Shown here: positions 1 through 64,000 of the stretch, piece after piece
Numbering within the stretch: the first letter of the stretch is position 1
Layout: each line of letters begins with the position of its first letter
Origin: Gemmatimonas aurantiaca T-27
GTDB lineage: Bacteria; Gemmatimonadota; Gemmatimonadetes; Gemmatimonadales; Gemmatimonadaceae
Direction: 5' to 3'
Assembly: GCF_000010305.1 (NCBI RefSeq)
Contig: NC_012489.1
Coordinates: 2,983,646 to 3,047,645, forward strand
Length of the DNA stretch: 64,000 nucleotides
Notes under the pieces: generated by a model
Told to the model about the DNA's origin: nothing
The model's database searches: none
Seen by the model: only the letters and a program-made list of their open reading frames with translations
Program-made: the position numbers and the translations under genes

Positions 1-563
1 TGCCCAACGTGAAGGGGCTGGCCAATCGCCACGGCGTCACATTCGACACGGTGAAGACCGGACGGTACGCCGACATTCTCACGCTGTCGCGGCCGCGCAC
101 GGAGGCGGAACTGGCGGTTCTCCAGCGCGGCACGGATGCGGTGTACGATGCGTTCATCGCCCGGGTCGCGCAGTCGCGCCGTTTGCCGGTGGACTCGGTG
201 CGCGCTATCGCTGAAGGCCGGGTGTGGTCCGGCGCCCAGGCGTTGCGCCTCGGTCTTGTGGACTCGTTGGGCGGCCTCGATGCGGCGCTGCGCACAGCCG
301 CTCGCCTGGCCCGCATCACAGGTGATTATGATGTCCGGGAGTACCCGCGCGTGAAGACCCCCACGGAACGGTTCACGGAGTTCTTCGAAGGGTCGCCCTC
401 ACCAGTGGCCGCACGGGTTTCGAAAGCCGTGACGGGCCTGTCCACGCAGGGCGCCGCCGGTGAACTCGCGCGCGATGTCGTACGCGAGCTCTCGCTGCTG
501 TCGTCGTACAACGATCCGCGCGGCCTCTACGCGCGATTGCCGTTCATCCTCCGCATTCGTTAG
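1..563 (+). CDS. sppA: Signal peptide peptidase SppA (S49 family), C-terminal part
   Basis: This is a partial gene whose 5' end lies before the window; the frame is open from base 3 and stops with TAG at 561-563, leaving about 186 residues. The visible part has the S49 C-terminal pattern: GLANRHGV, a VKTGRYAD segment with conserved Lys-Thr-Gly, and the GRVWSGAQALRLGLVDSLGG motif typical of SppA/ClpP-fold peptidases, where Gly-Leu-Val-Asp closes the catalytic domain. The catalytic Lys/Ser region itself is outside the window. SppA is a membrane-bound serine protease that degrades cleaved signal peptides. The next gene starts 10 bases downstream on the same strand, so the two may be co-transcribed. 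Family assignment is fairly secure; the exact subtype cannot be judged from a fragment. Confidence 0.85.
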   Translation, partial: PNVKGLANRHGVTFDTVKTGRYADILTLSRPRTEAELAVLQRGTDAVYDAFIARVAQSRRLPVDSVRAIAEGRVWSGAQALRLGLVDSLGGLDAALRTAARLARITGDYDVREYPRVKTPTERFTEFFEGSPSPVAARVSKAVTGLSTQGAAGELARDVVRELSLLSSYNDPRGLYARLPFILRIR

Positions 564-573
564 CACCTCACTG

Positions 574-1635
574 ATGTCTTTCCGTCCTTCGTGGTTGCAC
601 GTACACCCGCCGGTCCTGCCGCGCCTGCTGCTGGTTGCCGCCGCATGGGCCGCGCCGCTGCATTCCATACACGCGCAGACCAAGCCGACCGGCGTACCGG
701 CCAAGCCCGCCACCAAGCCGGCCGCAAAACCATCCACCAAACCCGCCGACAGCACGCACGCCTATCCCACCGGAGGCACCTCCGCCGCCGCGCGCGCGCT
801 GGCCGGCAAGCCAGCCCCTGTGTGGCCAGTGCCCGGCCCCGCACCACTGCCCGGTAGCATCCTGCCAGCCAAACGCATTGTCGCCTACTACGGCAATCCG
901 TTTTCGAAGCGCATGGGCGCACTCGGCGAATATCCCAAAGACGACATGCTGGCCCGCCTTGATCGTGAAGTGGCCGCCTGGAACCGCGCCGATCCCTCCA
1001 CACCGGTGATCCCCGCCCTGCACCTCATCACCACAGTTGCCCAGGGGGACTCCGGCAAGGACGGACGCTATCGCATGCGCCATAGCGACGCGCTCACGGA
1101 AAAAGTCCATGGCTGGGCGAAAGAGCGAAACGCCCTGCTCTTTCTCGACGTGCAGGTGGGGCTCAGCACCATTCAGCAGGAACTGCCGCGCCTCGAGACC
1201 TTTCTGTCGCGCCCCGATGTGCACCTGGGTATCGACCCCGAATTCTCCATGAAGGACGGCACACGCCCCGGCAAGAAGATCGGGTCCTATGATGCCGTCG
1301 ACGTGAACTGGGTCATCGATCAGCTCGCGCGCATCGTGACGGAGAAGAAGCTGCCCCCCAAGATCCTGGTGGTGCATCGTTTCACGCGCCCCATGCTCAC
1401 CAACGCGGACAAGATCAAGCGGGATCCGCGCGTACAGGTGGTGATCCACATGGACGGCTGGGGGCCGCCAAGTCTCAAGCGTGATTCCTACGCGGCGTAC
1501 GTGTATGCCGAGCCGGTGCAATTCGCGGGATTCAAACTGTTCTACAAGAACGACATCAAGTATGGCGGCCCGATGATGACGCCGGCCCAGTTGCTGACTC
1601 TCACACCGAAGCCGTTCTACATCCAGTATCAGTAG
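574..1635 (+). CDS. Secreted hypothetical protein, TIM-barrel-like
   Basis: A 353-residue protein. I chose ATG 574, which lies 10 bases after the sppA stop, over an upstream in-frame ATG (460) buried in sppA. It has an N-terminal hydrophobic signal (LLLVAAAWAAPLHSIHAQ), then a Lys/Pro/Ala-rich low-complexity linker (AKPATKPAAKPSTKPAD) at about residues 35-60. The compact domain begins at RIVAYYGNPFSKRMGALGE. Short hydrophobic strands ending in acidic residues (ALLFLDVQVG, VHLGIDPEFS, KILVVHRF, VQVVIHMDGW) suggest a beta/alpha barrel, as in glycoside hydrolase-like proteins. I do not recognise a named family and no enzymatic activity can be assigned. It is probably exported to the periplasm or cell surface. 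Confidence 0.8.
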   Translation: MSFRPSWLHVHPPVLPRLLLVAAAWAAPLHSIHAQTKPTGVPAKPATKPAAKPSTKPADSTHAYPTGGTSAAARALAGKPAPVWPVPGPAPLPGSILPAKRIVAYYGNPFSKRMGALGEYPKDDMLARLDREVAAWNRADPSTPVIPALHLITTVAQGDSGKDGRYRMRHSDALTEKVHGWAKERNALLFLDVQVGLSTIQQELPRLETFLSRPDVHLGIDPEFSMKDGTRPGKKIGSYDAVDVNWVIDQLARIVTEKKLPPKILVVHRFTRPMLTNADKIKRDPRVQVVIHMDGWGPPSLKRDSYAAYVYAEPVQFAGFKLFYKNDIKYGGPMMTPAQLLTLTPKPFYIQYQ

Positions 1636-1649
1636 ACGGCCACCGAACA

Positions 1650-1690
1650 ACGGGGCGCTGCGAAGATCGCAGCGCCCCGTTTGTCATTTC
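1650..1690 (+). terminator. Rho-independent terminator between convergent genes
   Basis: A perfect 14-bp stem (1650-1663 with 1667-1680, arm ACGGGGCGCTGCGA) with a 3-base loop is followed by TTTGTCATTT on the plus strand. It lies 14 bases after the stop of the 574-1635 gene and faces the convergent TonB receptor gene ending at 1713, so it may serve both strands. Confidence 0.8.
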
Positions 1691-1712
1691 CCATCTCAAC
1701 ACGACCGCCGAC

Positions 1713-3911
1713 TCAATCCCAGCGCAACTGCATGGTGAGTGTGACCCGACGAGGCAGCCCCGGCTCGAAATACCGATTGCGCGTGGCGTTCACCACGAGG
1801 GAGCTGGCATACCGTCGATCGAACAGATTGTCGATACCGATGGTGGGCGTGAGGCGTGCCCGCGCCAAACCGCCCCGATTCACCCGCGGCACATCCAGCC
1901 CGGCACGCCAGTTCCATACGGCATATCCGGCGGCCGTCACTGTGCCCGCGTCGGTGGCACTCGCATGCGATGCGGCCGTGAGTTCCACGGTGCTCCAAAG
2001 CCCCGCCGCGCGTGCGGTGGCAAACGATTGCAGATAGTGCTCAGGGACACCGGGAATCGCCTTGCCGGCAAACGATGTGGTGCCCACATCGTAGCGATCG
2101 AAACGAAAGCGCGACCAGGTGTACGCCGTCCCCACCTCGAGATGTGTGCTCGTCACCCGCGCGCTCGTCTCCGCGCCACGGCGCGACGTGCGCCCCGCAT
2201 TGCGAAACGCACGCCGTCCCGGCTGGTTGGGCACATCAAACGGCACGAGTTCGTCGAGCACCGTGGCGTGAAACACCGACACATCGAGCCACACGCGCCC
2301 GCCAACCACCCGCTGGGTACCCACTTCCACGGTGCGTGTGCGCTGGGGATCGAGATTGGTATTGAGCCCCGCCGCACCGTCTTCCTGATTGGTCAGTTCG
2401 GTGACGGTGGGCGTTTCGAACGCGGTCGACAGATTGGCGTAGAGGCTCCACATCGGACGCGCGCGCCACGTCAATCCAAGCATCGGACTGGCAGCACGCA
2501 ACGAGCGATCACCGGAATCATCGGCACTGGTGGGCGTGATGAAGCGATCACGCACCCCGAACTGCACGGCGTCCACGCGCAGGGCGGCACTCACATGCAA
2601 ATGGTGCGGCGCTTCGAGTTCCACGCGCGCATAGCTGCCCACACTGCTCGCACGTTCCTGCTGGTCCAGACGAACGGCGCCACGTTCCACACCACGCACC
2701 GGGCAGCGCGCGGAGAGGGGTGCCGATGGAGCCAGGTCCGCACAGTTTTCGTAATTGAAACGATCGTCCACCTGACGCTGTGCATCCACACCCACGCCGA
2801 ATCGCAGCGGCCACGGCGTGGCCGCGGTGCGCCAGGCGCCGTGCAGACTGCCCCCCTTCACCGCGCGATCCACCGCCACAATGGCGAAAGGCAGCGGATT
2901 GTCGAGGGTGCGGGTACCGGCAAACACCGATCCGCGCACATTGGCCTGCCCCATGACGCGTTCGGCGATCAGCGCCACCTGCGTCTGCCGAGCCGCCTTC
3001 CGTGATTGTTTGGTGATGTTCAGCGAATCCGGCAGGAGAGGACCCCGTGTCAGTTCGGCCAGCGTCAGTGCGCCCGTGTTTTCCGCCCGTGGTGCGTCGT
3101 AGCGCGTGGCCTGCAACTCCACCGTCGTTCCCTTGATGCGCGCCATGCCGCGCAGGAAAGCACTGGTGGCGTCGAGACGCGACCACTCGCGCAGTCCATC
3201 ACCACGGGTGCGGGTGAAGGCGCCCAACCATTGGGCATCCTGCACGGTGCCTTCGCGATCCGCCGATCGCCCCGACAGGGTGACGTTGGCGCGCTGTAAA
3301 CCACCACCATCCCAGAAGCGCGCATCCACGCCGAATGGCGCCGCCACCGCCTCACGCGTGCGCATGTCGATCACCCCACCGGCCGCATTGCCATACAGCG
3401 CCGCCGCCGTGCCACGCACGATGTCGATACGATCGATCGTCTCGAGGTCCAACCAGTCGATCGGCGTCTGTCCATCAGGCAACGACAGCGGCACGCCATC
3501 GCGCAATACGCGCACGCCACGAACTCCGAAGGCGGAACGGGCACCAAAACCACGCACCGCAATACGCGGATCCTGAGACGGATTCGCCCGATCCTGCACC
3601 TGCACACCGGGCACGCCGAGCAACAGGTCTCCCACACCCGTGCGGCGTTGGGCCGGACGCGCATGAAGCGGCGCGGTCGTGAGCGCAAAGGGCAATTCAA
3701 ATGGCGACCGCGCGCCTTCGCGAGTGACACTCACCCGTATCGACTGCAGCGACTGCGCGGAGTCGGCCCGGGTGCTGTCACCGGCCTGCGCATGCAGCGG
3801 CGCGGAGTCGCCAAGCGCCAGCAGGGCTGCCGTCAGCAGGCAGGCAGTGATTCGATTGGCGCGCGTGCAACGGCGACGGCGCGGTAGGCGGAAGGGGAGC
3901 GCGGTAGGCAC
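1713..3911 (-). CDS. TonB-dependent outer-membrane receptor (FecA/siderophore-type)
   Basis: A 732-residue protein with an N-terminal signal peptide (ITACLLTAALLALGDSAPLHAQ). The plug domain occupies about residues 70-200, with the typical signatures VGDLLLGVPGVQVQ, PRIAVRGFGARSAFGVRGV and DRIDIVRGTAAALYGNAAGG. A long beta-barrel follows and ends with an aromatic-rich strand (YFEPGLPRRVTLTMQLRW). The DGVPLSLPDGQT plug motif resembles ferric-siderophore and FecA-type receptors. Such receptors import large or scarce substrates across the outer membrane using TonB/ExbBD energy; none of those partners is in this window. A pilin-like gene ends 69 bases upstream on the same strand. The substrate is unknown; iron chelates are the most common for this subfamily. 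Confidence 0.88.
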   Translation of the reverse strand: MPTALPFRLPRRRRCTRANRITACLLTAALLALGDSAPLHAQAGDSTRADSAQSLQSIRVSVTREGARSPFELPFALTTAPLHARPAQRRTGVGDLLLGVPGVQVQDRANPSQDPRIAVRGFGARSAFGVRGVRVLRDGVPLSLPDGQTPIDWLDLETIDRIDIVRGTAAALYGNAAGGVIDMRTREAVAAPFGVDARFWDGGGLQRANVTLSGRSADREGTVQDAQWLGAFTRTRGDGLREWSRLDATSAFLRGMARIKGTTVELQATRYDAPRAENTGALTLAELTRGPLLPDSLNITKQSRKAARQTQVALIAERVMGQANVRGSVFAGTRTLDNPLPFAIVAVDRAVKGGSLHGAWRTAATPWPLRFGVGVDAQRQVDDRFNYENCADLAPSAPLSARCPVRGVERGAVRLDQQERASSVGSYARVELEAPHHLHVSAALRVDAVQFGVRDRFITPTSADDSGDRSLRAASPMLGLTWRARPMWSLYANLSTAFETPTVTELTNQEDGAAGLNTNLDPQRTRTVEVGTQRVVGGRVWLDVSVFHATVLDELVPFDVPNQPGRRAFRNAGRTSRRGAETSARVTSTHLEVGTAYTWSRFRFDRYDVGTTSFAGKAIPGVPEHYLQSFATARAAGLWSTVELTAASHASATDAGTVTAAGYAVWNWRAGLDVPRVNRGGLARARLTPTIGIDNLFDRRYASSLVVNATRNRYFEPGLPRRVTLTMQLRWD

Positions 3912-3979
3912 GCTGCGATCTACCGTCCGACCGCGGGATGCGGAACCCTCGAACGGCTGGTGGCGCCTGCGAATGTCCC

Positions 3980-4786
3980 CTAGAGAGCGCTTCCCGAGCA
4001 GGCGGCCTGGCGTTCATCGGGCCCCTGATCGAACAGCTCGCCCGTGCGCGAGCACACCACACCGGTGCTGCTGTCGCGCACCGCCATGAACCAATGCGAC
4101 GCGGTGGCGTTGGATTTGACCACGACCTGACGCGGTCCCAGCGTCATGCCACGATCGGCGAGCTCCGTCCACGTCGCGAACCGCTGATTGAGCGTGCGAA
4201 ACGCCGTCTGCTGCTCGTGCACCACCGACAGCGTGCTGGTGATCGCCGTCTTGCTGCGATCCGTCGACATGTCACCGCTGACCCGCACGGAACCAAAGCC
4301 CAGCGTGAGCAGCACAAATGCCACGACCAGACTGGTCACGACGATGTGATCCTGCCGATTGCGCGCCGTGCTGGGCGTGCCAAGCACTTTGCTGCGAGCC
4401 GCCGGTTTGACGGGAGCCTTGGCCGGCGTCTTGGGCAACGTCTTGGATGACGCGGCGGCCGTGGGCTTGGGTGCCTCCTTGCCGGCAAAACCACCGACGG
4501 ACCGGCCGGCGGTATTCCCGGGCATCGAAAAGGCGCTAGCACCCTGCAACAGGGTGCCCTGTGCCCCGTGCTGCGTGCGCCCGTGCACCTGGCCCCAGGT
4601 CGATTTGCTCCCGTTTCCATTTGCGTTCGTATTCGCATTCGCCAATGACCGACCGGCGCCCGTCATCGGGGCTGGCTCGGGGCGCACCAGCGTGCGCGGG
4701 TCGGGCGTCGCCCCCAACGGCTTCTGGGACGCCACGAACTTCGAGGCGGCCAGAGTCGAGGGGCGGCGCTTGGGCGTAGTGGACAT
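3980..4786 (-). CDS. Single-pass membrane protein with pilin-like C-terminal domain
   Basis: A 268-residue protein of unknown function. The first ~145 residues are low complexity, rich in Pro, Ala, Lys, Ser, Thr and Asn, and cytoplasmic by the positive-inside rule. One transmembrane helix follows (IVVTSLVVAFVLLTLGFGSV). The exported tail contains SVVHEQQTAFRTLNQRF and a two-cysteine end (GVVCSRTGELF ... AACSGSAL). The tail pattern, an early helix carrying QxxFxxxN followed by a short sheet region with SxTGVxC, resembles the globular part of type IV pilin-like proteins, but there is no type III prepilin cleavage site at the N terminus. It could be a minor pseudopilin-like component or an unrelated membrane protein. 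It shares a strand with the downstream TonB receptor gene. Confidence 0.6.
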   Translation of the reverse strand: MSTTPKRRPSTLAASKFVASQKPLGATPDPRTLVRPEPAPMTGAGRSLANANTNANGNGSKSTWGQVHGRTQHGAQGTLLQGASAFSMPGNTAGRSVGGFAGKEAPKPTAAASSKTLPKTPAKAPVKPAARSKVLGTPSTARNRQDHIVVTSLVVAFVLLTLGFGSVRVSGDMSTDRSKTAITSTLSVVHEQQTAFRTLNQRFATWTELADRGMTLGPRQVVVKSNATASHWFMAVRDSSTGVVCSRTGELFDQGPDERQAACSGSAL

Positions 4787-4870
4787 GGGAACACGTTATA
4801 AGCATCGGCAGCAATCGGGCATAGCTCCGGTGGCACGCCTGTCACTGGCCGGGAAAACATGCGAACTTTC

Positions 4871-4893
4871 AGGTGACGAGTTGTTCGTCACCT
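4871..4893. promoter_or_regulatory. Perfect 9-bp inverted repeat, candidate operator
   Basis: AGGTGACGA and TCGTCACCT are separated by 5 bases (GTTGT), ending 22 bases before the ATG of the persulfide-dioxygenase/rhodanese gene. Size, symmetry and position fit an operator for a dimeric winged-helix repressor. Persulfide-responsive ArsR- or CsoR-family regulators commonly control such genes, but no such regulator gene is seen here. It could also form an mRNA hairpin in the 5' leader. Confidence 0.45.
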
Positions 4894-4915
4894 CATTCTG
4901 CTTCAGACGCTTCGT

Positions 4916-6382
4916 ATGTTTTTTCGTCAGCTATACGACCAATCGCTCGCCCAGGCGAGTTACGTGATCGGCTGCCAGGCCACTGGGGAAGCCATCGTGG
5001 TCGACCCGTTGCGGGATATTGCGCCCTATCTCGAGGTGGCGCGCGCGGAAGGTCTGCGCATCACGCACGTCACCGAAACACATATCCACGCCGACTTCGT
5101 GTCGGGCGCCCGGGAATTGCGTGCCGCCACCGGTGCCCAACTGTTCCTCTCGGCAGAGGGTGGCACAGACTGGCAGTACGGCTATGCCGAAGCCGACGGG
5201 GCCACGCTGGTGCGAGATGGCTCGCAGATCATGGTGGGCAACCTGCGCTTCGACGTGATGCACACGCCTGGCCATACGCCGGAACACATCGCCTTCGTGG
5301 TGACGGATACGCCACGGGCCGCCGGACCAATGGGCATCCTGACGGGGGATTTTGTGTTCGTCGGCGATGTCGGGCGCCCCGATTTGCTCGAGCGAGCGGC
5401 CAAGGTGGCCAACACGATGGAAGCCGGCGCACGCACGCTGCTTCACTCGCTCGATCGGTTCCGCGCGTTGCCCGACCACCTGCAGGTGTGGCCCGGGCAC
5501 GGTGCCGGATCGGCGTGTGGCAAGGCGCTGGGTGCGGTGCCCTCCACCACAGTGGGCTACGAAAAGCTGGCCAATTGGGCCGTCGCCGAGACCAACGAAG
5601 CGCTGTTTGTGGAGCAGGTGCTCGCCGGGCAACCGGAACCGCCGCGGTATTTCGCGGACATGAAGCGCATCAATCGCGAAGGCCCGGCGCTGCTCGATAC
5701 CCGCACACCGCTCGAGATGCTGGATCCGGCCGATGTACTCGACCGCCTGCCATCCGACGAGGTGTGGGTGATCGACCTGCGCACCGCATCGGCGTTTGCC
5801 GACGCACACGTACCACGCACGCTGTCGGTGCCCTATGGCCGCAGCTTCAGCGGGTGGGTGGGATCACTCGTCCCCATCGCACGCGATGTGATCCTGCTTT
5901 CGACGATCGCGGATGCGGTCGATGACACTGGTCAGGCCGTGGCAGGCGCCCATACGCCGGCCGATGTGCGGCAGGCGGCCCACGACCTCATGGCGATTGG
6001 CTTCGATCGTGTGCAGGGGTGGACGAGCGCGCAGGGGCTACTCGGAGCGTGGGATTCGCGTGGACACAGCCCGTCGCGCATCCCGCAACTCACATCGGCC
6101 GCGTTGTCCGAGGTACCCGCGGAACGTGCCCCCACGATCATCGATGTGCGAGGCTTGTCCGAGTGGAGCGGTGGTCATCTGCCCGATGCACGCCACATTC
6201 CTCTCGGCGCATTGCCGGATCACCTCGGAAACATCCCCGCGGGTCCTGTTGTCGTGCAGTGCCAGTCGGGCGCCCGTTCGGCGGTGGCGACCAGTCTGCT
6301 GCACCGCGCGGGCCGCACCGATGCGGTCAATCTCGTGGGCGGCTATCAGGCCTGGCGCGCGGCGGGGCTCACCACGGTTTGA
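4916..6382 (+). CDS. MBL-fold persulfide dioxygenase-rhodanese fusion (CstB-like)
   Basis: A 488-residue protein. Residues ~1-240 form a metallo-beta-lactamase-fold domain of the ETHE1/persulfide dioxygenase type, with ETHIHADFVSGA in place of the hydrolase HxHxDH motif, HTPGHTPEH, and DFVFVGDVGRPDL. The C-terminal half holds two rhodanese modules. The first (around VWVIDLRTASAFADAHVPRT) has no catalytic Cys loop and is probably structural. The second (TIIDVRGLSEWSGGHLPDA) has an intact active-site loop CQSGAR. This layout matches CstB-type enzymes, which oxidise glutathione, bacillithiol or CoA persulfides to sulfite and transfer sulfane sulfur to form thiosulfate. It is predicted to detoxify sulfide in the cytoplasm. 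A 9-bp inverted repeat sits just upstream, and short tandem repeats span its stop codon. Confidence 0.88.
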   Translation: MFFRQLYDQSLAQASYVIGCQATGEAIVVDPLRDIAPYLEVARAEGLRITHVTETHIHADFVSGARELRAATGAQLFLSAEGGTDWQYGYAEADGATLVRDGSQIMVGNLRFDVMHTPGHTPEHIAFVVTDTPRAAGPMGILTGDFVFVGDVGRPDLLERAAKVANTMEAGARTLLHSLDRFRALPDHLQVWPGHGAGSACGKALGAVPSTTVGYEKLANWAVAETNEALFVEQVLAGQPEPPRYFADMKRINREGPALLDTRTPLEMLDPADVLDRLPSDEVWVIDLRTASAFADAHVPRTLSVPYGRSFSGWVGSLVPIARDVILLSTIADAVDDTGQAVAGAHTPADVRQAAHDLMAIGFDRVQGWTSAQGLLGAWDSRGHSPSRIPQLTSAALSEVPAERAPTIIDVRGLSEWSGGHLPDARHIPLGALPDHLGNIPAGPVVVQCQSGARSAVATSLLHRAGRTDAVNLVGGYQAWRAAGLTTV

Positions 6383-6423
6383 TTGCCACAGTTTGTAGCC
6401 ACGGTTTGTCCGTCACGGTCTGA
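6371..6423. repeat. Four imperfect ~13-base tandem repeats across a stop codon
   Basis: The units ACCACGGTTTGATT, GCCACAGTTTGTA, GCCACGGTTTGTC and CGTCACGGTCTGA follow each other directly. The first contains the final Thr-Val-stop codons of the persulfide-dioxygenase/rhodanese gene. The array looks like local slippage duplication of the gene's last codons into the 3' untranslated region. No hairpin or T-run is obvious. Confidence 0.7.
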
Positions 6424-6497
6424 TCGCCGACGGCCGTGACACACGATCAGGATCGACGTCGCACGCACTCCATCGCGACGTCGATCCCGCCGTCGAC

Positions 6498-7028
6498 TCA
6501 GTTCGCCGACAGGTCGCCGGTGATCTGACGGGCCAACAGCGCGCTGGCCGCTTCACGCTGCGCATCGGAGCCAACGCGCAGCAGGTCGACCGTAGCCAAC
6601 AGTTCGTGCATGCGGCTGTCGCGCTGCGCCACACGGGTCATGCCCGTGAACAGCGGTGTCAGGGACTCGCCGCGGGTCGTTCCACCCTCGGAAGGCCACA
6701 CCAGTCGCGGACCAGCCTGATCGCCCAGGGACGCCGCGAGCGCAGGATGTGCCCCTGCCGTCGGCAACCCGGTGCGCTCCGGGCCATGAACCGGGGGAAA
6801 GGTGTAGCGCACGCCGTGCACCAGGAACTCGCGCAGGGCCTCCTTGTTCACCGTGCGTGTACCAACGCCACACAATCCGGCTTGCTGCAGCCGCGCAACA
6901 GCACGGTGCACCGCACTGGTGCTGGTAGCGAGGGCGTTGGCGAGCGGCTCATACCGGTCCTCAGGAACGAGGACGAGGCGCAGGGCCACCGCGATATCGA
7001 ATGGGCGCAGCGAGGGCTGTGAAGGCAC
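6498..7028 (-). CDS. Small winged-helix (MarR/ArsR-like) DNA-binding protein, hypothetical
   Basis: A 176-residue protein. The N-terminal ~65 residues look like a winged helix: LRPFDIAVALRLVLVPEDRYEPLANALATSTSAVHRAVARLQQAGLCG fits a helix, a turn, and a recognition helix (TSTSAVHRAVARLQQAG) resembling MarR-type regulators. The wing is followed by VNKEALREFLVHGVRYTFPP. The C-terminal part holds no enzyme motif that I recognise. It probably binds DNA or acts as a replication- or transcription-associated accessory protein. It is isolated, convergent with the persulfide gene and divergent from argJ with 280 bases between, so context gives no target. Confidence 0.6.
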   Translation of the reverse strand: MPSQPSLRPFDIAVALRLVLVPEDRYEPLANALATSTSAVHRAVARLQQAGLCGVGTRTVNKEALREFLVHGVRYTFPPVHGPERTGLPTAGAHPALAASLGDQAGPRLVWPSEGGTTRGESLTPLFTGMTRVAQRDSRMHELLATVDLLRVGSDAQREAASALLARQITGDLSAN

Positions 7029-7308
7029 AGGCAGTCCGAGCTTGGTGAATCAGGAGTCCAAAACAGGACGGGCGGTCTGTGCAGTGTACCCATGTGCACA
7101 GCACCAACACGACTCACACCACCCGCTGCAGTCCCAGAAATTTAACGGCTCACCACATAAAATGACGACAAAACACGTTCTGGAATACGGCTTATCACCA
7201 CGGCGTTAAGGGCGTCTTAAGGAAGACCGGGCTCGACCGCTGGCGCGCCTGCCGCCGCGCGGAATGTGGTGACTGGCGTGCGATGTCGAGCTCTTTCAGC
7301 TTTGAGGG
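7029..7308. other. Divergent intergenic region (280 bp)
   Basis: This region lies between the small winged-helix gene (minus) and argJ (plus) and should hold both promoters. The stretch around 7138-7205 is AT-richer than its surroundings. I see no convincing -35/-10 pair, no long inverted repeat, no RNA gene and no riboswitch. The argJ start has GAGGG directly touching the ATG, which is unusually close for a ribosome-binding site. Confidence 0.4.
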
Positions 7309-8496
7309 ATGTCCGATACCCCTGCCTTTCATGCCACGCCGATCTTCCCGCGTGGATTCCGTTGTGCCAGCCGCAATGTGGGCCTCAAGCCGACCGCCCG
7401 TGACCTGACGCTGTTCGTCAGCCAAGTGGACGCCGCTGCCGCCGCCGTGTTCACCCGCAATCACTTCCCGGGTGCCCCGGTGGTACTGGGTCGCGAGACC
7501 ATCAAGGCCGGTACGGGCGGTACGCTGCGCGCGGTGATCGCCAACAGCAAGGTGAGCAATGTGGCCACCGGGGCGACGGGCGTGGAAAACGCGCGACGGA
7601 TGGCCCGTGCAGCGGCGCAGGAGATCGGAGCCTCGGCCGACAAGGTGCTGGTCAGCTCCACCGGCGTGATCGGGGTGCGACTCCCCATCGAGAAAATCGA
7701 AGCGGGTGTGATCGGTATGACGGCGGACCTGCAGGACGATCCGATGGTCGGTGCGGAAGGCATCATGACCACCGACTCTCACCCCAAGGCGCTGTCGGCG
7801 TCGGTGGGCAACGCGACCATCACCTGGGTGGCGAAGGGCTCGGGCATGATCGAGCCGAACATGGCCACCATGTTGTCGTACATCTTCACCGATGCCGCAT
7901 TCGATGGCCCCACGCTCGATCGGCTGCTACGGGCCGCCGTGAAGCCGTCGTTCAACATGTTGTCGGTGGACACGGACACGAGCACCTCGGACACCTGTGC
8001 CATTCTCGCCAACGGACTCGCGGGCTCGGTGGACGAAGCCGAGTTTCTCGCCGTGCTCACGGCTGGTTGTACGCGCATGACGGAGATACTCGCGCGCGAT
8101 GGCGAAGGCGCGGAGCATCTGCTGCGGGTATCCGTGCGCGGTGCGCTCGACGACGGCGAAGCCTACGTGGTAGCGAAGAGTGTGCTCAACTCGCCGTTGG
8201 TCAAGACGATGGTGCACGGCGCGGACCCCAATGTGGGTCGGCTACTGATGGCGGTGGGCAAGTGTTTCTCCTGCACCATTCGCCCGGCCACCACGGATGC
8301 CTGGATCAACGGCTACCAGGTGGTGGCCAACGGCGAGCGTCTCGATTTCGACGATGCCATTGTGCGCGAAACACTCTCACGTGAAGTCGTGGACCTGGAG
8401 ATTGCACTCGGCGTGGGCGACGGTGTGGCACGTGCCTTCGGTTGCGATCTCACCAAGGGGTACGTGGAAGAGAACGCGGCGTACTACTCGTCGTGA
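7309..8496 (+). CDS. argJ: Bifunctional glutamate N-acetyltransferase/ornithine acetyltransferase ArgJ
   Basis: A 395-residue enzyme with the full ArgJ pattern. N-terminal FPRGFRCASRNVGLKPTARDLTL is followed by VFTRNHFPGAPV, the oxyanion region SSTGVIGV, and the autoproteolysis motif KGSGMIEPNMATML, in which Thr187 becomes the N-terminal nucleophile of the beta chain. The C-terminal half has the LLMAVGKCFSC and GDGVARAFGCDLTKGYVEENAAY signatures; most ArgJ proteins end this way. It transfers acetyl groups from N-acetylornithine to glutamate in the cyclic arginine pathway, and many members also use acetyl-CoA. No other arg genes are nearby. A perfect 16-bp inverted repeat follows its stop and reaches into the convergent oxyR gene. 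Confidence 0.95.
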   Translation: MSDTPAFHATPIFPRGFRCASRNVGLKPTARDLTLFVSQVDAAAAAVFTRNHFPGAPVVLGRETIKAGTGGTLRAVIANSKVSNVATGATGVENARRMARAAAQEIGASADKVLVSSTGVIGVRLPIEKIEAGVIGMTADLQDDPMVGAEGIMTTDSHPKALSASVGNATITWVAKGSGMIEPNMATMLSYIFTDAAFDGPTLDRLLRAAVKPSFNMLSVDTDTSTSDTCAILANGLAGSVDEAEFLAVLTAGCTRMTEILARDGEGAEHLLRVSVRGALDDGEAYVVAKSVLNSPLVKTMVHGADPNVGRLLMAVGKCFSCTIRPATTDAWINGYQVVANGERLDFDDAIVRETLSREVVDLEIALGVGDGVARAFGCDLTKGYVEENAAYYSS

Positions 8497-8518
8497 TCAC
8501 CGCGTGATGTGCCGCGCC

Positions 8519-8571
8519 GCAGGTGGTGAACGGCTACGGTAGTCGGTTACGACGCGCCGTTCACCACCTGC
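8519..8571. terminator. 16-bp inverted repeat between argJ and oxyR
   Basis: The arms GCAGGTGGTGAACGGC (8519-8534) and its exact complement (8556-8571) are separated by 21 bases. The right arm lies inside the last codons of oxyR. There is no T-run on either strand, so it is either a 3'-end-stabilising hairpin or a factor-dependent termination structure, not a canonical intrinsic terminator. Confidence 0.5.
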
Positions 8572-9437
8572 CGCACACAATCCACGAACGTCATCGCCAC
8601 TTTGGACGGCGCGCGATCACGCGGCCACAGGGCAATGATGTCGCGCTCCAACGCCATGTCGGCGAGCGGTACCACCGCACAGCGCGAGGTGTTGTGTTTG
8701 GCCGCCGCCATCTGCGGCACAATGCTGAGCCCCATGCCGGCGCCCACCATTTCGAACACGGTGGTGAGCTGCGCACTGCGGCACACCACCGACGGATTCA
8801 CCTGACGGGCGTCGCAGAAGCCGGCCACCTGTTCCCCCAGGCAATGCACGGGATCGAGCGTCACCGTGGGCGCGTCCTGCAACTGGGCCACCGTGATCTT
8901 TCCGGCGCGGGCGGCGGGGTGCAACGCTGGCACAGCGACCAGGAGCATTTCGCTGCCCAGCACATCCTGCGGTAGGGTGCCGAAGTCATATGGCAGCGCA
9001 GCAATCGCCACGTCGATGGCCCCTTCACGCAACAGGTCGACCAGCACCGCCGAGTAGTCTTCGCGCAGAACGACCCGTGCGCCGGGATGACGATGTTGCA
9101 AACGCTCGAGAGCGGCCGGCAACACATAGGGCGCAATCGTGGGAATGGCTCCCACGGTGATGCTGCCAAATCCCTCGGCCACTTCGCGTCGCACGGCTTC
9201 TTCGGCGGCCCGCACATCATCGACGATACGACGGGCGCGGGGATAGAGCCCCTTGCCCACATCAGTCAACGCCACGCCACGTCCATGGCGCTCGAAGAGT
9301 GTGGTGCCCAACTGCTGTTCGAGCCGCTGGATCTGCAGGCTGAGCGATGGCTGGGCGATGCCGATGCGTCGCGCGGCGCGGCTGAACGCCCCGGCATCCG
9401 CCACTTCGAGGAAGGCCCGCAACAGGGTGATATCCAT
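8547..9437 (-). CDS. oxyR: LysR-family peroxide sensor OxyR
   Basis: A 296-residue LysR-type regulator. The N-terminal helix-turn-helix is MDITLLRAFLEVADAGAFSRAARRIGIAQPSLSLQIQRLE. The effector domain contains HCLGEQVAGFC, placing cysteines at residues 199 and 208, the same two positions that form the redox disulfide of E. coli OxyR. It is followed by an OxyR-like segment (LTTVFEMVGAGMGLSIVPQMA). OxyR senses hydrogen peroxide by disulfide formation and activates catalase, peroxiredoxin and related genes. No such target is adjacent: the neighbours are convergent argJ and a co-directional amidase upstream. A CTAT-N7-ATAG site lies 18-32 bases before its start, which suggests autoregulation. Confidence 0.92.
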   Translation of the reverse strand: MDITLLRAFLEVADAGAFSRAARRIGIAQPSLSLQIQRLEQQLGTTLFERHGRGVALTDVGKGLYPRARRIVDDVRAAEEAVRREVAEGFGSITVGAIPTIAPYVLPAALERLQHRHPGARVVLREDYSAVLVDLLREGAIDVAIAALPYDFGTLPQDVLGSEMLLVAVPALHPAARAGKITVAQLQDAPTVTLDPVHCLGEQVAGFCDARQVNPSVVCRSAQLTTVFEMVGAGMGLSIVPQMAAAKHNTSRCAVVPLADMALERDIIALWPRDRAPSKVAMTFVDCVRQVVNGAS

Positions 9438-9444
9438 AACACCT

Positions 9445-9492
9445 ATATTAACAGCCTATCGGACATATAGAGTTTCCACGACTGCCACCTAT
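9445..9492. promoter_or_regulatory. Candidate OxyR operator upstream of oxyR
   Basis: CTAT at 9456-9459 and ATAG at 9467-9470 are separated by exactly 7 bases, which is the core of the known OxyR motif (ATAG-N7-CTAT-N7-ATAG-N7-CTAT). The outer left element at the right spacing is ATAT (9445-9448, 3 of 4). The outer right position (9478) does not match, but a further CTAT at 9489 is in 11-base phase. The location directly in front of oxyR fits autorepression. Confidence 0.55.
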
Positions 9493-9558
9493 GGAAATTC
9501 TCACTAGGCTATCTGAAGCGGGTACTTGGGGCCAGAATCCTGAAGAGTCCGCAGGGGA

Positions 9559-9644
9559 AAAGAAAGGAGGTGGCCAGGCAGGCGTTCGATTGCAGAGTCC
9601 AGATCCTCTGCATCGGCCTCATCTGGTCACCTCCTTCCTGCTGT
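9559..9644 (-). terminator. Nested hairpin and T-rich tract after the amidase gene
   Basis: Read on the minus strand, AAGGAGGTGACCA pairs with TGGCCACCTCCTT with one mismatch (plus-strand arms at about 9563-9576 and 9630-9642), followed by TCTTTTCCCC. An inner TGCAGAG/CTCTGCA stem is nested within the loop. It starts about 28 bases beyond the amidase stop, so it is a plausible intrinsic terminator. The stem is formed by a Shine-Dalgarno-like strand and an anti-Shine-Dalgarno-like strand. Confidence 0.55.
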
Positions 9645-9669
9645 CCCGCTGCCCGACGTTGCGGCGATG

Positions 9670-11244
9670 TTAGTTGGTCGCGCTGCTGCCGGCGCTCGCG
9701 CGATATCGCGGTGCCTTCCAGTGTTTGGTGGCTTGTTCGTAATCGTACACGAGCTGGATCAGTCGATACTCACTCCACGCCCTGCCGAAGAAGCTGATCC
9801 CGGCCGGCAGCGTGCCGCCCCGTGTGTAGCCCATCGGTACCGTGATGGCCGGGAATCCCGTGGTGGGTGAGAACACCTGACTGTTGTCGCCGTGCGGCGT
9901 ATTGAGGTCGCCGATGAGCCGCGGTGGATTGCTCCACGTCGGATAGATCATCGCGTCGAGTTGGAGCGAATCCATCAACTGCGTGACGGCGGCGCGCACG
10001 GCGGCGCGCACCTGCTCGCGACTCTGACACCCCGGGTTGTCTTCCGGCATCTGGGTGGCGGCGGCCGCATCACGCAGACGCTGTTCCACGGTGGGATGAA
10101 AGCGCCGGCTGGTGATGATGTCATTGAGCGTTTTCACCGGCGCATTGGGCGCGCGTGCGGCAAAGTAGCGTTCGAGATCGGCTTTGAATCGATTGCAGCC
10201 TCCTTGCTGACGACGCTGGATGGCCTCCAGCGAATCGACGCGCACGGTGTCGAGCACCACCGCCCCGGCCTTGCGCAGATCAGCCATCGCGCGCTCGAAC
10301 ACGGTATTCACTTCTTTGTCGAGCGTGGGCCGCTCGTATGCCTGCCGCAACACGCCGATCCGTGCGCCCTTGAGGGCCCCACGCGTGAGCGCGGTGGTGT
10401 ACTTCTCCGCTCGGCGATTGTTGGCCTGCACCGTCACGGTATCCGCCGGATCACTGTGAGCGATGACATCGAAGACGGCGACCGCATCGGACACTCGACG
10501 CGCCATAGGCCCCGCGATATCGGCGCCTTCGTTGAGCGGAATCACCCCAGCGCGCGAGGTCAGGCCCATCGTGGAACGGATGCCCACAAGTGCCTGATGC
10601 GCCGAGGGACCGCGAATGGAGTTCCCAGTATCGGTCCCGAGGCCCAGTGTGCCGTAACTCGCGGCCACGGCTGCGGCGGTACCACCACTCGAACCGGCGG
10701 TGACCCGATCGAGCGCGTAGGGATTGTGGGTGTAGCCCGGCAGAATGGAGCTCACCGTTTCGTAGGGCGTGAACGCCCATTCCGCGAGATTGCTTTTCGC
10801 GAGCACGATAGCACCGGCGTCCTTCACCTGTTTCACCATCGTGGCGTCCTGCGGCGGCTTCCAGCCTTCCAGTGCCAGTGAGCCGCCGGTGGTCTGCAGG
10901 CCGACGGTTTCGAAGTTGTCCTTCACAATGAGCGGAATGCAGTGCAGTGGACCAACGGGGCCGCGCGCCGCGTAGGAGGCGTCGAGCAGCTCGGCGGTAG
11001 CCAGGGCCTGCGGATTCAGCGTGACAATGGCATTGAGGGCCGGGCCCTTTTTGTCGAGCGAGTCGATGCGGGCGAGGTACTGGGAGACCAGCGTCTTGCA
11101 CGTCAGACGACCGGATTTGAAGGCGGCCTGAATGGTCGCGATCGACGCGGTGTCGATGGGGAACGGACGGCGGGGCTGCGCTTCGAGCGCGGCGGCGTGT
11201 GTCGCCAGCAGCGCGATGGCGGCGAGAATGGATTGGCGGGGCAT
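9670..11244 (-). CDS. Secreted amidase-signature family amidase
   Basis: A 524-residue protein. I chose ATG 11244, which gives a signal peptide (MPRQSILAAIALLATHAAALEAQ), over an upstream in-frame codon at 11325 that runs through a palindromic repeat. The amidase-signature core is present: catalytic Lys in PLIVKDNF, the Gly/Ser-rich segment TAGSSGGTAAAVA, and the cis-Ser/Ser pair in GTDTGNSIRGPSAHQALVG, with Asn replacing the more usual Gly in GTDTGGS. AS-family enzymes hydrolyse amide bonds with a Ser-cisSer-Lys triad; secreted homologues act on diverse amides or peptides. The substrate is unknown. Its 5' region begins 22 bases from a 120-bp palindromic element and its 3' end is followed by a probable terminator. 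Confidence 0.9.
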   Translation of the reverse strand: MPRQSILAAIALLATHAAALEAQPRRPFPIDTASIATIQAAFKSGRLTCKTLVSQYLARIDSLDKKGPALNAIVTLNPQALATAELLDASYAARGPVGPLHCIPLIVKDNFETVGLQTTGGSLALEGWKPPQDATMVKQVKDAGAIVLAKSNLAEWAFTPYETVSSILPGYTHNPYALDRVTAGSSGGTAAAVAASYGTLGLGTDTGNSIRGPSAHQALVGIRSTMGLTSRAGVIPLNEGADIAGPMARRVSDAVAVFDVIAHSDPADTVTVQANNRRAEKYTTALTRGALKGARIGVLRQAYERPTLDKEVNTVFERAMADLRKAGAVVLDTVRVDSLEAIQRRQQGGCNRFKADLERYFAARAPNAPVKTLNDIITSRRFHPTVEQRLRDAAAATQMPEDNPGCQSREQVRAAVRAAVTQLMDSLQLDAMIYPTWSNPPRLIGDLNTPHGDNSQVFSPTTGFPAITVPMGYTRGGTLPAGISFFGRAWSEYRLIQLVYDYEQATKHWKAPRYRASAGSSATN

Positions 11245-11265
11245 TCGGGAAATATGGCGCCGATT

Positions 11266-11385
11266 CCTCACGGTATCAGGAGGAGTCAGGAGGGAGTTGG
11301 AGAGGACGCAGATCAATAGGACCACGGTGGTCCTGCGAACTGCGTCCTCTCCAACTCCCTCCTGACTCCTCTAGAAACCGTGAGG
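11266..11385. repeat. Palindromic element A (gene-less, ~120 bp)
   Basis: Two perfect 31-bp arms (11281-11311 and 11340-11370) surround a 28-base centre that holds its own 17-base palindrome AGGACCACGGTGGTCCT (11318-11334). Outer 9-base arms (CCTCACGGT 11266-11274, ACCGTGAGG 11377-11385) extend the symmetry with a short mismatch between. The arms contain the core GGAGTTGGAGAGG, and the right edge reads TTTCTAGAGG on the minus strand. Both features are shared with the elements at 42832-43396 and 52349-52442. It lies between two minus-strand genes, in the 5' region of the amidase gene. It carries no coding capacity and no transposase. Confidence 0.85.
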
Positions 11386-11414
11386 CCGTGGCGCCGAGAC
11401 CCGTGACGACGAGT

Positions 11415-12470
11415 CTAGGCCGCCACGCTCCGAACCCCATTCACCAACGGAATCACCTGTTCCGCAAATCGCTCCATCTCTTCCAACTGCGGACTGCACT
11501 GCAGCAACAACAGGTCAACCCCGACCTGCTGAAACGCACGAATCCGGTCAGCGACCTGCTCCGGCGTTCCCACCAGCCCGGCGCGCAGCGAACGATTCGA
11601 CACCGAGTAGTCCTGCAGCGACACCTGCTGATCGAGCTGCGTGTTCGCGATCCAGTCCTGATAGTTGCCAAACCCCGGGGATCCTGGCGCGACGTTCGTG
11701 ATGCGTTCGAGTTCGCGCTGCGCTTCGGCCTCCGTATCACGCACGATCACATATGCAGCCATACCGTGCAGCATCGGGCGCTGCCCCGTGCGTTCACGAC
11801 GGGCGCGCATGTCGGCCACCTTGGGCGCAATGCGCTCGGCCGGATCGCCATGCATCACGTAGGCATCACACGCCCCCGTGATGAGCGTCTTCGCCGCATC
11901 CGATTCGCCGCCGGCATATAGCACCGGATGCGGACGGCTGCGACTCGCCACCGGCTTGGGCTCGACGATGAGATCCTCGACCTGGTAGTACTTGCCCTGG
12001 TAACTCAGCGCCTTCTGCGACCAGGCGCCGTGCAACACGTCCAGCCATTCGGCAGTGCGTGCGTAGCGATCATCGTGCTGGTCGAACTGCGTGCCATAGC
12101 GCCGCGCCTCGTCCTTCCACCAACTCGACACCACGTTGAGTGACAAGCGACCGTTGCTGATGCGATCGATATTGGCCGCCTGCTTGGCCAACGTGGCCGG
12201 ATGATGAAACGTGGGACGCACCGCCACCATCAATTCCAGGCGCTGCGTCACGGCGGCCAATGCGGCGGCCGTACTCCACGCATCGAGCGCCGGCGCCTCG
12301 ATGCCCTTGATGTCGTTCAGGAACAGCTCGGCGATGAGTGTGAGGTCAAATCCGATCTCCTCACTGCGACGTGCCAGACGCTGCACATAGGCCCAGCTCG
12401 CATCCATGCCCTCGTCGGGCACATTGCGCAGCCATCCACCGAAGACCGGAAGCCAATACCCGAAGCGCAT
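11415..12470 (-). CDS. LLM-class flavin-dependent monooxygenase (SsuD-like)
   Basis: A 351-residue luciferase-like monooxygenase. The start MRFGYWLPVFGGWLRN, the segment MVAVRPTFHHPATLAKQA, the SNGRLSLNVVSSWW motif and VLYAGGESDAAK are characteristic of the alkanesulfonate monooxygenase (SsuD) branch, which uses reduced FMN to cleave C-S bonds or hydroxylate small substrates. No SsuE-type reductase is adjacent, though a stand-alone flavin reductase is encoded at 57591-58061. Its ATG overlaps the stop of the upstream ATP-grasp gene (TGATG, one shared base), so the two are translationally coupled and probably act in one pathway. The substrate is unknown. Confidence 0.88.
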   Translation of the reverse strand: MRFGYWLPVFGGWLRNVPDEGMDASWAYVQRLARRSEEIGFDLTLIAELFLNDIKGIEAPALDAWSTAAALAAVTQRLELMVAVRPTFHHPATLAKQAANIDRISNGRLSLNVVSSWWKDEARRYGTQFDQHDDRYARTAEWLDVLHGAWSQKALSYQGKYYQVEDLIVEPKPVASRSRPHPVLYAGGESDAAKTLITGACDAYVMHGDPAERIAPKVADMRARRERTGQRPMLHGMAAYVIVRDTEAEAQRELERITNVAPGSPGFGNYQDWIANTQLDQQVSLQDYSVSNRSLRAGLVGTPEQVADRIRAFQQVGVDLLLLQCSPQLEEMERFAEQVIPLVNGVRSVAA

Positions 12471-13459
12471 CAGTGACCCGCCGCCGCAGGCACCAGCCCC
12501 GCGCGCTGCTCGAGATAGTCCACCAGCTTCGCAAACGGATCGAAACCAATCACGTTGACGGCGTCGGCCACGAAGTTCGACAACGCATTCACGTCGTAGA
12601 AGTAGTGCTGTCCATCGCGGTCATCCACGAGATACTCGATGCCGCCCACGTCGATACCAGCCGCCTGCGAGATGCGCTCCACCTGCGCGATGATCTCGGC
12701 CGGCGGATCGGCACGCTCCACGCGCATACCGCTCTTGGGAGCGTCCACCGCGCATGCACCACGCACCAGCTCCGCACCACTCGTGGTCTGGCACGCATCG
12801 GCCGGGCAGAGATCAAACGAGCCCACGGGCGGAAATACGTTGATCGCGTAGAGGTACTTGCCGTTCAACGTCTCCACACGCGTGATGTGCCCGTTGCGCA
12901 GCGGTGCCGCTTCCTGCACCAGCGCGGTGCCATCCACGCCAAGGTCCACGGTGCCGGCGGCCACGGCCGCTTCGAGCGCCTCGCGTGATTCATACTTCAC
13001 AATGCCTGCACCGCTGCCACCAACGTTCGCCTTCACCAACACGGGATAACGCAGCCCCTCTGCGGCCTTCACGGCCTGCGAGGCGTGATTGATCGCGCGG
13101 GACTTTGGATACGGCAGACCGAGCGACTGCAGCAGATCGAGCTGCGTGGCCTTGGAGAGTTCGTTGCTGTACGCCTGCACACCGTTCACGATCGGCACAC
13201 CGAGACGCTCGAGGTGACGCAACCAGTGCAGCGTGTGAAACGTGGTCTGTCCGTGGCCGCGCAGGTACGCCGACGGGCTCGCCCGATTGAAGGCCAGCGA
13301 CCAGCGGGCTTCCGTTTCCGACGGGTCGAATACATGCGCAGCAGCATCGATCCGCTCATAGGGGATCCCCCGCGCGTCGAGCTCCGCAAACAGCGGCCGG
13401 AACCAATCCGGATGCTCGTGATAGATCGCGATGGGAAGAATCGACGGCGACGAAGACAT
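12470..13459 (-). CDS. ATP-grasp ligase (RimK/D-Ala-D-Ala ligase-like)
   Basis: A 329-residue protein with an ATP-grasp fold. A pre-ATP-grasp domain (IAIYHEHPDWFRPLFAEL) is followed by ATP-binding strands (YPVLVKANVGGSGAGIVKY, with the conserved Lys and Gly-rich loop) and the metal-binding end GGIEYLVDDRDGQHYFYDVNALSNF (Glu and Asn ligands). ATP-grasp ligases join a carboxylate to an amine or thiol through an acyl phosphate. It is similar in outline to RimK-type peptide or glutamate ligases, but the substrate cannot be inferred. It is the first gene of a two-gene operon with a co-translated LLM flavoprotein. A GC-rich hairpin lies in its 5' leader. Confidence 0.88.
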   Translation of the reverse strand: MSSSPSILPIAIYHEHPDWFRPLFAELDARGIPYERIDAAAHVFDPSETEARWSLAFNRASPSAYLRGHGQTTFHTLHWLRHLERLGVPIVNGVQAYSNELSKATQLDLLQSLGLPYPKSRAINHASQAVKAAEGLRYPVLVKANVGGSGAGIVKYESREALEAAVAAGTVDLGVDGTALVQEAAPLRNGHITRVETLNGKYLYAINVFPPVGSFDLCPADACQTTSGAELVRGACAVDAPKSGMRVERADPPAEIIAQVERISQAAGIDVGGIEYLVDDRDGQHYFYDVNALSNFVADAVNVIGFDPFAKLVDYLEQRAGLVPAAAGH

Positions 13460-13689
13460 ATCCAGCTCCTGCAGCTCGCGGTGGCGCCGTCTCCGTACGA
13501 CAATGCCCGGGCAACTGAAGAAGCCGCCCGGGCGTCGCGTTTTAGCTCGTTGTTTTACGTGGCGGCAATAGGCGGCAAATGACCACGAGTCGGTTGTCCC
13601 CTGAAATTGCCCTCATCCAATCATTTAGTCAAGCAGTGAGAGTTTCAACACTTTAGAGACATCACATTCTGCTACAAGGCACATTCCCC
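13460..13689. other. Leader and promoter region of the ATP-grasp/LLM operon
   Basis: Two copies of the self-complementary octamer GCCCGGGC (13505-13512 and 13526-13533) sit 13 bases apart, about 46-74 bases before the ATP-grasp start. They can pair with each other as a leader hairpin. The stretch from about 13590 to 13690 is AT-richer and probably contains the promoter. I see no conserved riboswitch core and no small gene. Confidence 0.4.
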
Positions 13690-13744
13690 AAACGACTTAC
13701 GTCGCCGCAGCGGCTTTTGAGACCACTGCGGCGACGTGTCGTTT
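13690..13744 (-). terminator. Long hairpin after the chemoreceptor gene
   Basis: The arms AAACGAC plus ACGTCGCCGCAG (13690-13710) pair with CTGCGGCGACGT plus GTCGTTT (13726-13744), interrupted only by a TT bulge. On the minus strand it begins directly after the chemoreceptor stop (13748). The base of the stem supplies the A and T tracts, so it is a probable bidirectional terminator. Confidence 0.7.
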
Positions 13745-13747
13745 GGG

Positions 13748-15730
13748 TCAGGCTACCGCGCGACGCCGGGCGTCGAGCGAGACCGTGTCCGGCAAACGCT
13801 TGCGCCAGTCCCGAGTCTTGAAGGCCTTCACCACCGCGGCGAGGTGCGTCGCCTGGCCCAGCAATTCTTCGGACGACGCGGCGCCTTCTTCCGCATTGCT
13901 CGCCACCTGCTGCGTGACTTCGTTCACGATGGCGATGCCATTCGAGATCTCGCCGGCCGCGCTCGACTGCTGATTGGCGGCGTGCACGATGTCCGCGATT
14001 GCGGCCGTGAGGCGTTCCACATGCTGCCGTGCAGCCAGAAGCTGTTCGCGCACCTGTTCTTCCCGCTTCACACCGCCGTCGACGTTCTGAATCTCCTCGT
14101 CGATCAGCGCAGCGGTCTGCTTCGCGGCTTCAGCCGAACGGATCGCCAGCGCCCGTACTTCTTCAGCGACCACAGCAAACCCACGACCGGCATCGCCGGC
14201 ACGTGCCGCTTCGACGGCGGCGTTGAGTGCGAGCAGATTGGTCTGGAACGCGATCTCGTCGATGGTCTTGACGATGCGCTGAGTGGCATCGGCCGAGTGC
14301 TTGATGCGCTGCATGTCGGCGTTGAGGGCCTGCATGGTTTCCGCGCCTTGTTGCACACTGGCCTGCGCCTTCTCGGCACTGCTCTTCATGTCCGTCGCCT
14401 GCGTAGCCGCACGGGCTGCGTTGGCCGACAGTGTACCGATGGCGACGCCGACACGCTCCGCATTTTCCGCCTGCGATGACGCACCGATCGCCAACTGCTG
14501 GCTCGCGTCGGCCAGTTGACGCGCTGCGTCGTCAACCTGTTCGGACGCCGCACGGGCCTGACCCAGCGCATCGCCGAGCTGACCGATGGCGGTATTGAGC
14601 GACTCCTGCATGCGGGCAAACTCTCCCGCGAACTCGCCCTCCGTCTCCACTTCCAGGTTGCGATTCGCCACGGCATCCAGCACCCGACGGGCTTCCGTGA
14701 GTGGCACCGCCACGGCCGTCATCACGCCTTCCACACCCAGCAGCACTTCTGCGTAGCGTCCTTCCACACCTTGGCGATCGGCCTGCCCATTCAGCACACC
14801 CTTTCGCGCTTCACTGGCCAACCGGTCGATTTCACGCACCGTGTGGGCCACGGCATCCTGCGCCCGCAAGCAATTGCGCAACGACTCGCCGCATTCGTCG
14901 GCGATCTGATCGACCGCCTTGGCGACCGCACCGAGTTCGTCGTTCTCGGGATCATTGAGGTGGGCAATCGTATGCTGCTTGAGCGTGACCTGTTCGCCAC
15001 GTGCCAGCGCCACGAGCGCATGCCGCACTTCTTCCACGCCTTGCTTCTGGAGCGTGGCGACCTGCTTCGCAATACGCGCCATGCGGCGACCGAGCACCTG
15101 CGCGATACGCCAGGCGTACGCGAGACCGGCAACGAAGAACACGGCGAACATGATCCAGATCAGGAGCGTGGCGCGCGAGAACTGCTGCGCCGTGTTCTGC
15201 TCCACCGACGTGCTGAGGGCCTGGATCTGATCCCCGAAGCGCTCCATGAGCTCTTCCACCTGCGTGAAGCTTGCCCGGAATCGCTCGAGCGATGCGGCAC
15301 TTTCGCTGGCCGGTCGGCCAGCGACCTGCAGCACGCTGTCCGCGATCGCTTCGTAGCCGACGACGGCGGTGCGCAGTTCGGGCATCAACGCATCGATCTC
15401 GGGGCTGTTGATCAATGAATCGGTGGTGTTCAGCGATCCAATGAACCGCTCGGCATGTTCGGTGAGCGAGCTTTTTGCGCCCGTCACTGCCGCCGTGTCA
15501 CCGCGTGCGCCCGCGAGGAGCGCTTCGAGCACGTCGCCGCGCATGGCGTCATGCATCATGTCACTATCCATCTGCAAGCGCTGAGCGGCATTGATATCCG
15601 TCAGCTCCGCGGTGGCCGACCGAGCAAGCCAGAGGGCGGCCTGCCCGGCAACTGCCACTGCAAGTATCCCGGCTGCGCCGAGCAGAGCCACTGCACGCAA
15701 ACGCGCGCTGAGAGTCCGTAAACTGAACAT
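13748..15730 (-). CDS. Methyl-accepting chemotaxis protein
   Basis: A 660-residue chemoreceptor. An N-terminal transmembrane helix ([20 protein letters not shown]) is followed by a ~150-residue helical periplasmic sensor, a second helix ([19 protein letters not shown], about residues 188-206), a linker with HAMP-like heptads, and a long coiled-coil signalling domain. The hairpin tip reads [21 protein letters not shown] then [15 protein letters not shown], the hallmark CheA/CheW-binding region. The sensor has a four-helix-bundle-like pattern. No che genes are nearby, so it is an orphan receptor whose ligand is unknown. It ends with charged residues and no C-terminal CheR-tether pentapeptide. 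Confidence 0.93.
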
Positions 15731-15879
15731 TGAACCTTGAGACGAAGACCGTCACGTGTGCGCGGCCATCCACCATGGATTGGCTGCGAGCGCCGGATAT
15801 CCGGCGGGTTCTTTGTGCATCGGACTTGAGGCTGGGAGACTTTAGCGCCGCTCCGTGATGATACGGTGGTGAGCCGTCA
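15731..15879. other. Intergenic region before the chemoreceptor (149 bp)
   Basis: It lies between the M1 peptidase stop and the chemoreceptor start, both on the minus strand, and presumably holds the chemoreceptor promoter. I see no inverted repeat or other recognisable signal. Confidence 0.3.
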
Positions 15880-17964
15880 CTATAGGACTTTGGGCCATGA
15901 ATTGTCGCTCGGATTTCGGTCAGGAAAACGACGATTCGGATCGAGTACGACCTTTTCGATCGGTCGTGTACCAAAGGTGAGCATGGTTGTGACAGACCGC
16001 GCGCCGCCGAACCACACGTCCACCGGCACGGTGACCAACGCCGTGGTTGCATCGAGCATCACCGCGTTCTTCATGGGGCGGATGGGCGCGCCCTTCGCGG
16101 CAAAGCTGACCTTGAGCACGATGGGTGCCGGCATGTCGCCGTCCTGCGCCACCGTGACCGCGGTGCGACCCGCCGTGGTCTTCACCGATTCGATGCGTCC
16201 ATCCACGCTGCCGGTGGTGAAGAGCCACGCATACCAGAACCAGCCGAGATCACGCCCCAGCGCCTTGTTCATGAAGAACATGTAGTCCCACGGCGACGGG
16301 TGCTTGAACAGCCACGCGTTCGCCCATTCACGATGCGCCTTCTGCACCGCGCTGTCGCCGACGATGCCGCCGAGCATGGACAGCATGAGCGGCGTCTTGC
16401 TGTAGGTGGTGAACCCGTAGAAGCCGGGGCCTGCATAGTTGGCGTTCCACATCATCGGCGCTTCGGCTTCGTTGCCCGATGTCTGTCCGTACTTCTGTCC
16501 TTCTCCATCGAGGACTGCAGGACGGCCGGCCGCATCAGCCGCGGAGAGGATGTTCATGTACTGATTGAACCCCTCGTCCATCCAGCCATACCAGGTTTCG
16601 TTGTTGCCAACGACCATGGGCCACCACTGGTGTCCGGTCTCGTGATCCGCCGCCCCCTGATTGGAGTTGATGACCATCGGGTACTCCATGCCGGCGCTGG
16701 GACCGTCCTGCAGTGTGAGCTGCGGGAACTGGTACGGGAACCAGAGCTTGGAGTAGAACTCGAGGGCATGTCGCGTGATCTGCGGGGCACGTTCGTATAC
16801 GTTCGCGCGCCCCGGCAAGTACAGCAGATGAATGGGCACTGGCCCCTTGCCCGGAATGGTGGCCCGGGTGGCCTGCCACACGTACTTCTTGGCGGTGGCC
16901 CACGCAAAGTCGTTCACCGTGTCGGCATGAAAGCGCCACGTGAGACGCCCCGTGCTGCTGGTGGCGGTGGCCTGACCGGGTCCCACTTCATCCGGTCCGA
17001 CGATCATGGTGAGTGCGTCGGACTGCGTCACCTTGGCGAGTTGTTCGCGCGCCCGTGCGGTGAGTACCTGCTCGGGATTCTGCAGCAGACCCGTGCCACT
17101 CACGAGCCAACCGGCCGGTACGTCGATGTTCACGTCGAACGTGCCGAAGTTGTTGTAGAACTCCGACGGCCCGAGATAGAACTCCGTGTCCCAGCCCCGC
17201 AGGTCATCGTAGACGGCCACACGCGGGAACCACTGTGTGGGCTGGAACAGGGTATCAGCCCAGCGCTGTGTCATGCGATGGCCGGTGCCCGGACCGCCAG
17301 GCAGCTTGTGCGACCAGTCCATTTCGAGCACCGCGCGTGCGCCGGGCAACACCGGCGAACCCAAACGAATGCGGGCGTTGGTGGACCGCCCATTCACCAG
17401 CGTATTCTCACCGGCGGCATTGGCCGAGGCGGCCTGCGCCGTCTGAATAGCCCGCGCGCCTTCCGCGCCCGCCGCTTGCGGGGCCGCGTTGGAGGCAATG
17501 TTCACCGGCGCGCCGTTCACCGTCATGCGCGAGAACTGCATGCCGTCGGTGATTTCGGCGGGAACCCACGGTGCCGCATGTGGCGCGGTACCGATGAAGT
17601 GATTGGGATCGAGCCGCAAGCCGATCTCGCGCAACGAATCCGGGCTCGCGTTGTGAACCGTGATACGTGCCTTGCCGGTGAGTCGCGCCGTGGTCGGATC
17701 GAGTGAGACGTCGATCTGGTAGTCGGTACGCAACTGCCAATAGCGTGCACCGGGCTTGCCGGTGGAATCCCGCACCCCGGCACTCATGGCGCGACGAATG
17801 GCGTTCGTGATGGGGATATCGCGGCGGATGGCACGCGGTGGACGTTGCCCGGCCGTGCTTGCGGCCGTCGTCGCGATCTGCGCGCGAACGGCACCGGGAA
17901 AAACAGTCGCTGTCAGGGCCAACAGCAGGACACGCGCCAACCGGGGAGCGGAGGTTCGGGACAT
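15880..17964 (-). CDS. Secreted M1-family zinc metallopeptidase
   Basis: A 694-residue protein with a signal peptide (LARVLLLALTATVFPGAVRAQ). The gluzincin motif is complete: His441, Glu442 and His445 in HETGHQWW, with the third zinc ligand Glu464 in WMDEGFNQY 19 residues later. The exopeptidase motif GxMEN appears as GMEYP just before it, a frequent variant in secreted bacterial homologues. M1 enzymes are usually aminopeptidases; the altered GxMEN leaves open whether free amino termini are bound. An Ala-rich insertion at about residues 160-190 (AGAEGARAIQTAQAASANAAG) interrupts the N-terminal beta domain. It is monocistronic by spacing. Confidence 0.92.
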   Translation of the reverse strand: MSRTSAPRLARVLLLALTATVFPGAVRAQIATTAASTAGQRPPRAIRRDIPITNAIRRAMSAGVRDSTGKPGARYWQLRTDYQIDVSLDPTTARLTGKARITVHNASPDSLREIGLRLDPNHFIGTAPHAAPWVPAEITDGMQFSRMTVNGAPVNIASNAAPQAAGAEGARAIQTAQAASANAAGENTLVNGRSTNARIRLGSPVLPGARAVLEMDWSHKLPGGPGTGHRMTQRWADTLFQPTQWFPRVAVYDDLRGWDTEFYLGPSEFYNNFGTFDVNIDVPAGWLVSGTGLLQNPEQVLTARAREQLAKVTQSDALTMIVGPDEVGPGQATATSSTGRLTWRFHADTVNDFAWATAKKYVWQATRATIPGKGPVPIHLLYLPGRANVYERAPQITRHALEFYSKLWFPYQFPQLTLQDGPSAGMEYPMVINSNQGAADHETGHQWWPMVVGNNETWYGWMDEGFNQYMNILSAADAAGRPAVLDGEGQKYGQTSGNEAEAPMMWNANYAGPGFYGFTTYSKTPLMLSMLGGIVGDSAVQKAHREWANAWLFKHPSPWDYMFFMNKALGRDLGWFWYAWLFTTGSVDGRIESVKTTAGRTAVTVAQDGDMPAPIVLKVSFAAKGAPIRPMKNAVMLDATTALVTVPVDVWFGGARSVTTMLTFGTRPIEKVVLDPNRRFPDRNPSDNSWPKVL

Positions 17965-18041
17965 GGTCTTTGGAGAAGAGCGGAGGGGACCGATCCCGAT
18001 AACTAGCGTCCCCCCGCACGTCCCGTCAGGGTCGCCGCGCT

Positions 18042-18758
18042 TCAGCCCCGGACCGCGTTGGTCAATCCGGCCGCCGTGACACGGCGGTGTGAGGCGTGCC
18101 AGAGCACCTCCCCCTGCCGAACGACAATGGCCTGCGGTGACTCATGCTGCACCCGCAGCACGCGGGCGAGCGCATTCGACAAGGGCCGTTCGTCCTGCAC
18201 GATCACCAGACGAGTGGGCACATCCGGGTTGGCTGCCACGAAGGCATCGTATTCCCGTTTGACCGACACCGAGATGGAGCAGGTCGCGCTGTGTTTGAAC
18301 AGCACCATGGGCTCAGCCGCCGCACTGAGGGCCTGGGCCTCCGCCATGGCGGGATCCTGGTCGGCGACCGGCGCGTCCCAGGCCTCCCGTACAGCAGGCG
18401 CCGCGACGGGCGCTGCGGCGCTGGCTTCGAGCAGCCTGTCGACCAGTGCGGTATAGGTACCGTACGATTGGGCCCCTGACTGCCTAGCCACCAGCACGCC
18501 CCCCCGGAATGCCAGCACCGTGGGCAGCGCACGCACGTCGTACTTCACCACGGTCTCGACATTGGCGTCCGCATCCAGCGTCACCACCCGCATGCGCCCC
18601 CGGTAGGCCTCGGCGAGCCGTTCCAGCACCGGCGACAGCGTGAGACAGGGCGTGCACCACGCCGCCCAGACATCGACCAGGACCAGGTCGGGCGCCCCCA
18701 ACACGAGGTCGACAAAGTCCGCATCAGTAACGGCCGGCAGTACGGAAGAAGCGCTCAT
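18042..18758 (-). CDS. Thioredoxin fused to YtxJ/BrxC-like monothiol bacilliredoxin
   Basis: A 238-residue two-domain protein. Residues 1-112 are a thioredoxin fold with active site WCTPC (Cys35, Cys38) and the cis-Pro segment VRALPTVLAF. An Ala/Pro-rich linker follows. Residues ~145-238 match the YtxJ (BrxC, DUF2847) family: LFKHSATCSISVSVKREY with a single cysteine at 160 in the TC-xIS context, VQDERPLSNALARVLRVQHESPQAIVV, and VLWHASHRRVT. In Firmicutes, YtxJ/BrxC is a separate monothiol bacilliredoxin that removes bacillithiol from mixed disulfides. The fusion would place the reductant beside the de-bacillithiolase. It follows the Lrp gene by 33 bases and may be co-transcribed with it. Confidence 0.88.
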   Translation of the reverse strand: MSASSVLPAVTDADFVDLVLGAPDLVLVDVWAAWCTPCLTLSPVLERLAEAYRGRMRVVTLDADANVETVVKYDVRALPTVLAFRGGVLVARQSGAQSYGTYTALVDRLLEASAAAPVAAPAVREAWDAPVADQDPAMAEAQALSAAAEPMVLFKHSATCSISVSVKREYDAFVAANPDVPTRLVIVQDERPLSNALARVLRVQHESPQAIVVRQGEVLWHASHRRVTAAGLTNAVRG

Positions 18759-18791
18759 GCCCTGAAAGTTAGTGGGCGCGCCTCGGCGCTC

Positions 18792-19295
18792 CTACGGGGC
18801 CCCGAAGCCGGCGTTGCGAGCGTGCTCGTAGATGAGGGACGTCTCCACGTGCACCACCTCGGGACGGGCGGTGATCGCACGCAGAATGAGGTCGCGCAGT
18901 TCGTCCGAATCCCGGACCGCCACCTGCACGAGGAAGTCATTGGCGCCGGCCACGTGAAACACCGCAATGGCCTCGTTCAGGGCGAGCATGGCTTGCCGGA
19001 ACGACACCACCGCCGCGTTGGTCTGCCGTGCCAGACGCACAGCGACCAGCGCCTGAAGGCCCACCCCCAGCGCCCTGGGGTCGACCTCCGCGTGGAACCC
19101 TCGAACCACGCCTCCGGCCACCAGTCGCTTCACACGCTCGTGACAGCTCGATTCGGCGAGCCCTACACGCGCTGCCAGCTCCTTGTTGGTCAGCCGTGCA
19201 TTCTGCTGCAAGGCGACCAGAATGGCGCGATCGATTCGGTCGAGCGCTTCAGGTTCGAGCAGGGGACGAATTTTCTTCGGATTTTGACTGTCCAT
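18792..19295 (-). CDS. Lrp/AsnC-family transcriptional regulator
   Basis: A 167-residue regulator. The N-terminal helix-turn-helix is LDRIDRAILVALQQNARLTNKELAARVGLAESSCHERVKRL, and the C-terminal RAM (ACT-like) ligand-binding domain includes ALVAVRLARQ and VFHVAGANDFLVQVAVRD. Lrp proteins form octamers whose DNA binding responds to amino acids. The gene is divergent from a Cys/Met gamma-lyase gene with 69 bases between starts, the classic arrangement for a local regulator of amino-acid degradation, so sulfur amino acids are a plausible ligand. It may also drive the downstream thioredoxin-bacilliredoxin gene. Confidence 0.93.
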   Translation of the reverse strand: MDSQNPKKIRPLLEPEALDRIDRAILVALQQNARLTNKELAARVGLAESSCHERVKRLVAGGVVRGFHAEVDPRALGVGLQALVAVRLARQTNAAVVSFRQAMLALNEAIAVFHVAGANDFLVQVAVRDSDELRDLILRAITARPEVVHVETSLIYEHARNAGFGAP

Positions 19296-19364
19296 ACGAC
19301 GTTCATTCTAATATCAAGCCATCCCACCGAACACCGTCCGCCATCCGAGCTCTACGGAGGCACC
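19296..19364. promoter_or_regulatory. Divergent promoter between lrp-like and gamma-lyase genes
   Basis: These 69 bases must hold both promoters. An AT-rich patch ATTCTAATATC at about 19306-19316 lies close to the Lrp start and could be an Lrp contact site. ACGGAGG (19354-19360) is the ribosome-binding site that fixes the GTG start of the gamma-lyase at 19365. Confidence 0.45.
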
Positions 19365-20594
19365 GTGATCCGCTCGCTCCTGCCCGACTTCGACACCCTG
19401 GCCGTCCATGCCGGCCGCGCTGACTTCCACGCGCTTGGTGTGCACGCTCCGCCTATCGACCTGTCGTCGACCTATCCGGTGCCAGATCCCGAACAGGGTA
19501 CGGCCAGCTACGATGCCATGGCCGCAGGGGGCACGCCGCAGGGCAGCGCCATCTATGCTCGACTCCACAATCCCACGGTCGCCCGCGCAGAACAGGCGGT
19601 AGCCGAACTGGAAGGCGCCGAGGCGTGCGTGGCCTTTGCGTCGGGAATGGCCGCCACGACGGCCATTCTGCTGGCCGCGGCGATGCATGGCCGTCATGTG
19701 GTGGCGGTGCGCCCGCTCTACGGCGGCACGGACCACCTGCTCGACAGCGGGCTGCTGCCGATCGACGTGACCTTTGCCGAGCCGCATGAGGTGGCGCAGG
19801 CGATTCGCCCGGACACCGGCCTCGTCTTCATCGAGACCCCGGCCAATCCCACGCTCGATCTGCTCGACATTTCCGCGATCGTGCGTGACGCCGGAACCGT
19901 ACCGGTGGTGGTGGACAGCACGTTCGCGACTCCAGTGCTTCAGCAGCCGCTTCGTCATGGCGCCACGATGGTGCTGCACAGCGCCACCAAGTTCCTGGGT
20001 GGTCACGGTGATGTGGTCGCCGGTGTGGTCGCCACCAGTGAAGTGTGGGCCCGCCGGCTGCGCCAGGTGCGTATTCTCACCGGGGGCATCCTGCATCCCC
20101 TGGCGGCGTTCCTGCTGCTACGTGGCCTCCCCACGCTGCCCATGCGCGTCGAACATGCGCAGCGCACGGCGGGGGTGCTGATGGAGCGCCTGGCCGCCCA
20201 TCCGATGATCACGGGTGTGCACTATCCAGGTCATGCCGGTAGTGATCCCACTGGACTGATCGGTCGGCAGATGGCCGGTCCGGGCACCCTGATCGCGTTC
20301 GAAGTCCGTGGCGGAGTGGATGCGGCCAATGCCCTGATGCGCGCGCTCACGCTGATCACGCCGGCGGTGAGTCTGGGCTCCACCGACACGCTGATCCAAC
20401 ATCCGGCGGGATTGACGCACCGCCTGCTCGATCCGGCCGTGCGGGAGGCCGAGGGCATCACGGATGGTCTGCTGCGGCTGTCGGTGGGTCTGGAGTCAGC
20501 CGAGGCGCTGTGGCGGGATCTGGCCGCGGGACTGGATGCGGCGGAAGATGTTGCGGAGCATACCGAAGGAACGCTGGCGATGTCATCGCGCTGA
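19365..20594 (+). CDS. Cys/Met-metabolism PLP-dependent lyase (methionine/cystathionine gamma-lyase type)
   Basis: A 409-residue enzyme starting at GTG 19365, chosen for its ACGGAGG ribosome-binding site; the frame is open further upstream but that part is antisense to the lrp-like gene. The family signatures are present: the substrate-loop start TLAVHAGR, SAIYARLHNPTVARAEQAVAELEG, FASGMAAT, VVVDSTFATPVLQQPL and the PLP lysine Lys209 in HSATKFLGGHGDVVAG. Enzymes of this fold carry out gamma- or beta-elimination, or gamma-replacement, on methionine, homocysteine or cystathionine; methionine gamma-lyase, cystathionine gamma-lyase and sulfhydrylase activities cannot be separated by eye. Divergence from an Lrp regulator favours a catabolic role. 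Confidence 0.9.
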   Translation: MIRSLLPDFDTLAVHAGRADFHALGVHAPPIDLSSTYPVPDPEQGTASYDAMAAGGTPQGSAIYARLHNPTVARAEQAVAELEGAEACVAFASGMAATTAILLAAAMHGRHVVAVRPLYGGTDHLLDSGLLPIDVTFAEPHEVAQAIRPDTGLVFIETPANPTLDLLDISAIVRDAGTVPVVVDSTFATPVLQQPLRHGATMVLHSATKFLGGHGDVVAGVVATSEVWARRLRQVRILTGGILHPLAAFLLLRGLPTLPMRVEHAQRTAGVLMERLAAHPMITGVHYPGHAGSDPTGLIGRQMAGPGTLIAFEVRGGVDAANALMRALTLITPAVSLGSTDTLIQHPAGLTHRLLDPAVREAEGITDGLLRLSVGLESAEALWRDLAAGLDAAEDVAEHTEGTLAMSSR

Positions 20595-20639
20595 CGCATT
20601 CGCACTACCTTTGTGCGATCTCAACCGGGACGCCCGATA

Positions 20640-21611
20640 GTGGACGCGGAACAGCACGCGCAGCACGAAACGATGGTGGAGGCGCTGGAGTTGTCGGGGG
20701 ACTATCAGGTGCTCCGTCGACTGGTCGTGCCGGCCTTTTACCACGCACCGGATGCGGCACCGCCAGGGACGCCGTTGATGCGTGGTCTGGTGGTGGATGT
20801 GGAGACCACCGGCCTCGACACGGCACGCGATGTCATCATCGAGTTTGGCGCCGTGCCGTTCGATTTCGATGGGGAGGGTCGGGTGTACACGGTGCACCCG
20901 CCGTTGTCGTACTTCGAAGATCCGGGACGGCCGATTCCTGCCGAAGCTTCGGCCATCACGGGCATCACGGATGACGATGTGCGTGGCAAGCGCATCGACG
21001 ACGCTGCGGTGTTGGCCGCGCTCGATCAGGCCGTGCTCGTCATCGCGCACAATGCGGGTTTCGACCGTCGCATGCTGGAGCGCCGACTACCAGCGTTCGC
21101 GGCCAAACATTGGGCGTGTTCGCAGCAGGAAGTGCCGTGGGTGCGTTTTGGCAGTCGCAGCCAGAAGCTCGACTACCTGCTCTACCGCATTGCTCGCGCG
21201 TTTCACACGGGCCATCGCGCCGCCGATGACTGCCTGGCCACCCTGCATCTGTTGGCATCTGCGCATCCGGTGTCGCCGAGCGATTCGTCCGACGATGTGG
21301 AGGATGTGCGATCAGCGGTCCAGATCGCGCCGCTGCAATTGCTGCTGCAGCATGCTCGTCGACGGACGTACCGCTTGTGGGCCACCGGTACACCGATCGA
21401 AGTGAAGGACGTGCTCAAGGCTCACGGCTATCGTTGGTTTCCCGGCAGCGAGCAGCGTCAGAAGGGGTGGTACCGTGATCTGACGTCCGATGATGCGCTG
21501 GCCGAGGAGCAGGTGTGGCTGCAGGAACACGGGTACGGCGGTCGCGTGAATCCCAACTGGAAGGTGGAGAAGTTCACGGCATTGGAGCGCTATTCCGAGC
21601 GCATGGGTTGA
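20640..21611 (+). CDS. DnaQ-like 3'-5' exonuclease
   Basis: A 323-residue protein. The start is uncertain: GTG 20640 is taken here, GTG 20613 and ATG 20673 are alternatives, and no strong ribosome-binding site decides. The DEDD exonuclease core covers about residues 45-210: Exo I VVDVETTGLD, the SAITGITDDDV segment, Exo II VLVIAHNAGFDRRMLE, and Exo III HTGHRAADDCLATLHLL (HxAxxD, DEDDh type). A distinct C-terminal ~80 residues (YRLWATGTPIEVKDVLKAHGYRWFPG ... KGWYRDLTSDD) occurs in a subgroup of epsilon-like exonucleases outside the polymerase. It probably trims DNA or RNA in repair; it is not the replicative proofreading subunit by context. Confidence 0.85.
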   Translation: MDAEQHAQHETMVEALELSGDYQVLRRLVVPAFYHAPDAAPPGTPLMRGLVVDVETTGLDTARDVIIEFGAVPFDFDGEGRVYTVHPPLSYFEDPGRPIPAEASAITGITDDDVRGKRIDDAAVLAALDQAVLVIAHNAGFDRRMLERRLPAFAAKHWACSQQEVPWVRFGSRSQKLDYLLYRIARAFHTGHRAADDCLATLHLLASAHPVSPSDSSDDVEDVRSAVQIAPLQLLLQHARRRTYRLWATGTPIEVKDVLKAHGYRWFPGSEQRQKGWYRDLTSDDALAEEQVWLQEHGYGGRVNPNWKVEKFTALERYSERMG

Positions 21612-21659
21612 TCGTAGCTCGGTCGTAGGCTGTCGGTGGTACCGATGTCGGACCGGGCG

Positions 21660-22226
21660 CTATCGCGATGCGGTGGCGCCGGCGGCACGGGAGTACAACG
21701 TGTGGGCACGTGCCACGATGCGTCGCATCTCCACTCGGTGAAACGGCACAGTCAGGCGGCCGGTGCGGCGTACCGAGTACATCGGCACACCGGCGAGGAA
21801 TTCCACGGTCGTGGCATCGACTGGTGCATCGGCCATCACGGCAGAATCGATGCCTGCCGCCGTGATGGTGGGCCAGGGTGCGAGTGAATCACCGCGCAGA
21901 CGCCACTCGCGATAGTGACGCAGGGAGCCGGTGGTATCGAAGGCATACAATCGCACGACGCGAATGAGTCCACGTTCGTACCGCTCGTCGATGCCGACGA
22001 GGTGGCCCTTCGTGATGATGGGTTCCCACGTCCATGCCTTGGGACCTGGGCGCCCCGTGGCGGCGTCGACGCTGTCGCTCATCACATCTTCGACGGCCGT
22101 CGCCGAAGCGGTGCGCATCGTCAGATCCATTGCCGGTGCGTTGTCGGTACACGCGGTGGCGGTGCCCACGGCGCCCATCACCAGCAAGGGAACCAACGTG
22201 CGCAACCGTGCGTGACACCATCGCAT
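21660..22226 (-). CDS. Putative lipoprotein of unknown function
   Basis: A 188-residue protein if ATG 22226 is used; ATG 22250 is possible. The N-terminal RTLVPLLVMGAVGTATAC resembles a lipoprotein signal with an imperfect lipobox ending at Cys. The mature part contains WEPIITKGHLVGIDERYERGLIRVVRLYAFDTTG, which reads as alternating beta strands, and ends in Arg/Ala-rich residues. I recognise no family. It is convergent with the exonuclease gene and divergent from the LytTR regulator (136 bases between starts). Confidence 0.6.
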   Translation of the reverse strand: MRWCHARLRTLVPLLVMGAVGTATACTDNAPAMDLTMRTASATAVEDVMSDSVDAATGRPGPKAWTWEPIITKGHLVGIDERYERGLIRVVRLYAFDTTGSLRHYREWRLRGDSLAPWPTITAAGIDSAVMADAPVDATTVEFLAGVPMYSVRRTGRLTVPFHRVEMRRIVARAHTLYSRAAGATASR

Positions 22227-22361
22227 ACCGTGAGAGATCCCGCATTTCATGTGGCAATTGTATCGCGACCCCATCGTCTCCCGCCATGGCGTCACACTCT
22301 GACAGTGTTGGGACGGGAGTGGCCTCATGGACAGCGCCGCGATCTTCTGCGAGCTTTCCGC

Positions 22362-23198
22362 ATGATTTCCCGTGTGCTGATTGTCGACGATGAACCGCTG
22401 GCCCGTGAACGGCTATCCGAGCTCACCAGACGCCTCGCGCCCACGGCCGCGCTGCGCGAAGCCGGCAATGGCACCGATGCCATCACCCTGATCGGTTCCT
22501 GGCGTCCCGACGTGGTGCTGCTCGACATCCAGATGCCTGGAGGGACGGGGTTCGAAGTGATCGATGCGGTGGGCGTTGATCGCATGCCGGCCACCCTGTT
22601 CATATCTGCGCACGATGAGTTCGCGTTGCAGGCGTTCGATGTGGCGGCAGTGGACTATCTGCTCAAACCCTTCGACGATGCGCGCTTCGCGATTGCCTGG
22701 CGCCGTCTGACCGACCGGGTCGCGACGGGGGCGGTGCTCGAACAGGCTCGCATTCTTGGCGCGCTGCTGTCTGCGCGTGGCGGCAACGACACGAGTGCCC
22801 TGTCTCCGGCGGGTGGTACGGCAACATCCACGACAGCGCGCCCCACGGGCGGCGCTCCGCGATTTGCCGATCGGATCGTGGTGAAACATGACCAGCGCAC
22901 CATGGTGGTCATGTTGGCGGACGTGCAATGGATCGAGTCCGATGGCAACTACGTGGTACTGCATGCAGGCAAGGAGCGCTATCAGGTGCGGGAGACGCTG
23001 ACCAGTATCGAATCGCGTCTCGACCCTCGACGTTTCCTGCGCATTCATCGACAGACCATTGTGGACATGCGTGCCATGAAGGAGCTGCAGCCCTGGTTCG
23101 GTGGCGACCAGATCATGATCCTGCGCGATGGGACGCGGCTCCGGGTGAGTCGGAACTATCGCACGGAAGTCAGCAAGCGCCTGGCGGGCGAAGCATGA
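22362..23198 (+). CDS. LytTR-family response regulator
   Basis: A 278-residue regulator. The receiver domain has the acidic pocket IVDDE, phospho-acceptor Asp55 in VVLLDIQMPGG, and Lys102 in DYLLKPFDD. A flexible Ser/Thr/Gly-rich linker (about 125-165) leads to a LytTR DNA-binding domain with KHDQRTMVVMLADVQWIESDGNYVVLH and RFLRIHRQTIVDM. LytTR proteins bind direct repeats upstream of target genes. Its stop overlaps the start of the kinase gene by 4 bases (ATGA), so they form one two-component system. Targets are unknown. Confidence 0.93.
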   Translation: MISRVLIVDDEPLARERLSELTRRLAPTAALREAGNGTDAITLIGSWRPDVVLLDIQMPGGTGFEVIDAVGVDRMPATLFISAHDEFALQAFDVAAVDYLLKPFDDARFAIAWRRLTDRVATGAVLEQARILGALLSARGGNDTSALSPAGGTATSTTARPTGGAPRFADRIVVKHDQRTMVVMLADVQWIESDGNYVVLHAGKERYQVRETLTSIESRLDPRRFLRIHRQTIVDMRAMKELQPWFGGDQIMILRDGTRLRVSRNYRTEVSKRLAGEA

Positions 23199-24328
23199 AC
23201 GGTTCGCGCAGCTGGCGGATACGCGCCGCGCTGCTCGGGTTCTGGCTCCTGCCGGCGGTCATCGGCACGATCGGGTTTCATCTCGTGCCGTCGCGACTCA
23301 ACCCCGACCTGCCCACGGCATCGCTGTTCCTCTCGCAGTTCGTGATGTGGGGAACCTGGGGGCTATGGACGGCGCTGATATGGTATGTCGGTGACCGTAT
23401 CCCATTCCGTGCGGGCCAACGCCTGCGTGCCTTGGTGGTGCACCTGCTGCTGGGTGCGGCGATTGTGTTCGTACAGATCTTTGTCTATGCCCGCACATCC
23501 GTCGCGTTCGGACTGGACGAGCCCCGCGGCTTCGAGAGCACGCTGGTCATCGGCATCCGTTCGTACGGTGACGTGTTTCTGGTCATCGTCTGCGCCATCG
23601 TCGTGGCGCAGATGGCCATGCGCTGGTATGAGGAGTGGCAGGCGGGGCGCGTGCTCGCAGCGCGCATGAGCGAAGACCTGGCGCAGGCGCAGTTGCGCGC
23701 ACTGCAGGCCCAACTCAATCCGCACTTCCTCTTCAACGCGCTGAACTCGATTGTCACGCTCATCGGACGAGACCCGGCCCTGGCGCAGCAACTCGTCGTG
23801 CGGCTCGCCGATCTGCTGCGCGCCACATTGCGCGCCGGCGACGGACAAGTGATTGCACTCACGCAGGAACTCGAGTTCACCCGTCGCTATCTCGACATCG
23901 AACTCGTGCGCTTTGCCGATCGCCTGCGCGTGGAGTGGCCGGAGGGACCAACACCGGACGCGATGGTGCCGGCGTTTGCGCTGCAACCGCTGGTGGAAAA
24001 TGCGCTGCTGCATGGTATCGCTCGGCAGACCGGTGCCGGCGTCGTGTCCATCAGCGCGACACGGGAGCAGCAGGAGTTGGTGCTGCGTGTTCGGGACACC
24101 GGCCCGGGGCTATCGGCCGACACCTCCTCCACCGGTGCTGGTACGGGATTGGTGAATCTCCGGACGCGCCTCGAACGGCTTTACGGTGATCGCGCCACAC
24201 TGCGCGTGCAGGACGCGTTGACCGGCGGTGTGGAAGCCGAACTGCGTGTGCCTTTTGTGGCCGCGCCAGACGGGAGCGGCACGCAGAGAATGACTGTCGG
24301 AGACAGCGCGGTTCCCGTCACGCGCTGA
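23195..24328 (+). CDS. LytS/YehU-type sensor histidine kinase
   Basis: A 377-residue membrane kinase starting at ATG 23195 in a 4-base overlap with the response regulator. Four transmembrane helices fill residues ~8-145. The His_kinase domain carries His177 in QLNPHFLFNALNSIVTLI, followed by LRATLRAG and an ATPase domain with PLVENALLHGI (N box) and DTGPGLS / GTGLVNLRTRL (G boxes). There is no extracellular sensor of any size, so the membrane helices probably sense a lipid, membrane or small ligand signal. Its 3' end overlaps by 148 bases the 3' end of a convergent gene ending at 24181. Confidence 0.92.
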   Translation: MNGSRSWRIRAALLGFWLLPAVIGTIGFHLVPSRLNPDLPTASLFLSQFVMWGTWGLWTALIWYVGDRIPFRAGQRLRALVVHLLLGAAIVFVQIFVYARTSVAFGLDEPRGFESTLVIGIRSYGDVFLVIVCAIVVAQMAMRWYEEWQAGRVLAARMSEDLAQAQLRALQAQLNPHFLFNALNSIVTLIGRDPALAQQLVVRLADLLRATLRAGDGQVIALTQELEFTRRYLDIELVRFADRLRVEWPEGPTPDAMVPAFALQPLVENALLHGIARQTGAGVVSISATREQQELVLRVRDTGPGLSADTSSTGAGTGLVNLRTRLERLYGDRATLRVQDALTGGVEAELRVPFVAAPDGSGTQRMTVGDSAVPVTR

Positions 24329-25638
24329 CCGCGTGCGTTGTACTGGCTCCACTGACTGTTGGCTACGTACGCAAAACCGCCGCGCCACAGTGTACCGATG
24401 GTGGGATCAGTGGCAATGGCCGGTTGTTTATCGATCACGGCGAGCGACTGCACCCGTGTGAGTTCGGCGTCGAGTTGCACACGGACGATCCGGGCCGGTG
24501 TCACACCGTTCTGCACCGCGAGCAGTGCCCCGTCGTGCCACACCATGCCGTCGATGCCGAGCACCGTGGTGCCGGGGGCCTCCTGCAATCGCCGGACGCG
24601 CGGCCCCATGACCACCGGCGCCAGTTCGACATGCAGCAGGCCGTGCGAATAGTCGGCGACGAGCGCGGCAGGCTTTCCCGGCACTCGCGAGGGCACGGCC
24701 ACAACACCCTGCAGTGACCGGAACCACGGGTCGACAATGGCACGCAGCCGACGTGCCCGCGGGTCGAGCACATAGACCGTCGCCGCATCCGAGTCCGTGA
24801 CGATGACGGTACCGTCGGGCGCCACGGCCAGATCGCCCGGGATATGGGACGCCGTATCTGGTGACAGCGGCCAATAGCCTTCAATGTGTCCATCGCGGAT
24901 GCGCACCTTCACGAGGGCACCACGTCCGGTGATCTGCGCGGTGGCCGGCAGTGGTGGTGCGGGCGTGGCTGCGGCGTGAGGCGCCGTGGTCACCCAGAGT
25001 GCGCGACCATCCGGGGCCACGCGTACGCCAAAGACGGCACCCATCCGCGGATCCTGATGCAACAACAGATCACGCACGGTGCCATCGGGCCGATGTTCGA
25101 ACACGGTGCGATGCCGAATGCTGGCCACATACAGTGCGTCGGTCCGCGAATGGGCATCCACCCCCTCGGCGAAGATCGTGCTGTCGGCCAGCGTCGCGAT
25201 CACGTGGGCATTCGCCAGTGGGCCAGCAAGGCGTTGTGCCTCGCGATGCAGCGGCGCCAAGGTCGGTATGGACCACCATCGATCGAGTGTGCTATCGGCC
25301 AACAATGGCTCGGCGAGTTGCATATCGATCAATGCGCGCACAGCGCTGGTGACCGTGGCCGTGTCGTTGAGTCGGCCCGCCACACGCGCGAGGGGCGCCC
25401 AATAGGCGGATTGTGTGGGCCATGCTCTGGTGGCACGCAACAACAATTCCCGCGCCGCCTCGCGTGTGGGTGCGCTTAGCGCTTCACGGTACGCCGTGCG
25501 GGCCACCCCCACCGAATCGATGGGCTGCGCACACAACGGATGCCCCAGTGTGACGCCGGCAAGGCCCATGGCGACGGAAAATACGCGACTCAGGCGATTG
25601 CCCGACGAGTGACCGCGACGAATCGACGGCGCGGTCAT
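24181..25638 (-). CDS. Secreted SMP-30/NHL-like beta-propeller protein
   Basis: A 485-residue protein from ATG 25638, which overlaps the upstream SGNH hydrolase stop (ATGA). A signal-like segment (RVFSVAMGLAGVTLGHPLCAQ) precedes a helical ~90-residue region. Repeated propeller blades follow, with patterns such as GVRVAPDGRALWVT, DLAVAPDGTVIVTDSDAATVYVLDP and GIDGMVWHDGALLAVQNG, like SMP-30/gluconolactonase and NHL proteins. No catalytic metal site is certain. The final ~40 residues are encoded antisense to the kinase gene and look non-structural, so the true stop may have been lost. It is coupled with the SGNH hydrolase in a two-gene operon. Confidence 0.75.
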   Translation of the reverse strand: MTAPSIRRGHSSGNRLSRVFSVAMGLAGVTLGHPLCAQPIDSVGVARTAYREALSAPTREAARELLLRATRAWPTQSAYWAPLARVAGRLNDTATVTSAVRALIDMQLAEPLLADSTLDRWWSIPTLAPLHREAQRLAGPLANAHVIATLADSTIFAEGVDAHSRTDALYVASIRHRTVFEHRPDGTVRDLLLHQDPRMGAVFGVRVAPDGRALWVTTAPHAAATPAPPLPATAQITGRGALVKVRIRDGHIEGYWPLSPDTASHIPGDLAVAPDGTVIVTDSDAATVYVLDPRARRLRAIVDPWFRSLQGVVAVPSRVPGKPAALVADYSHGLLHVELAPVVMGPRVRRLQEAPGTTVLGIDGMVWHDGALLAVQNGVTPARIVRVQLDAELTRVQSLAVIDKQPAIATDPTIGTLWRGGFAYVANSQWSQYNARGQRVTGTALSPTVILCVPLPSGAATKGTRSSASTPPVNASCTRSVARSP

Positions 25639-26399
25639 TGTGGCATCGCTCCCGGCATCGGGGGACGCGCCGGATTGCGCTCGAGTGCCGTGATGGCCGC
25701 CCGCTGCAGCGCACGGACGGTCGTGCTGTCCACCGCAGCGCCCGGTATCGTCGGTGGCAGTTGATCCGGGCGGATGCCGCGCAGTCGTTCCAGCAGCGTC
25801 AACGCCGTGAGATACGTGCCTCCCGGCGTGGGATGCAAACCATCGACATAGAGCCGGTCGTACTGTTCGTAGGCCGTCCACGCATCACCAGCGGGCACGA
25901 AGATGCCGCTCACACTGCCCGCGGCGTTCCGATAGGAGGTCAGCACATTGGCAAAATCGAACAGGCGATGCTGCTGCGGCCAGACCATCAGCAGCACGGG
26001 TTGTGCACCGGACGCTCGAACGAGTGGCGCAAACTGCTCAGTCCAGGCCCGCAGATGGGCCTGCCCGGCCGACAGCGCCGACGATCCCTGTTGCATGACC
26101 ACGAAGTCCCACTGCCGCTCCCGCAACCAACGCTGTGCCGTGCCGGTCTCCCAATGCTCTTGCAGGGAAAAATCCGGTTCGGCCAACACGGCCGCCTGCA
26201 TGGTCGTGTCGCCGGCCAGGCGGGCGAGCCGAAGCAGCATCGACGGCAGGTCGTTCGTGTAGGTGAGCGAGTTACCCAGAAACAGGATCTTGGTATCGCC
26301 GGCGTGGAATGCTGGGGTGGTTGGAGCGCGCAGGCAGCCACTGAGCAGCATCAGCGCAAACCATGTCGCGCGAATGGGTTTGAGGAGTGAAATCATCAC
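25635..26399 (-). CDS. SGNH/GDSL-family hydrolase, lipoprotein
   Basis: A 254-residue protein. The N terminus ATWFALMLLSGC is a lipoprotein signal with lipobox LLSGC. The SGNH blocks are present in a divergent form: block I ILFLGNSLTYTND (Ser nucleophile, with GNSL instead of GDSL), block III-like VMQQGSSALS, and block V DGLHPTPGGTYL with the Asp/His pair. Enzymes of this fold hydrolyse esters, often acyl or acetyl groups on lipids or carbohydrates. It overlaps the propeller gene by 4 bases, suggesting joint function at the envelope. Confidence 0.85.
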   Translation of the reverse strand: MMISLLKPIRATWFALMLLSGCLRAPTTPAFHAGDTKILFLGNSLTYTNDLPSMLLRLARLAGDTTMQAAVLAEPDFSLQEHWETGTAQRWLRERQWDFVVMQQGSSALSAGQAHLRAWTEQFAPLVRASGAQPVLLMVWPQQHRLFDFANVLTSYRNAAGSVSGIFVPAGDAWTAYEQYDRLYVDGLHPTPGGTYLTALTLLERLRGIRPDQLPPTIPGAAVDSTTVRALQRAAITALERNPARPPMPGAMPQ

Positions 26400-26515
26400 C
26401 CATGATGCCAGGAAGCGCCGATGGTGTCGCTACCGCGCGGGTCAGGCGTCTGGCCCAGCGGACAGGGTGTGATGACCGGGTGACGAACCGGAGCCTGCCA
26501 AGCTCCCCATATAGA

Positions 26516-26553
26516 CCACGCGGGGCCCTCCCGATCTGGAAGAGCCCCGCGTT
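26516..26553 (-). terminator. Hairpin downstream of pilC
   Basis: ACGCGGGGC (from 26518) pairs with GCCCCGCGT (ending about 26552), with 17 bases between. It sits about 20 bases beyond the pilC stop on the minus strand. There is no long T-run, so it is a weak or bidirectional terminator. Confidence 0.5.
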
Positions 26554-26572
26554 TGCCATCGTGGCGGCGTCT

Positions 26573-27769
26573 TTACTTGACGGCGTTCACCATGTCGAAG
26601 ATCGGCAGGTACATCGCGACGATCATGCCGCCCACGACGACACCGAGGAACACGATCATGATCGGTTCGAGCAGGGAGAGCAGCGCGCTCACGGCGGCGT
26701 CGACTTCGTCGTCGTAGAAGTCGGCGATCTTGCTGAGCATTTCGTCGAGACCACCGGTCTGTTCGCCGACGGCGATCATGCTGATCACCATGGGCGGAAA
26801 CACTTCGCTCTTCTGCAACGGGCCGGCAATCGTTTCACCACCCGCGATGCTGGAGCGCGAACCCATGATGGCGTCCTGCACCACGCGATTGCCCGAGGTG
26901 CGGGCGGTGATTTCGAGGCCGTCGAGAATGCTCACACCCGAGGAGATCAGGGTGCCCAGCGTACGCGTGAAGCGTGACACCGCCGACTTCCGGAGCACGT
27001 CACCCAGCACGGGGACCTTGAGCAGGAGACGATCGATGACCAACTGACCGGCCGAGGTGCCGTAGTACTTCTTGATGCTGAATGCGGTACCGGCAGCGCC
27101 CAGCAGCAGCATCCACCAATAGGCATTCAGGAAGTTGGACAACCCGATCACGACCTGCGTCGGCAGGGGCAGCTCCATGCCCACACTGCCGAACATGTTC
27201 GCGAACACGGGGATGACCTTCCACAGCAGGATCACCACGCACAATCCGGCCACGCACATGATGACCGTGGGGTAGATCATCGCGCCCTTCACTTTGCGAA
27301 CGAGGGCGTCGTTCTTTTCCATGAAGATCGCGAGGCGATTCAGGATCGTGTCCAGAATACCGCCCGCCTCGCCGGCCGCCACCATGTTGGTGTAGAGATC
27401 CGAGAACGCCTTGGGGTGCTTGCGCATGGCATCGGCCACCGTGTTGCCCGATTCCACGTCGAACACCACCTGGCGCACCACGGCGCTGAGCGCCTTGTTC
27501 TCACTCTGTTTGGCCAGGATGTCGAGGGCTTGCACCAGGGGCAAGCCGGCGTTGATCATCGTGGAGAACTGTCGGGTGAAGATCACGATGTCGCGCATCG
27601 AGACCTTGCCGAGGCTCTTGGTGGGCGTCGCCTTGGACTCGTCCACCTTGATGATGGTCAGTCGCTGACGTCGTAGCTGCGCTACGGCATCATCACGACT
27701 GGGCGCGTCGATCGTGGCGGACTTGAGGTCGCCGTTGGTGGTCCGCGCGGTGTAGGTGAACGTGGGCAT
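26573..27769 (-). CDS. pilC: Type IV pilus/type II secretion inner-membrane platform protein PilC
   Basis: A 398-residue protein; ATG 27769 gives the usual MPTFTYTARTTNGDLKSATIDA start. It has two T2SSF domains: the first with IFTRQFSTMINAGLPLVQALDIL and FSDLYTNMVAAGEAGGILDTIL, the second with RFTRTLGTLISSGVSILDGLE and MISMIAVGEQTGGLDEML. Three hydrophobic stretches include VIMCVAGLCVVILLWKVIPV and the C-terminal IMIVFLGVVVGGMIVAMYL. PilC anchors the cytoplasmic motor ATPases to the pilus. It is the last gene of a pilB-pilT-pilC run. Confidence 0.95.
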   Translation of the reverse strand: MPTFTYTARTTNGDLKSATIDAPSRDDAVAQLRRQRLTIIKVDESKATPTKSLGKVSMRDIVIFTRQFSTMINAGLPLVQALDILAKQSENKALSAVVRQVVFDVESGNTVADAMRKHPKAFSDLYTNMVAAGEAGGILDTILNRLAIFMEKNDALVRKVKGAMIYPTVIMCVAGLCVVILLWKVIPVFANMFGSVGMELPLPTQVVIGLSNFLNAYWWMLLLGAAGTAFSIKKYYGTSAGQLVIDRLLLKVPVLGDVLRKSAVSRFTRTLGTLISSGVSILDGLEITARTSGNRVVQDAIMGSRSSIAGGETIAGPLQKSEVFPPMVISMIAVGEQTGGLDEMLSKIADFYDDEVDAAVSALLSLLEPIMIVFLGVVVGGMIVAMYLPIFDMVNAVK

Positions 27770-27847
27770 CGTGTCTCCGACTCGGTCTTCGTATGCCGAC
27801 ACAAGGCCGGCGGGGTTGTGCTTCGGGTGCGTGGTGCGGGAGTTGGG

Positions 27848-29014
27848 CTATCGCTTGGCGCCGGCCATCGTCCGGTCACCGGGACGGTTGCCGTTCTGTG
27901 TGCTGGACTGCCCGCTGCCATCGTCGTTCGGGCTCTTGCCGATCATGCGCAGGAACTCGTTGGGATCACCGGACAGGCGCACACACTCGTCGGCGCTCAC
28001 CTGACGGGAGACATAGAGCTGATACAGCGCGTCGTTCATCGTCTGCATGCCGAACTTCTTGCCAGACTGCATGAGCGAGTAGATCTGGTGCACCTTGTCG
28101 TCGCGGATCAACGCCCGGATGGCCGGTGTGACCACCAGAATCTCGGCCGCCATGGCACGGCCACGTCCGGTGAGCCGGGGCAGCAGCACCTGCGTGATGA
28201 TGCCTTCGAGCACAAAGGCGAGCTGCGCCCGTACCTGGCTCTGCTGATGACTGGGGAATACGTCAATGATGCGATTGATCGCCTCGGCGGCGCTGTTCGT
28301 GTGCAGCGTGGCAAATACGAGGTGACCGGTTTCGGCGATCGTGAGCGCCGCCTGGATGGTCTCCAGGTCGCGCATTTCACCGATCAGGATGACATCGGGG
28401 TCTTCACGTAGCGCGTACTTGAGGGCCGACGCAAAACTCTTCGTGTCGGCGCCCACTTCGCGCTGGTTGATGATGCAGTTGCGGTGCCGATGGATGAACT
28501 CGATCGGATCTTCCACCGTGATGATGTGGCCACGTCGTTCCGTGTTGATCTTGTCGATCATGGCGGCCAGTGTGGTGCTCTTGCCGGAGCCGGTTGGCCC
28601 CGTGACGAGCACCAGTCCACGTGGCCGTTCGGCAAACGACGAGATCACCTGCGGCAACTGCAACTCGGCGAAGGTCTTGATCTGGAACGGGATACGCCGG
28701 ATGACCATGCTCACGCAGCCGCGTTGCTTGAACACATTACCGCGGAAACGCGAGAGGTTCGCGATGCCGAACGAGAAATCGAGCTCGTCCTCCATCTCGA
28801 AGCGCTTCTTCTGGTTTTCGGTGAGCACGGAGTATGCCAACTGCAGCGTGTCACGCGGCGTCAGCACGTGCTCCACCGTAGCGCTCACGATATCTCCGTC
28901 CACGCGCAGTTTCGGCCGATCGCCGGCCGAGACGTGCAGGTCGGACGCATCGCGCTCGATCATTTCGTCGAGGAGCGTCCGGAGGGAGATGGTTGACGGG
29001 GCTGGTGCGGTCAT
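27848..29014 (-). CDS. pilT: Type IV pilus retraction ATPase PilT
   Basis: A 388-residue hexameric ATPase; ATG 29014 is chosen because upstream residues look non-coding. N-terminal RDASDLHVSAGDRPKLRVDG is the PilT PAS-like region. Walker A is GPTGSGKST (about 139-147), the Asp box is VEDPIEF, the Walker B region DPDVILIGEMRD, and the His box HLVFATLHTNSA. The retraction-specific signature AIRALIRDDKVHQIYSLMQSG supports PilT over an extension ATPase. It depolymerises pilin for twitching and DNA uptake. A low-complexity Gly/Asn/Ser tail follows residue ~365. Confidence 0.95.
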   Translation of the reverse strand: MTAPAPSTISLRTLLDEMIERDASDLHVSAGDRPKLRVDGDIVSATVEHVLTPRDTLQLAYSVLTENQKKRFEMEDELDFSFGIANLSRFRGNVFKQRGCVSMVIRRIPFQIKTFAELQLPQVISSFAERPRGLVLVTGPTGSGKSTTLAAMIDKINTERRGHIITVEDPIEFIHRHRNCIINQREVGADTKSFASALKYALREDPDVILIGEMRDLETIQAALTIAETGHLVFATLHTNSAAEAINRIIDVFPSHQQSQVRAQLAFVLEGIITQVLLPRLTGRGRAMAAEILVVTPAIRALIRDDKVHQIYSLMQSGKKFGMQTMNDALYQLYVSRQVSADECVRLSGDPNEFLRMIGKSPNDDGSGQSSTQNGNRPGDRTMAGAKR

Positions 29015-29103
29015 TGTGAGGCGATCGGGAAGCGGGGGCGCAGTGATACGCCACGGTCTGGACGAGTCGTCATAGCGACAGGAAACGACGGTATCACAAA
29101 AAC

Positions 29104-30945
29104 TCAGTTTGCCGTTTCGCGGATGACCTGATCGAGGGTGGTCACCCCCTTCAGCACCTTCAGCCAACCATCCATGCGCAGCGTCAACATGCCCTCTTCA
29201 ACGGCCGCATCGCGGATGACCTGCACGTCGGAGTTCTGCATGACCAGCTTTTTGAGCGTGGGGGTCATGAACATCACTTCGTAGACACCCTGACGCCCCT
29301 TGAGACCAGTGCCGGCACAGGCGTCACAGCCATGGCCCTTGAAGAAGGGCAGATCGCCGACACGGGTATCGAGGCAGAGGTTGGTCAGGAACGGCATTGC
29401 CTCCGGCGTGGCCTTGGCCTTGGCATTGGCGAGGGCTTCCTCGGTGAAACGCAGTTCGCGCATGGTGGTGTCGAGCTTGACCTTGGCGCCCGACAGTTCC
29501 GCCACGTCGGGCTGGTACTTCACGCGACACTTCGGGCAGATGCGTCGGACGAGTCGCTGCGCTAGGATGAGATTGAGCGCGGACGCCACGTTGAACGGTT
29601 CGAGACCCATGTCCAGCAGGCGGACGATGGTTTCGGGCGCCGAATTCGTGTGCAGGGTGCTCATGACCATGTGGCCGGTGAGCGCGGCCTTCACAGCAAT
29701 ACCGCCGGTTTCGAGATCGCGGATTTCGCCGACCATGATGACGTTCGGATCCTGTCGCAGGAACGCTTTCAGCGCGGCGGCGAAGGACATGCCGATCTCG
29801 GTGCGTACCTGCACCTGATTGATGCCGAAGAGGTTGTACTCCACGGGATCTTCGGCCGTCATGATGTTCGTGTCGAGATTGTTGATCTTCGACAGAGCCG
29901 AATACAGGGTGGTGGTCTTACCCGATCCCGTGGGGCCGGTCACGAGCACCATGCCGTACGGATTGGAGATCGCCTCCATGAGTTCCCGTTCGGCGCGAGG
30001 CTCAATACCGAACTTGTCCAGTTCGAGGGTGAGGTTGCCTTTGTCGAGAATTCGCAGGACGACCTTTTCGCCGAAAAGCGTGGGCAGGGTGCTGACGCGG
30101 AAGTCGATGACCTTTCGGCCGATCTTGAGTTTGATGCGGCCGTCCTGCGGTACGCGGCGTTCTGCGATGTTCAGGGACGACATGATCTTGAAGCGCGAGA
30201 TGAGCGCGGCGCGCATCTTCATGGGTGGCTTCATCACTTCCTGCAGCGCGCCGTCGATGCGATAGCGGACCCGCAGTTCGTGTTCGAAGCACTCGAAGTG
30301 GATATCCGACGCGCCTTTGTGCACGGCATCGCCAAGGATGGCGTTGATGAGCTTGACGACCGGTGCCTCATCGACCTGAGCGGCCAGGACACTGGCATCG
30401 ACCATGTCGTCCTGGTTGTCGAGCACCTCGATATCGTCATCATCTGCTGCGATGTCCTGCAGCAGGGACTGCATGTGGATTTCGTTCGCTTCGTAGTGTT
30501 TTTCGATCGCCGCCCGCATGGAGTACTCGCCCGCCAGCACCGGGACGATGTCATAGCGGGTGATGAACTTGAGATCGTCCACCACGGCCATCGCCGTGGG
30601 ATCGGCAATGGCGACCGTGAGCTGACGTCCGTCGCGCTTGAGCGGCAGAACCGTGTGCTTGGAGGCGAGTTCGGCGGGGATCAGCTTGAGGAGCCGAGTA
30701 TCCACCTCGAAACGCGCGAGGTCGACGGCTGGCATTCGGTACTGTCGCGCCAGCATGCGGACCACTTCGGTCTCCGGCACCATGCCGAGTCGGACGACGG
30801 TCAGTCCGAGACGCTGTCCCGGATATGCGGACTGCTCCTGCAGTGCCTTGGTGAGGTTTTCGCGTGACAACAACCCCTCGCGGACGAGGAGATCGCCGAG
30901 TCGGTCCGTGGAGCGACTCGCCAGCGGTGCAGCAGGAGCGGCCAT
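29104..30945 (-). CDS. pilB: Type IV pilus extension ATPase PilB (GspE family)
   Basis: A 613-residue protein. The N-terminal T2SSE_N domain (RLGDLLVREGLLSRENLTKAL) is followed by a GSPII_E linker and the ATPase core, with DAVHKGASDIHFE, Walker A GPTGSGKTT (about 337-345), Walker B DPNVIMVGEIRD, and the His box TGHMVMSTLHTNSA. Two CxxC pairs (CPKC near residue 495 and CDAC near 567) can bind zinc, with an unusual ~45-residue insertion between them (LDTTMRELRFTEEALANAKA). It powers pilus extension. The upstream comEA-like reading frame runs 395 bases into its 5' end in another frame. Confidence 0.95.
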   Translation of the reverse strand: MAAPAAPLASRSTDRLGDLLVREGLLSRENLTKALQEQSAYPGQRLGLTVVRLGMVPETEVVRMLARQYRMPAVDLARFEVDTRLLKLIPAELASKHTVLPLKRDGRQLTVAIADPTAMAVVDDLKFITRYDIVPVLAGEYSMRAAIEKHYEANEIHMQSLLQDIAADDDDIEVLDNQDDMVDASVLAAQVDEAPVVKLINAILGDAVHKGASDIHFECFEHELRVRYRIDGALQEVMKPPMKMRAALISRFKIMSSLNIAERRVPQDGRIKLKIGRKVIDFRVSTLPTLFGEKVVLRILDKGNLTLELDKFGIEPRAERELMEAISNPYGMVLVTGPTGSGKTTTLYSALSKINNLDTNIMTAEDPVEYNLFGINQVQVRTEIGMSFAAALKAFLRQDPNVIMVGEIRDLETGGIAVKAALTGHMVMSTLHTNSAPETIVRLLDMGLEPFNVASALNLILAQRLVRRICPKCRVKYQPDVAELSGAKVKLDTTMRELRFTEEALANAKAKATPEAMPFLTNLCLDTRVGDLPFFKGHGCDACAGTGLKGRQGVYEVMFMTPTLKKLVMQNSDVQVIRDAAVEEGMLTLRMDGWLKVLKGVTTLDQVIRETAN

Positions 30946-31567
30946 AGTGACGTGATTTCCGTCTGAACACGTACGTGGTGTGATATCCAGAAGGGGGTGG
31001 TTCCCCACTGTGTATGGGACTGTGCCGGCCTGAAAACGTCACCAGGGTGTCGAACAGGCGCAGAGTGGCTGGTCCGATGCCACGGACGTGACGCAGGTCG
31101 TCCAGCGACTGGAAGGCGCCGGACTGCGATCTTCGCTCGACAATGCGTCTGGCCAGGGCCGGCCCCACGCGTGGCAAGGCCTCCAGCTCCTGCGCCGTGG
31201 CCGCATTCACATCGATCGGGAACGGCGAAGGGCGTGTGCCAGTGCGGGCCGGCGTGCCACGGGGCGCTCGCGGTCTCCCTACGGACGCCTGTCCTCCGGC
31301 ACTCGTTTCTCCCGGTCGGGCATCGCCAGCGCCGCGGCTCCGGGATTTCGCGTTCCTGGATCGGCTCGCGCGCGGACTCCGGCGTGCCGAATCGACCGCC
31401 GCGCGCTGGGCGGCCAGGGCCCGAGCCGCGCCGGCCGCCTGCACGGCAGGGGCATCACCAAGGGTTGTCCGTTCGAAGCGGTGCACCCCAACGGCGCGTG
31501 CACCGGCACCAATGAGTGCCAGCGCCACCAGAAACCCCAGGATCCGTCGTTCGCCGTCCGTTGCCAT
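30551..31567 (-). CDS. ComEA-like helix-hairpin-helix DNA-binding protein with anomalous 3' extension
   Basis: A 338-residue frame. A membrane anchor (ILGFLVALALIGAGARAVGV) and an Ala/Arg/Ser-rich linker lead to a ComEA-type helix-hairpin-helix domain at residues ~118-178 (VNAATAQELEALPRVGPALARRIVERR and LRHVRGIGPATLRLF). This is the known double-stranded DNA receptor fold of natural competence. ComEA proteins normally end just after the domain; here no stop occurs and the frame continues another ~160 residues, the last 131 lying out of frame inside pilB. That tail is Arg/Ser/His-rich and looks like frame noise. The functional protein is probably residues 1-180. Adjacency to pilB-T-C suggests a DNA-uptake locus. 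Confidence 0.7.
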   Translation of the reverse strand: MATDGERRILGFLVALALIGAGARAVGVHRFERTTLGDAPAVQAAGAARALAAQRAAVDSARRSPRASRSRNAKSRSRGAGDARPGETSAGGQASVGRPRAPRGTPARTGTRPSPFPIDVNAATAQELEALPRVGPALARRIVERRSQSGAFQSLDDLRHVRGIGPATLRLFDTLVTFSGRHSPIHSGEPPPSGYHTTYVFRRKSRHYGRSCCTAGESLHGPTRRSPRPRGVVVTRKPHQGTAGAVRISGTASRTDRRPTRHGAGDRSGPHAGATVPNASRRPRAFRGGYSAPQADPRRTRLQAHGSAAQARRTSAHGRHCRSHGDGRGGRSQVHHPL

Positions 31568-31644
31568 GGGACCACTCTATTGGCAGGTCGGCAAACGGGT
31601 GTCATCGAAACGACGCCGGCGTCATCACGCCAACGCCGCACCGG

Positions 31645-34600
31645 TCAGCGCAGATCCCCGGAGAAGAAGCGCAGTTGCAGGACCGCGCTGAAGATCATGT
31701 TGGTCGTCTGCCGATTGTAGGCGCGATCGAAGTTGACCACATGACTGCCTGTCAGCGTGAAGGTGAGCAGTTCCGTCAGATCCGTGTTGGCATTGAGGTT
31801 CAGCGCACGTCGGCCATTGTTGGTCAGTACCGAGGGCGTGGTGAGCAGCAGGCTGCCGTCGCCCGTCGTGACCGTCGTACCGGTCACCACCGAGGTGTTT
31901 TCCTCGCTGTCATACGACACGTTGGCCCGCAGTTGTCCGTTGCGGGTGTTCCAGCTCTTGGGCAGCGGGAACGCACGGGCCAAGTTGAATGACAGGCGAT
32001 CGGTCTCCCCGTTGATGATGGATCCGGGCCGCAGATCCTCGCGTGACTCCCGACTGCTGCGCGCCGTCGTGATGAGGTCACCGAGGAAAGACCAGGTCAC
32101 GGAGGCGGAAAGCGGCTGTCGACGTGACGTGATGCGACTGCGATCGGCCAAGCCTCCCGTTTCATTCGGGATGGTGGTCTCCTGTTCGGTGATCGCGTAT
32201 GCGCCATCCATGCTCAGCGCCGAAATGATCTTTCGCATGCGCTGCGGTCGCCAGTTCCATCGCAGGGAGTAGTCCGGGTAGACCATTTGCGAGCTGGTGA
32301 TGATGGCCTGGAATCCATCCAGCGTGCGTCGGGTCCAGGTTTCGGTGGTGCCGTTTTCGATGCGCGTCTGGAATTGCAGCGACAGCGGCAGATTGAGCGA
32401 ACCCACGGCTGTGGCGCGACGCATGCGTCCCGCGGTGGTGGCCAGGCGGGTGTCGTGTCCGCGGAACGCATCGATACTGCCGAGCCCGAACTGATATCCC
32501 CACCCAGGCACGTAGGCGGTGTTGTCGTAGTTGGACGTGAGGCTCTGCTGCCACTGCACATCAATGGGCGCGAGCATGTTGCCCAGTCGCCGCACCCAAC
32601 TGGTGTCGCGGGTGCGTTGGTTGATGAGGCGACCCAGGTCGAGCGTGGTGCCGAGATTCAGTGAGTTGGCCGCGCCAAGGCGCTTGGGCAGGCGCAGCGC
32701 CCCGGTGCTGTCCCCTTCACGCAACAGCGTCCGGGCGTTGGGGTCCTTGTTCAGCGTGAACGAGCTGGTGAAATCGAAGCGCGGACGCAGCCACTGTGAC
32801 ATGGACGGCTGGATCCGGAACGCGGAGGTGAAGGATCGTTCGCGTTCCAGGCCGAGGTTGCTGCCGAGGAATCGCATGCGTTCCGCGTGTGCGACCTCTC
32901 CCCGATCGCTACTGTCCTGGTCGGCCAGACCGCGGCGATAGTCGCGCAGGTCGAGCAACTGGCGCGCGGTGAAATCTGCGCTGAGCCCGGGCGTCGGGCT
33001 GAAGGCCAGCACGGCAAGATTCTGCCAGGCATGCTGGAGCGCGTTCACCACTTCGCCCGTGTCGGTGGGCGATGCGGCGGCCTTGGTGAACGAGGTGGCC
33101 GAATGACTGGAGCGGGCCAGCGATGTATTGAGCCGGAATTGTGTGGGACTCCATCGCAGGCGTTGTTCGCGGAAGTTGACCACTGATGGTGATTCGCGAA
33201 GGCCCTTGGGCAAGAGATCCAGCATGCGCCCGACAAAACCCGGCAAACGGCTCTCGCGCCGCTCGCTCACCAGGGCGAGACCACCGCCCACCACGTAGCT
33301 GCTGTTACTCAGTTCCTGGAAGGTCGACTGCGAGGAGCCATTGGACCATGTCCCGTTGAGCGACAACCCGTTCACGAGTGGCGCGTACCATCCGGTGGCG
33401 AGTGGCGTGAGTCGTCGCAGCGCGAGCGAGTAATTCACGCGTCGATCGCTGGGATTGCGCACGCCGTTGATGGCATCCGCGCGCAGGTCGGTACGATTGA
33501 CAAACAGTTGTTCGATGCCAGTGCCGGAATAGTCGACGCTGAACGGCAAGGCAATGCCCAGTCGCGCCGGCAGTGCCCGCTCGAGATGCAGCGTGGTGCC
33601 GACATTGACTGCATTCGATGTCAGGAACGTGGGCGTTTCGTTGAGTTGCCGGAAATTCGGATCTCGGCGACTCACATTGACGCGCACATCGGCCAGATCG
33701 CCCGCATTGAGATTGAGGCCGATCTCTCCGGCAAAACCGATGTCGTCGACCACGTCGCTCAACCGGATGTCATTCACCCAGAGTTCGAGCGTGTCGTTGT
33801 TCATGATGCCGGCACCACCACGTGCCACGCTGTCCACGCGTACGATGCCTACCGCCAGTTCCTGCACACCCGCCAGGTTGGGTGGCGTGACCGCAGGATC
33901 GGTGGTGTACACGATGTAGCCGTCCTGACACACAGCGTACCGCTGTCGCGCCCCGCCCATGGGCGTGCCGGACCGGCGGATCAGCTCCAGATCCACACCA
34001 GAGCACTGCAGCGAGTCGGCGCTGCTTTGCAGATAGGCCGTCTCGAGCTGCGCGCGCAGCATCTGGAAGCGCGTGAGATCCACCTGGATTTCCGGCAACC
34101 AGGTACTCTGGCCGCTGCCGGCATTCACGGGCGTGCGATACATGTAGAAGTTGTGCTCATCGCGGCCGATCTTCACATAGCCGTTGAGCTCTCCCTGCAC
34201 CCCCCATCCATTGCCGCGACCACGCATCCACAGACGCAGCGATCGGTATCCCATGAAAGTCTTCGTGCCTTCGGGGAATCGCAGGAATGCTTCGGCACGA
34301 TCGAATGGACGCAGTTGGCGACCGGGAACGCCGGCCTGGATGCGCAACGCCTGCTCGTTCACCTGCACCCGCGTATTCGCATAGCCCGACTGACGGTCTT
34401 CAGGTTCTTCGACCACACCCGGTGGAGGCGAGTAGGACAGCGTGCTGGAGGAGTCGAGTGTCCCGACCACACTGGCCACCACGTACCCACCCAATGCGGC
34501 GGTGGAATCACCGGCCATGCCGCTCAGCGGCTCGGTGGACCGCTTGAGCCACGGCGCGCCCACCAATCGGAAGCGTGCAAAGGCAATGCGCGTGAACTCG

Positions 34601-37600
34601 TCGTCGTTGGTGCCGGTGCTCGAGATCATCGTCATGCGCATGGCGCGCATCCGCCGCTCATTGGGGGCGTTGAGCTGTTCCGTGGGCGCCCGCCAATTGA
34701 GGCGCACCTGCACCCAGCACAGCGAATCGGATGTGATGCCCGCGCTGCTGGAGTCCCGTTGCTGAAAGCAGCGCCCCACACGCGTCCAGCTATTGCGATC
34801 GCTCAGGTCGACGACAAAGCGCTTGAGCTGTTCCTGATCGATGGCCGATGTGGGCATATTCAGTTGCCCGTCAAGATCGATATCTTCTTCGTCGAGGCGA
34901 TTGTTGCGCACCGTGCAATTGGCTCGGCTATCGCCCAGGGTCTGCACCGTCTGCGCCGACTGCGAGCAGAGTGGCAGCTTGAATTGTGTGCTGATGACCG
35001 GCGCGCCGCTGGTCCGGTCCACGACCACAATGGTATCCGCGACATCACCCGCGAGCCCACGATCGTTCTCCACGGCATTGAAGGCGCGCGACAACGGATC
35101 TCGTTCGGAGTCGAGACGATCGAGTCCCACGATGCGCTTGCCACGATACGTGGAATCGGCCGGAAGCCCCGCTGCAGTGGGCGCATTCACGGTGAGCGTT
35201 TCCGGCGCAAACGTCACGGAGTTTTCGCTGATGTCACCGAAGTCGAACACCAGGGTGGGATTGCGCCGCACCTTGGCCGCTTCCGACTGCACCAGCACAA
35301 AGAACTCGATGTTTTCCGTCCGAGAGAGGTCCTGTCCACTCGGGTTGAGTACGGTGCGCACCGAACGCCACCGACGTCCGGACGGTGTGGGACCGAGCAA
35401 GCTGTTGTCACCAACCATCCAGGCATATCGGCGGGTGGCCGTTCCCGGGACGCGATCGAGAATTCCGCCGGTCTTGAGCGGATAGAGCGTCATCCACAGC
35501 AGTTGCTCCGCTTGTTGCACACCACTGCCCACGATGCGCACGGCCGGATCGATCTGCTGGATGGTGAACTGCGGGAAGTTGCCCGACTGATCGACGCCGT
35601 TGTTCTGATAGGCCATCGTCGCGGCGCGCGCGTTGGTGAATACCGACAGGCCGGTGCCGGCGAACGACGAACCCAGTGCAGGCAAGGAACTGAAGTACCA
35701 GGACGATTCGAACAATGGCACGCTGCGTTCGGCGTTGCCCTCGAAGCTCTCGATGTAGGCCTGCCCCGCCGCGTTGGGCCGAGGCTTGCTCATGGCAAAT
35801 TCGGCTTGCAGTGAGACACGAGACGGCGAGGTGGTGCGCGCGAACGGGATGCGACCAATGGCATTGGTGAGCGCCGAGGCGTCCCATTGCAGGGCACTCG
35901 TCACACCGGCCACGAGAGAGCCAACCGGCTCGAATCCCAGCGGAGGGCGATTGAGATTCGACCGCTGCTGCTGGGAAATGGCAGTGAACGCGATCTGTCC
36001 CTTGTCGAGCTGCAGTTGCGACGCAAACCCGAGAATGGTCGTGGGCGCAGTGGTGAACAACGGATTCTCTTCATAGCGCACCGACACCTGCCGCGGACGC
36101 ATGAAGAGCGTGTCGGGTCGCGTGAAGGTGATGATGCCGAGATCGTAGTCGATCTGATAGTCGATCTCGCGCTGCAGCATGCGGTCATCGAGCGCCACAC
36201 GCTCCGAATTCTGGCGCACCTGAATGGTGCTGAGTCGAATGGACTGGGTGTCGCCCCCACCATCGGACTGGTAGCTCACCATGAGGCGATAGATCGCCTG
36301 CGGGCGTTGCTCGGAGTACAGATACTCGTTGGGATAGCGGTACAGCGTGTCATTGGCCGGATTGGCCATCGGCTGCGCGAGTCCGCCGCGCGCAAAGGGC
36401 TGCACGGAGGGGAATACGATGAAGTAGTCGGGGATCAGTTTCTGCTGTCCGCCGGAGCCGCTGAAGCTGGCGCGGAAGTTCGGATCGTTGGGGCGTGGCC
36501 AGACGCGGTTCTCCACATCGAACGCCGCCGCGTTGGTGGCCTGCGAGAGACCAAACAGCCGCAGATACGTTTCACCACGAGACACATCGATGGGCTTTTC
36601 CTGGTCTCCCGAGGTGCCCGTCACCAGCTTCACCCGCAGCGACTCACGCATCAGGTCTTCGCCGCCCAGACGATAGACCGACTTGATCTCGCGCAGGAAG
36701 TACGCCGGATTGGTGGGCTGCAGTTCGGGCTCCCACAGCAGGTTCGCGTACTGGGGGGCGTCGGTGTACTCGATATCGGGCGTGCCACCAGTGGCCGGAT
36801 TCCGTCCCGGTCGACCATCCACATTGACCTCGTAGGCGATCGCCAGACGCTCGGTGTTCACACTGAGCGGGCGCACGAGGGCAATCCAGAGCATCGAGGG
36901 GTCGACGTAGTAGTCGACATTTTCGCGCAGCAATTCGTAGATCTGCCGCGACGGATTGCGAGCCCCACGCACGGAGAACTGGGGCCCCCGCGGGTTCTGG
37001 TTCGCGGCGCCGATGAGCTGCCGATACACGTAGAGGCGCACCGGGCGAATGGAGTCGGGCAGCGACGACGCGAGCTGCTGCATGCGTGGCCGATTCAGCA
37101 GATCGACATTGGGATAGCCGCCCAGTTGCCGCGGATCGACCGTGAAGAAAAACCGGCGCGTCTCGATCTGGATGTCTTCGATGACCCGCTCGACCTGTTG
37201 CTGCGTGCGGTCGCCGATGGTGAAGACGTTGTCCTTGGAGACGTTGCCCTTCTGCTGCGCAAAGATGGAGGTGAAGCGCATGGCGCCCACCTGCCCGATG
37301 GCCTGCACCCCGTAGTTGCCCGACGGAATGCCCGAGGTCAGGTACCGCGACGGAGGAGGCTGGAAGGTGACGTTGCCCACCTCCACGCGCTGCAGGAACT
37401 CTCCCGGCTTGCCTTCGTAGCGCGCCGACAGATTGTTGGAAGCGTCGAACTCCCGCTGGGAGTCATAGTCCACGTCCACAAAAAACCGATCGGCCACCAC
37501 GCCGCCGGTCCGCACATTGAACTGGAAGTCGAACTCGGGCAGGAACGGCGACCCTCGGCAGCTATTGCCGGGGATCCCGAGCTGGGTGGACGTGCAGCGG

Positions 37601-38130
37601 TTGTTGCTGAGGCGCTGGACCTTGGACTCGAGACGGGCGTCGAGGGTGAGGTTCAGGTCCGAGAGTTCGCTGAGGACGTCCGCTGCCCGCTGGCCGACGT
37701 CCCGGTAGGGGGTGTCGACCGGGATGAGCGCCCCGGTCACGGCCACACCGGCGCCGGTGGTGACCACGATGGGTGCGGCCAGCAAGGCTGCGACATCGGG
37801 CGAGCCGGCCCGGAACCAGTCCCCGGGCAGGTGGACCGGGAGACTGCTGGGCAGATCGGTCGCCACTTCGGCTGACGGTCCGGCGGCCCCTGGGAGTGCG
37901 GTGCCCGGTCGACGGCCGAACGGCCCGACCCGCAGCGTCAGGCCATCGATGATCCGCTGGGCGGCCGGAGAGAGGGACTGCCGGCGCGGCCCTGGGGCGG
38001 TCGCAGTGTCCCGCCCCGTTCCCCGCGCCACGCCGGAGCGGTCCAATGGACGTTCCTGCGCCCCAAGCGCCAACGGCAATGCCCCAGGCAATGCCACTGC
38101 CAGCGCCCATCTCAGGAACAGCCTGCGCAC
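31645..38130 (-). CDS. sprA: SprA-type giant outer-membrane protein (type IX secretion translocon homologue)
   Basis: A 2161-residue protein with a signal peptide (LFLRWALAVALPGALPLALGAQ). Segments typical of SprA are NVDYYVDPSMLWIALVRPLS, IDYQIDYDLGIITF, VRYEENPLF, VFDFGDISENSVTFAPETL and SLALRRLTPLATGW. The C-terminal third is rich in paired aromatic strands consistent with a very large beta-barrel, and it ends in an aromatic strand (AVLQLRFFSGDLR). In Bacteroidota, SprA is the 36-stranded outer-membrane translocon of the type IX secretion system. Length is slightly below the Bacteroidota norm. No other type IX gene is in the window. It is divergent from lptF with 131 bases between starts. 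Confidence 0.85.
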   Translation of the reverse strand: MRRLFLRWALAVALPGALPLALGAQERPLDRSGVARGTGRDTATAPGPRRQSLSPAAQRIIDGLTLRVGPFGRRPGTALPGAAGPSAEVATDLPSSLPVHLPGDWFRAGSPDVAALLAAPIVVTTGAGVAVTGALIPVDTPYRDVGQRAADVLSELSDLNLTLDARLESKVQRLSNNRCTSTQLGIPGNSCRGSPFLPEFDFQFNVRTGGVVADRFFVDVDYDSQREFDASNNLSARYEGKPGEFLQRVEVGNVTFQPPPSRYLTSGIPSGNYGVQAIGQVGAMRFTSIFAQQKGNVSKDNVFTIGDRTQQQVERVIEDIQIETRRFFFTVDPRQLGGYPNVDLLNRPRMQQLASSLPDSIRPVRLYVYRQLIGAANQNPRGPQFSVRGARNPSRQIYELLRENVDYYVDPSMLWIALVRPLSVNTERLAIAYEVNVDGRPGRNPATGGTPDIEYTDAPQYANLLWEPELQPTNPAYFLREIKSVYRLGGEDLMRESLRVKLVTGTSGDQEKPIDVSRGETYLRLFGLSQATNAAAFDVENRVWPRPNDPNFRASFSGSGGQQKLIPDYFIVFPSVQPFARGGLAQPMANPANDTLYRYPNEYLYSEQRPQAIYRLMVSYQSDGGGDTQSIRLSTIQVRQNSERVALDDRMLQREIDYQIDYDLGIITFTRPDTLFMRPRQVSVRYEENPLFTTAPTTILGFASQLQLDKGQIAFTAISQQQRSNLNRPPLGFEPVGSLVAGVTSALQWDASALTNAIGRIPFARTTSPSRVSLQAEFAMSKPRPNAAGQAYIESFEGNAERSVPLFESSWYFSSLPALGSSFAGTGLSVFTNARAATMAYQNNGVDQSGNFPQFTIQQIDPAVRIVGSGVQQAEQLLWMTLYPLKTGGILDRVPGTATRRYAWMVGDNSLLGPTPSGRRWRSVRTVLNPSGQDLSRTENIEFFVLVQSEAAKVRRNPTLVFDFGDISENSVTFAPETLTVNAPTAAGLPADSTYRGKRIVGLDRLDSERDPLSRAFNAVENDRGLAGDVADTIVVVDRTSGAPVISTQFKLPLCSQSAQTVQTLGDSRANCTVRNNRLDEEDIDLDGQLNMPTSAIDQEQLKRFVVDLSDRNSWTRVGRCFQQRDSSSAGITSDSLCWVQVRLNWRAPTEQLNAPNERRMRAMRMTMISSTGTNDDEFTRIAFARFRLVGAPWLKRSTEPLSGMAGDSTAALGGYVVASVVGTLDSSSTLSYSPPPGVVEEPEDRQSGYANTRVQVNEQALRIQAGVPGRQLRPFDRAEAFLRFPEGTKTFMGYRSLRLWMRGRGNGWGVQGELNGYVKIGRDEHNFYMYRTPVNAGSGQSTWLPEIQVDLTRFQMLRAQLETAYLQSSADSLQCSGVDLELIRRSGTPMGGARQRYAVCQDGYIVYTTDPAVTPPNLAGVQELAVGIVRVDSVARGGAGIMNNDTLELWVNDIRLSDVVDDIGFAGEIGLNLNAGDLADVRVNVSRRDPNFRQLNETPTFLTSNAVNVGTTLHLERALPARLGIALPFSVDYSGTGIEQLFVNRTDLRADAINGVRNPSDRRVNYSLALRRLTPLATGWYAPLVNGLSLNGTWSNGSSQSTFQELSNSSYVVGGGLALVSERRESRLPGFVGRMLDLLPKGLRESPSVVNFREQRLRWSPTQFRLNTSLARSSHSATSFTKAAASPTDTGEVVNALQHAWQNLAVLAFSPTPGLSADFTARQLLDLRDYRRGLADQDSSDRGEVAHAERMRFLGSNLGLERERSFTSAFRIQPSMSQWLRPRFDFTSSFTLNKDPNARTLLREGDSTGALRLPKRLGAANSLNLGTTLDLGRLINQRTRDTSWVRRLGNMLAPIDVQWQQSLTSNYDNTAYVPGWGYQFGLGSIDAFRGHDTRLATTAGRMRRATAVGSLNLPLSLQFQTRIENGTTETWTRRTLDGFQAIITSSQMVYPDYSLRWNWRPQRMRKIISALSMDGAYAITEQETTIPNETGGLADRSRITSRRQPLSASVTWSFLGDLITTARSSRESREDLRPGSIINGETDRLSFNLARAFPLPKSWNTRNGQLRANVSYDSEENTSVVTGTTVTTGDGSLLLTTPSVLTNNGRRALNLNANTDLTELLTFTLTGSHVVNFDRAYNRQTTNMIFSAVLQLRFFSGDLR

Positions 38131-38261
38131 CGAACTCCGATCGTGGGGTACCAGCGGCAGCCCGCGGCGCCGTGGTACGGTGTCCGAATTCCGGCGTCAC
38201 GGATCCGACCAGGAATCGTGACGCCCTTGATAAAGCGGGTGGTCACCGGGGAATTTACGTC
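38131..38261. other. Divergent promoter region sprA / lptF
   Basis: 131 bases separate the sprA-like and lptF starts. Both frames extend across part of it, but residue composition there looks random. CCGGGGA at about 38246-38252 is the ribosome-binding site that supports GTG 38262 for lptF. No clear operator is visible. Confidence 0.4.
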
Positions 38262-39998
38262 GTGAAGCTCCTTACCCGCTATGTCATCCGCGAGCACATC
38301 GGCCCGCTCGTCTTCGCCCTGTCGGCGCTGACGTCGCTCCTGATGCTGCAATATGTCGCGCGCCAACTGGCCAACCTTGCCGGCAAGGGTCTCCCTTGGT
38401 CGGCGATCGGCCAGTTCTTCGTCCTCTCGTTGCCATTCACCGTCGCCATGACATTGCCGATGGCGGTGCTGGTGGCAACCCTCTACGCGTTCGGTCGCAT
38501 GGCCGCCGAACACGAGATCACCGCGTTCAAAGCCAGCGGCGTGCGTGTGCGCACGATGATGTTGCCGGTGCTGTTCTGCGCGCTGCTGCTTTCGCTGTTC
38601 ATGGTGTGGTTCAATGATCAGGTGTTACCGGCCGCCAATCATCGCTTGAGCATGCTGCAGCGGGATATCGCGCGCACCAAGCCCACGCTGGCCTTGCGGG
38701 ACCAGGCACTCAACGCGATCACCGATCAGTTCTTCATGCGTGTGGCGCGCACCGACGCCGAAACCAACCGCATGTACGATGTGGTGATCTACGACCTGAG
38801 CCGCGGTCAGGAGCGCAAGACGATTTATGCGGACAGTGGCGTGTTCGCGCCGGCACCGAACAACCGCGACCTGCAACTCACGTTGTACGACGGCTTCGCG
38901 CAGGAGTTCGTGCGTGGTGACCCACGGCAATTTCAGCGCAGCTATTTCCAGTCGCAGGTGATTCGACAAGCCGGCATGACGCAGGGCTTTGAAGCTTCGA
39001 ACTCCGATGGCTACAAGGGCGATCGCGAAATGACCGTGTGCGAACTGCACCGGAAGTACATCGCCGATGCCGTGGAAGTGGAGCGGGTGCGCCTCGAATA
39101 TGTGAGCAACGCCCAACAGCTCCGGAAGATGGGTGGTCCGGCGATCCGGTCGCCCAGACAGCGCCCACGCTCAGAGGTACTGGCCACGTTCTATTGTGAG
39201 CGTCTGGTGCCGGCACTGACGGGAGTGTTTCTGCCGAAGAAGGCCAAGGCCCAGCCGCCAGTGAAGGCCGATTCGCAGCCGCCGGTCAAACCGGACTCGC
39301 AGCCGGTACAACCGCCGGTGCAGCAGCCTGTGCAACCACCGGTACAGCAATCAGGACAGCCACCGGTCCAGCCACCGGTGGTTCCCCCCGTGATCGTCCC
39401 GCCGGGCACGGCCACGCCGATTCCGGCCACGCCGATTCAGCCGGCACCGGGGCTCACGGCGCAGCAGGACTCCCTGCTCCGCGCCTCGGGGGTCGATCCG
39501 AACGCGCTCCCGTCGAATCCTGCGGCAGCGCCGATCGACTCACTCCAGGTCTTTCAGGGTGCGGTGAATGCCAGCGGCACCCAGCTCGTCGCACAGCGTG
39601 AAGGGCTCGACAGCCTCGCGGTGGAGATCCACAAGAAGTTCGCCCTGTCGTTCGCCTGCCTGGTGTTTGTGCTCTTCGGCCCCCCCATCGCCCTGCGCTT
39701 CCCGCGCGGTGGTGTGGGTGTGACGATCGGCGTGAGCATCATCGTCTTTGGTCTCTACTATGTGTGCCTCATGGGTGGTGAAGCGCTGGCCGACAAGGGC
39801 CGCTTGCCGGCTTACGTCGCCATGTGGATCGCCAACGTCATCTTCACGCTGGTGGCGCTGGTGATGTTGTGGCGTGTGGAGTCCACCACGGACACGTCAC
39901 GCGGTGGAGGCTTCCGGGATTGGCTGGCTGACCGCAAAGCCCGACGAAAGGCCCGGAACCAATCCCGCAAGACCACCACTGTGGGAGCCACTGCGTGA
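38262..39998 (+). CDS. lptF: LPS export permease LptF-like, with proline-rich insertion
   Basis: A 578-residue LptF/LptG-family permease. GTG 38262 (protein start VKLLTRYVIREHIGPLVFAL) is chosen by ribosome-binding site and homology; the upstream open frame is rejected. Transmembrane helices lie at ~12-34, ~50-75 and ~95-115 before the periplasmic domain and three more follow it. The conserved AEHEITAFKASGV is present. The periplasmic domain is unusually long because of a Pro/Val/Gln-rich stretch (about residues 330-405, PPVKADSQPPVKPDSQ and similar repeats). LptF and LptG form the ABC permease that lifts lipopolysaccharide out of the inner membrane with the LptB ATPase, not present here. It overlaps lptG by 4 bases (GTGA). 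Confidence 0.9.
   Translation: MKLLTRYVIREHIGPLVFALSALTSLLMLQYVARQLANLAGKGLPWSAIGQFFVLSLPFTVAMTLPMAVLVATLYAFGRMAAEHEITAFKASGVRVRTMMLPVLFCALLLSLFMVWFNDQVLPAANHRLSMLQRDIARTKPTLALRDQALNAITDQFFMRVARTDAETNRMYDVVIYDLSRGQERKTIYADSGVFAPAPNNRDLQLTLYDGFAQEFVRGDPRQFQRSYFQSQVIRQAGMTQGFEASNSDGYKGDREMTVCELHRKYIADAVEVERVRLEYVSNAQQLRKMGGPAIRSPRQRPRSEVLATFYCERLVPALTGVFLPKKAKAQPPVKADSQPPVKPDSQPVQPPVQQPVQPPVQQSGQPPVQPPVVPPVIVPPGTATPIPATPIQPAPGLTAQQDSLLRASGVDPNALPSNPAAAPIDSLQVFQGAVNASGTQLVAQREGLDSLAVEIHKKFALSFACLVFVLFGPPIALRFPRGGVGVTIGVSIIVFGLYYVCLMGGEALADKGRLPAYVAMWIANVIFTLVALVMLWRVESTTDTSRGGGFRDWLADRKARRKARNQSRKTTTVGATA
39251..39430 (+). repeat. Proline-rich coding repeats inside lptF
   Basis: Degenerate repeats of a CAGCCGCCGGT-type unit encode QPPVK/QPPVQ motifs, about ten times over 180 bases. 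It is in frame and does not disturb the flanking transmembrane helices. It is a low-complexity expansion within the periplasmic domain of the LptF-like protein. Confidence 0.75.
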
Positions 39999-41083
39999 GC
40001 CGTCGCCTGATCACTCCGCTCGACCGATACATCGCGACCGAGTTCACCCGCATCTTTGGCGTGACGATCCTGGGATTTCCGGTCTTGGTATTTGTCATCG
40101 ACCTGGTCGACAACCTGCGGAAGTACACCGAGCGCAAATTGCCCGCCAAGGCCGTCGCGCTCAGCTACTTTTACTGGATCCCCGACACGCTGTTCATGGT
40201 GCTGCCGGCGGCGGTGTTGTTTGCCACGGTCTTCTCCATCGGTACGTTCACGCGATACTCGGAGATCACGGCGGCCAAGGCGTCGGGGATCAGCTTCTAC
40301 CGTTTCATCGCGCCGATTCTGGTGATGGCCACGCTGGCCCTGGGACTGGACCTCGCCTTCGGCGAGATCGCTCCGCCGGCCAACGCCATACGTCTCGACC
40401 TGCTCGAGGGCACGTCGTCGAGCCGAGCGAACGACCGCTACAACTTTGCATTCGCCAGTGATCGCGGACGCATCTATCGCATTTACACACTGAACGTGCG
40501 CGACAAGGCCGTCGACAACATCGAAATCGAAGCGCGCGGCTCCGACAAGAAGCCGGGCATGGTGGTTGCCGCGCGTCGTGCCAAGTGGAACGATGCGCGC
40601 CGTGACTGGCGTCTCGATTCGGGCGTGGTGCATATCATTCCCGACCGCACGCGCGACATTGCGTTCTCCTTCGATTCGTTGATCGACCGCGACTTTCACG
40701 AAACACCGGCCGAACTGCGTACGACGGAACGTGACCCCAGCGAGATGCGTTTTGCCGACCTGACGCGATTCATCACGGTGCTCGAACGCTCGGGCGCCGA
40801 TGTGAACACGCTCAAGGTGGAGCGCATGCTCAAGATCGCCATTCCGGTGACCTGCCTCATCATCGCACTCTTTGGCGCTCCGCTGGCGACCAGCAGTCAG
40901 CGCGGTGGGGCGGCCTATGGCATTGCCGTCAGCCTGGCCACCACGGTGCTCTTCCTGTTGCTCATCCAGCTCACCAAAGCCATCGGTGGCAAGGGGATCG
41001 TGGAACCGGAGCTCGCCGCCTGGATACCCAACGCCGTTGTCGGACTGTTCGCGATCGTGTTGCTCTCTCGCGTCCGCACCTGA
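39995..41083 (+). CDS. lptG: LPS export permease LptG-like
   Basis: A 362-residue LptF/LptG-family permease of normal length, starting at GTG 39995 in a 4-base overlap with lptF. N-terminal RLITPLDRYIATEFTRIFGVTILGFPVLVFVIDLVDN is the first helix, with TRYSEITAAKASGIS as the family signature. The periplasmic jellyroll region includes DRYNFAFASDRGRIYRIYTLNVRD, and the last three helices end with TVLFLLLIQLTKAIGGKG. It pairs with the upstream LptF to make the permease. The mlaE gene starts 4 bases downstream. Confidence 0.93.
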   Translation: MSRRLITPLDRYIATEFTRIFGVTILGFPVLVFVIDLVDNLRKYTERKLPAKAVALSYFYWIPDTLFMVLPAAVLFATVFSIGTFTRYSEITAAKASGISFYRFIAPILVMATLALGLDLAFGEIAPPANAIRLDLLEGTSSSRANDRYNFAFASDRGRIYRIYTLNVRDKAVDNIEIEARGSDKKPGMVVAARRAKWNDARRDWRLDSGVVHIIPDRTRDIAFSFDSLIDRDFHETPAELRTTERDPSEMRFADLTRFITVLERSGADVNTLKVERMLKIAIPVTCLIIALFGAPLATSSQRGGAAYGIAVSLATTVLFLLLIQLTKAIGGKGIVEPELAAWIPNAVVGLFAIVLLSRVRT

Positions 41084-41087
41084 CTTT

Positions 41088-41882
41088 ATGAGTACTGGCA
41101 CGGGTCTCGTGGCCCTCGCGTCCGGTAAGACCGCCGGCCTCCTGCACGCCTTCGGCCGCCGCGCGTACTTCGCACGCGACATCGCGCGCGGCCTGCGTGA
41201 TCCGGGCACCTGGATCCCGGAAACGATCCGTCAGATGCAGCGCATCGGGGTCGAGTCGGTGCCTCTGACGGTCATTGTGGCGGCCTTCCTGGGCGGCGTC
41301 ACGGCCTTCCAGACGCGCTATCAGCTCTTCCCTGGCGTACAACTGTCGGTGGTCGGACTCATCGCCCGACAGAGCATCGTGCTCGAACTCGGGCCCCTGC
41401 TGACGGCCCTCGTGCTCACGGGCCGTGTGGGTGCCCGCATGACGGCGGAGATCGGCACCATGCGGGTGACCGAACAGATCGATGCACTCGAAACGCTGGC
41501 CTTCGACCCGGTGGCGTATCTAGCGACGCCGCGTTTCATCGCTGGTGTGGTGATGCTGCCCACCTTGGTGATGCTCGCCAACGCCACGGCCATCTTCAGT
41601 GCCTGGGCCACGCTCGTCCTCGCCACCGATGTGCGCACATCGGACTTCCTCGGTGGCTTGCGACTGGCGTTCACGGCGTTCCAAGTCGTGTATTCCCTGA
41701 TCAAGGCGACGTGCTTCGGTGCCGCCATAGCCTTCGTGTGTTCGTACGAAGGCTATGTGACCGAAGCTGGCGCCGAGGGCGTCGGCAAGTCGACGGCGCT
41801 GGCGGTGGTCATTGCGTCGGTCTCCATCCTGGTGCTCGACGCCATCGTGGCGGCGGTACTGGCTCCATTCATTCAGGCCTGA
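41088..41882 (+). CDS. mlaE: MlaE-family lipid ABC transporter permease
   Basis: A 264-residue permease. ATG 41088 lies 4 bases after the lptG stop. The MlaE signature runs through the protein: PLTVIVAAFLGGVTAFQTRYQL, ELGPLLTALVLTGRVGARMTAEIGTMRVTEQIDALETLAFDPVAYLATPR, and CFGAAIAFVCSYEGYVTEAGAEGVGKSTALAVV. MlaE homodimers with MlaF ATPase and MlaD hexamers move phospholipids between membranes and maintain outer-membrane asymmetry. The usual MlaF ATPase gene is missing from this operon. Confidence 0.95.
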   Translation: MSTGTGLVALASGKTAGLLHAFGRRAYFARDIARGLRDPGTWIPETIRQMQRIGVESVPLTVIVAAFLGGVTAFQTRYQLFPGVQLSVVGLIARQSIVLELGPLLTALVLTGRVGARMTAEIGTMRVTEQIDALETLAFDPVAYLATPRFIAGVVMLPTLVMLANATAIFSAWATLVLATDVRTSDFLGGLRLAFTAFQVVYSLIKATCFGAAIAFVCSYEGYVTEAGAEGVGKSTALAVVIASVSILVLDAIVAAVLAPFIQA

Positions 41883-41903
41883 TCTTTCTATACTCGTGCA
41901 GTC

Positions 41904-42791
41904 ATGACTTCCAAACGACGTGATGAAGTACTGGTCGGTCTGCTGCTGCTGACAGCCATTGTCATCGGACTCGGCGGTACGATCTGGATTGCCCGCGGCG
42001 GCTTGTCGAAGGGCTATTCGATGTATGCCCGTTTCCCGTGGGGCGCTGGCCTCAAGCAGGGACAGCCGGTGCTGCTGGCCGGTGTGCAGGTGGGCTTTGT
42101 CGACGAAGTGAAGCTGATCCCCGATGGGACCATCACCGTGCGGCTGCAGGTGCAGAAGGAGCACCAGGTGCCGGCGGGCACCACGGCGTCAGTGAAGGCC
42201 AACGGCATCTTCGGCGATCAGTTGATTGCCCTGCAGCCGGTGCGTGGCGCACAGGGATACATGAGCGCCGGGGACACCATCCCGGTGGGTGCCGGATCGC
42301 CGACCACCGATCAGTTGCTCACCAAGGGCGACTCGATCGCGGCCAATGTGCAGGCCCTGACCGACGAAGCCCGGGCTCAGTTTGTGGCCGATGGTGGTGT
42401 GAAAGACATTCGGCGCACGGTGGCGGATCTGACCAAGCTGGTGGCACAGCTCAGCTCCGTGGCCGCTGCGCAGTCGGCGCAACTGACCAAGACGCAGGAG
42501 CAGTTGCGACGTACGCTGTCGAGCATCGATTCGGTGAAGGTCGACTCGAGCGTGAAGAATGTGCAGGCGATGACGGCGAGCTTCGAACAGCTCTCGCGGG
42601 AACTGCGGGAGACCAACACGAAAGTTCAGGGTGTGGTGGACAAGGTGTCCAACGGCGAGGGAACAGCGGGCAAGCTGATGAATGATCCGAAGCTGTATGC
42701 GCGGATGGATTCGCTGTTGGCGCACATCGATGCGCTGGTGTTGGATATCAACAAGAATCCTCGCAAGTACATCAATCTGAAGATTTTTTGA
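41904..42791 (+). CDS. mlaD: MlaD-like MCE-domain substrate-binding protein
   Basis: A 295-residue protein with an N-terminal anchor (VLVGLLLLTAIVIGLGGTIWIA) and one MCE domain at ~38-115 (YARFPWGAGLKQGQPVLLAGVQVGFVDEVKL and VKANGIFGDQLIALQP). A long helical C-terminal region (about 150-260) forms coiled coil, and the protein ends with ARMDSLLAHIDALVLDINKNPRKYINLKIF, seen in many Mce proteins of related bacteria. It hexamerises in the periplasm to pass lipid. It is the last gene of the lptF-lptG-mlaE-mlaD operon and is followed by a strong terminator that borders palindromic element B. Confidence 0.93.
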   Translation: MTSKRRDEVLVGLLLLTAIVIGLGGTIWIARGGLSKGYSMYARFPWGAGLKQGQPVLLAGVQVGFVDEVKLIPDGTITVRLQVQKEHQVPAGTTASVKANGIFGDQLIALQPVRGAQGYMSAGDTIPVGAGSPTTDQLLTKGDSIAANVQALTDEARAQFVADGGVKDIRRTVADLTKLVAQLSSVAAAQSAQLTKTQEQLRRTLSSIDSVKVDSSVKNVQAMTASFEQLSRELRETNTKVQGVVDKVSNGEGTAGKLMNDPKLYARMDSLLAHIDALVLDINKNPRKYINLKIF

Positions 42792-42801
42792 TCGGGTGAT
42801 C

Positions 42802-42840
42802 GGATGAAGGCGGGCGCGAAAGCGCCCGCCTTTTTTGTTT
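42802..42840 (+). terminator. Strong terminator at left edge of element B
   Basis: GGATG (42802-42806) is followed by an 11-bp stem (42807-42817 with 42822-42832, arm AAGGCGGGCGC) with a GAAA tetraloop, then TTTTTTGTTT. It terminates the lptF-mlaD operon and merges into the inverted repeat of element B. Confidence 0.9.
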
Positions 42841-43396
42841 CTAGAGGTGAACAGGGGGAGAGTTGGAGAGGGAGCGGGGGGCAGGACGGCCGGTTTCGGC
42901 GGACTAGGGCGTGCGTTCGGAGAGTGATTGGCGTTGGTAGTGGGTGCGGAGGGCGTAGAGCATGCGGCGGAGCTGGCGGAGTTCGTCGAGGGCTTCGTCG
43001 CACGTGCCGAGTGAGGGGCACAGCCTGACGGCCAGCAGCAGGTGGGTCTCGACTTCGAAGTTCGAGGCGATGGCGATGGCCAGGTGTTTTGCGACCAGCC
43101 CCGGGGAGGGTTGGCCGACGCCTTCTGCGATGTTTGCGGGAATGGATGCAACCGCGCGCCTGAGCTGTGCGGACAGCCCGGGGGCACTCCGCCCGGGAAT
43201 GCCCCGCGCCACTCGGTGCAACTCCACCGCCAGGTCCATCGACCGCCGCCAGACCTCGAGATTCGCCGGATTCTGCATGGCCCCGAATCTGGCTTCAACG
43301 CCACCACCCACTGTCACCAAATCATTCCCCGTTGGTGCATTTCCCTGCTCCCCGCCCCCTCTCCAACTCCCCCCTGTTCACCTCCAGAAACAAAAA
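42832..43396. mobile_element. Element B: inverted-repeat element carrying a four-helix-bundle gene
   Basis: Nearly identical terminal inverted repeats (left 42832-42886, right 43343-43396; about 5 differences in 55 positions, including one indel) enclose about 455 bases with a single gene. The repeats begin TTTTTGTTTCTAGAGG, continue through ACAGGGGGAG and the core GAGTTGGAGAGG, and end GCAGGA/GCAGGG. The element lies between convergent mlaD and TonB receptor genes, with a terminator pointing in from each side. I see no transposase, no clear target-site duplication and no rRNA nearby. The gene-less elements at 11266-11385 and 52349-52442 share its arms. Confidence 0.7.
42904..43278 (-). CDS. 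Four-helix-bundle protein (23S rRNA intervening-sequence/Avd-like family)
   Basis: A 124-residue protein from ATG 43278; TTG 43320 would add 14 residues. The start QNPANLEVWRRSMDLAVELHRV is the characteristic opening of this family. It is followed by PGLSAQLRRAVASIPANIAEGVGQPSP (conserved SIPxNIAEG), LAIAIASNFEVETHLLLAVRL and LDELRQLRRMLYALR, which are four amphipathic helices. Members were first found in intervening sequences of 23S rRNA genes; the related bAvd proteins bind nucleic acid in diversity-generating retroelements. Its own function is not established. Here it is the only gene inside element B. Its stop lies 17 bases from the left repeat. Confidence 0.88.
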   Translation of the reverse strand: MQNPANLEVWRRSMDLAVELHRVARGIPGRSAPGLSAQLRRAVASIPANIAEGVGQPSPGLVAKHLAIAIASNFEVETHLLLAVRLCPSLGTCDEALDELRQLRRMLYALRTHYQRQSLSERTP

Positions 43397-43429
43397 CGGG
43401 GCGGCGCCAAAGGCGCCGCCCCGTCATCC
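43396..43429 (-). terminator. Strong terminator at right edge of element B
   Basis: On the minus strand: GGATG (43425-43429 complement), a 13-bp stem (43412-43424 with 43396-43408, arm ACGGGGCGGCGCC) with a 3-base loop, then TTTTTGTTTCTGGAGG. It terminates the TonB receptor gene that ends at 43438. Confidence 0.9.
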
Positions 43430-43437
43430 CTACTCAA

Positions 43438-46400
43438 TCAGAACGCATACCGCAGCGTCAACTGGATCTGGTAGTTGTTGCTCGCCGTGTTCGGGTTCGC
43501 CGCAAACGGCCCCGTGATCGGCGCCGTCGCGGAACCGACCATGGCCTGCCGGACCGTCGCATTGAGCGTGTAGTTCGGCATGCTGCTCTCCAGCGTGCCC
43601 GCCGTGCGGCCCGACTGGTTGAACAACTGCTGGTTGTTGAACGTCGACTGCACCGGGAACTTCACGCGGCCCCAGTTCTTGTTGACCAGGTTGGCGAAGT
43701 TGAAGATGTCGAGCTGCATCGTGAGACGCTGACCGGCGACTTCCGGGATCGTCTGACGAATGCTCACATCCATACGCTGCTGGAGCGGTCCCTGGCAACT
43801 GTTGCGCTTCATGATCTGGCCGCGCTGCTTGTCGAGGCAGGACTGCGACTTGATGAAGTCTTCGAGGATCTGGCCTTCCGCAGCCGATACCGCGAATGCC
43901 GCACCGGTGCCGGTGCCGACGCGCACTTCGTTCGGATCCCGGCCGTCACGCGGCACGTAGATCGGATCGTTGCCCGCAAAGCCGTCGCCGTTGATGTCCG
44001 CGTTCACCACGTACACGTACGGCGCGCCCGACATGGCTTCGTAGAAGAACGTGACGTCCGTCTGGTTGGTCTTCCACGGCGCCGTGTACGTACCGTACAC
44101 GATGGCACGGTGCGGGCGCTGGAAGTTCGACGTCGAGACGTCGTCCGGCGCATACTCGAGGCCCGAGTACTGACGGCCATTGCGCCAGTTGGAGATCGCA
44201 CGGTCAGACGTCAGCGACTGCACGTCCTTGGCCTGCGTGTACGTGTACGCCGCCGTGGCTTCGAAGCTGGCGGCGAAACGCTTCCGCAGTTGGCCGGTCA
44301 GGTTGTAGTTGTAACCACCCTTGGAATTCGTCAGCTGGATCACGCCTTCCGTGACGTTCACAGACGGGGTGCCGTACGCCGTGAGGTACTTCTGGTTGTT
44401 GTTGTTGACCGTGCCGGTGGTCGTGATCGAGTCGGCATACATCACGCGGCCGTTGCGATCGGTGCGCGTGGCCCCGTTCAACGTGGCCGGTCCCTTCAGA
44501 TTGAGGTCACGCACGTAGAGGCCGTGGATGTCGCGGCGATACAGGCCTTCGAACGTGGCCACTACACCCCACGGCAGCTTGCGATCGAAGCCCACCGACG
44601 TGGTGAAGTTCTGCGGATACTTGAAATCCGGATCGTTCACGTTGAGACCCACGCTGCCGGCGAGGCCGGGCGTCGGGGCCGCCTGACCGGCGCAGGACTT
44701 CGGCATGGCCGACACATCCGTCGTGAAGGCCGGCGTCTGCGCACCCGAGCACGTCACCGTCACGCCGCCGAGACCGGTGTTGGCGTAGGCATTGCCGATC
44801 AGGATGAACGGCGCCTGCGCCGTGTAGATGCCCACGTTACCACGCAACTGCGTCGTCTGGTCGCCATTCACGTCCCAGTTGAAGCCGATGCGCGGCGAGA
44901 ACAGGAAGGCCGCCTTGGGCGCATAGTCCGTACGGATGTTCGCCGCACGGGCCGTGATCAGAGCATTCTGCTTCGGCGCTTCCAGGAAGTCCGGGCGATC
45001 GACACGCACACCGGCCGTGACCGAGAAATTGCGCGTGACATTCCAGAGATCCTGCACGTAGGCCGACAACTGCCGCACGTTGAACTCGGCGGCGATATCG
45101 CCACCGTTCGCGTACGAGAACGCGTAGCTCGACGGCGTGCCCGCGCGCAGCGCGGCGATGTTCGGGAACGAGTAGGCACCGTAAGCGGCGCCAGACAGGA
45201 AGTAGTTGTAGACGAACGTCTGCTCGAACCGGCCGCCGAACGTCAGGTTGTGCGCACCCAGCGGCACCGAGAAGTTGTCGGACACTTCGAAGATGCGCTG
45301 CTTGAGATCGTTGCCCGGCGAGAAGCGCTCGGTGCCGAACGTGACGGCCAGCCCCTGCACCGCCAGCGAGATTTCCGGCGCCTGCACCGGCATGTTCACG
45401 CGCTGGTCACGGATCGTATTGAAGCCGACCAGCAACTCGTTGGACGCGCCGCTGTTGAAGTTCGTGAACAACTGACCAACGAAGGAGCGATTCTTGTTCT
45501 GACGCGTGAACGAATTCGACGTCAGGCGGATACCAGCGCTCTGGTTGCCGGCGCCGTTGGCGTTGAGCGTGCCCGTGTTGCGGCTGAACTCATCCTGCTC
45601 GGCGGTGTTGTCGAGCACGCGGAACGTCGCGCGGTTGGAGCCGTTGATGCTCCAGTCGAGGCGCCCAAAGAGATTCGTGAGCGGATTGCCGCGGCTGAAC
45701 GCGCCTTCCGAACCCACGTCGAAACGGCTGGCCATGATCGAGCGGATGGCGGCGATCGAGTCGACCGACACCTGACCGACCATGTTGGTCGCGGCATTGA
45801 ACGCCGGGCCCGACGTCGGATCGGTGCGATCCTGGAATTCGGGAGCGATGAAGAAGTGCAGCTTGTCCTTGATGATCGGGCCGCCGAGGGTGAAGCCGTA
45901 GTTCTTGTAGTTGAAGCCCGACTGACGGATCTGATCGACGTTGGCCGCCATGCGCGGGTTGCGGTACGTGTACGTCGCGCCGCCCGTCCAGGTGTTGGTG
46001 CCGTTCCGCGTGACCGCGTTGACGAGCATGCCGCCGAAGTTGCCGTAGCGCACGTCGGTGGGGCTCATGAGCACCTGGAATTCCTTCACCGCGTCGACCG
46101 ACATGATACGGCCACCCGTCGCGCCGCCAGGCTGACCACCCGACGAGCCGAGGTTGAAGCGGTCGTTCTGGTTCGCACCGTCAACCGTGAAGTTGTTCAG
46201 GCGGTTGTAAGCACCACCGGCCGATGCGCCACCGTCGCGGGAGTTCACCTGCGGCGTGAGCTTCACCATTTCGGTGAAATCGCGCTGCAGTGACGGCACG
46301 CGGCGCAGCAGGGTATCAGCTACTACCGTGGCCACACCCTGACGGGTGGGCGAGAAGTCTGCGCCATTCGTCACGGCCGTCGTGGTGACGGTCTGCAGCT

Positions 46401-46755
46401 GCGTGGCGGTCTCGGACAGTTCAAAATCGATACGCGTCGCGGAGTTCAGCGTGACGCGCACACCTTCGCGGGTCTGCGGCGCATAGCCCAGCAGGCGCGC
46501 GGTGACACGGTACACGCCCACTTCGAGCCCCTGCACGAAGTAGCGACCATTGGTACGAGTAATGATGCCAGCCCTGAACCCCGTGGCGGCATTCACGATT
46601 TCGATCTGAACGTTCTCGAGCGGAGTATCACCGGTTTTGGTCACGGTGCCGGTGATGGCTCCGGACGTCAGGCCCTGAGCGTCGAGCGTCCGTGTGGCTC
46701 CGGAGAGGAGAGCCACGACGACGGCGGCGACACTGAGCCAACGCTGCATGCGCAT
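43438..46755 (-). CDS. Oar-like TonB-dependent receptor with carboxypeptidase-regulatory domain
   Basis: A 1105-residue outer-membrane protein. Signal peptide (WLSVAAVVVALLSGATRTLDAQ), then a CarboxypepD_reg domain at ~30-115 (GAITGTVTKTGDTPLENVQIEIVNAATG). A plug domain follows at ~130-240 with VADTLLRRVPSLQRDFTEMVKLTP and NNFTVDGANQNDRF, and a long beta-barrel ends in the insertion signal QIQLTLRYAF. The VDAVKEFQVLMSPTDVRYGNFGG segment is typical of the Oar/SusC-like group. These receptors import oligosaccharides, peptides or other large nutrients. There is no SusD partner, which favours the Oar type. A strong terminator follows and merges with element B. Confidence 0.93.
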   Translation of the reverse strand: MRMQRWLSVAAVVVALLSGATRTLDAQGLTSGAITGTVTKTGDTPLENVQIEIVNAATGFRAGIITRTNGRYFVQGLEVGVYRVTARLLGYAPQTREGVRVTLNSATRIDFELSETATQLQTVTTTAVTNGADFSPTRQGVATVVADTLLRRVPSLQRDFTEMVKLTPQVNSRDGGASAGGAYNRLNNFTVDGANQNDRFNLGSSGGQPGGATGGRIMSVDAVKEFQVLMSPTDVRYGNFGGMLVNAVTRNGTNTWTGGATYTYRNPRMAANVDQIRQSGFNYKNYGFTLGGPIIKDKLHFFIAPEFQDRTDPTSGPAFNAATNMVGQVSVDSIAAIRSIMASRFDVGSEGAFSRGNPLTNLFGRLDWSINGSNRATFRVLDNTAEQDEFSRNTGTLNANGAGNQSAGIRLTSNSFTRQNKNRSFVGQLFTNFNSGASNELLVGFNTIRDQRVNMPVQAPEISLAVQGLAVTFGTERFSPGNDLKQRIFEVSDNFSVPLGAHNLTFGGRFEQTFVYNYFLSGAAYGAYSFPNIAALRAGTPSSYAFSYANGGDIAAEFNVRQLSAYVQDLWNVTRNFSVTAGVRVDRPDFLEAPKQNALITARAANIRTDYAPKAAFLFSPRIGFNWDVNGDQTTQLRGNVGIYTAQAPFILIGNAYANTGLGGVTVTCSGAQTPAFTTDVSAMPKSCAGQAAPTPGLAGSVGLNVNDPDFKYPQNFTTSVGFDRKLPWGVVATFEGLYRRDIHGLYVRDLNLKGPATLNGATRTDRNGRVMYADSITTTGTVNNNNQKYLTAYGTPSVNVTEGVIQLTNSKGGYNYNLTGQLRKRFAASFEATAAYTYTQAKDVQSLTSDRAISNWRNGRQYSGLEYAPDDVSTSNFQRPHRAIVYGTYTAPWKTNQTDVTFFYEAMSGAPYVYVVNADINGDGFAGNDPIYVPRDGRDPNEVRVGTGTGAAFAVSAAEGQILEDFIKSQSCLDKQRGQIMKRNSCQGPLQQRMDVSIRQTIPEVAGQRLTMQLDIFNFANLVNKNWGRVKFPVQSTFNNQQLFNQSGRTAGTLESSMPNYTLNATVRQAMVGSATAPITGPFAANPNTASNNYQIQLTLRYAF

Positions 46756-46889
46756 AGTTGTTGGTCCGATGTGGAGAGGTACACGCCGCTCCTGACCGTC
46801 ATCCCGGAAGGCTGACTCGACAGAAGCGGCTGCGCGAGAAAGCTAGGTCGGCCTATTCGAACCTTCAAGAAAACCGTGTAACTGAACGG

Positions 46890-48296
46890 TCACGCCCCCG
46901 GGCTGCGTCGCCGTCCCACCGTCAGGAAATACACGGGAATGCCGAGCAGAATGACGCCGAATACGCCCAAAGTCCCCCATCGCTGTGCGGGATCCATCAG
47001 GGCATTCACCAGCAGAAACAGCGTCGCGAGACAGAACAGGGCTGGCACAAACGGATACAGCGGTGTCTTCACCGGAGGGTTCCAGTCCGGGCGCTGGCGC
47101 AGCTTGAACACGGCCCCGATGCTGAGCACATAGAACACCAATGATGCGGTCACAAAGATGTCCGCGAGCTGCTCGAAGGTTCGCAACAGAACAAATGCGA
47201 TGCCCAGTGAACCGGTCATGAGAATGGCCACGTACGGCGTCTTGAACTTGGGGTGCACCGCCGCGACCTGCCGGAAAAACAGCCCGTCGTCGGCCAGAGC
47301 GAAGAAAATGCGGGGGCCAGTGAGCAACGAGCCGTTCACCGAGCCAAACGTCGACAGGAGCACCGTCAACGACACCAGCGTGACGCCGATCGGTCCGACC
47401 AGGCGCAGCGCCACGTCGGCGGCGACCAGCCGCGCGCCACGGATCTCATCGACCGACAACACCGAGAGATAGGCGAGATTGGCCAACAGATAGATGGCGA
47501 TGATGCTGAGCGTGCCCAGGACGATCGCGCGTGGCAGCGTGCGCCGCGGATCGGAGACTTCGCCGGCCACCTTGGAGAGATCCCCCCACCCATCGAAGGC
47601 CCACAGCACGGACACCAGGGCGAGCCCGAACGCCGATACGGAGAAACTCCCCGGCGGCGCGGCGGGCGTGAAATGGCCTCCGGTTTTTGGCAGTCCGATG
47701 GCAAAGGCCAGCAGCACGATGATGAGGAGGCCACCGTACTTGGCGACGGTGGTGATGTTCTGCACCAGGGCGCCCCACCGCAGACCGATGACATTGATGA
47801 TCGCCATCAATCCCAGTGCGCCGGCCGCGAGATAGTGCGCGTAGCTGTCATACGGAGCGATCGACGGGTCATAGCCCAGCCCGCGGATGAAGTACTCGCC
47901 AAAGGTCAGCGAGATACCACCCAACGCCGCGGCACGGATCAGCGTGAGCTCGGACCATCCATACAAGAAGGCGGGCAGTCGTCCCCAGGCTTCGCGGATA
48001 TAGACGAAGTAGCCACCCGTGCGCGGCAGCGCGCCGGCCAGTTCGGCCAGGGTCAGTGCGCCGCAGAGCGCGAACAGACCGCCGGTGGCCCACACCGCCA
48101 ACAGCGGCAGTGGGCCGGGCAACTTGTCGGCGATACCGGCCGGTGACCGAAAGATGCCGGAGCCGATGGTCGTGCCGACCAGAACGGCGATGGCGCTCCA
48201 CAGCCCGAGCTGGCGCGGGAGTTCGGCGGGAGAGGACGAGGCGTCGGAACCCGACTCGGCTCCGGTGGCGCGACTGCTTGAGGAGGAGGAGGCCAT
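46890..48296 (-). CDS. APC-family amino acid permease
   Basis: A 468-residue membrane protein with a Ser-rich cytoplasmic N terminus (ASSSSSSRATGAESGSDASSS) and about 12 transmembrane helices. The first helix carries the APC motif VGTTIGSGIFRSPAGIADKL, followed by GALTLAELAGALPRTGGYFVYIREAWG and AFDGWGDLSKVAGEVSDPRRTLPRAI. The pattern fits the LAT/amino acid-polyamine-organocation group, close to serine/threonine exchangers and YfnA-like permeases. The substrate is probably an amino acid. It is divergent from the cox-assembly run (89 bases to the small membrane protein start). Confidence 0.92.
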   Translation of the reverse strand: MASSSSSSRATGAESGSDASSSPAELPRQLGLWSAIAVLVGTTIGSGIFRSPAGIADKLPGPLPLLAVWATGGLFALCGALTLAELAGALPRTGGYFVYIREAWGRLPAFLYGWSELTLIRAAALGGISLTFGEYFIRGLGYDPSIAPYDSYAHYLAAGALGLMAIINVIGLRWGALVQNITTVAKYGGLLIIVLLAFAIGLPKTGGHFTPAAPPGSFSVSAFGLALVSVLWAFDGWGDLSKVAGEVSDPRRTLPRAIVLGTLSIIAIYLLANLAYLSVLSVDEIRGARLVAADVALRLVGPIGVTLVSLTVLLSTFGSVNGSLLTGPRIFFALADDGLFFRQVAAVHPKFKTPYVAILMTGSLGIAFVLLRTFEQLADIFVTASLVFYVLSIGAVFKLRQRPDWNPPVKTPLYPFVPALFCLATLFLLVNALMDPAQRWGTLGVFGVILLGIPVYFLTVGRRRSPGA

Positions 48297-48385
48297 AGGT
48301 CGCTATGGTAGTGCACGGAACGCCTCGGCGGAACGCTTTGCAGAGGGGTGCTTCGCACTGGTCGACCGTCTACCTTTCCCGGGAT

Positions 48386-48628
48386 ATGTCTTCCGTCGCT
48401 TCCTGGACGCTGCCCCCTGGGGTCAGTGCCGCCCTGTTTTGGCTGTTCGTCGCGGCCTGCGTGATCGCCCAACTGTTCATTCTGCGGGCGGTCCTGCGGA
48501 CGTTGCAGACCACGCCAGCCTCGAGCTCCGTGCCGGCTCCCCGCCGCGCCGCCGAGATTTTCTGGGCCATCATCCCGGTATTCGGTCTGATCGCCGCTTT
48601 CTGGGGCGCCTGGCGCGCCCTGCCCTGA
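48386..48628 (+). CDS. Small two-helix membrane protein, COX2-N-terminus-like
   Basis: An 80-residue protein from ATG 48386 (the frame is open from 48305, but that segment has no ribosome-binding logic). Two transmembrane helices (AALFWLFVAACVIAQLFILRAV and IFWAIIPVFGLIAAFWGAW) flank a short Ser/Pro loop. The RRAAEIFWAIIPVFGLIAAFW stretch resembles the second helix region of cytochrome c oxidase subunit II (xxExxWTxxPxxIL), without the cupredoxin domain. It sits 15 bases upstream of ctaA, so a role in oxidase assembly or as a small accessory subunit is plausible but unproven. Confidence 0.65.
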   Translation: MSSVASWTLPPGVSAALFWLFVAACVIAQLFILRAVLRTLQTTPASSSVPAPRRAAEIFWAIIPVFGLIAAFWGAWRALP

Positions 48629-48643
48629 TACGGTCCCATCGTC

Positions 48644-49624
48644 ATGTCTTCCGCTTCCACTCTGGCGCCGGCGTCGGTGCGCCGCGCGGCCTATGCTGCC
48701 TTCATCGTTTCGCTGATCCACATCGTTTTTGGCGCGATCGTTCGCATTACCGGCTCCGGTATGGGCTGCGGTGACAACTGGCCGAAGTGTTATGGCCATT
48801 GGATACCGCCGTTCGAACGCATCGACCTCATCATCGAGGTGACCCATCGCTATCTGGCGCTGGCGCTGCTGCTCAGCATCGCCGCCTTGGTGATCACGGC
48901 CTGGCAGCATCGGTCGCATGTCGCGATTGCCGGCCGCGGCGGCGTGGGGAACGCGGCCCGCCTGTCGGTGCTGCTCTGGATCGCGCCCGCCCTCTTTGGC
49001 GCCGTGACCGTGTTTGCCGGGAACCCGCCCTGGGCAACCGTGGTGCACAAGCTGCTCGCGACATCGCTGCTGGCCGTGTTGGCCGTGGCTGCGGTGCGCG
49101 CCGGTGGACTGGGTGGCGACAGCATTCGTTCGGCCACCGGCACGGCCAAGGCGATCGGCGGCACCACGGCCGCTGCGGGCCTGGCGCTGGTCGTGGTCCT
49201 GCTCGGCGGTCTGACGGCCAAGCTGCCCGGCGCGGCGGTGGCGTGCGTGGGCTTCCCCCTGTGCGGAGAAGGTTCGCTGGGTGGCGGTGGCCAACATGTG
49301 CAACTCACCCACCGCATCCTGGCCTACCTGCTTGTGCTGCATCTGATCTCGCTGCCCATGATCTTCCGCAAGCGCGGTGAACCCAAGGCGGTCATCACGG
49401 CCGCATGGTTTGCGCTGGCGTTGGGTGTGCTGCAGATCGTCTGGGCCGGCTGGATGGTGACCGGTGGATTCCCGGCCGTGGTGCGGTCGCTGCATCAGGC
49501 GACGGGCATGTTCATCTGGGCGACAACCTTCGTGATGGCCTATCTCGCCCGCATTGCTGCAGGCCGTTCGGTGATCGCCTCGAAGGGCGTGATTGCTCCG
49601 GGCACCACGTCGCGGGCCTCGTGA
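48644..49624 (+). CDS. ctaA: Heme A synthase CtaA/COX15
   Basis: A 326-residue, eight-helix membrane enzyme. It has the first-helix motif FGAIVRITGSGMGCGDNWPKCYG with its cysteine pair, the histidine EVTHRYLALAL, the mid-protein HKLLATSL, the second-half QLTHRILAYLLVLH with the cysteine pair in AVACVGFPLCGEG, and SLHQATGMFIW. CtaA oxidises heme O to heme A for aa3-type cytochrome oxidase. It overlaps ctaB by 4 bases (GTGA). The oxidase subunits are not in the window. Confidence 0.94.
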   Translation: MSSASTLAPASVRRAAYAAFIVSLIHIVFGAIVRITGSGMGCGDNWPKCYGHWIPPFERIDLIIEVTHRYLALALLLSIAALVITAWQHRSHVAIAGRGGVGNAARLSVLLWIAPALFGAVTVFAGNPPWATVVHKLLATSLLAVLAVAAVRAGGLGGDSIRSATGTAKAIGGTTAAAGLALVVVLLGGLTAKLPGAAVACVGFPLCGEGSLGGGGQHVQLTHRILAYLLVLHLISLPMIFRKRGEPKAVITAAWFALALGVLQIVWAGWMVTGGFPAVVRSLHQATGMFIWATTFVMAYLARIAAGRSVIASKGVIAPGTTSRAS

Positions 49625-50553
49625 GCAACATGGCCGCGAACGAACACCAGCCTCGCGCCGACGCGGCGGACGTCAAGCCGACAACGCTCTCGCGGGACCT
49701 GGTGTCGCTCACCAAGCCGCGCATCATCTCGCTGCTGTTGGTGACCACCGTGATGCCCATGTACGCGGCCGGATCGCCGACGTGGATCACCGTGCTACTG
49801 GTGATGGTGGGCGGATACCTGATGGCCGGTGGTGCGAACGCGGTCAACATGTATCTCGACCGCGATATCGACGACGTCATGGCGCGTACCCGCCTGCGCC
49901 CGATTCCGAGCGGCCGCATGGCGCCGATTCAGGTGTTGGCGTTCGGCGTGGCCTGCGCCACGCTGGCCACCTGGATGCTGGCCTACTTCGTGAACGTGCT
50001 CACGGGCATGCTCGCGCTGGCCGGCTTCTACTTCTACGTGTTCATCTACACCCGCTGGCTCAAGCGCTCCTCACCACAGAACATCGTGATCGGTGGTGCC
50101 GCCGGCGCATTTCCACCGCTCGTGGGTTGGGCCGCCGTCACCGGTACGCTCGATGTGACCGCGCTGCTGCTGTTCCTCATCGTGTTCTACTGGACTCCGC
50201 CGCACTTCTGGGCGCTCGCGCTGCTCAAGCAGGTCGACTACGGCCGTGCGCGGGTGCCGATGGCGCCACTGGTGTGGGGTGAGCGCGAGACGATGCACCA
50301 GATGGTGTGGTACACCATCATCCTGCTCGCGCTGACGCTGCTGCCCGTGTTGTACGGGGCCTTTGGACTGTTCTACGCCCTGTCGGCGATCGTGCTCGGT
50401 GCGCTGCTCATGGGCGGCGTGTGGCGTGTCCTGCAGGCCGCACGCCAGGGCGCCCCGTGGACCGGTCCGGCGTGGTGGGTCTACAAGTACTCGCTGCTCT
50501 ACCTCGCACTGCTCTTTCTCGCGATGGCGATCGACCGGGCCATCACCCGGTGA
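49621..50553 (+). CDS. ctaB: Protoheme IX farnesyltransferase (heme O synthase) CtaB
   Basis: A 310-residue UbiA-family prenyltransferase. GTG 49621 overlaps the ctaA stop; ATG 49630 is an alternative three codons later. The polyprenyl-diphosphate-binding motif is NAVNMYLDRDIDDVMARTRLRPIPSG, and the second motif region is FYWTPPHFWALALLKQVDYGRA, highly typical of heme O synthases. It farnesylates protoheme to heme O, the substrate of CtaA. The pathway order is reversed relative to gene order. Its stop overlaps the next ABC exporter start. Confidence 0.95.
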   Translation: MSNMAANEHQPRADAADVKPTTLSRDLVSLTKPRIISLLLVTTVMPMYAAGSPTWITVLLVMVGGYLMAGGANAVNMYLDRDIDDVMARTRLRPIPSGRMAPIQVLAFGVACATLATWMLAYFVNVLTGMLALAGFYFYVFIYTRWLKRSSPQNIVIGGAAGAFPPLVGWAAVTGTLDVTALLLFLIVFYWTPPHFWALALLKQVDYGRARVPMAPLVWGERETMHQMVWYTIILLALTLLPVLYGAFGLFYALSAIVLGALLMGGVWRVLQAARQGAPWTGPAWWVYKYSLLYLALLFLAMAIDRAITR

Positions 50554-52310
50554 GTTCTGCCACCCCAAGTCGCCGCGGCTTCATCTCGCCGCGGCCGCTG
50601 GCGCGCATGGGGCCTCTGCTGCGCCCCTACGCCAGCCGGCTGGCCATCGCCTTTGTCTTCCTGCTGATCGCTGCCGCCGCGGGGCTCGTGTTCCCGGCGG
50701 TGCTGCGCTATCTGCTCGATGCGGCGTTTGAGCAGGGTGACCGTGGTGCGCTCGATCGTATCGCGCTGGGCCTGTTGGGTGTGTTCGCGGTGCAGGGCAT
50801 CGCCAACTACATCCAGGTCCGTCTGCTGTCGTCGAGCACGGAACGCATCATTGCTACACTGCGTGAACAGACGTTTGCGCACCTCATCCGGTTGTCGGCG
50901 GCCTTTTTCACCGAACGACGCACCGGCGAGTTGACCAGCCGTCTCAGCAGCGATCTTGCCCTGTTGCAATCGTTGCTGGGCACGTGGTTGTCGGAGTTCT
51001 CGCGCCAGATCCTGTTCCTGCTGGGCGGCGTGCTGATGATGGTGTTCACCAATCCGCTGCTCGCCCTCACGACCCTGGCGGTGGTCCCGCTGGTGGTGGG
51101 CGCAGCGCTCACGTTTGGCCGAGCGCTGCGGCGTGCCAGTACTGGCGTGCAGGATCGTGTGGCAGAAGCGATGGGCATGGCCGATGAAGCATTCGGCGCC
51201 ATTCGCACGGTGCAGAGCTTCACGCGCGAAGGGGAAGAAACCCGTCGGTTCCGGGGTCTGTTGCAGGATCTGGTGACCGTGGCCGTGCAGCGGGCCCGTA
51301 CCCGTGCCCTGTTTTTCAGTGTGGTCGGGTTCGTGGCCTTCGGTTCCGTGGCCGCCGTGTTGTGGCAGGGTGGTGTGCAGGTGTTGGCGGGTCAGCTTAC
51401 GGCTGGCGCGCTCGTCGCGTTTCTGTTCTATGCGCTGTTCGTGGCCGCGGCCGTGGGTTCGATCGCCACGTTGTTTGGCCACTTCCAGGAAGCCATCGGC
51501 GCGGCCACACGCGTGTTCGAACTGCTCGACACCGAACCGTCGGTGCAAGAAGCAGCCACCACAACACACCTGACCTCACCGGTACAGGGCGCGGTGTCGC
51601 TCGAGGCGGTGTCGTTCCGCTATGCCGATGGACAGCCCAACGTGCTGCACGAGGTGTCGCTCACGGTGGCACCGGGAGAAGTGGTCGCGCTGGGCGGCCG
51701 CTCGGGCAGTGGCAAGACCACCATTGCCTCGCTGATCCCGCGATTCTGGGATGTCACGGAAGGCCGCATCACACTCGATGGGGTGGATGTGCGCGCCCTG
51801 CCGCTGCAGGCCCTCCGCGAAGCGATCGGTATGGTGCCGCAGGAGTCGGTGCTGTTCAGCGGCAGCATTCGGGAGAACATCGCCTACGCCAACCCCGATG
51901 CCACCGATGAAGACGTGATGCGCGCGGCACGCGCGGCGCATGCCTGCGAATTCATCGAGCGCCTTCCCGATGGGTGGGACACCCGTGTGGGTGAGCGCGG
52001 CGTGAAGCTCTCCGGTGGCCAGCGTCAGCGTATCGCGATCGCACGGGTGTTCCTCAAGAACCCCGCCATCGTGATTCTCGATGAAGCCACATCGAGCCTC
52101 GACACGGAGAGCGAGCGATACGTGGAGCAGGCTCTCGAGGAGCTGCTACAGGGCCGCTCGACACTGATCATTGCACACCGATTGAGCACCGTGCGCCGCG
52201 CCGATCGAGTGGTGGTGATCGACCGGGGTCGGGTGGTGGAAACGGGCAGCCACGACGAGTTGCTGACACGCGAAGACGGTATCTACGCTCGGCTCTATCA
52301 GATCGGGTGA
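50550..52310 (+). CDS. MsbA-like ABC exporter (fused permease and ATPase)
   Basis: A 586-residue half-transporter from GTG 50550 (GTGA overlap with ctaB). Residues ~20-310 form six transmembrane helices (IAFVFLLIAAAAGLVFPAVL and onward), including SAAFFTERRTGELTSRLSSDL. The ATPase domain has Walker A GRSGSGKTT, Q-loop MVPQESVLFSGSIRENI, signature KLSGGQRQRIAIARVFLKNP, Walker B IVILDEATSSLD and H-loop IIAHRLST. It belongs to the MsbA/BmrA/multidrug-lipid exporter group; substrate may be a lipid or drug. Its last codons (Ile-Gly-stop) lie inside a sequence also found at the left flank of element B. Confidence 0.9.
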   Translation: MSSATPSRRGFISPRPLARMGPLLRPYASRLAIAFVFLLIAAAAGLVFPAVLRYLLDAAFEQGDRGALDRIALGLLGVFAVQGIANYIQVRLLSSSTERIIATLREQTFAHLIRLSAAFFTERRTGELTSRLSSDLALLQSLLGTWLSEFSRQILFLLGGVLMMVFTNPLLALTTLAVVPLVVGAALTFGRALRRASTGVQDRVAEAMGMADEAFGAIRTVQSFTREGEETRRFRGLLQDLVTVAVQRARTRALFFSVVGFVAFGSVAAVLWQGGVQVLAGQLTAGALVAFLFYALFVAAAVGSIATLFGHFQEAIGAATRVFELLDTEPSVQEAATTTHLTSPVQGAVSLEAVSFRYADGQPNVLHEVSLTVAPGEVVALGGRSGSGKTTIASLIPRFWDVTEGRITLDGVDVRALPLQALREAIGMVPQESVLFSGSIRENIAYANPDATDEDVMRAARAAHACEFIERLPDGWDTRVGERGVKLSGGQRQRIAIARVFLKNPAIVILDEATSSLDTESERYVEQALEELLQGRSTLIIAHRLSTVRRADRVVVIDRGRVVETGSHDELLTREDGIYARLYQIG

Positions 52311-52312
52311 GC

Positions 52313-52348
52313 GGATGGCGGCGGGTGCCAAAGGCACCCGCCGCTTTT
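52313..52348 (+). terminator. Strong terminator at left edge of element C
   Basis: GGATG (52313-52317), then a 12-bp stem (52318-52329 with 52333-52344, arm GCGGCGGGTGCC), a 3-base loop, then TTTTGTTTCTAGAGG. It terminates the ABC exporter gene and uses the same plan as the element B flanks. Confidence 0.9.
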
Positions 52349-52442
52349 GTTTCTAGAGGACACAGGGAGGAGTTGGAAAGATCGCAGTGTGCAGTCCTGC
52401 ATCCCGCTCCCTCTCCAACTCCTCCCTGTGTCCTGTAGAAAC
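52349..52442. repeat. Palindromic element C (gene-less, 94 bp)
   Basis: Inverted arms of 32 bases (52349-52380 and 52411-52442) match at 30 positions and read GTTTCTAGAGGACACAGGGA, followed by GGAGTTGG. The right arm continues GAGAGGGAGCGGGATGCAGGA inward, within two bases of the element B inner sequence. It is located between the convergent exporter and lipoprotein genes, with a terminator pointing in from each side. There is no coding capacity. Confidence 0.85.
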
Positions 52443-52446
52443 AGAA

Positions 52447-52479
52447 GTGCCGCGCGCCCCAGGGCGCGCGGCACCATCC
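52447..52479 (-). terminator. Terminator at right edge of element C
   Basis: On the minus strand: GGATG (complement of 52475-52479), a 12-bp stem (52463-52474 with 52447-52458, arm GTGCCGCGCGCC), a CTGG loop, then TTCTGTTTCTACAGG. It terminates the gene ending at 52481. Confidence 0.85.
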
Positions 52480-52480
52480 T

Positions 52481-53320
52481 TCAATACGCCATCTCCACAT
52501 TTGTCTGCACATTCGGCTCGACGCGCACAGCCGTGTGCTGAACACCCAGATACTCGTGCCAGATGACGAGCTGATACTTGCCGGGTGGCACATGATCGAA
52601 ACGGAACGTCCCGTCTGGTGCGGTGACGGCCGCAAACGCGTGTGGCGAAACAAGGACCCAGGCCTGGATCCACGGATGCAGATCATCGCTCACGCGCACG
52701 AGGGCGGGTGAGGCGGCGGGACCGCTGGTCGGAACGATCTGTCCGACATCGCTGAACAACAGTGTCGCACGGGAGCGTTCGCCAGGTCCAACGGCTGTGA
52801 ACTGCAGCCGCGACATCATGGCATCACGGCCGTTCACCATGAGTGTGCCGCCGAGGGCCACGCGCTGGATACGCGGCTCCAGCCGGCAGCCGTTGAGCGT
52901 CAGCCTCGCACGGCGTGGTGCATCATCGCGCGGACCGCTGGCGACACCCACCAGCCACACCGCCGCATTGCCCACGCCGCCGTTGGTGCTGGCCACCACC
53001 GATTCACTGAAGGGGCTGCACACCTCAACGTCTTTTGTCGGTGTGATCATCGTATCACGCGCCGGCGCACCCGTGACACGACCAATGATGACGCCGGGCG
53101 CTGCCACCGCAGACACCACATAGGCTGCCCCACCGGTGGCACGTGCCAGCGATGTTTCGTCGAGCGCGCCGTGCTTGTCCGATGCCGCACGGTCCGCCGT
53201 GACATCGGCAATGCGCACCCGATCACTGCCGCCGTCCCCACAGGCGAGCATCGCTCCCAGACTCCATAGGCCAAGCGCCCGCCGTCGAGCGGTCACGCGG
53301 CGCACATCCCATCGCCCCAT
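52481..53320 (-). CDS. Putative lipoprotein with carboxypeptidase-regulatory-like domain
   Basis: A 279-residue protein. The N terminus ALGLWSLGAMLACGDGG looks like a lipoprotein signal with Cys as the acylation site. The central part has VWLVGVASGPRD and LTLNGCRLEPRIQRVALGGTLMVNGRD, patterns seen in cupredoxin-like and plastocyanin-like secreted proteins. The C-terminal ~75 residues (VLVSPHAFAAVTAPDGTFRFDHVPPGKYQLVIWHEYLG) are a clear CarboxypepD_reg-type Ig-like fold. Related proteins occur next to respiratory or cytochrome genes, but the role is unknown. Its ATG shares one base with the M24 peptidase stop (TGATG), indicating coupling. Confidence 0.75.
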   Translation of the reverse strand: MGRWDVRRVTARRRALGLWSLGAMLACGDGGSDRVRIADVTADRAASDKHGALDETSLARATGGAAYVVSAVAAPGVIIGRVTGAPARDTMITPTKDVEVCSPFSESVVASTNGGVGNAAVWLVGVASGPRDDAPRRARLTLNGCRLEPRIQRVALGGTLMVNGRDAMMSRLQFTAVGPGERSRATLLFSDVGQIVPTSGPAASPALVRVSDDLHPWIQAWVLVSPHAFAAVTAPDGTFRFDHVPPGKYQLVIWHEYLGVQHTAVRVEPNVQTNVEMAY

Positions 53321-54501
53321 CAGACGACGAACAGGTCGCGCTGCGGCGTGATCGGGGTGATGAGCAACGCGTCCTCGCCCACGAAGGCGTTGACCTCACT
53401 GCGCACACCGAGTTCTCCCGGGATGTACACGCCGGGTTCGATGGAGAAACCGACGCCGGGAATCAGCAGCCGGTCGTCGCGGGATTCGAGATTGTCGATC
53501 TGCGGTCCCGAACCATGCAGTTCCCGCGAGTCGATGCTGTGCCCGGTGCGATGCCAGAACTGGGGGCCGTATCCACGGGTGGTGATCACGGTGCGTGCGG
53601 CGTCATCGGCTTCGCCCCCGCGCACCGGCCGGCCAGCGGCAATACGGTCGCGCAACAACGTGAGGGCCGCGTCGCGCGCATCACGCACCGCTTCCCAGAC
53701 ATGCACGACCTTGTCGGATGGCGCTCCCATCGACGCCATCCAGGTCTGGTCCGCATACACGCCACCGCGTGTTTCACGGGCCCACAGATCGACCAGCAGG
53801 ACATCCCCACGCACCACCAGACGCGGCGCGGCCGACGACGGGACGTAGTGCGGATTGGCGGCATTCTCCGAGGCGGCCACGTCGGGTCCGTGTTCGGTCT
53901 CGAGTCCCGCGCGTGCAAAGGCCTCCAGGATGCGCTGCTGGAGTTCATGCTCTGCCGCGGGCGTGCCGGCGGCGATCATGGCACCGGCATGCGCAATCGT
54001 ATCGCGCGCCACGGCGGCGATGACTTCCGCGGCCCGCTCGTGCGACGCCCGCTGCGCCGGCGTCCACGTGGCATACACTTGTGACACGAGGTCGCCAGAG
54101 CTCACGACCGTGGCGCCCGCTGCGCGCACCATCTCCAGTACACCAGCGGGCACACGATCGAGATAGGGGATGGCGTCACCCGCCGAGTACTCCATCGCGA
54201 TGCGCTTGCCGGCCACCAGCGAGGCCACTTCTGCCTCGAGCGCACGCCAGCCGCTGTACGTGCGCAGTGGCCAGACCTGCGGCCAGCTCGCCCACGGATT
54301 GGGCTCGATCGCATGCGCGATCCCGATCGGCAGCCCCTCACGCGGAATGAGCGCAAAAATGCGACGCGTCAGCATGCCCTCGAAACCCAGCAGCCCCTGC
54401 GCGATCGCATTCGTGCCGCGAAAATCGTACAGCAACCAACCATCGAGATCCGCGTCCGCAAGCAGGCGCTGGAGGCGGGGGAGCATTTCCGGTGTCAGCA
54501 T
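53320..54501 (-). CDS. M24-family metallopeptidase (Xaa-Pro aminopeptidase-like)
   Basis: A 393-residue protein; ATG 54501 gives the usual creatinase-type N-terminal domain start (RLQRLLADADLDGWLLYDFRG). The C-terminal pita-bread domain has the metal ligands in order: first Asp in VLLVDLWARE, second Asp in GGVYADQTWM, His in FWHRTGHSID, Glu in GFSIEPGVYI, Glu in GVRSEVNAFV. This fits Xaa-Pro dipeptidases and aminopeptidases that cleave before proline using Mn or Co. No signal peptide, so it is cytoplasmic. It lies between a V4R-like gene and the coupled lipoprotein gene on the minus strand. Confidence 0.92.
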   Translation of the reverse strand: MLTPEMLPRLQRLLADADLDGWLLYDFRGTNAIAQGLLGFEGMLTRRIFALIPREGLPIGIAHAIEPNPWASWPQVWPLRTYSGWRALEAEVASLVAGKRIAMEYSAGDAIPYLDRVPAGVLEMVRAAGATVVSSGDLVSQVYATWTPAQRASHERAAEVIAAVARDTIAHAGAMIAAGTPAAEHELQQRILEAFARAGLETEHGPDVAASENAANPHYVPSSAAPRLVVRGDVLLVDLWARETRGGVYADQTWMASMGAPSDKVVHVWEAVRDARDAALTLLRDRIAAGRPVRGGEADDAARTVITTRGYGPQFWHRTGHSIDSRELHGSGPQIDNLESRDDRLLIPGVGFSIEPGVYIPGELGVRSEVNAFVGEDALLITPITPQRDLFVV

Positions 54502-54565
54502 CACGCTGTCGGTATGGAGCTGGAGGAGAAGAAACACACCGCCCGAAGACGGACCTGCACCAACG

Positions 54566-55258
54566 TCAGCGACGTCGCCAGTCGGCGCGCCACTGACATC
54601 GCGCATCACCGCGAGAACGGCACATCACATGTTCCACTGCGCCGTCGGCATCCGCCAGCAGTTGCAGGGATTCACGGAAAGCTGCCTCATACAATCCACA
54701 ACCGGCGGCACGCGGCGCCGCATCCGCAGACACGGGTGAGATCACTTCCAGCACCAGGGTACTCCCCTGACGCACGAGAGTGCCGTCCATGTAGCGACGG
54801 GCGAGCCGGCGCAGAGCGCGCAGGGCCACCGGACGCGCAATGAGGGCCGGCAATCCGCGTGCGGCGGTGCGACGCACGGTGCTCACGCTGTCCACCAACG
54901 ACCGCGCCCAGCGACGTCCCGCTTCGCGAAAGGCGAGATCGGCATCCGGGCGACGTCCGATCAACCGTGCCAGTGCCAGCACCTCGTCGTATCCCACCCG
55001 ATGGCCACCGCGGACGGCATCACCATATCGCCGAATCTGCAGCAGCACTGTCTCGCTCAATCCCAGACGCTTGTTGCGCAGCTCATGCACCAGTTCCGCG
55101 TCCAGTTCAGCGGCCGGCGTATCGATCGCCCGTACCGCCTCCAGCAGCGCCAGCGGCAGGCGTGCGTCAAGTGGGCCTCCGGCCAGCGCGAGCGACACAT
55201 CGGCAGTCGGTGCGGCGCGGTGGGGCCGGCCATCGGTGAGCGGAGACACTTGATACAT
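54566..55258 (-). CDS. V4R/DUF2378-like helical protein, hypothetical
   Basis: A 230-residue protein from ATG 55258. Mostly alpha-helical: LPLALLEAVRAIDTPAAELDAELVHELRNKRLGL, then DAVRGGHRVGYDEVLALARLIG. The C-terminal end VEHVMCRSRGDARCQWRADWRRR strongly resembles the closing Cys-rich motif (CxxxGDxxCxF) of V4R and heme-NO-binding-like domains, found in small-molecule sensors and in the Myxococcus DUF2378 family. No heme-binding His can be assigned by eye. It is cytoplasmic, divergent from the DUF92 gene with 75 bases between starts. Its function is unknown; a sensory role is a guess. Confidence 0.6.
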   Translation of the reverse strand: MYQVSPLTDGRPHRAAPTADVSLALAGGPLDARLPLALLEAVRAIDTPAAELDAELVHELRNKRLGLSETVLLQIRRYGDAVRGGHRVGYDEVLALARLIGRRPDADLAFREAGRRWARSLVDSVSTVRRTAARGLPALIARPVALRALRRLARRYMDGTLVRQGSTLVLEVISPVSADAAPRAAGCGLYEAAFRESLQLLADADGAVEHVMCRSRGDARCQWRADWRRR

Positions 55259-55333
55259 GCACGCGCATGGTAACGTGTCGCTGGTCACCCATTCAAGCGC
55301 AGCACACGACACAGGCCCAGATTGTGCTCCGCA

Positions 55334-56155
55334 ATGACCATTCCGCCCCCGATTTCCACGGCTCTGCTCGGTTTCGCGGCCTCCGCCGGTATCGCATTTG
55401 CCGCCCGGCGCGCCCAAAGCCTGTCCACCTCCGGTGCCCTGGCGGCCACCGTAGGTGGTACCGTCTCCATGATGGCGGGGTGGCCCTGGGGTGGGTTTCT
55501 GGTGGTGTGGTTCTTGTACGCCTCCCTGTTGTCCCGTGTCGGGCACCGCCGCAAAGCGCAGCGCACGGATGGCATCGTCGCCAAAGGGGGGCGACGCGAC
55601 GCCGGACAAGTGTTCGCCAACGGCGGCATCTACTTCCTCCTCGCGACCATCGCGGTCGTGATGCCCCATTGGGCGCCAACAGTTTCCGTCGTGGCCGCCG
55701 CGGCCCTCGTCGCGGCTGGCGCCGACACCTCCGCCACGGAAGTGGGGACCTGGTGGCGCGGCACGCCGTTTTCGCTGCGCACATGGTCGCGGGTCCAGCC
55801 CGGCACATCGGGGGCAGTCAGTGCGGTCGGATCGGTCGCCCTGGTGGTCGCCGCCCTCCTGCTCGGTGGTGTGGCCGTGATCATCGGTCTCATCCCCGCC
55901 GGCGCACTCTGGCTGACAGCAGCGTCCGGCGTGGTCGGTGCCTTCACCGACACGGTGCTCGGCGCCACCACCCAGTCACGCCGTCACTGTGACCACTGCC
56001 GTGAAGCCACGGAACAACCGGTGCATCGCTGTGGCACCCCCACCCGCGCCGACGGCGGGTGGGCCTGGATGACCAACGACGTGGTGAATCTGTTTTGCAC
56101 CCTCGCGGCAGCGTTCACGGCAGCCGCAGGGCAGTATCTGCTGCCCGTGGGGTAG
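55334..56155 (+). CDS. DUF92/TMEM19-family membrane protein (VTE6-like)
   Basis: A 273-residue membrane protein with about six helices. DUF92 hallmarks are SLSTSGALAATVGGTVSMMAGWPWGGFLV, the GRRDAGQVFANGGIYFL motif, ADTSATEVGTWW, and GTSGAVSAVGSVALVVAAL. A loop with HCDHCREATEQPVHRCGTP (three Cys, three His) may bind metal. The plant member VTE6 phosphorylates phytyl phosphate in tocopherol and chlorophyll recycling; bacterial members are mostly uncharacterised. It is followed by an FAD oxidoreductase of the geranylgeranyl-reductase superfamily, so an isoprenoid-related role is worth considering. Confidence 0.85.
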   Translation: MTIPPPISTALLGFAASAGIAFAARRAQSLSTSGALAATVGGTVSMMAGWPWGGFLVVWFLYASLLSRVGHRRKAQRTDGIVAKGGRRDAGQVFANGGIYFLLATIAVVMPHWAPTVSVVAAAALVAAGADTSATEVGTWWRGTPFSLRTWSRVQPGTSGAVSAVGSVALVVAALLLGGVAVIIGLIPAGALWLTAASGVVGAFTDTVLGATTQSRRHCDHCREATEQPVHRCGTPTRADGGWAWMTNDVVNLFCTLAAAFTAAAGQYLLPVG

Positions 56156-56300
56156 CCGTGTCCGCCCCGACCTGACACGGGGCTATGTTCCAAAGCGGGC
56201 ACGTGCGATGCCGTTGGTGACGCACAGGCGACATGGGTGTATGCAGACCCACGACGACGCATCAATGCACACGGTGAACACCGACAGGGATGTGACCGGC

Positions 56301-57551
56301 ATGAGTGACAGTGGGCCGTGGCAGGTGATTGTGGTGGGCGGAGGGCCGGCCGGCGCGTCGGCGGCCTGGCACTGTGCGCAGGCCGGACTGTCCGTGTGTC
56401 TCGTGGATCGCGCGCGCTTTCCCCGGTCCAAACCCTGCGCGGAGTATCTGAGCCCCGAAGGCAGTCGCATCCTCGACCGCATGGGCGCGCTGGCCGATCT
56501 CGAGCAGGGTGCGGCAACCTACCTGACCGGCATGGTGGTGCACGCACCAGCCGGAGGCCGTATTCACGGGGAGTTTGCGGCACAACACGCTTACCGCGGC
56601 TTTCGCGACCGTGGACTGGGTATTCGGCGGGAGTATCTCGATGCCCTCCTGCTGAACCGTGTGCGTGCCGCTGGTGTGACGGTGATGGAGGGCGCGCGCG
56701 TGACCCAGCTCTGCCGAGATGCTGACGGCACGGTGAACGGTGTGGAACTGACACGCGACGACGAACCACAGACGCTGCGTACAGTGCACGCCTCGCTCGT
56801 GGTGGGCGCGGACGGCCTCAATTCCGTGGTGGCCAGTCGTGCAGGTCTGGCTCACCGTGCACGCTGGCCGCGGCGGGTCGCCTATGTCGCGCACTATCGC
56901 AACGTGGCCCGCATGGGCACACTCGGCGAGATGCACGTGACCGACAATGGGTATGTGGGCTTGGCCCAGGTCGGTAACGGCGACGGCGCATCGATCACCA
57001 ACGTGGCATTGGTGCTGCCCACCCGTACGGCCCGCGCGCTGCGGCAGTCACCGGCAGACACACTCACCACGTGGCTCGGTGCCCATCCACAACTCGCCGA
57101 GCGATTTGTGAACGCCGAACGTATGACGCCTGTGCGGGCCGTCGGTCCGTTCGCGTCACATGCGCGTCGGTCGTGGGCCCCCGGCGTGATGCTGACCGGT
57201 GACGCCGCAGACTTCCTCGATCCATTCACCGGTGAAGGCATCTACGCCGCGCTCGCCGGTGGTGAGTTGCTTGCCCCGATTGCACACGCGGTTGTTCACG
57301 CTCCCGATGCACGCCGACGTCGACAGGCACTGATGTCGTACGAGCAGGCACGACGGACCACGTTTGGCGGCAAGTGGCGACTCGAGCGGCTCATCATGCT
57401 GGCGGTGGCGTGGCCGCCGCTGCTCAATCACGCCGCCCGGGTGTTGTCACGGGATCGAGATCTGGCCGATCTGCTCATCGGCGCCACCGGCGACTTCGTG
57501 CCGCCATCGGCGGTGCTGTCGCCGCGTACCCTGCTCCGCTTTCTCTCCTGA
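56301..57551 (+). CDS. FAD-dependent oxidoreductase (geranylgeranyl reductase/FixC-like)
   Basis: A 416-residue flavoprotein; ATG 56301 is chosen, ATG 56208 and 56238 are possible. Dinucleotide-binding WQVIVVGGGPAGASAAWHCAQAG, the family signature RARFPRSKPCAEYLSPEG, the substrate-side VVGADGLNSVVASRAGL, and the FAD pyrophosphate motif MLTGDAADFLDPFTGEGIYAAL. This belongs to the superfamily of geranylgeranyl reductases and aromatic-polyketide or tryptophan oxygenases. It is the first gene of a compact same-strand cluster with a flavin reductase, methyltransferase, cyclase-like protein and ketosynthase, so oxidation of a polyketide-like product is likely. Confidence 0.87.
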   Translation: MSDSGPWQVIVVGGGPAGASAAWHCAQAGLSVCLVDRARFPRSKPCAEYLSPEGSRILDRMGALADLEQGAATYLTGMVVHAPAGGRIHGEFAAQHAYRGFRDRGLGIRREYLDALLLNRVRAAGVTVMEGARVTQLCRDADGTVNGVELTRDDEPQTLRTVHASLVVGADGLNSVVASRAGLAHRARWPRRVAYVAHYRNVARMGTLGEMHVTDNGYVGLAQVGNGDGASITNVALVLPTRTARALRQSPADTLTTWLGAHPQLAERFVNAERMTPVRAVGPFASHARRSWAPGVMLTGDAADFLDPFTGEGIYAALAGGELLAPIAHAVVHAPDARRRRQALMSYEQARRTTFGGKWRLERLIMLAVAWPPLLNHAARVLSRDRDLADLLIGATGDFVPPSAVLSPRTLLRFLS

Positions 57552-57590
57552 ACCCATGGTGTTTCCCAACGCCTTCCTGCATACGCCATC

Positions 57591-58061
57591 ATGATCGACA
57601 ACGATCTCTTTCGCGCAGTCCTGGGACGTTTTGCCAGTGGGGTCACCGTGGTGACCACCCGGGACGCCAACGGCAATCCGCATGGCATGACGGTGAGCGC
57701 CTTTTCTTCACTGAGCCTCGATCCGCCGCTGGTGTTGGTGTGCATCGGCAACGATGCCAGCACGGCACCGGTGATGGCGCGGGCCGAAAGTTTTGCGGTG
57801 AATGTGCTGCGGGATGATCAGGAAGCGTTGTCACGCCGCTTCGCGAGTGTCATGAGTCAGCGCTTCGAAGGCATCGGCTATCACGGCAGCGAGGGTGACC
57901 CGCGACTGGAAGGGGTGCTGGCGTGGATGCAGTGTCGCGTCGTGGCGCAGCATCCGTCGGGTGATCACGTGATCTATGTGGGTGAAGTGGAGCAGGCGGG
58001 CATGAGTGATGGCCGTCCACTGCTGTACTACCGTGGAGGTTATGCCACGCTCGAGCGCTGA
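57591..58061 (+). CDS. Flavin reductase (FMN-binding split-barrel)
   Basis: A 156-residue protein with the flavin reductase-like pattern: LFRAVLGRFASGVTVVTTRDANGNPHGMTVSAFSSLSLDPPLVLVCIG, then FAVNVLRDDQEALSRRFAS, and the end GRPLLYYRGGYATLER. Such enzymes reduce FMN or FAD with NAD(P)H and hand it to a partner oxygenase. Here the partner may be the upstream FAD protein or a monooxygenase elsewhere, for example the LLM enzyme at 11415-12470. It starts 39 bases after the FAD oxidoreductase. Confidence 0.93.
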   Translation: MIDNDLFRAVLGRFASGVTVVTTRDANGNPHGMTVSAFSSLSLDPPLVLVCIGNDASTAPVMARAESFAVNVLRDDQEALSRRFASVMSQRFEGIGYHGSEGDPRLEGVLAWMQCRVVAQHPSGDHVIYVGEVEQAGMSDGRPLLYYRGGYATLER

Positions 58062-58097
58062 TCGCATCGCGTACCGTGGGTTGGCGAACACAGGCAC

Positions 58098-58817
58098 GTG
58101 TTGACGCCAAGCAAGCGCCGTGGCGAGGAGTTGCTCGACGATCCTGCCGTGGATGGTGGCCTCGCGCTGCGTTCACTGCGCGACGTGGCGCTGGCCAACC
58201 TCTTCTTCGGTGGGCGTCTGGTCGTGTTGCGCGCGTTCGGGCCACTCTTCGAGGAATGGTCTCGAGCGCCACAGTCCACACCACGCACGCTGCTCGACCT
58301 GGGCACCGGCCTTGGCGACATCCCCGCAGCGGTTGTACGCGCTGCCCATCGTCGTGGTATTGCGATGCGGGCCCTTGGCCTCGAGCGCACACCGCTGCTG
58401 GCCCGCACGGCGGGGGCGCAGTGCCACGCGGCCCTGGTGGGTGACGCGATGCAACTGCCGCTCGCCGATGCCAGCGTGGATGTGGTGATGTGCTCCCAGG
58501 TTCTGCATCACTTCGACGGAGCACCGGCCGACCAGTTGCTGCGTGAATGCACCCGCGTCGCGCGCCATGCCGTGATTGTGGCTGACCTGCGCCGTAGTTG
58601 GCTGGCCGTGGGAGGACTCTGGTCCGGTTCGTTTTTGCTGGGGTTTCACCCCGTCAGCCGACACGACGGGATGCTTTCCGTGTTGCGCGGGTACACCGCA
58701 TCGGAGCTTGGCACCCTCGTGCGCCGCGCCACCGGGTGCACTCCGCTCGTACGCGCTTCACTCGGCTTCCGCCTCTCCGCCACCTGGCGCCCGCCCCACT
58801 CTCCGAGACCCGCATGA
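58098..58817 (+). CDS. Class I SAM-dependent methyltransferase
   Basis: A 239-residue protein starting at GTG 58098, 36 bases after the flavin reductase. Motif I is RTLLDLGTGLGDIPAAVV; the adenine and acidic strand regions are MRALGLERTPLLARTA and ALVGDAMQLPLADASVDVVMCSQVLHHF, typical of the UbiE-like/Methyltransf_11 group. The C-terminal part (HPVSRHDGMLSVLRGYTASEL) is of the type seen in type III polyketide synthase clusters with FAD oxidoreductases. It probably O- or C-methylates the cluster product. Its stop overlaps the SRPBCC gene start (ATGA). Confidence 0.9.
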   Translation: MLTPSKRRGEELLDDPAVDGGLALRSLRDVALANLFFGGRLVVLRAFGPLFEEWSRAPQSTPRTLLDLGTGLGDIPAAVVRAAHRRGIAMRALGLERTPLLARTAGAQCHAALVGDAMQLPLADASVDVVMCSQVLHHFDGAPADQLLRECTRVARHAVIVADLRRSWLAVGGLWSGSFLLGFHPVSRHDGMLSVLRGYTASELGTLVRRATGCTPLVRASLGFRLSATWRPPHSPRPA

Positions 58818-59368
58818 CACAGGCCCACGCCCGCAGTGGTGCGACCGACACACCGTTTGCACTCGACGCCCCTCGACGAGACCGGTTGGTGATTACCGTC
58901 GACGAGCTGATCGTGCGGGCCCCCGTGCGCGAGATCTTCACCGTCGCTGCCGCGGTGGAAGAATGGCCGGCCCACCTGGCGCACTATCGTCATGTGCGCT
59001 TTCTCGAACGGCGATCCGACGGGGGCGGCATTGTGGACATGAGCGCCAATCGACCCTTCGGTGTCGTGGGCTGGCCCACATGGTGGCGTTCGCAGATGGC
59101 CGTCAACACCGCAACACCGTGGATCCGATTTCATCATATCGGCGGCGTGACCACCGGCATGGACGTGGAGTGGAGCTTCACACCCGTGGAAGGCGGCACT
59201 CTCACGCGCATCGTGCACACCTGGAATGGCCCCGATTGGCCGCTCATTGCGTCGTTCGCGGCACGTGAAGTGATCGCGCCGGTGTTTGTACATGGCATCG
59301 CATCGCGTACGCTGGCCGGTCTGGCTGTTGTGGCAGAAAGACAGGCGCAACGTGTGGGAGGGCACTGA
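58814..59368 (+). CDS. SRPBCC-family polyketide cyclase/aromatase-like protein
   Basis: A 184-residue protein starting at ATG 58814 in a 4-base overlap with the methyltransferase. It fits the START/SRPBCC helix-grip fold: VDELIVRAPVREIFTVAAAVEEWPAHLAHYRHVRFLER, WRSQMAVNTATPWIRFHHIGG and MDVEWSFTPVEGGTLTRIVHTWNG. Polyketide cyclases and aromatases, coenzyme Q-binding proteins and lipid carriers all share this fold. Placement between a methyltransferase and a ketosynthase favours a cyclase/aromatase role. The ketosynthase starts one base after its stop. Confidence 0.85.
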   Translation: MTQAHARSGATDTPFALDAPRRDRLVITVDELIVRAPVREIFTVAAAVEEWPAHLAHYRHVRFLERRSDGGGIVDMSANRPFGVVGWPTWWRSQMAVNTATPWIRFHHIGGVTTGMDVEWSFTPVEGGTLTRIVHTWNGPDWPLIASFAAREVIAPVFVHGIASRTLAGLAVVAERQAQRVGGH

Positions 59369-59369
59369 G

Positions 59370-60626
59370 ATGTCTCACCCCAACGCCCGCCGCCGCGTGG
59401 TGCTCACTGGGATCGGTTGTGTCACGCCGATCGGCACCGGCGTACAACAGCTCTGGGCTGGTCTGCAAGCCGAACGGTCCGCCGTTGGCACGGTGACACG
59501 ATTCGAGGCCGCCATCTTTCGCTCGCAGTGTGCAGCGCAGGTCGATGATTTTGACGCCACCCGCTGGCTCGATGCCAAGCGCGTCAAGCGGCTCGATCGG
59601 TTCAGCCAGTTCGCCGTGGTGAGCGCGCAATTGGCCATCGAAGACTCCCGTCTCGATCTCGAACGCGAAGATCGCGAGCGCATCGGCGCCATGATGGGCA
59701 CCGCCTTGGGCGGTGTCGGCTACGCGGAGGAACAGGCGGCCCGCTTTCAGCAGTTTGGCCTGCGCGGTGTGGACGCCACATTGGCGCTGGCGGTGTTCGG
59801 TGGATCGGCGAGTTGCAATCTCGCCATCGAGTTTGGCATCAGCGGTCCGAACAGCACCAACGCGATGAGCTGCGCATCGGGCAGCATGGCGATCGGAGAA
59901 GCCTTTCGGCAGGTGCGTGATGGATATGCCGATGTGATGCTGGCCGGCGGTTCCGAGGCGCCGCTGGCAACGCTGTGTTTTGGCGCCTTCGCACTCATTC
60001 GCGCCATGAGCACGCGCAATGAAGATCCGGCCCACGCCTCACGACCCTTTGATCGCGACCGGGACGGTTTTGTGATGGGAGAAGGGGCCGCCGTATTGGT
60101 CCTCGAAGAACGCGAGCGCGCCCTCGCCCGCGGTGCGCACATCTACGCCGAGGTCATGGGCTACGGCACCACGAACGACGCGCACCATATGACGGCACCG
60201 CTGCCGTCCGGCGCGCAGGCGGCGCGGTGTATGCGCATGGCCCTGCACGATGCGCAGTGCACACCGGAGCAGGTGGACTACATCAACGCACACGGCAGCA
60301 GCACGCCACTCAACGATCCCACCGAAGTGGTGGCCATCCGCACGGTCTTCGGCGACCACGCCTCGCGTATTCCGGTCTCCAGCACCAAAGGCTATTACGG
60401 CCATGCGCTTGGTGCATCCGGTGCCTTCGAAGCCGCTATCAGTGCGCTGGCGCTCACCAATCAGTGGGTGCCGCCCACCGTGGGACTCGAGACGCCCGAC
60501 GACGCCTGCAATCTGGACCATGTGCCGGGCACCGGGCGATCGATGCCGCTGCATACGGTGATGTCCAATTCATTTGGGTTCGGCGGCATCAACGCGGCCC
60601 TCGTGCTGAGGGCCGCGGAGCCATGA
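59370..60626 (+). CDS. Beta-ketoacyl synthase, FabF/KSalpha-like
   Basis: A 418-residue thiolase-fold condensing enzyme. Catalytic residues are all visible: Cys168 in MSCASGSMAIG, His308 in YINAHGSSTPLND, Lys340 and His345 in SSTKGYYGHALGASGAFE, plus NSFGFGGINAALVLR at the end. The nucleophile context SCASG differs from the usual TACxSG of housekeeping FabF. It lacks an adjacent acyl carrier protein, chain length factor, FabD or FabG, so it is probably not the primary fatty acid synthase. It closes the FAD oxidoreductase-reductase-methyltransferase-cyclase cluster and is convergent with ppa. Confidence 0.93.
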   Translation: MSHPNARRRVVLTGIGCVTPIGTGVQQLWAGLQAERSAVGTVTRFEAAIFRSQCAAQVDDFDATRWLDAKRVKRLDRFSQFAVVSAQLAIEDSRLDLEREDRERIGAMMGTALGGVGYAEEQAARFQQFGLRGVDATLALAVFGGSASCNLAIEFGISGPNSTNAMSCASGSMAIGEAFRQVRDGYADVMLAGGSEAPLATLCFGAFALIRAMSTRNEDPAHASRPFDRDRDGFVMGEGAAVLVLEERERALARGAHIYAEVMGYGTTNDAHHMTAPLPSGAQAARCMRMALHDAQCTPEQVDYINAHGSSTPLNDPTEVVAIRTVFGDHASRIPVSSTKGYYGHALGASGAFEAAISALALTNQWVPPTVGLETPDDACNLDHVPGTGRSMPLHTVMSNSFGFGGINAALVLRAAEP

Positions 60627-60644
60627 TCCGAACACCGGCAAAAA

Positions 60645-61181
60645 TCAGGCGTTGAACGCTTCGTCGTAGCGCTGCATGCTGCGACGAATGACTTCCATCG
60701 CTTCTTCGCTCTTCCGCCAGCCGGTGATCTCCATGCGCTTCCCTTCCAGATCCTTGTAGATCAGGAAGAAGTGCTCGACTTCCTTGAGATAGTGCGGCGA
60801 CAGATCCGCAATATCGAACACGTCATGGAAGTAGGGATCGTCGGCCGGCACCGCCAGGATCTTGTCGTCCGGTTCGCCCTTGTCGAGCATGCACAACACG
60901 CCGATAGGACGCGCCGAGATCTGACAACCGGGGAAGGTCGGCTCGTTGATCTTCACCAGCACATCGAGCGGGTCGTTGTCTTCGTGCAGCGTGCGCGGAA
61001 TGAAACCGTAGTCGCCAGGATAGTGCACGGCCGAATACAGCACACGATCCAGCTTGAAGTGTCCGGTCTCCTTGTCCAGCTCGTACTTGTTGCGCGAGCC
61101 GCCGGGGATCTCGATGATCGCTGTCACCTGCTCCGGCGGGTGCTTACCAGCCGGGATGTCGTGCCACGGGTTGTGCAGCAT
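60645..61181 (-). CDS. ppa: Family I inorganic pyrophosphatase
   Basis: A 178-residue enzyme from ATG 61181, supported by AAGGAG 8 bases upstream. Family I signatures: AIIEIPGGSRNKYELDKETG, YPGDYGFIPRTL, and the metal-binding EDNDPLDVLV (DxDPxD). Hydrolyses pyrophosphate to drive biosynthesis. It follows hemB by 28 bases; porphobilinogen synthesis does not release pyrophosphate, but upstream glutamyl-tRNA charging does, so co-expression is understandable. Confidence 0.96.
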   Translation of the reverse strand: MLHNPWHDIPAGKHPPEQVTAIIEIPGGSRNKYELDKETGHFKLDRVLYSAVHYPGDYGFIPRTLHEDNDPLDVLVKINEPTFPGCQISARPIGVLCMLDKGEPDDKILAVPADDPYFHDVFDIADLSPHYLKEVEHFFLIYKDLEGKRMEITGWRKSEEAMEVIRRSMQRYDEAFNA

Positions 61182-61209
61182 GCAAAGCTCCTTCAGTGCT
61201 CCGAAGTGT

Positions 61210-62211
61210 TCAGCGCCGCGCAAGATGCGCAGCGGCGTCGAGGGCAAAATAGGTGATGATCATGTCCGCGCCGGCCCGGGCAATGGCGACCAGCGATTCC
61301 ATCATCGCCCGATCCCCGTCGATCCAGCCCCGTTCGGCGGCGGCTCTGATCATCGAATACTCACCGCTGACCTGATAGGCAGCCAACGGCATGCGGGTGT
61401 CACGTTTCACGGCCGAGATGATATCAAGATAGGCGCCGGCCGGCTTCACCATCAGGATGTCGGCACCCTCTTCCACGTCGAGCCGGACCTCCCGCAGGGC
61501 TTCGCGCCCGTTGGCTGAATCCATCTGATAGCTACGGCGGTCGCCAAAGGCCGGCGTGCTTTCGGCCGCCTCGCGGAATGGCCCGTAAAACGCAGACGCA
61601 TACTTGGCGGCATAACTCATGATGGGCAGATGGGTATACCCCGCACCATCCAACGCCTGGCGCAGGTACGCCACCCGATGATCCATCATGTCGCTCGGGG
61701 CCACGATGTCCGCGCCCGCCTCGGCATGGGCCAACGCTTCCTTCGCCAGCAACGCCAACGTGGCGTCGTTGTCCACGTCGCCACTGGGGGTGAGCAGTCC
61801 ACAGTGCCCGTGATCGGTGTATTCGCACATGCACACGTCGGTAATCACCAACAGGTCCGGAAACTCGCGTTTCACCGCGCGCACCGCTTCGGGTACCGGA
61901 CCATGCGGATCCCACGCCGAACTACCAACGGCATCCTTCGTGTCTGGAATGCCGAACAACAGGATGCCACCGAGACCGGCGGTCATCGCACGCTCGGCGT
62001 CGCGCAACAATTCATCCACGGACGTTTGCGACACGCCGGGCATGGAACCGATCGGCGTGCGCACGCCGGTGCCTGACCGCACAAACAACGGCCAGATGAA
62101 CTGCGACGGATGCAAGCGCGTCTCACGCACCAGGCGCCGCATGGCTTCGCTGCCACGCAGACGACGCATGCGCACGGCAGACATCACCGGTGAAGCGTGG
62201 GCGTCGGTCAT
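61210..62211 (-). CDS. hemB: Delta-aminolevulinic acid dehydratase (porphobilinogen synthase) HemB
   Basis: A 333-residue enzyme. The zinc-binding cysteine cluster is complete in [14 protein letters not shown], so this is the Zn-dependent type. Active-site lysines lie in [18 protein letters not shown] and [15 protein letters not shown] (Schiff-base Lys). N-terminal [29 protein letters not shown] is standard. It condenses two aminolevulinates to porphobilinogen. Its start overlaps the hemC stop by 4 bases (ATGA). Confidence 0.97.
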
Positions 62212-63137
62212 CGGATCTCCGAAAGAATCTGTGCACCACCGGCTGCCCGCAGTTGTCGGGCCAACTCGATGCCGGATGCCGCAGGGTTGGCATGATCAAC
62301 GGGATATCCACCGCGCACGGCAGACGAACCATCCAGAGAAACGATCACCGCGTGCAGGATCGTGCCGTATTCCGGTTCTTCCAGTACCGCCGCACCAATA
62401 GGTACCTGGCATCCACCTTCCAGCGCGGCAAGCAAGGCGCGTTCTGCCGTCACGGCGACACGCGTGGGTGCGTGATCGAGCGAAGACAACGTGGAAAGCA
62501 GGGCCTCGTCATCAGCGCGCCCTTGTACGGCAATTGCCCCCTGCCCGGGTGCACTCAGCCATTCCGGCGCATCGAGGTACGCCACAATGCGATCCGCCAG
62601 CCCGAGACGATGCAGCCCGGCCGCTGCCAGCAGCGCGGCATCCACCTGACCTTCATCGAGCTTGCGCAGGCGTGTCCCCACATTGCCCCGCAGTTCGCAC
62701 ACCTCGAGATCACTGCGCAACGCCTGCAACTGTGCGCGACGACGCAACGAAGACGTGCCGACACGGGCGCCCTCCGGCAATGTGTCGAGGCTGTGTGCGT
62801 CGACACCGGCGCGCACCACCAGCGCGTCCCGCGGATCCTCACGTTCCAGCAATGCCACGACGATGATGCCCTGCGGGTCGGCCGTGGGCAGATCCTTGAG
62901 TGAATGCACGGCGCAGTCGATGCGCCCGGCGAGCAGGTCGGCTTCGAGTTCGGCCGTGAACAATCCCTTCTCACCGATGGCCGAGAGTGGGCGATCGAGA
63001 ATGCGATCGCCGAGGGTGGTGTACTCCACCAGTTCACTGGGCACACCACGCGCATCGAGCTGCGCGGCAACCTGTCGCGCCTGACGCAGGGCGAGTTCGG
63101 AGCTGCGGGTACCGATTCGGACGGGGACAGTCATCAT
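62208..63137 (-). CDS. hemC: Hydroxymethylbilane synthase (porphobilinogen deaminase) HemC
   Basis: A 309-residue enzyme; the second Met is an alternative start. Substrate-binding [14 protein letters not shown], catalytic Asp in [12 protein letters not shown] (Asp82), [13 protein letters not shown], and the dipyrromethane-cofactor cysteine Cys243 in [11 protein letters not shown]. It polymerises four porphobilinogens into hydroxymethylbilane. It sits between hemD and hemB in a pathway-ordered operon. Confidence 0.97.
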
Positions 63138-63187
63138 CGGAAACTAGGCGATCCCGCGCCCGTCGTGCACGCGGAATGGTACGGAGG

Positions 63188-63967
63188 TCATCCCGTCGAT
63201 CGCGACGCGTACGCCTGCACGATGCTGCGCACCCAGCCTTCCACCGTGGGCGCGGTGCTTTCCACCTTCACCGGAAAGCCCGCCAGGCGCGCCGCGCGTG
63301 CCGTCACCGGACCAATGCACGCCACAGGCAACCGGCTGGCCCGTTCGGGCGGCAAGGCGTCCAGCAGGGCATCCATCGCACTGGGTGCGGCCAGCGTGAC
63401 CAGGTCCACTTCGCCAGACTCCACCAGCGCCAGCATACGCTCCTGCCCCGCAGCGTCCGGTACGGTGCGATAGGTCGCGATCACATCCACAACGGCACCG
63501 AGCGCGCGCAGCCCCTCGGGCAGCACATCGCGCGCACCAGCCGCAGCGGGATACAGCACCCGGGAGCCTTCCACATCCGAACGCGACGCCAAGTCATCCA
63601 GCACCCCCTCGGCCTGCATGCGCTCGGGCTGCACCGTGGGTAATCGCCAGCCATGCGATTCACACGCGGCGGCCGTGGTACTGCCCACCACCGCCAGACG
63701 ACGCGATTCCATCACCGACTCCGCACCGACCTCCCGCACGGCCTGCGCCAGTCGTTCCACGGCATTCACGCTGGTGAGCAGCACCCAGTCGTAGTGCGCC
63801 AGTTCACGCAGCGCGGCATGCAAGGGCGCCGCATCGAGTGGCTCGATATGGGTGAGAGGAATCTCATGCACCGTGGCCCCCACTCGTCGCAACGCATCGG
63901 CCAGCGGGCCGCCCCGTTCGACCGTGCGTGTCACGGCAATGCGCACACCAGCCAGCAGCGAGCCCAT
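63188..63967 (-). CDS. hemD: Uroporphyrinogen-III synthase HemD
   Basis: A 259-residue protein with the loosely conserved HemD pattern: AGVRIAVTRTVERGGPLADALRRVGATVHEIPLTHIEPL, then YDWVLLTSVNAVERLAQAV, LAVVGSTTAAACESHGW, and GEVDLVTLAAPSAMDALLDALP with VACIGPVTARAARLAGF. Sequence conservation is low in this family, so synteny with hemC and hemB strengthens the call. It cyclises hydroxymethylbilane to uroporphyrinogen III. The frame remains open to the window end, so a start upstream of ATG 63967 is possible. Confidence 0.92.
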   Translation of the reverse strand: MGSLLAGVRIAVTRTVERGGPLADALRRVGATVHEIPLTHIEPLDAAPLHAALRELAHYDWVLLTSVNAVERLAQAVREVGAESVMESRRLAVVGSTTAAACESHGWRLPTVQPERMQAEGVLDDLASRSDVEGSRVLYPAAAGARDVLPEGLRALGAVVDVIATYRTVPDAAGQERMLALVESGEVDLVTLAAPSAMDALLDALPPERASRLPVACIGPVTARAARLAGFPVKVESTAPTVEGWVRSIVQAYASRSTG

Positions 63968-63975
63968 GGCCCCCG

Positions 63976-64000
63976 CTAGCGGCGTGAGACGATCACGCGG
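63976..64000 (-). other. Possible 3' end of an upstream minus-strand gene
   Basis: In one minus-strand frame the bases from the window end read Val-Ile-Val-Ser-Arg-Arg-stop, with TAG at 63978-63976, eight bases before the hemD start. This could be the end of the next hem-operon gene, but only a few codons are visible. Confidence 0.25.

Follow-up and report, generated by a model that had tools for sequence, protein, structure and literature searches.

The protein family PF05635, known mainly from intervening sequences (IVS) of 23S rRNA and here called IVP, is common near diversity-generating retroelements (DGRs; PMC10053308) and has also been noted near CRISPR adaptation modules (PMC10910872). 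In the 23S IVS of Coxiella, tandem heptamers (GACAGAT) are found at the RNase III site (PMC4990558), and the open reading frame of such IVS was proposed by Ralph and McClelland (1993, as cited in PMC4990558) to serve mobility. Heptameric repeats have also been described in other settings: arrays of GGGAATC in Xanthomonas, often arranged as inverted pairs, and of GGGGA(C/T)T in Nostoc, neither assigned a function or a partner protein (Rehm et al. 2015, PMC4692102), and the heptamer TAACTGA in Beggiatoaceae, for which no IVP gene was named and no function established (MacGregor, PMC4679880). Our search covered a collection of open-access papers, subscription journals and preprints being outside its scope, and gave no prior report linking IVP genes with dispersed palindromes or heptads.

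An IVP gene between inverted arms in Gemmatimonas aurantiaca T-27

The stretch of DNA analysed (the window; 64,000 bases) comprises bases 2983646-3047645 of the single 4,636,964-base contig of G. aurantiaca T-27 (genome G000). The features of interest, in window coordinates, are:

41904-42791, + strand: MlaD-like flanking gene (named from a reading of its translation), the marker for the orthologous site in sister species
42809-42836, + strand: terminator-like hairpin of the MlaD-like gene with its T-run, read directly from the sequence
42829-42885, + strand: left arm of the inverted repeat, family TTTCTAGAGG..CAGGGGG..GAGTTGGAGAG..GCAGGAC
42904-43278, - strand: IVP / four-helix-bundle gene, 124 aa, ATG at 43278, reading frame open from TTG 43320
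43344-43399, - strand: right arm of the inverted repeat
43396-43424, - strand: terminator-like hairpin of the TonB-receptor-like gene
43438-46755, - strand: TonB-dependent-receptor-like flanking gene, convergent (named from a reading of its translation)
11274-11378, strand not assigned: palindrome without a gene, from the same repeat family as the IVP arms
52349-52442, strand not assigned: another gene-less palindrome of this family, flanked by the terminator hairpin of a gene on one side and by a convergent hairpin on the other

The initial annotation had described inverted repeats of about 55 bp bracketing a single gene for an IVP/Avd-like four-helix-bundle protein, not a known transposase, located between two convergent protein genes and away from rRNA, and all of these points were borne out. 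The arms pair at 93% (42829-42858 with 43370-43399) and 90% (42855-42885 with 43344-43374), forming a single inverted repeat of ~55 bp, and among the 47 genes of the window the IVP gene was the only one with paired flanks above control level (score 40; next best 13). The element lies between the MlaD-like (+) and TonB-receptor-like (-) genes with no rRNA near the locus, and its identity as a 23S IVS was rejected on this ground. The left arm begins within the T-run of the MlaD-like terminator and the right arm within that of the TonB-receptor-like terminator; since both arms begin inside terminators and change rapidly, the exact insertion boundaries are blurred, and any target duplications with them. 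RNA of the whole element had a folding z-score of -9.9 relative to shuffled sequences.

In HMM searches the enclosed reading frame matched PF05635 (78.5 bits, cut-off 33.8) and TIGR02436 (86.3 bits, cut-off 24) and no other domain, a transposase domain being absent; its coding sequence most likely starts at ATG 43278 and not at TTG 43320. The predicted model is a four-helix bundle (pLDDT 97), whose closest folds are XCC0516, an IVP from Xanthomonas campestris (PDB 2gsc, Z 18.1), and BT_0352 (2rld, Z 15.9), followed by Avd in a DGR RNP complex (Z 13.8-14.0). Net charge is positive in 98% of IVP proteins, and the family is under purifying selection (dN/dS between close pairs 0.04-0.19). No IVP match was found in the phage collection. 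At two loci (L084 and L112) IVP reading frames extend into an arm, that of L112 remaining open onward into a downstream ychF-like gene.

Recurrence of armed IVP genes and dispersal of gene-less palindromes

IVP genes were present in 104 of the 200 Gemmatimonadota genomes and in 28 of the 30 genomes of the genus. When a single strict arm score was applied to all groups, with displaced control windows that were mostly coding, 83% of the Gemmatimonadota IVPs (n = 92) were found between inverted arms, compared to 1.2% of 173 displaced windows; the corresponding values were 77% (n = 26) versus 0 of 46 controls for gammaproteobacterial IVPs, and 59% (n = 73) versus 0 of 128 for a set drawn from Bacteroidota, Cyanobacteria, Acidobacteriota, Planctomycetota, Chloroflexota, CPR, an archaeon and others. 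The repeated flanking of four-helix-bundle genes, which the initial annotation had proposed to check in related genomes, is thus confirmed and extends much further, to many phyla, about 17-41% of the IVPs being without arms under the strict score. Motifs of 23S rRNA were absent from the vicinity of 98 Gemmatimonadota, 73 other-phylum and 26 gammaproteobacterial IVP loci. Left arms paired with their own right arm in 83% of cases and with the arm of another locus of the same genome in 2%; the arms are locus-specific. Similarity of arms was linked to similarity of proteins weakly (Mantel rho 0.17), mostly through orthologues. The arms usually showed a 7-nt period (lag-7 autocorrelation 0.45 and 0.58 versus 0.27 and 0.23), and the arm of the window element itself showed no clear one. 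The elements are located on the 3' side of genes and away from divergent promoters: 34 were found between convergent, 41 between tandem and 3 between divergent genes.

As the initial annotation had noted for the window, the arms also recur without the gene. A scan of the T-27 genome with an arm model identified 30 arms at 16 places, 2 of them single and the others in 14 pairs. The IVP gene is enclosed by one of these pairs; the other 13 are gene-less and include the two palindromes of the window listed above. The same model detected no arms in the sister genomes G038, G073 and G078. Most T-27 pairs face each other across a short loop, the position that the IVP gene fills at the window locus, and some face outward around another hairpin. 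At L005, L011 and L017 the arms are arranged in the opposite way, outer ends inward, around a hairpin of another kind, whose motif is ATGACGCCGTGG..CCACGGCGTCAT. The other two IVP genes of this genome are flanked by inverted arms as well, with a different sequence at each; one of them (L021, G000:C1:995518-995826) is interrupted by an in-frame TGA or frameshift and is therefore probably a decaying copy, its heptad arms being still visible.

The two arms of a palindrome evolve in concert. Arm likeness was 0.80 within one palindrome versus 0.68 between palindromes (p = 5e-5), 92% of cells were paired in eight aligned palindromes, and double compensatory cells numbered 21, compared to 8.9 in shuffles that ignore relatedness (0 of 500 shuffles).

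Heptads of the kind already reported were found at IVP genes of several bacteria, and XCC0516 comes from the Xanthomonas species with the GGGAATC arrays. In a gammaproteobacterial genome (G594), an apparently damaged IVP gene with GGGAATC arms lies between accB- and accC-like genes; this genome contains 36 matches (overlaps counted) to three GGGAATC units, gene-less inverted pairs among them, and the five other genomes compared with it contain none. Three IVP-bearing cyanobacterial genomes yielded 666, 398 and 123 matches to AGGGAAY arrays (reversed control, 0), and on a Nostoc edaphicum plasmid a heptad-armed IVP gene lies between ribonucleotide reductase genes. Two Calothrix plasmid copies of IVP share a 3.6-kb backbone and therefore do not define the ends of the element. 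In plasmid pANA02 of Anabaena sp. 90, a type I-D CRISPR operon has its cas6 and cas4 genes separated by an IVP gene with AGGTGAC-type repeats (L331), and the statistical associations of IVP with CRISPR adaptation may partly reflect insertions such as this one.

Inheritance and movement at the mlaD site

The site next to mlaD was compared in the 28 genomes of the genus in which it was located. Twelve carry an IVP gene there, with arms of several families and in one case in reversed orientation. Gene-less palindromes occupy the site in G067, G209, G212 and G054 (in the last up to the contig end), G038 has remnants, and G220, G210, G111 and G211 have neither IVP nor palindrome. The sequence following mlaD is identical in G211 and G111 (L142/L143), which seem to be very closely related; one IVP gene is found at a different site in G111, and in the tree it is distant from the other IVPs.

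When the IVP tree was compared with chromosomal site, 19 changes were counted (minimum 18; shuffled 54). The tree sorts by site; inheritance of the gene is therefore mostly in place, and a freely mobile gene was rejected as an explanation. Of the earlier idea of a master element with short derivatives, the gene-bearing unit accompanied by dispersed gene-less palindromes stands, but free mobility of the gene-bearing element does not: the palindromes disperse, and the IVP gene is mostly faithful to its site and moves rarely. Since the gene is nearly site-faithful in the genus, it is the dispersal of repeats and not that of the gene which carries our claim.

The rare movements appear to be those from S4 to S12 in G209 and G212 and those at L082/L083. 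The palindromes that G209 and G212 carry at the mlaD site match the arms of the IVP gene that these genomes have at S12 (score 106-120, versus 25-38 for the next family), and the S12 IVP branches within the clade of mlaD-site IVPs (the joint clade has support 96, its inner forks being open). The simplest reading is that the IVP gene moved or was copied to S12, the old site having kept a gene-less hairpin. A weaker match (57 versus 30-36) was obtained between the mlaD-site palindrome of G067 and the arms of its S2 IVP. Elements also flip: between G209 and G212 the S12 element is inverted within flanks that are 92-93% identical in the same direction. In G209 an identical 120-aa IVP is present at two sites whose flanks are unrelated to each other, and the 120-bp units of its arms make up several additional arrays without the gene; at L315-L319 of this genome, arrays of ~120-bp palindromic units reach up to several kb at many places, an IVP gene being known in two arrays only. 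At other sites the flanks are 94% identical and the IVPs alike in only 58% of residues; the divergence of gene and arms is thus much faster than that of the DNA around them.

Interpretation and comparison with known systems

A widespread class of bacterial repeats, of formerly unknown origin, probably has its partner in the IVP family. We lean towards a widespread two-part system resembling RAYT/REPIN, composed of an armed IVP gene and scattered hairpins, in which the protein would bind its own hairpin and aid its spread with the help of host enzymes. One mostly vertically inherited IVP gene would serve a species-specific family of palindromes, copies of which would enter intergenic DNA, mainly at the 3' side of genes and where two genes converge. 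The IVP, which is basic and Avd-like and whose solved relative is a pentamer, would bind the RNA or single-stranded DNA form of its own hairpin, promote copying of that hairpin together with ordinary host replication or repair enzymes, and by its action keep the two arms matched. The classical 23S rRNA IVS would then be a minority within this class, namely the members that reside in rRNA. The lack of a known catalytic motif in the IVP protein counts against this explanation, as do the weak link between arm and protein similarity and the share of IVPs without arms. We put forward more tentatively, as a possibility that we rate somewhat below even, the full form of the idea, namely that IVPs drive a transposase-free and RT-free spread of hairpins through recognition of their own arms, copying to new intergenic sites and arm matching, that heptameric repeats such as STRR and GGGAATC originate from them across bacterial phyla, and that the rRNA IVS is a special case.

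Among the alternatives, the one that survives best takes the hairpins as independent repeats, either REP-like or heptads made by slippage, into whose loops IVP genes insert or in which they are tolerated, the protein serving something else. The IVP gene does sit exactly at the loop position of a palindrome, known IVS replace tetraloops of 23S rRNA helices (PMC4990558), and gene-less palindromes far outnumber gene-bearing ones. A common target, however, would give the same arms everywhere, whereas the different IVP genes of one genome have different arm families, and the repeat family present tracks the IVP present in the few families and genomes checked; we regard this explanation as unlikely.

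Somewhat less probable still is that the arms act as bidirectional terminators or as RNase III stems, shield convergent or operon neighbours and are selected by the host, the IVP regulating processing and dispersal being ordinary duplication. The location of the elements 3' of genes with few in divergent contexts, the start of the arms at terminators, the folding of the element RNA far beyond that of shuffles and the cleavage of the Coxiella IVS stem by RNase III (PMC4990558) would all fit such a role. Yet ordinary terminator hairpins already adjoin the arms at the window locus, the arms are far longer than such a role requires and change family at one site between sister species, and palindrome-free sites occur (G220, G210).

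A retroelement in which the IVP, like Avd, acts as the accessory of a reverse transcriptase (RT) that copies hairpin RNA into DNA appears very improbable. The fold is the same as that of Avd, which acts in an RT complex, and the family is common near DGRs as mentioned above, but the T-27 genome gave no match to PF00078 (RVT_1) at E 1e-8, G038, G067, G073 and G078 gave none either, these five genomes carrying 3-9 IVP genes each, and only 28 of the 200 genomes of the phylum have a match; an RT-driven element was rejected for T-27. RAYT-driven repeats were likewise rejected there, the RAYT/Y1 transposase domain PF01797 having no match in this genome and being found in only 8 of the 30 genus genomes. 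Finally, chance or an artefact of low-complexity, GC-rich intergenic DNA is scarcely credible and was rejected, for even if arms are often simple 7-mers and the displaced control windows were mostly coding, the arm frequency against these controls, the contrast between cross-locus and own pairing within one genome, the position of the IVP gene as the sole armed gene of the window and the compensatory changes in the palindromes all speak against it.

With the two-part system as the preferred reading, heptameric repeats, known for decades in cyanobacteria and xanthomonads without an origin or function, gain a protein partner, and the rRNA inserts become a minority of a large class; if the IVP acts on the hairpin, repeats would spread with neither a transposase nor a reverse transcriptase. 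The pairing of gene and arms is locus-specific, which makes the idea directly testable, with many natural IVP/arm pairs for swaps.

Compared with known systems, the 23S rRNA IVS with an S23p/IVP reading frame (Leptospira, Coxiella) share the protein family and its location within inverted repeats forming one long stem, but known IVS lie inside rRNA genes, in contrast to the IVP loci studied here, and the gene-less dispersed copies are new. RAYT genes with REP/REPIN sequences are alike in that a gene is flanked by inverted cognate copies of a dispersed palindromic repeat, in their species-specific gene-less palindromes and in a gene that diverges faster than its neighbours (compare PMC2817692); the IVP differs in being a four-helix bundle and not a Y1/HUH tyrosine transposase. 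With DGRs the likeness is the shared fold of Avd, an RNA-handling RT partner, and the difference is that no RT was detected in T-27. IS elements with MITEs also combine a gene-bearing unit with terminal inverted repeats and gene-less copies, but the IVP gene encodes no transposase domain. The IVP system therefore lacks the rRNA location that defines IVS, the Y1 transposase that defines RAYT/REPIN and the RT that defines DGRs, and on a cautious reading it may be a form of IVS. Its arms resemble the heptameric repeats (GGGAATC of Xanthomonas, GGGGA(C/T)T of Nostoc, STRR and TAACTGA) in being similar 7-mer arrays, often in inverted pairs; the reports on these repeats name no associated IVP gene (PMC4692102, PMC4679880), and GGGAATC itself forms the arms of the IVP gene in the gammaproteobacterial genome described above.
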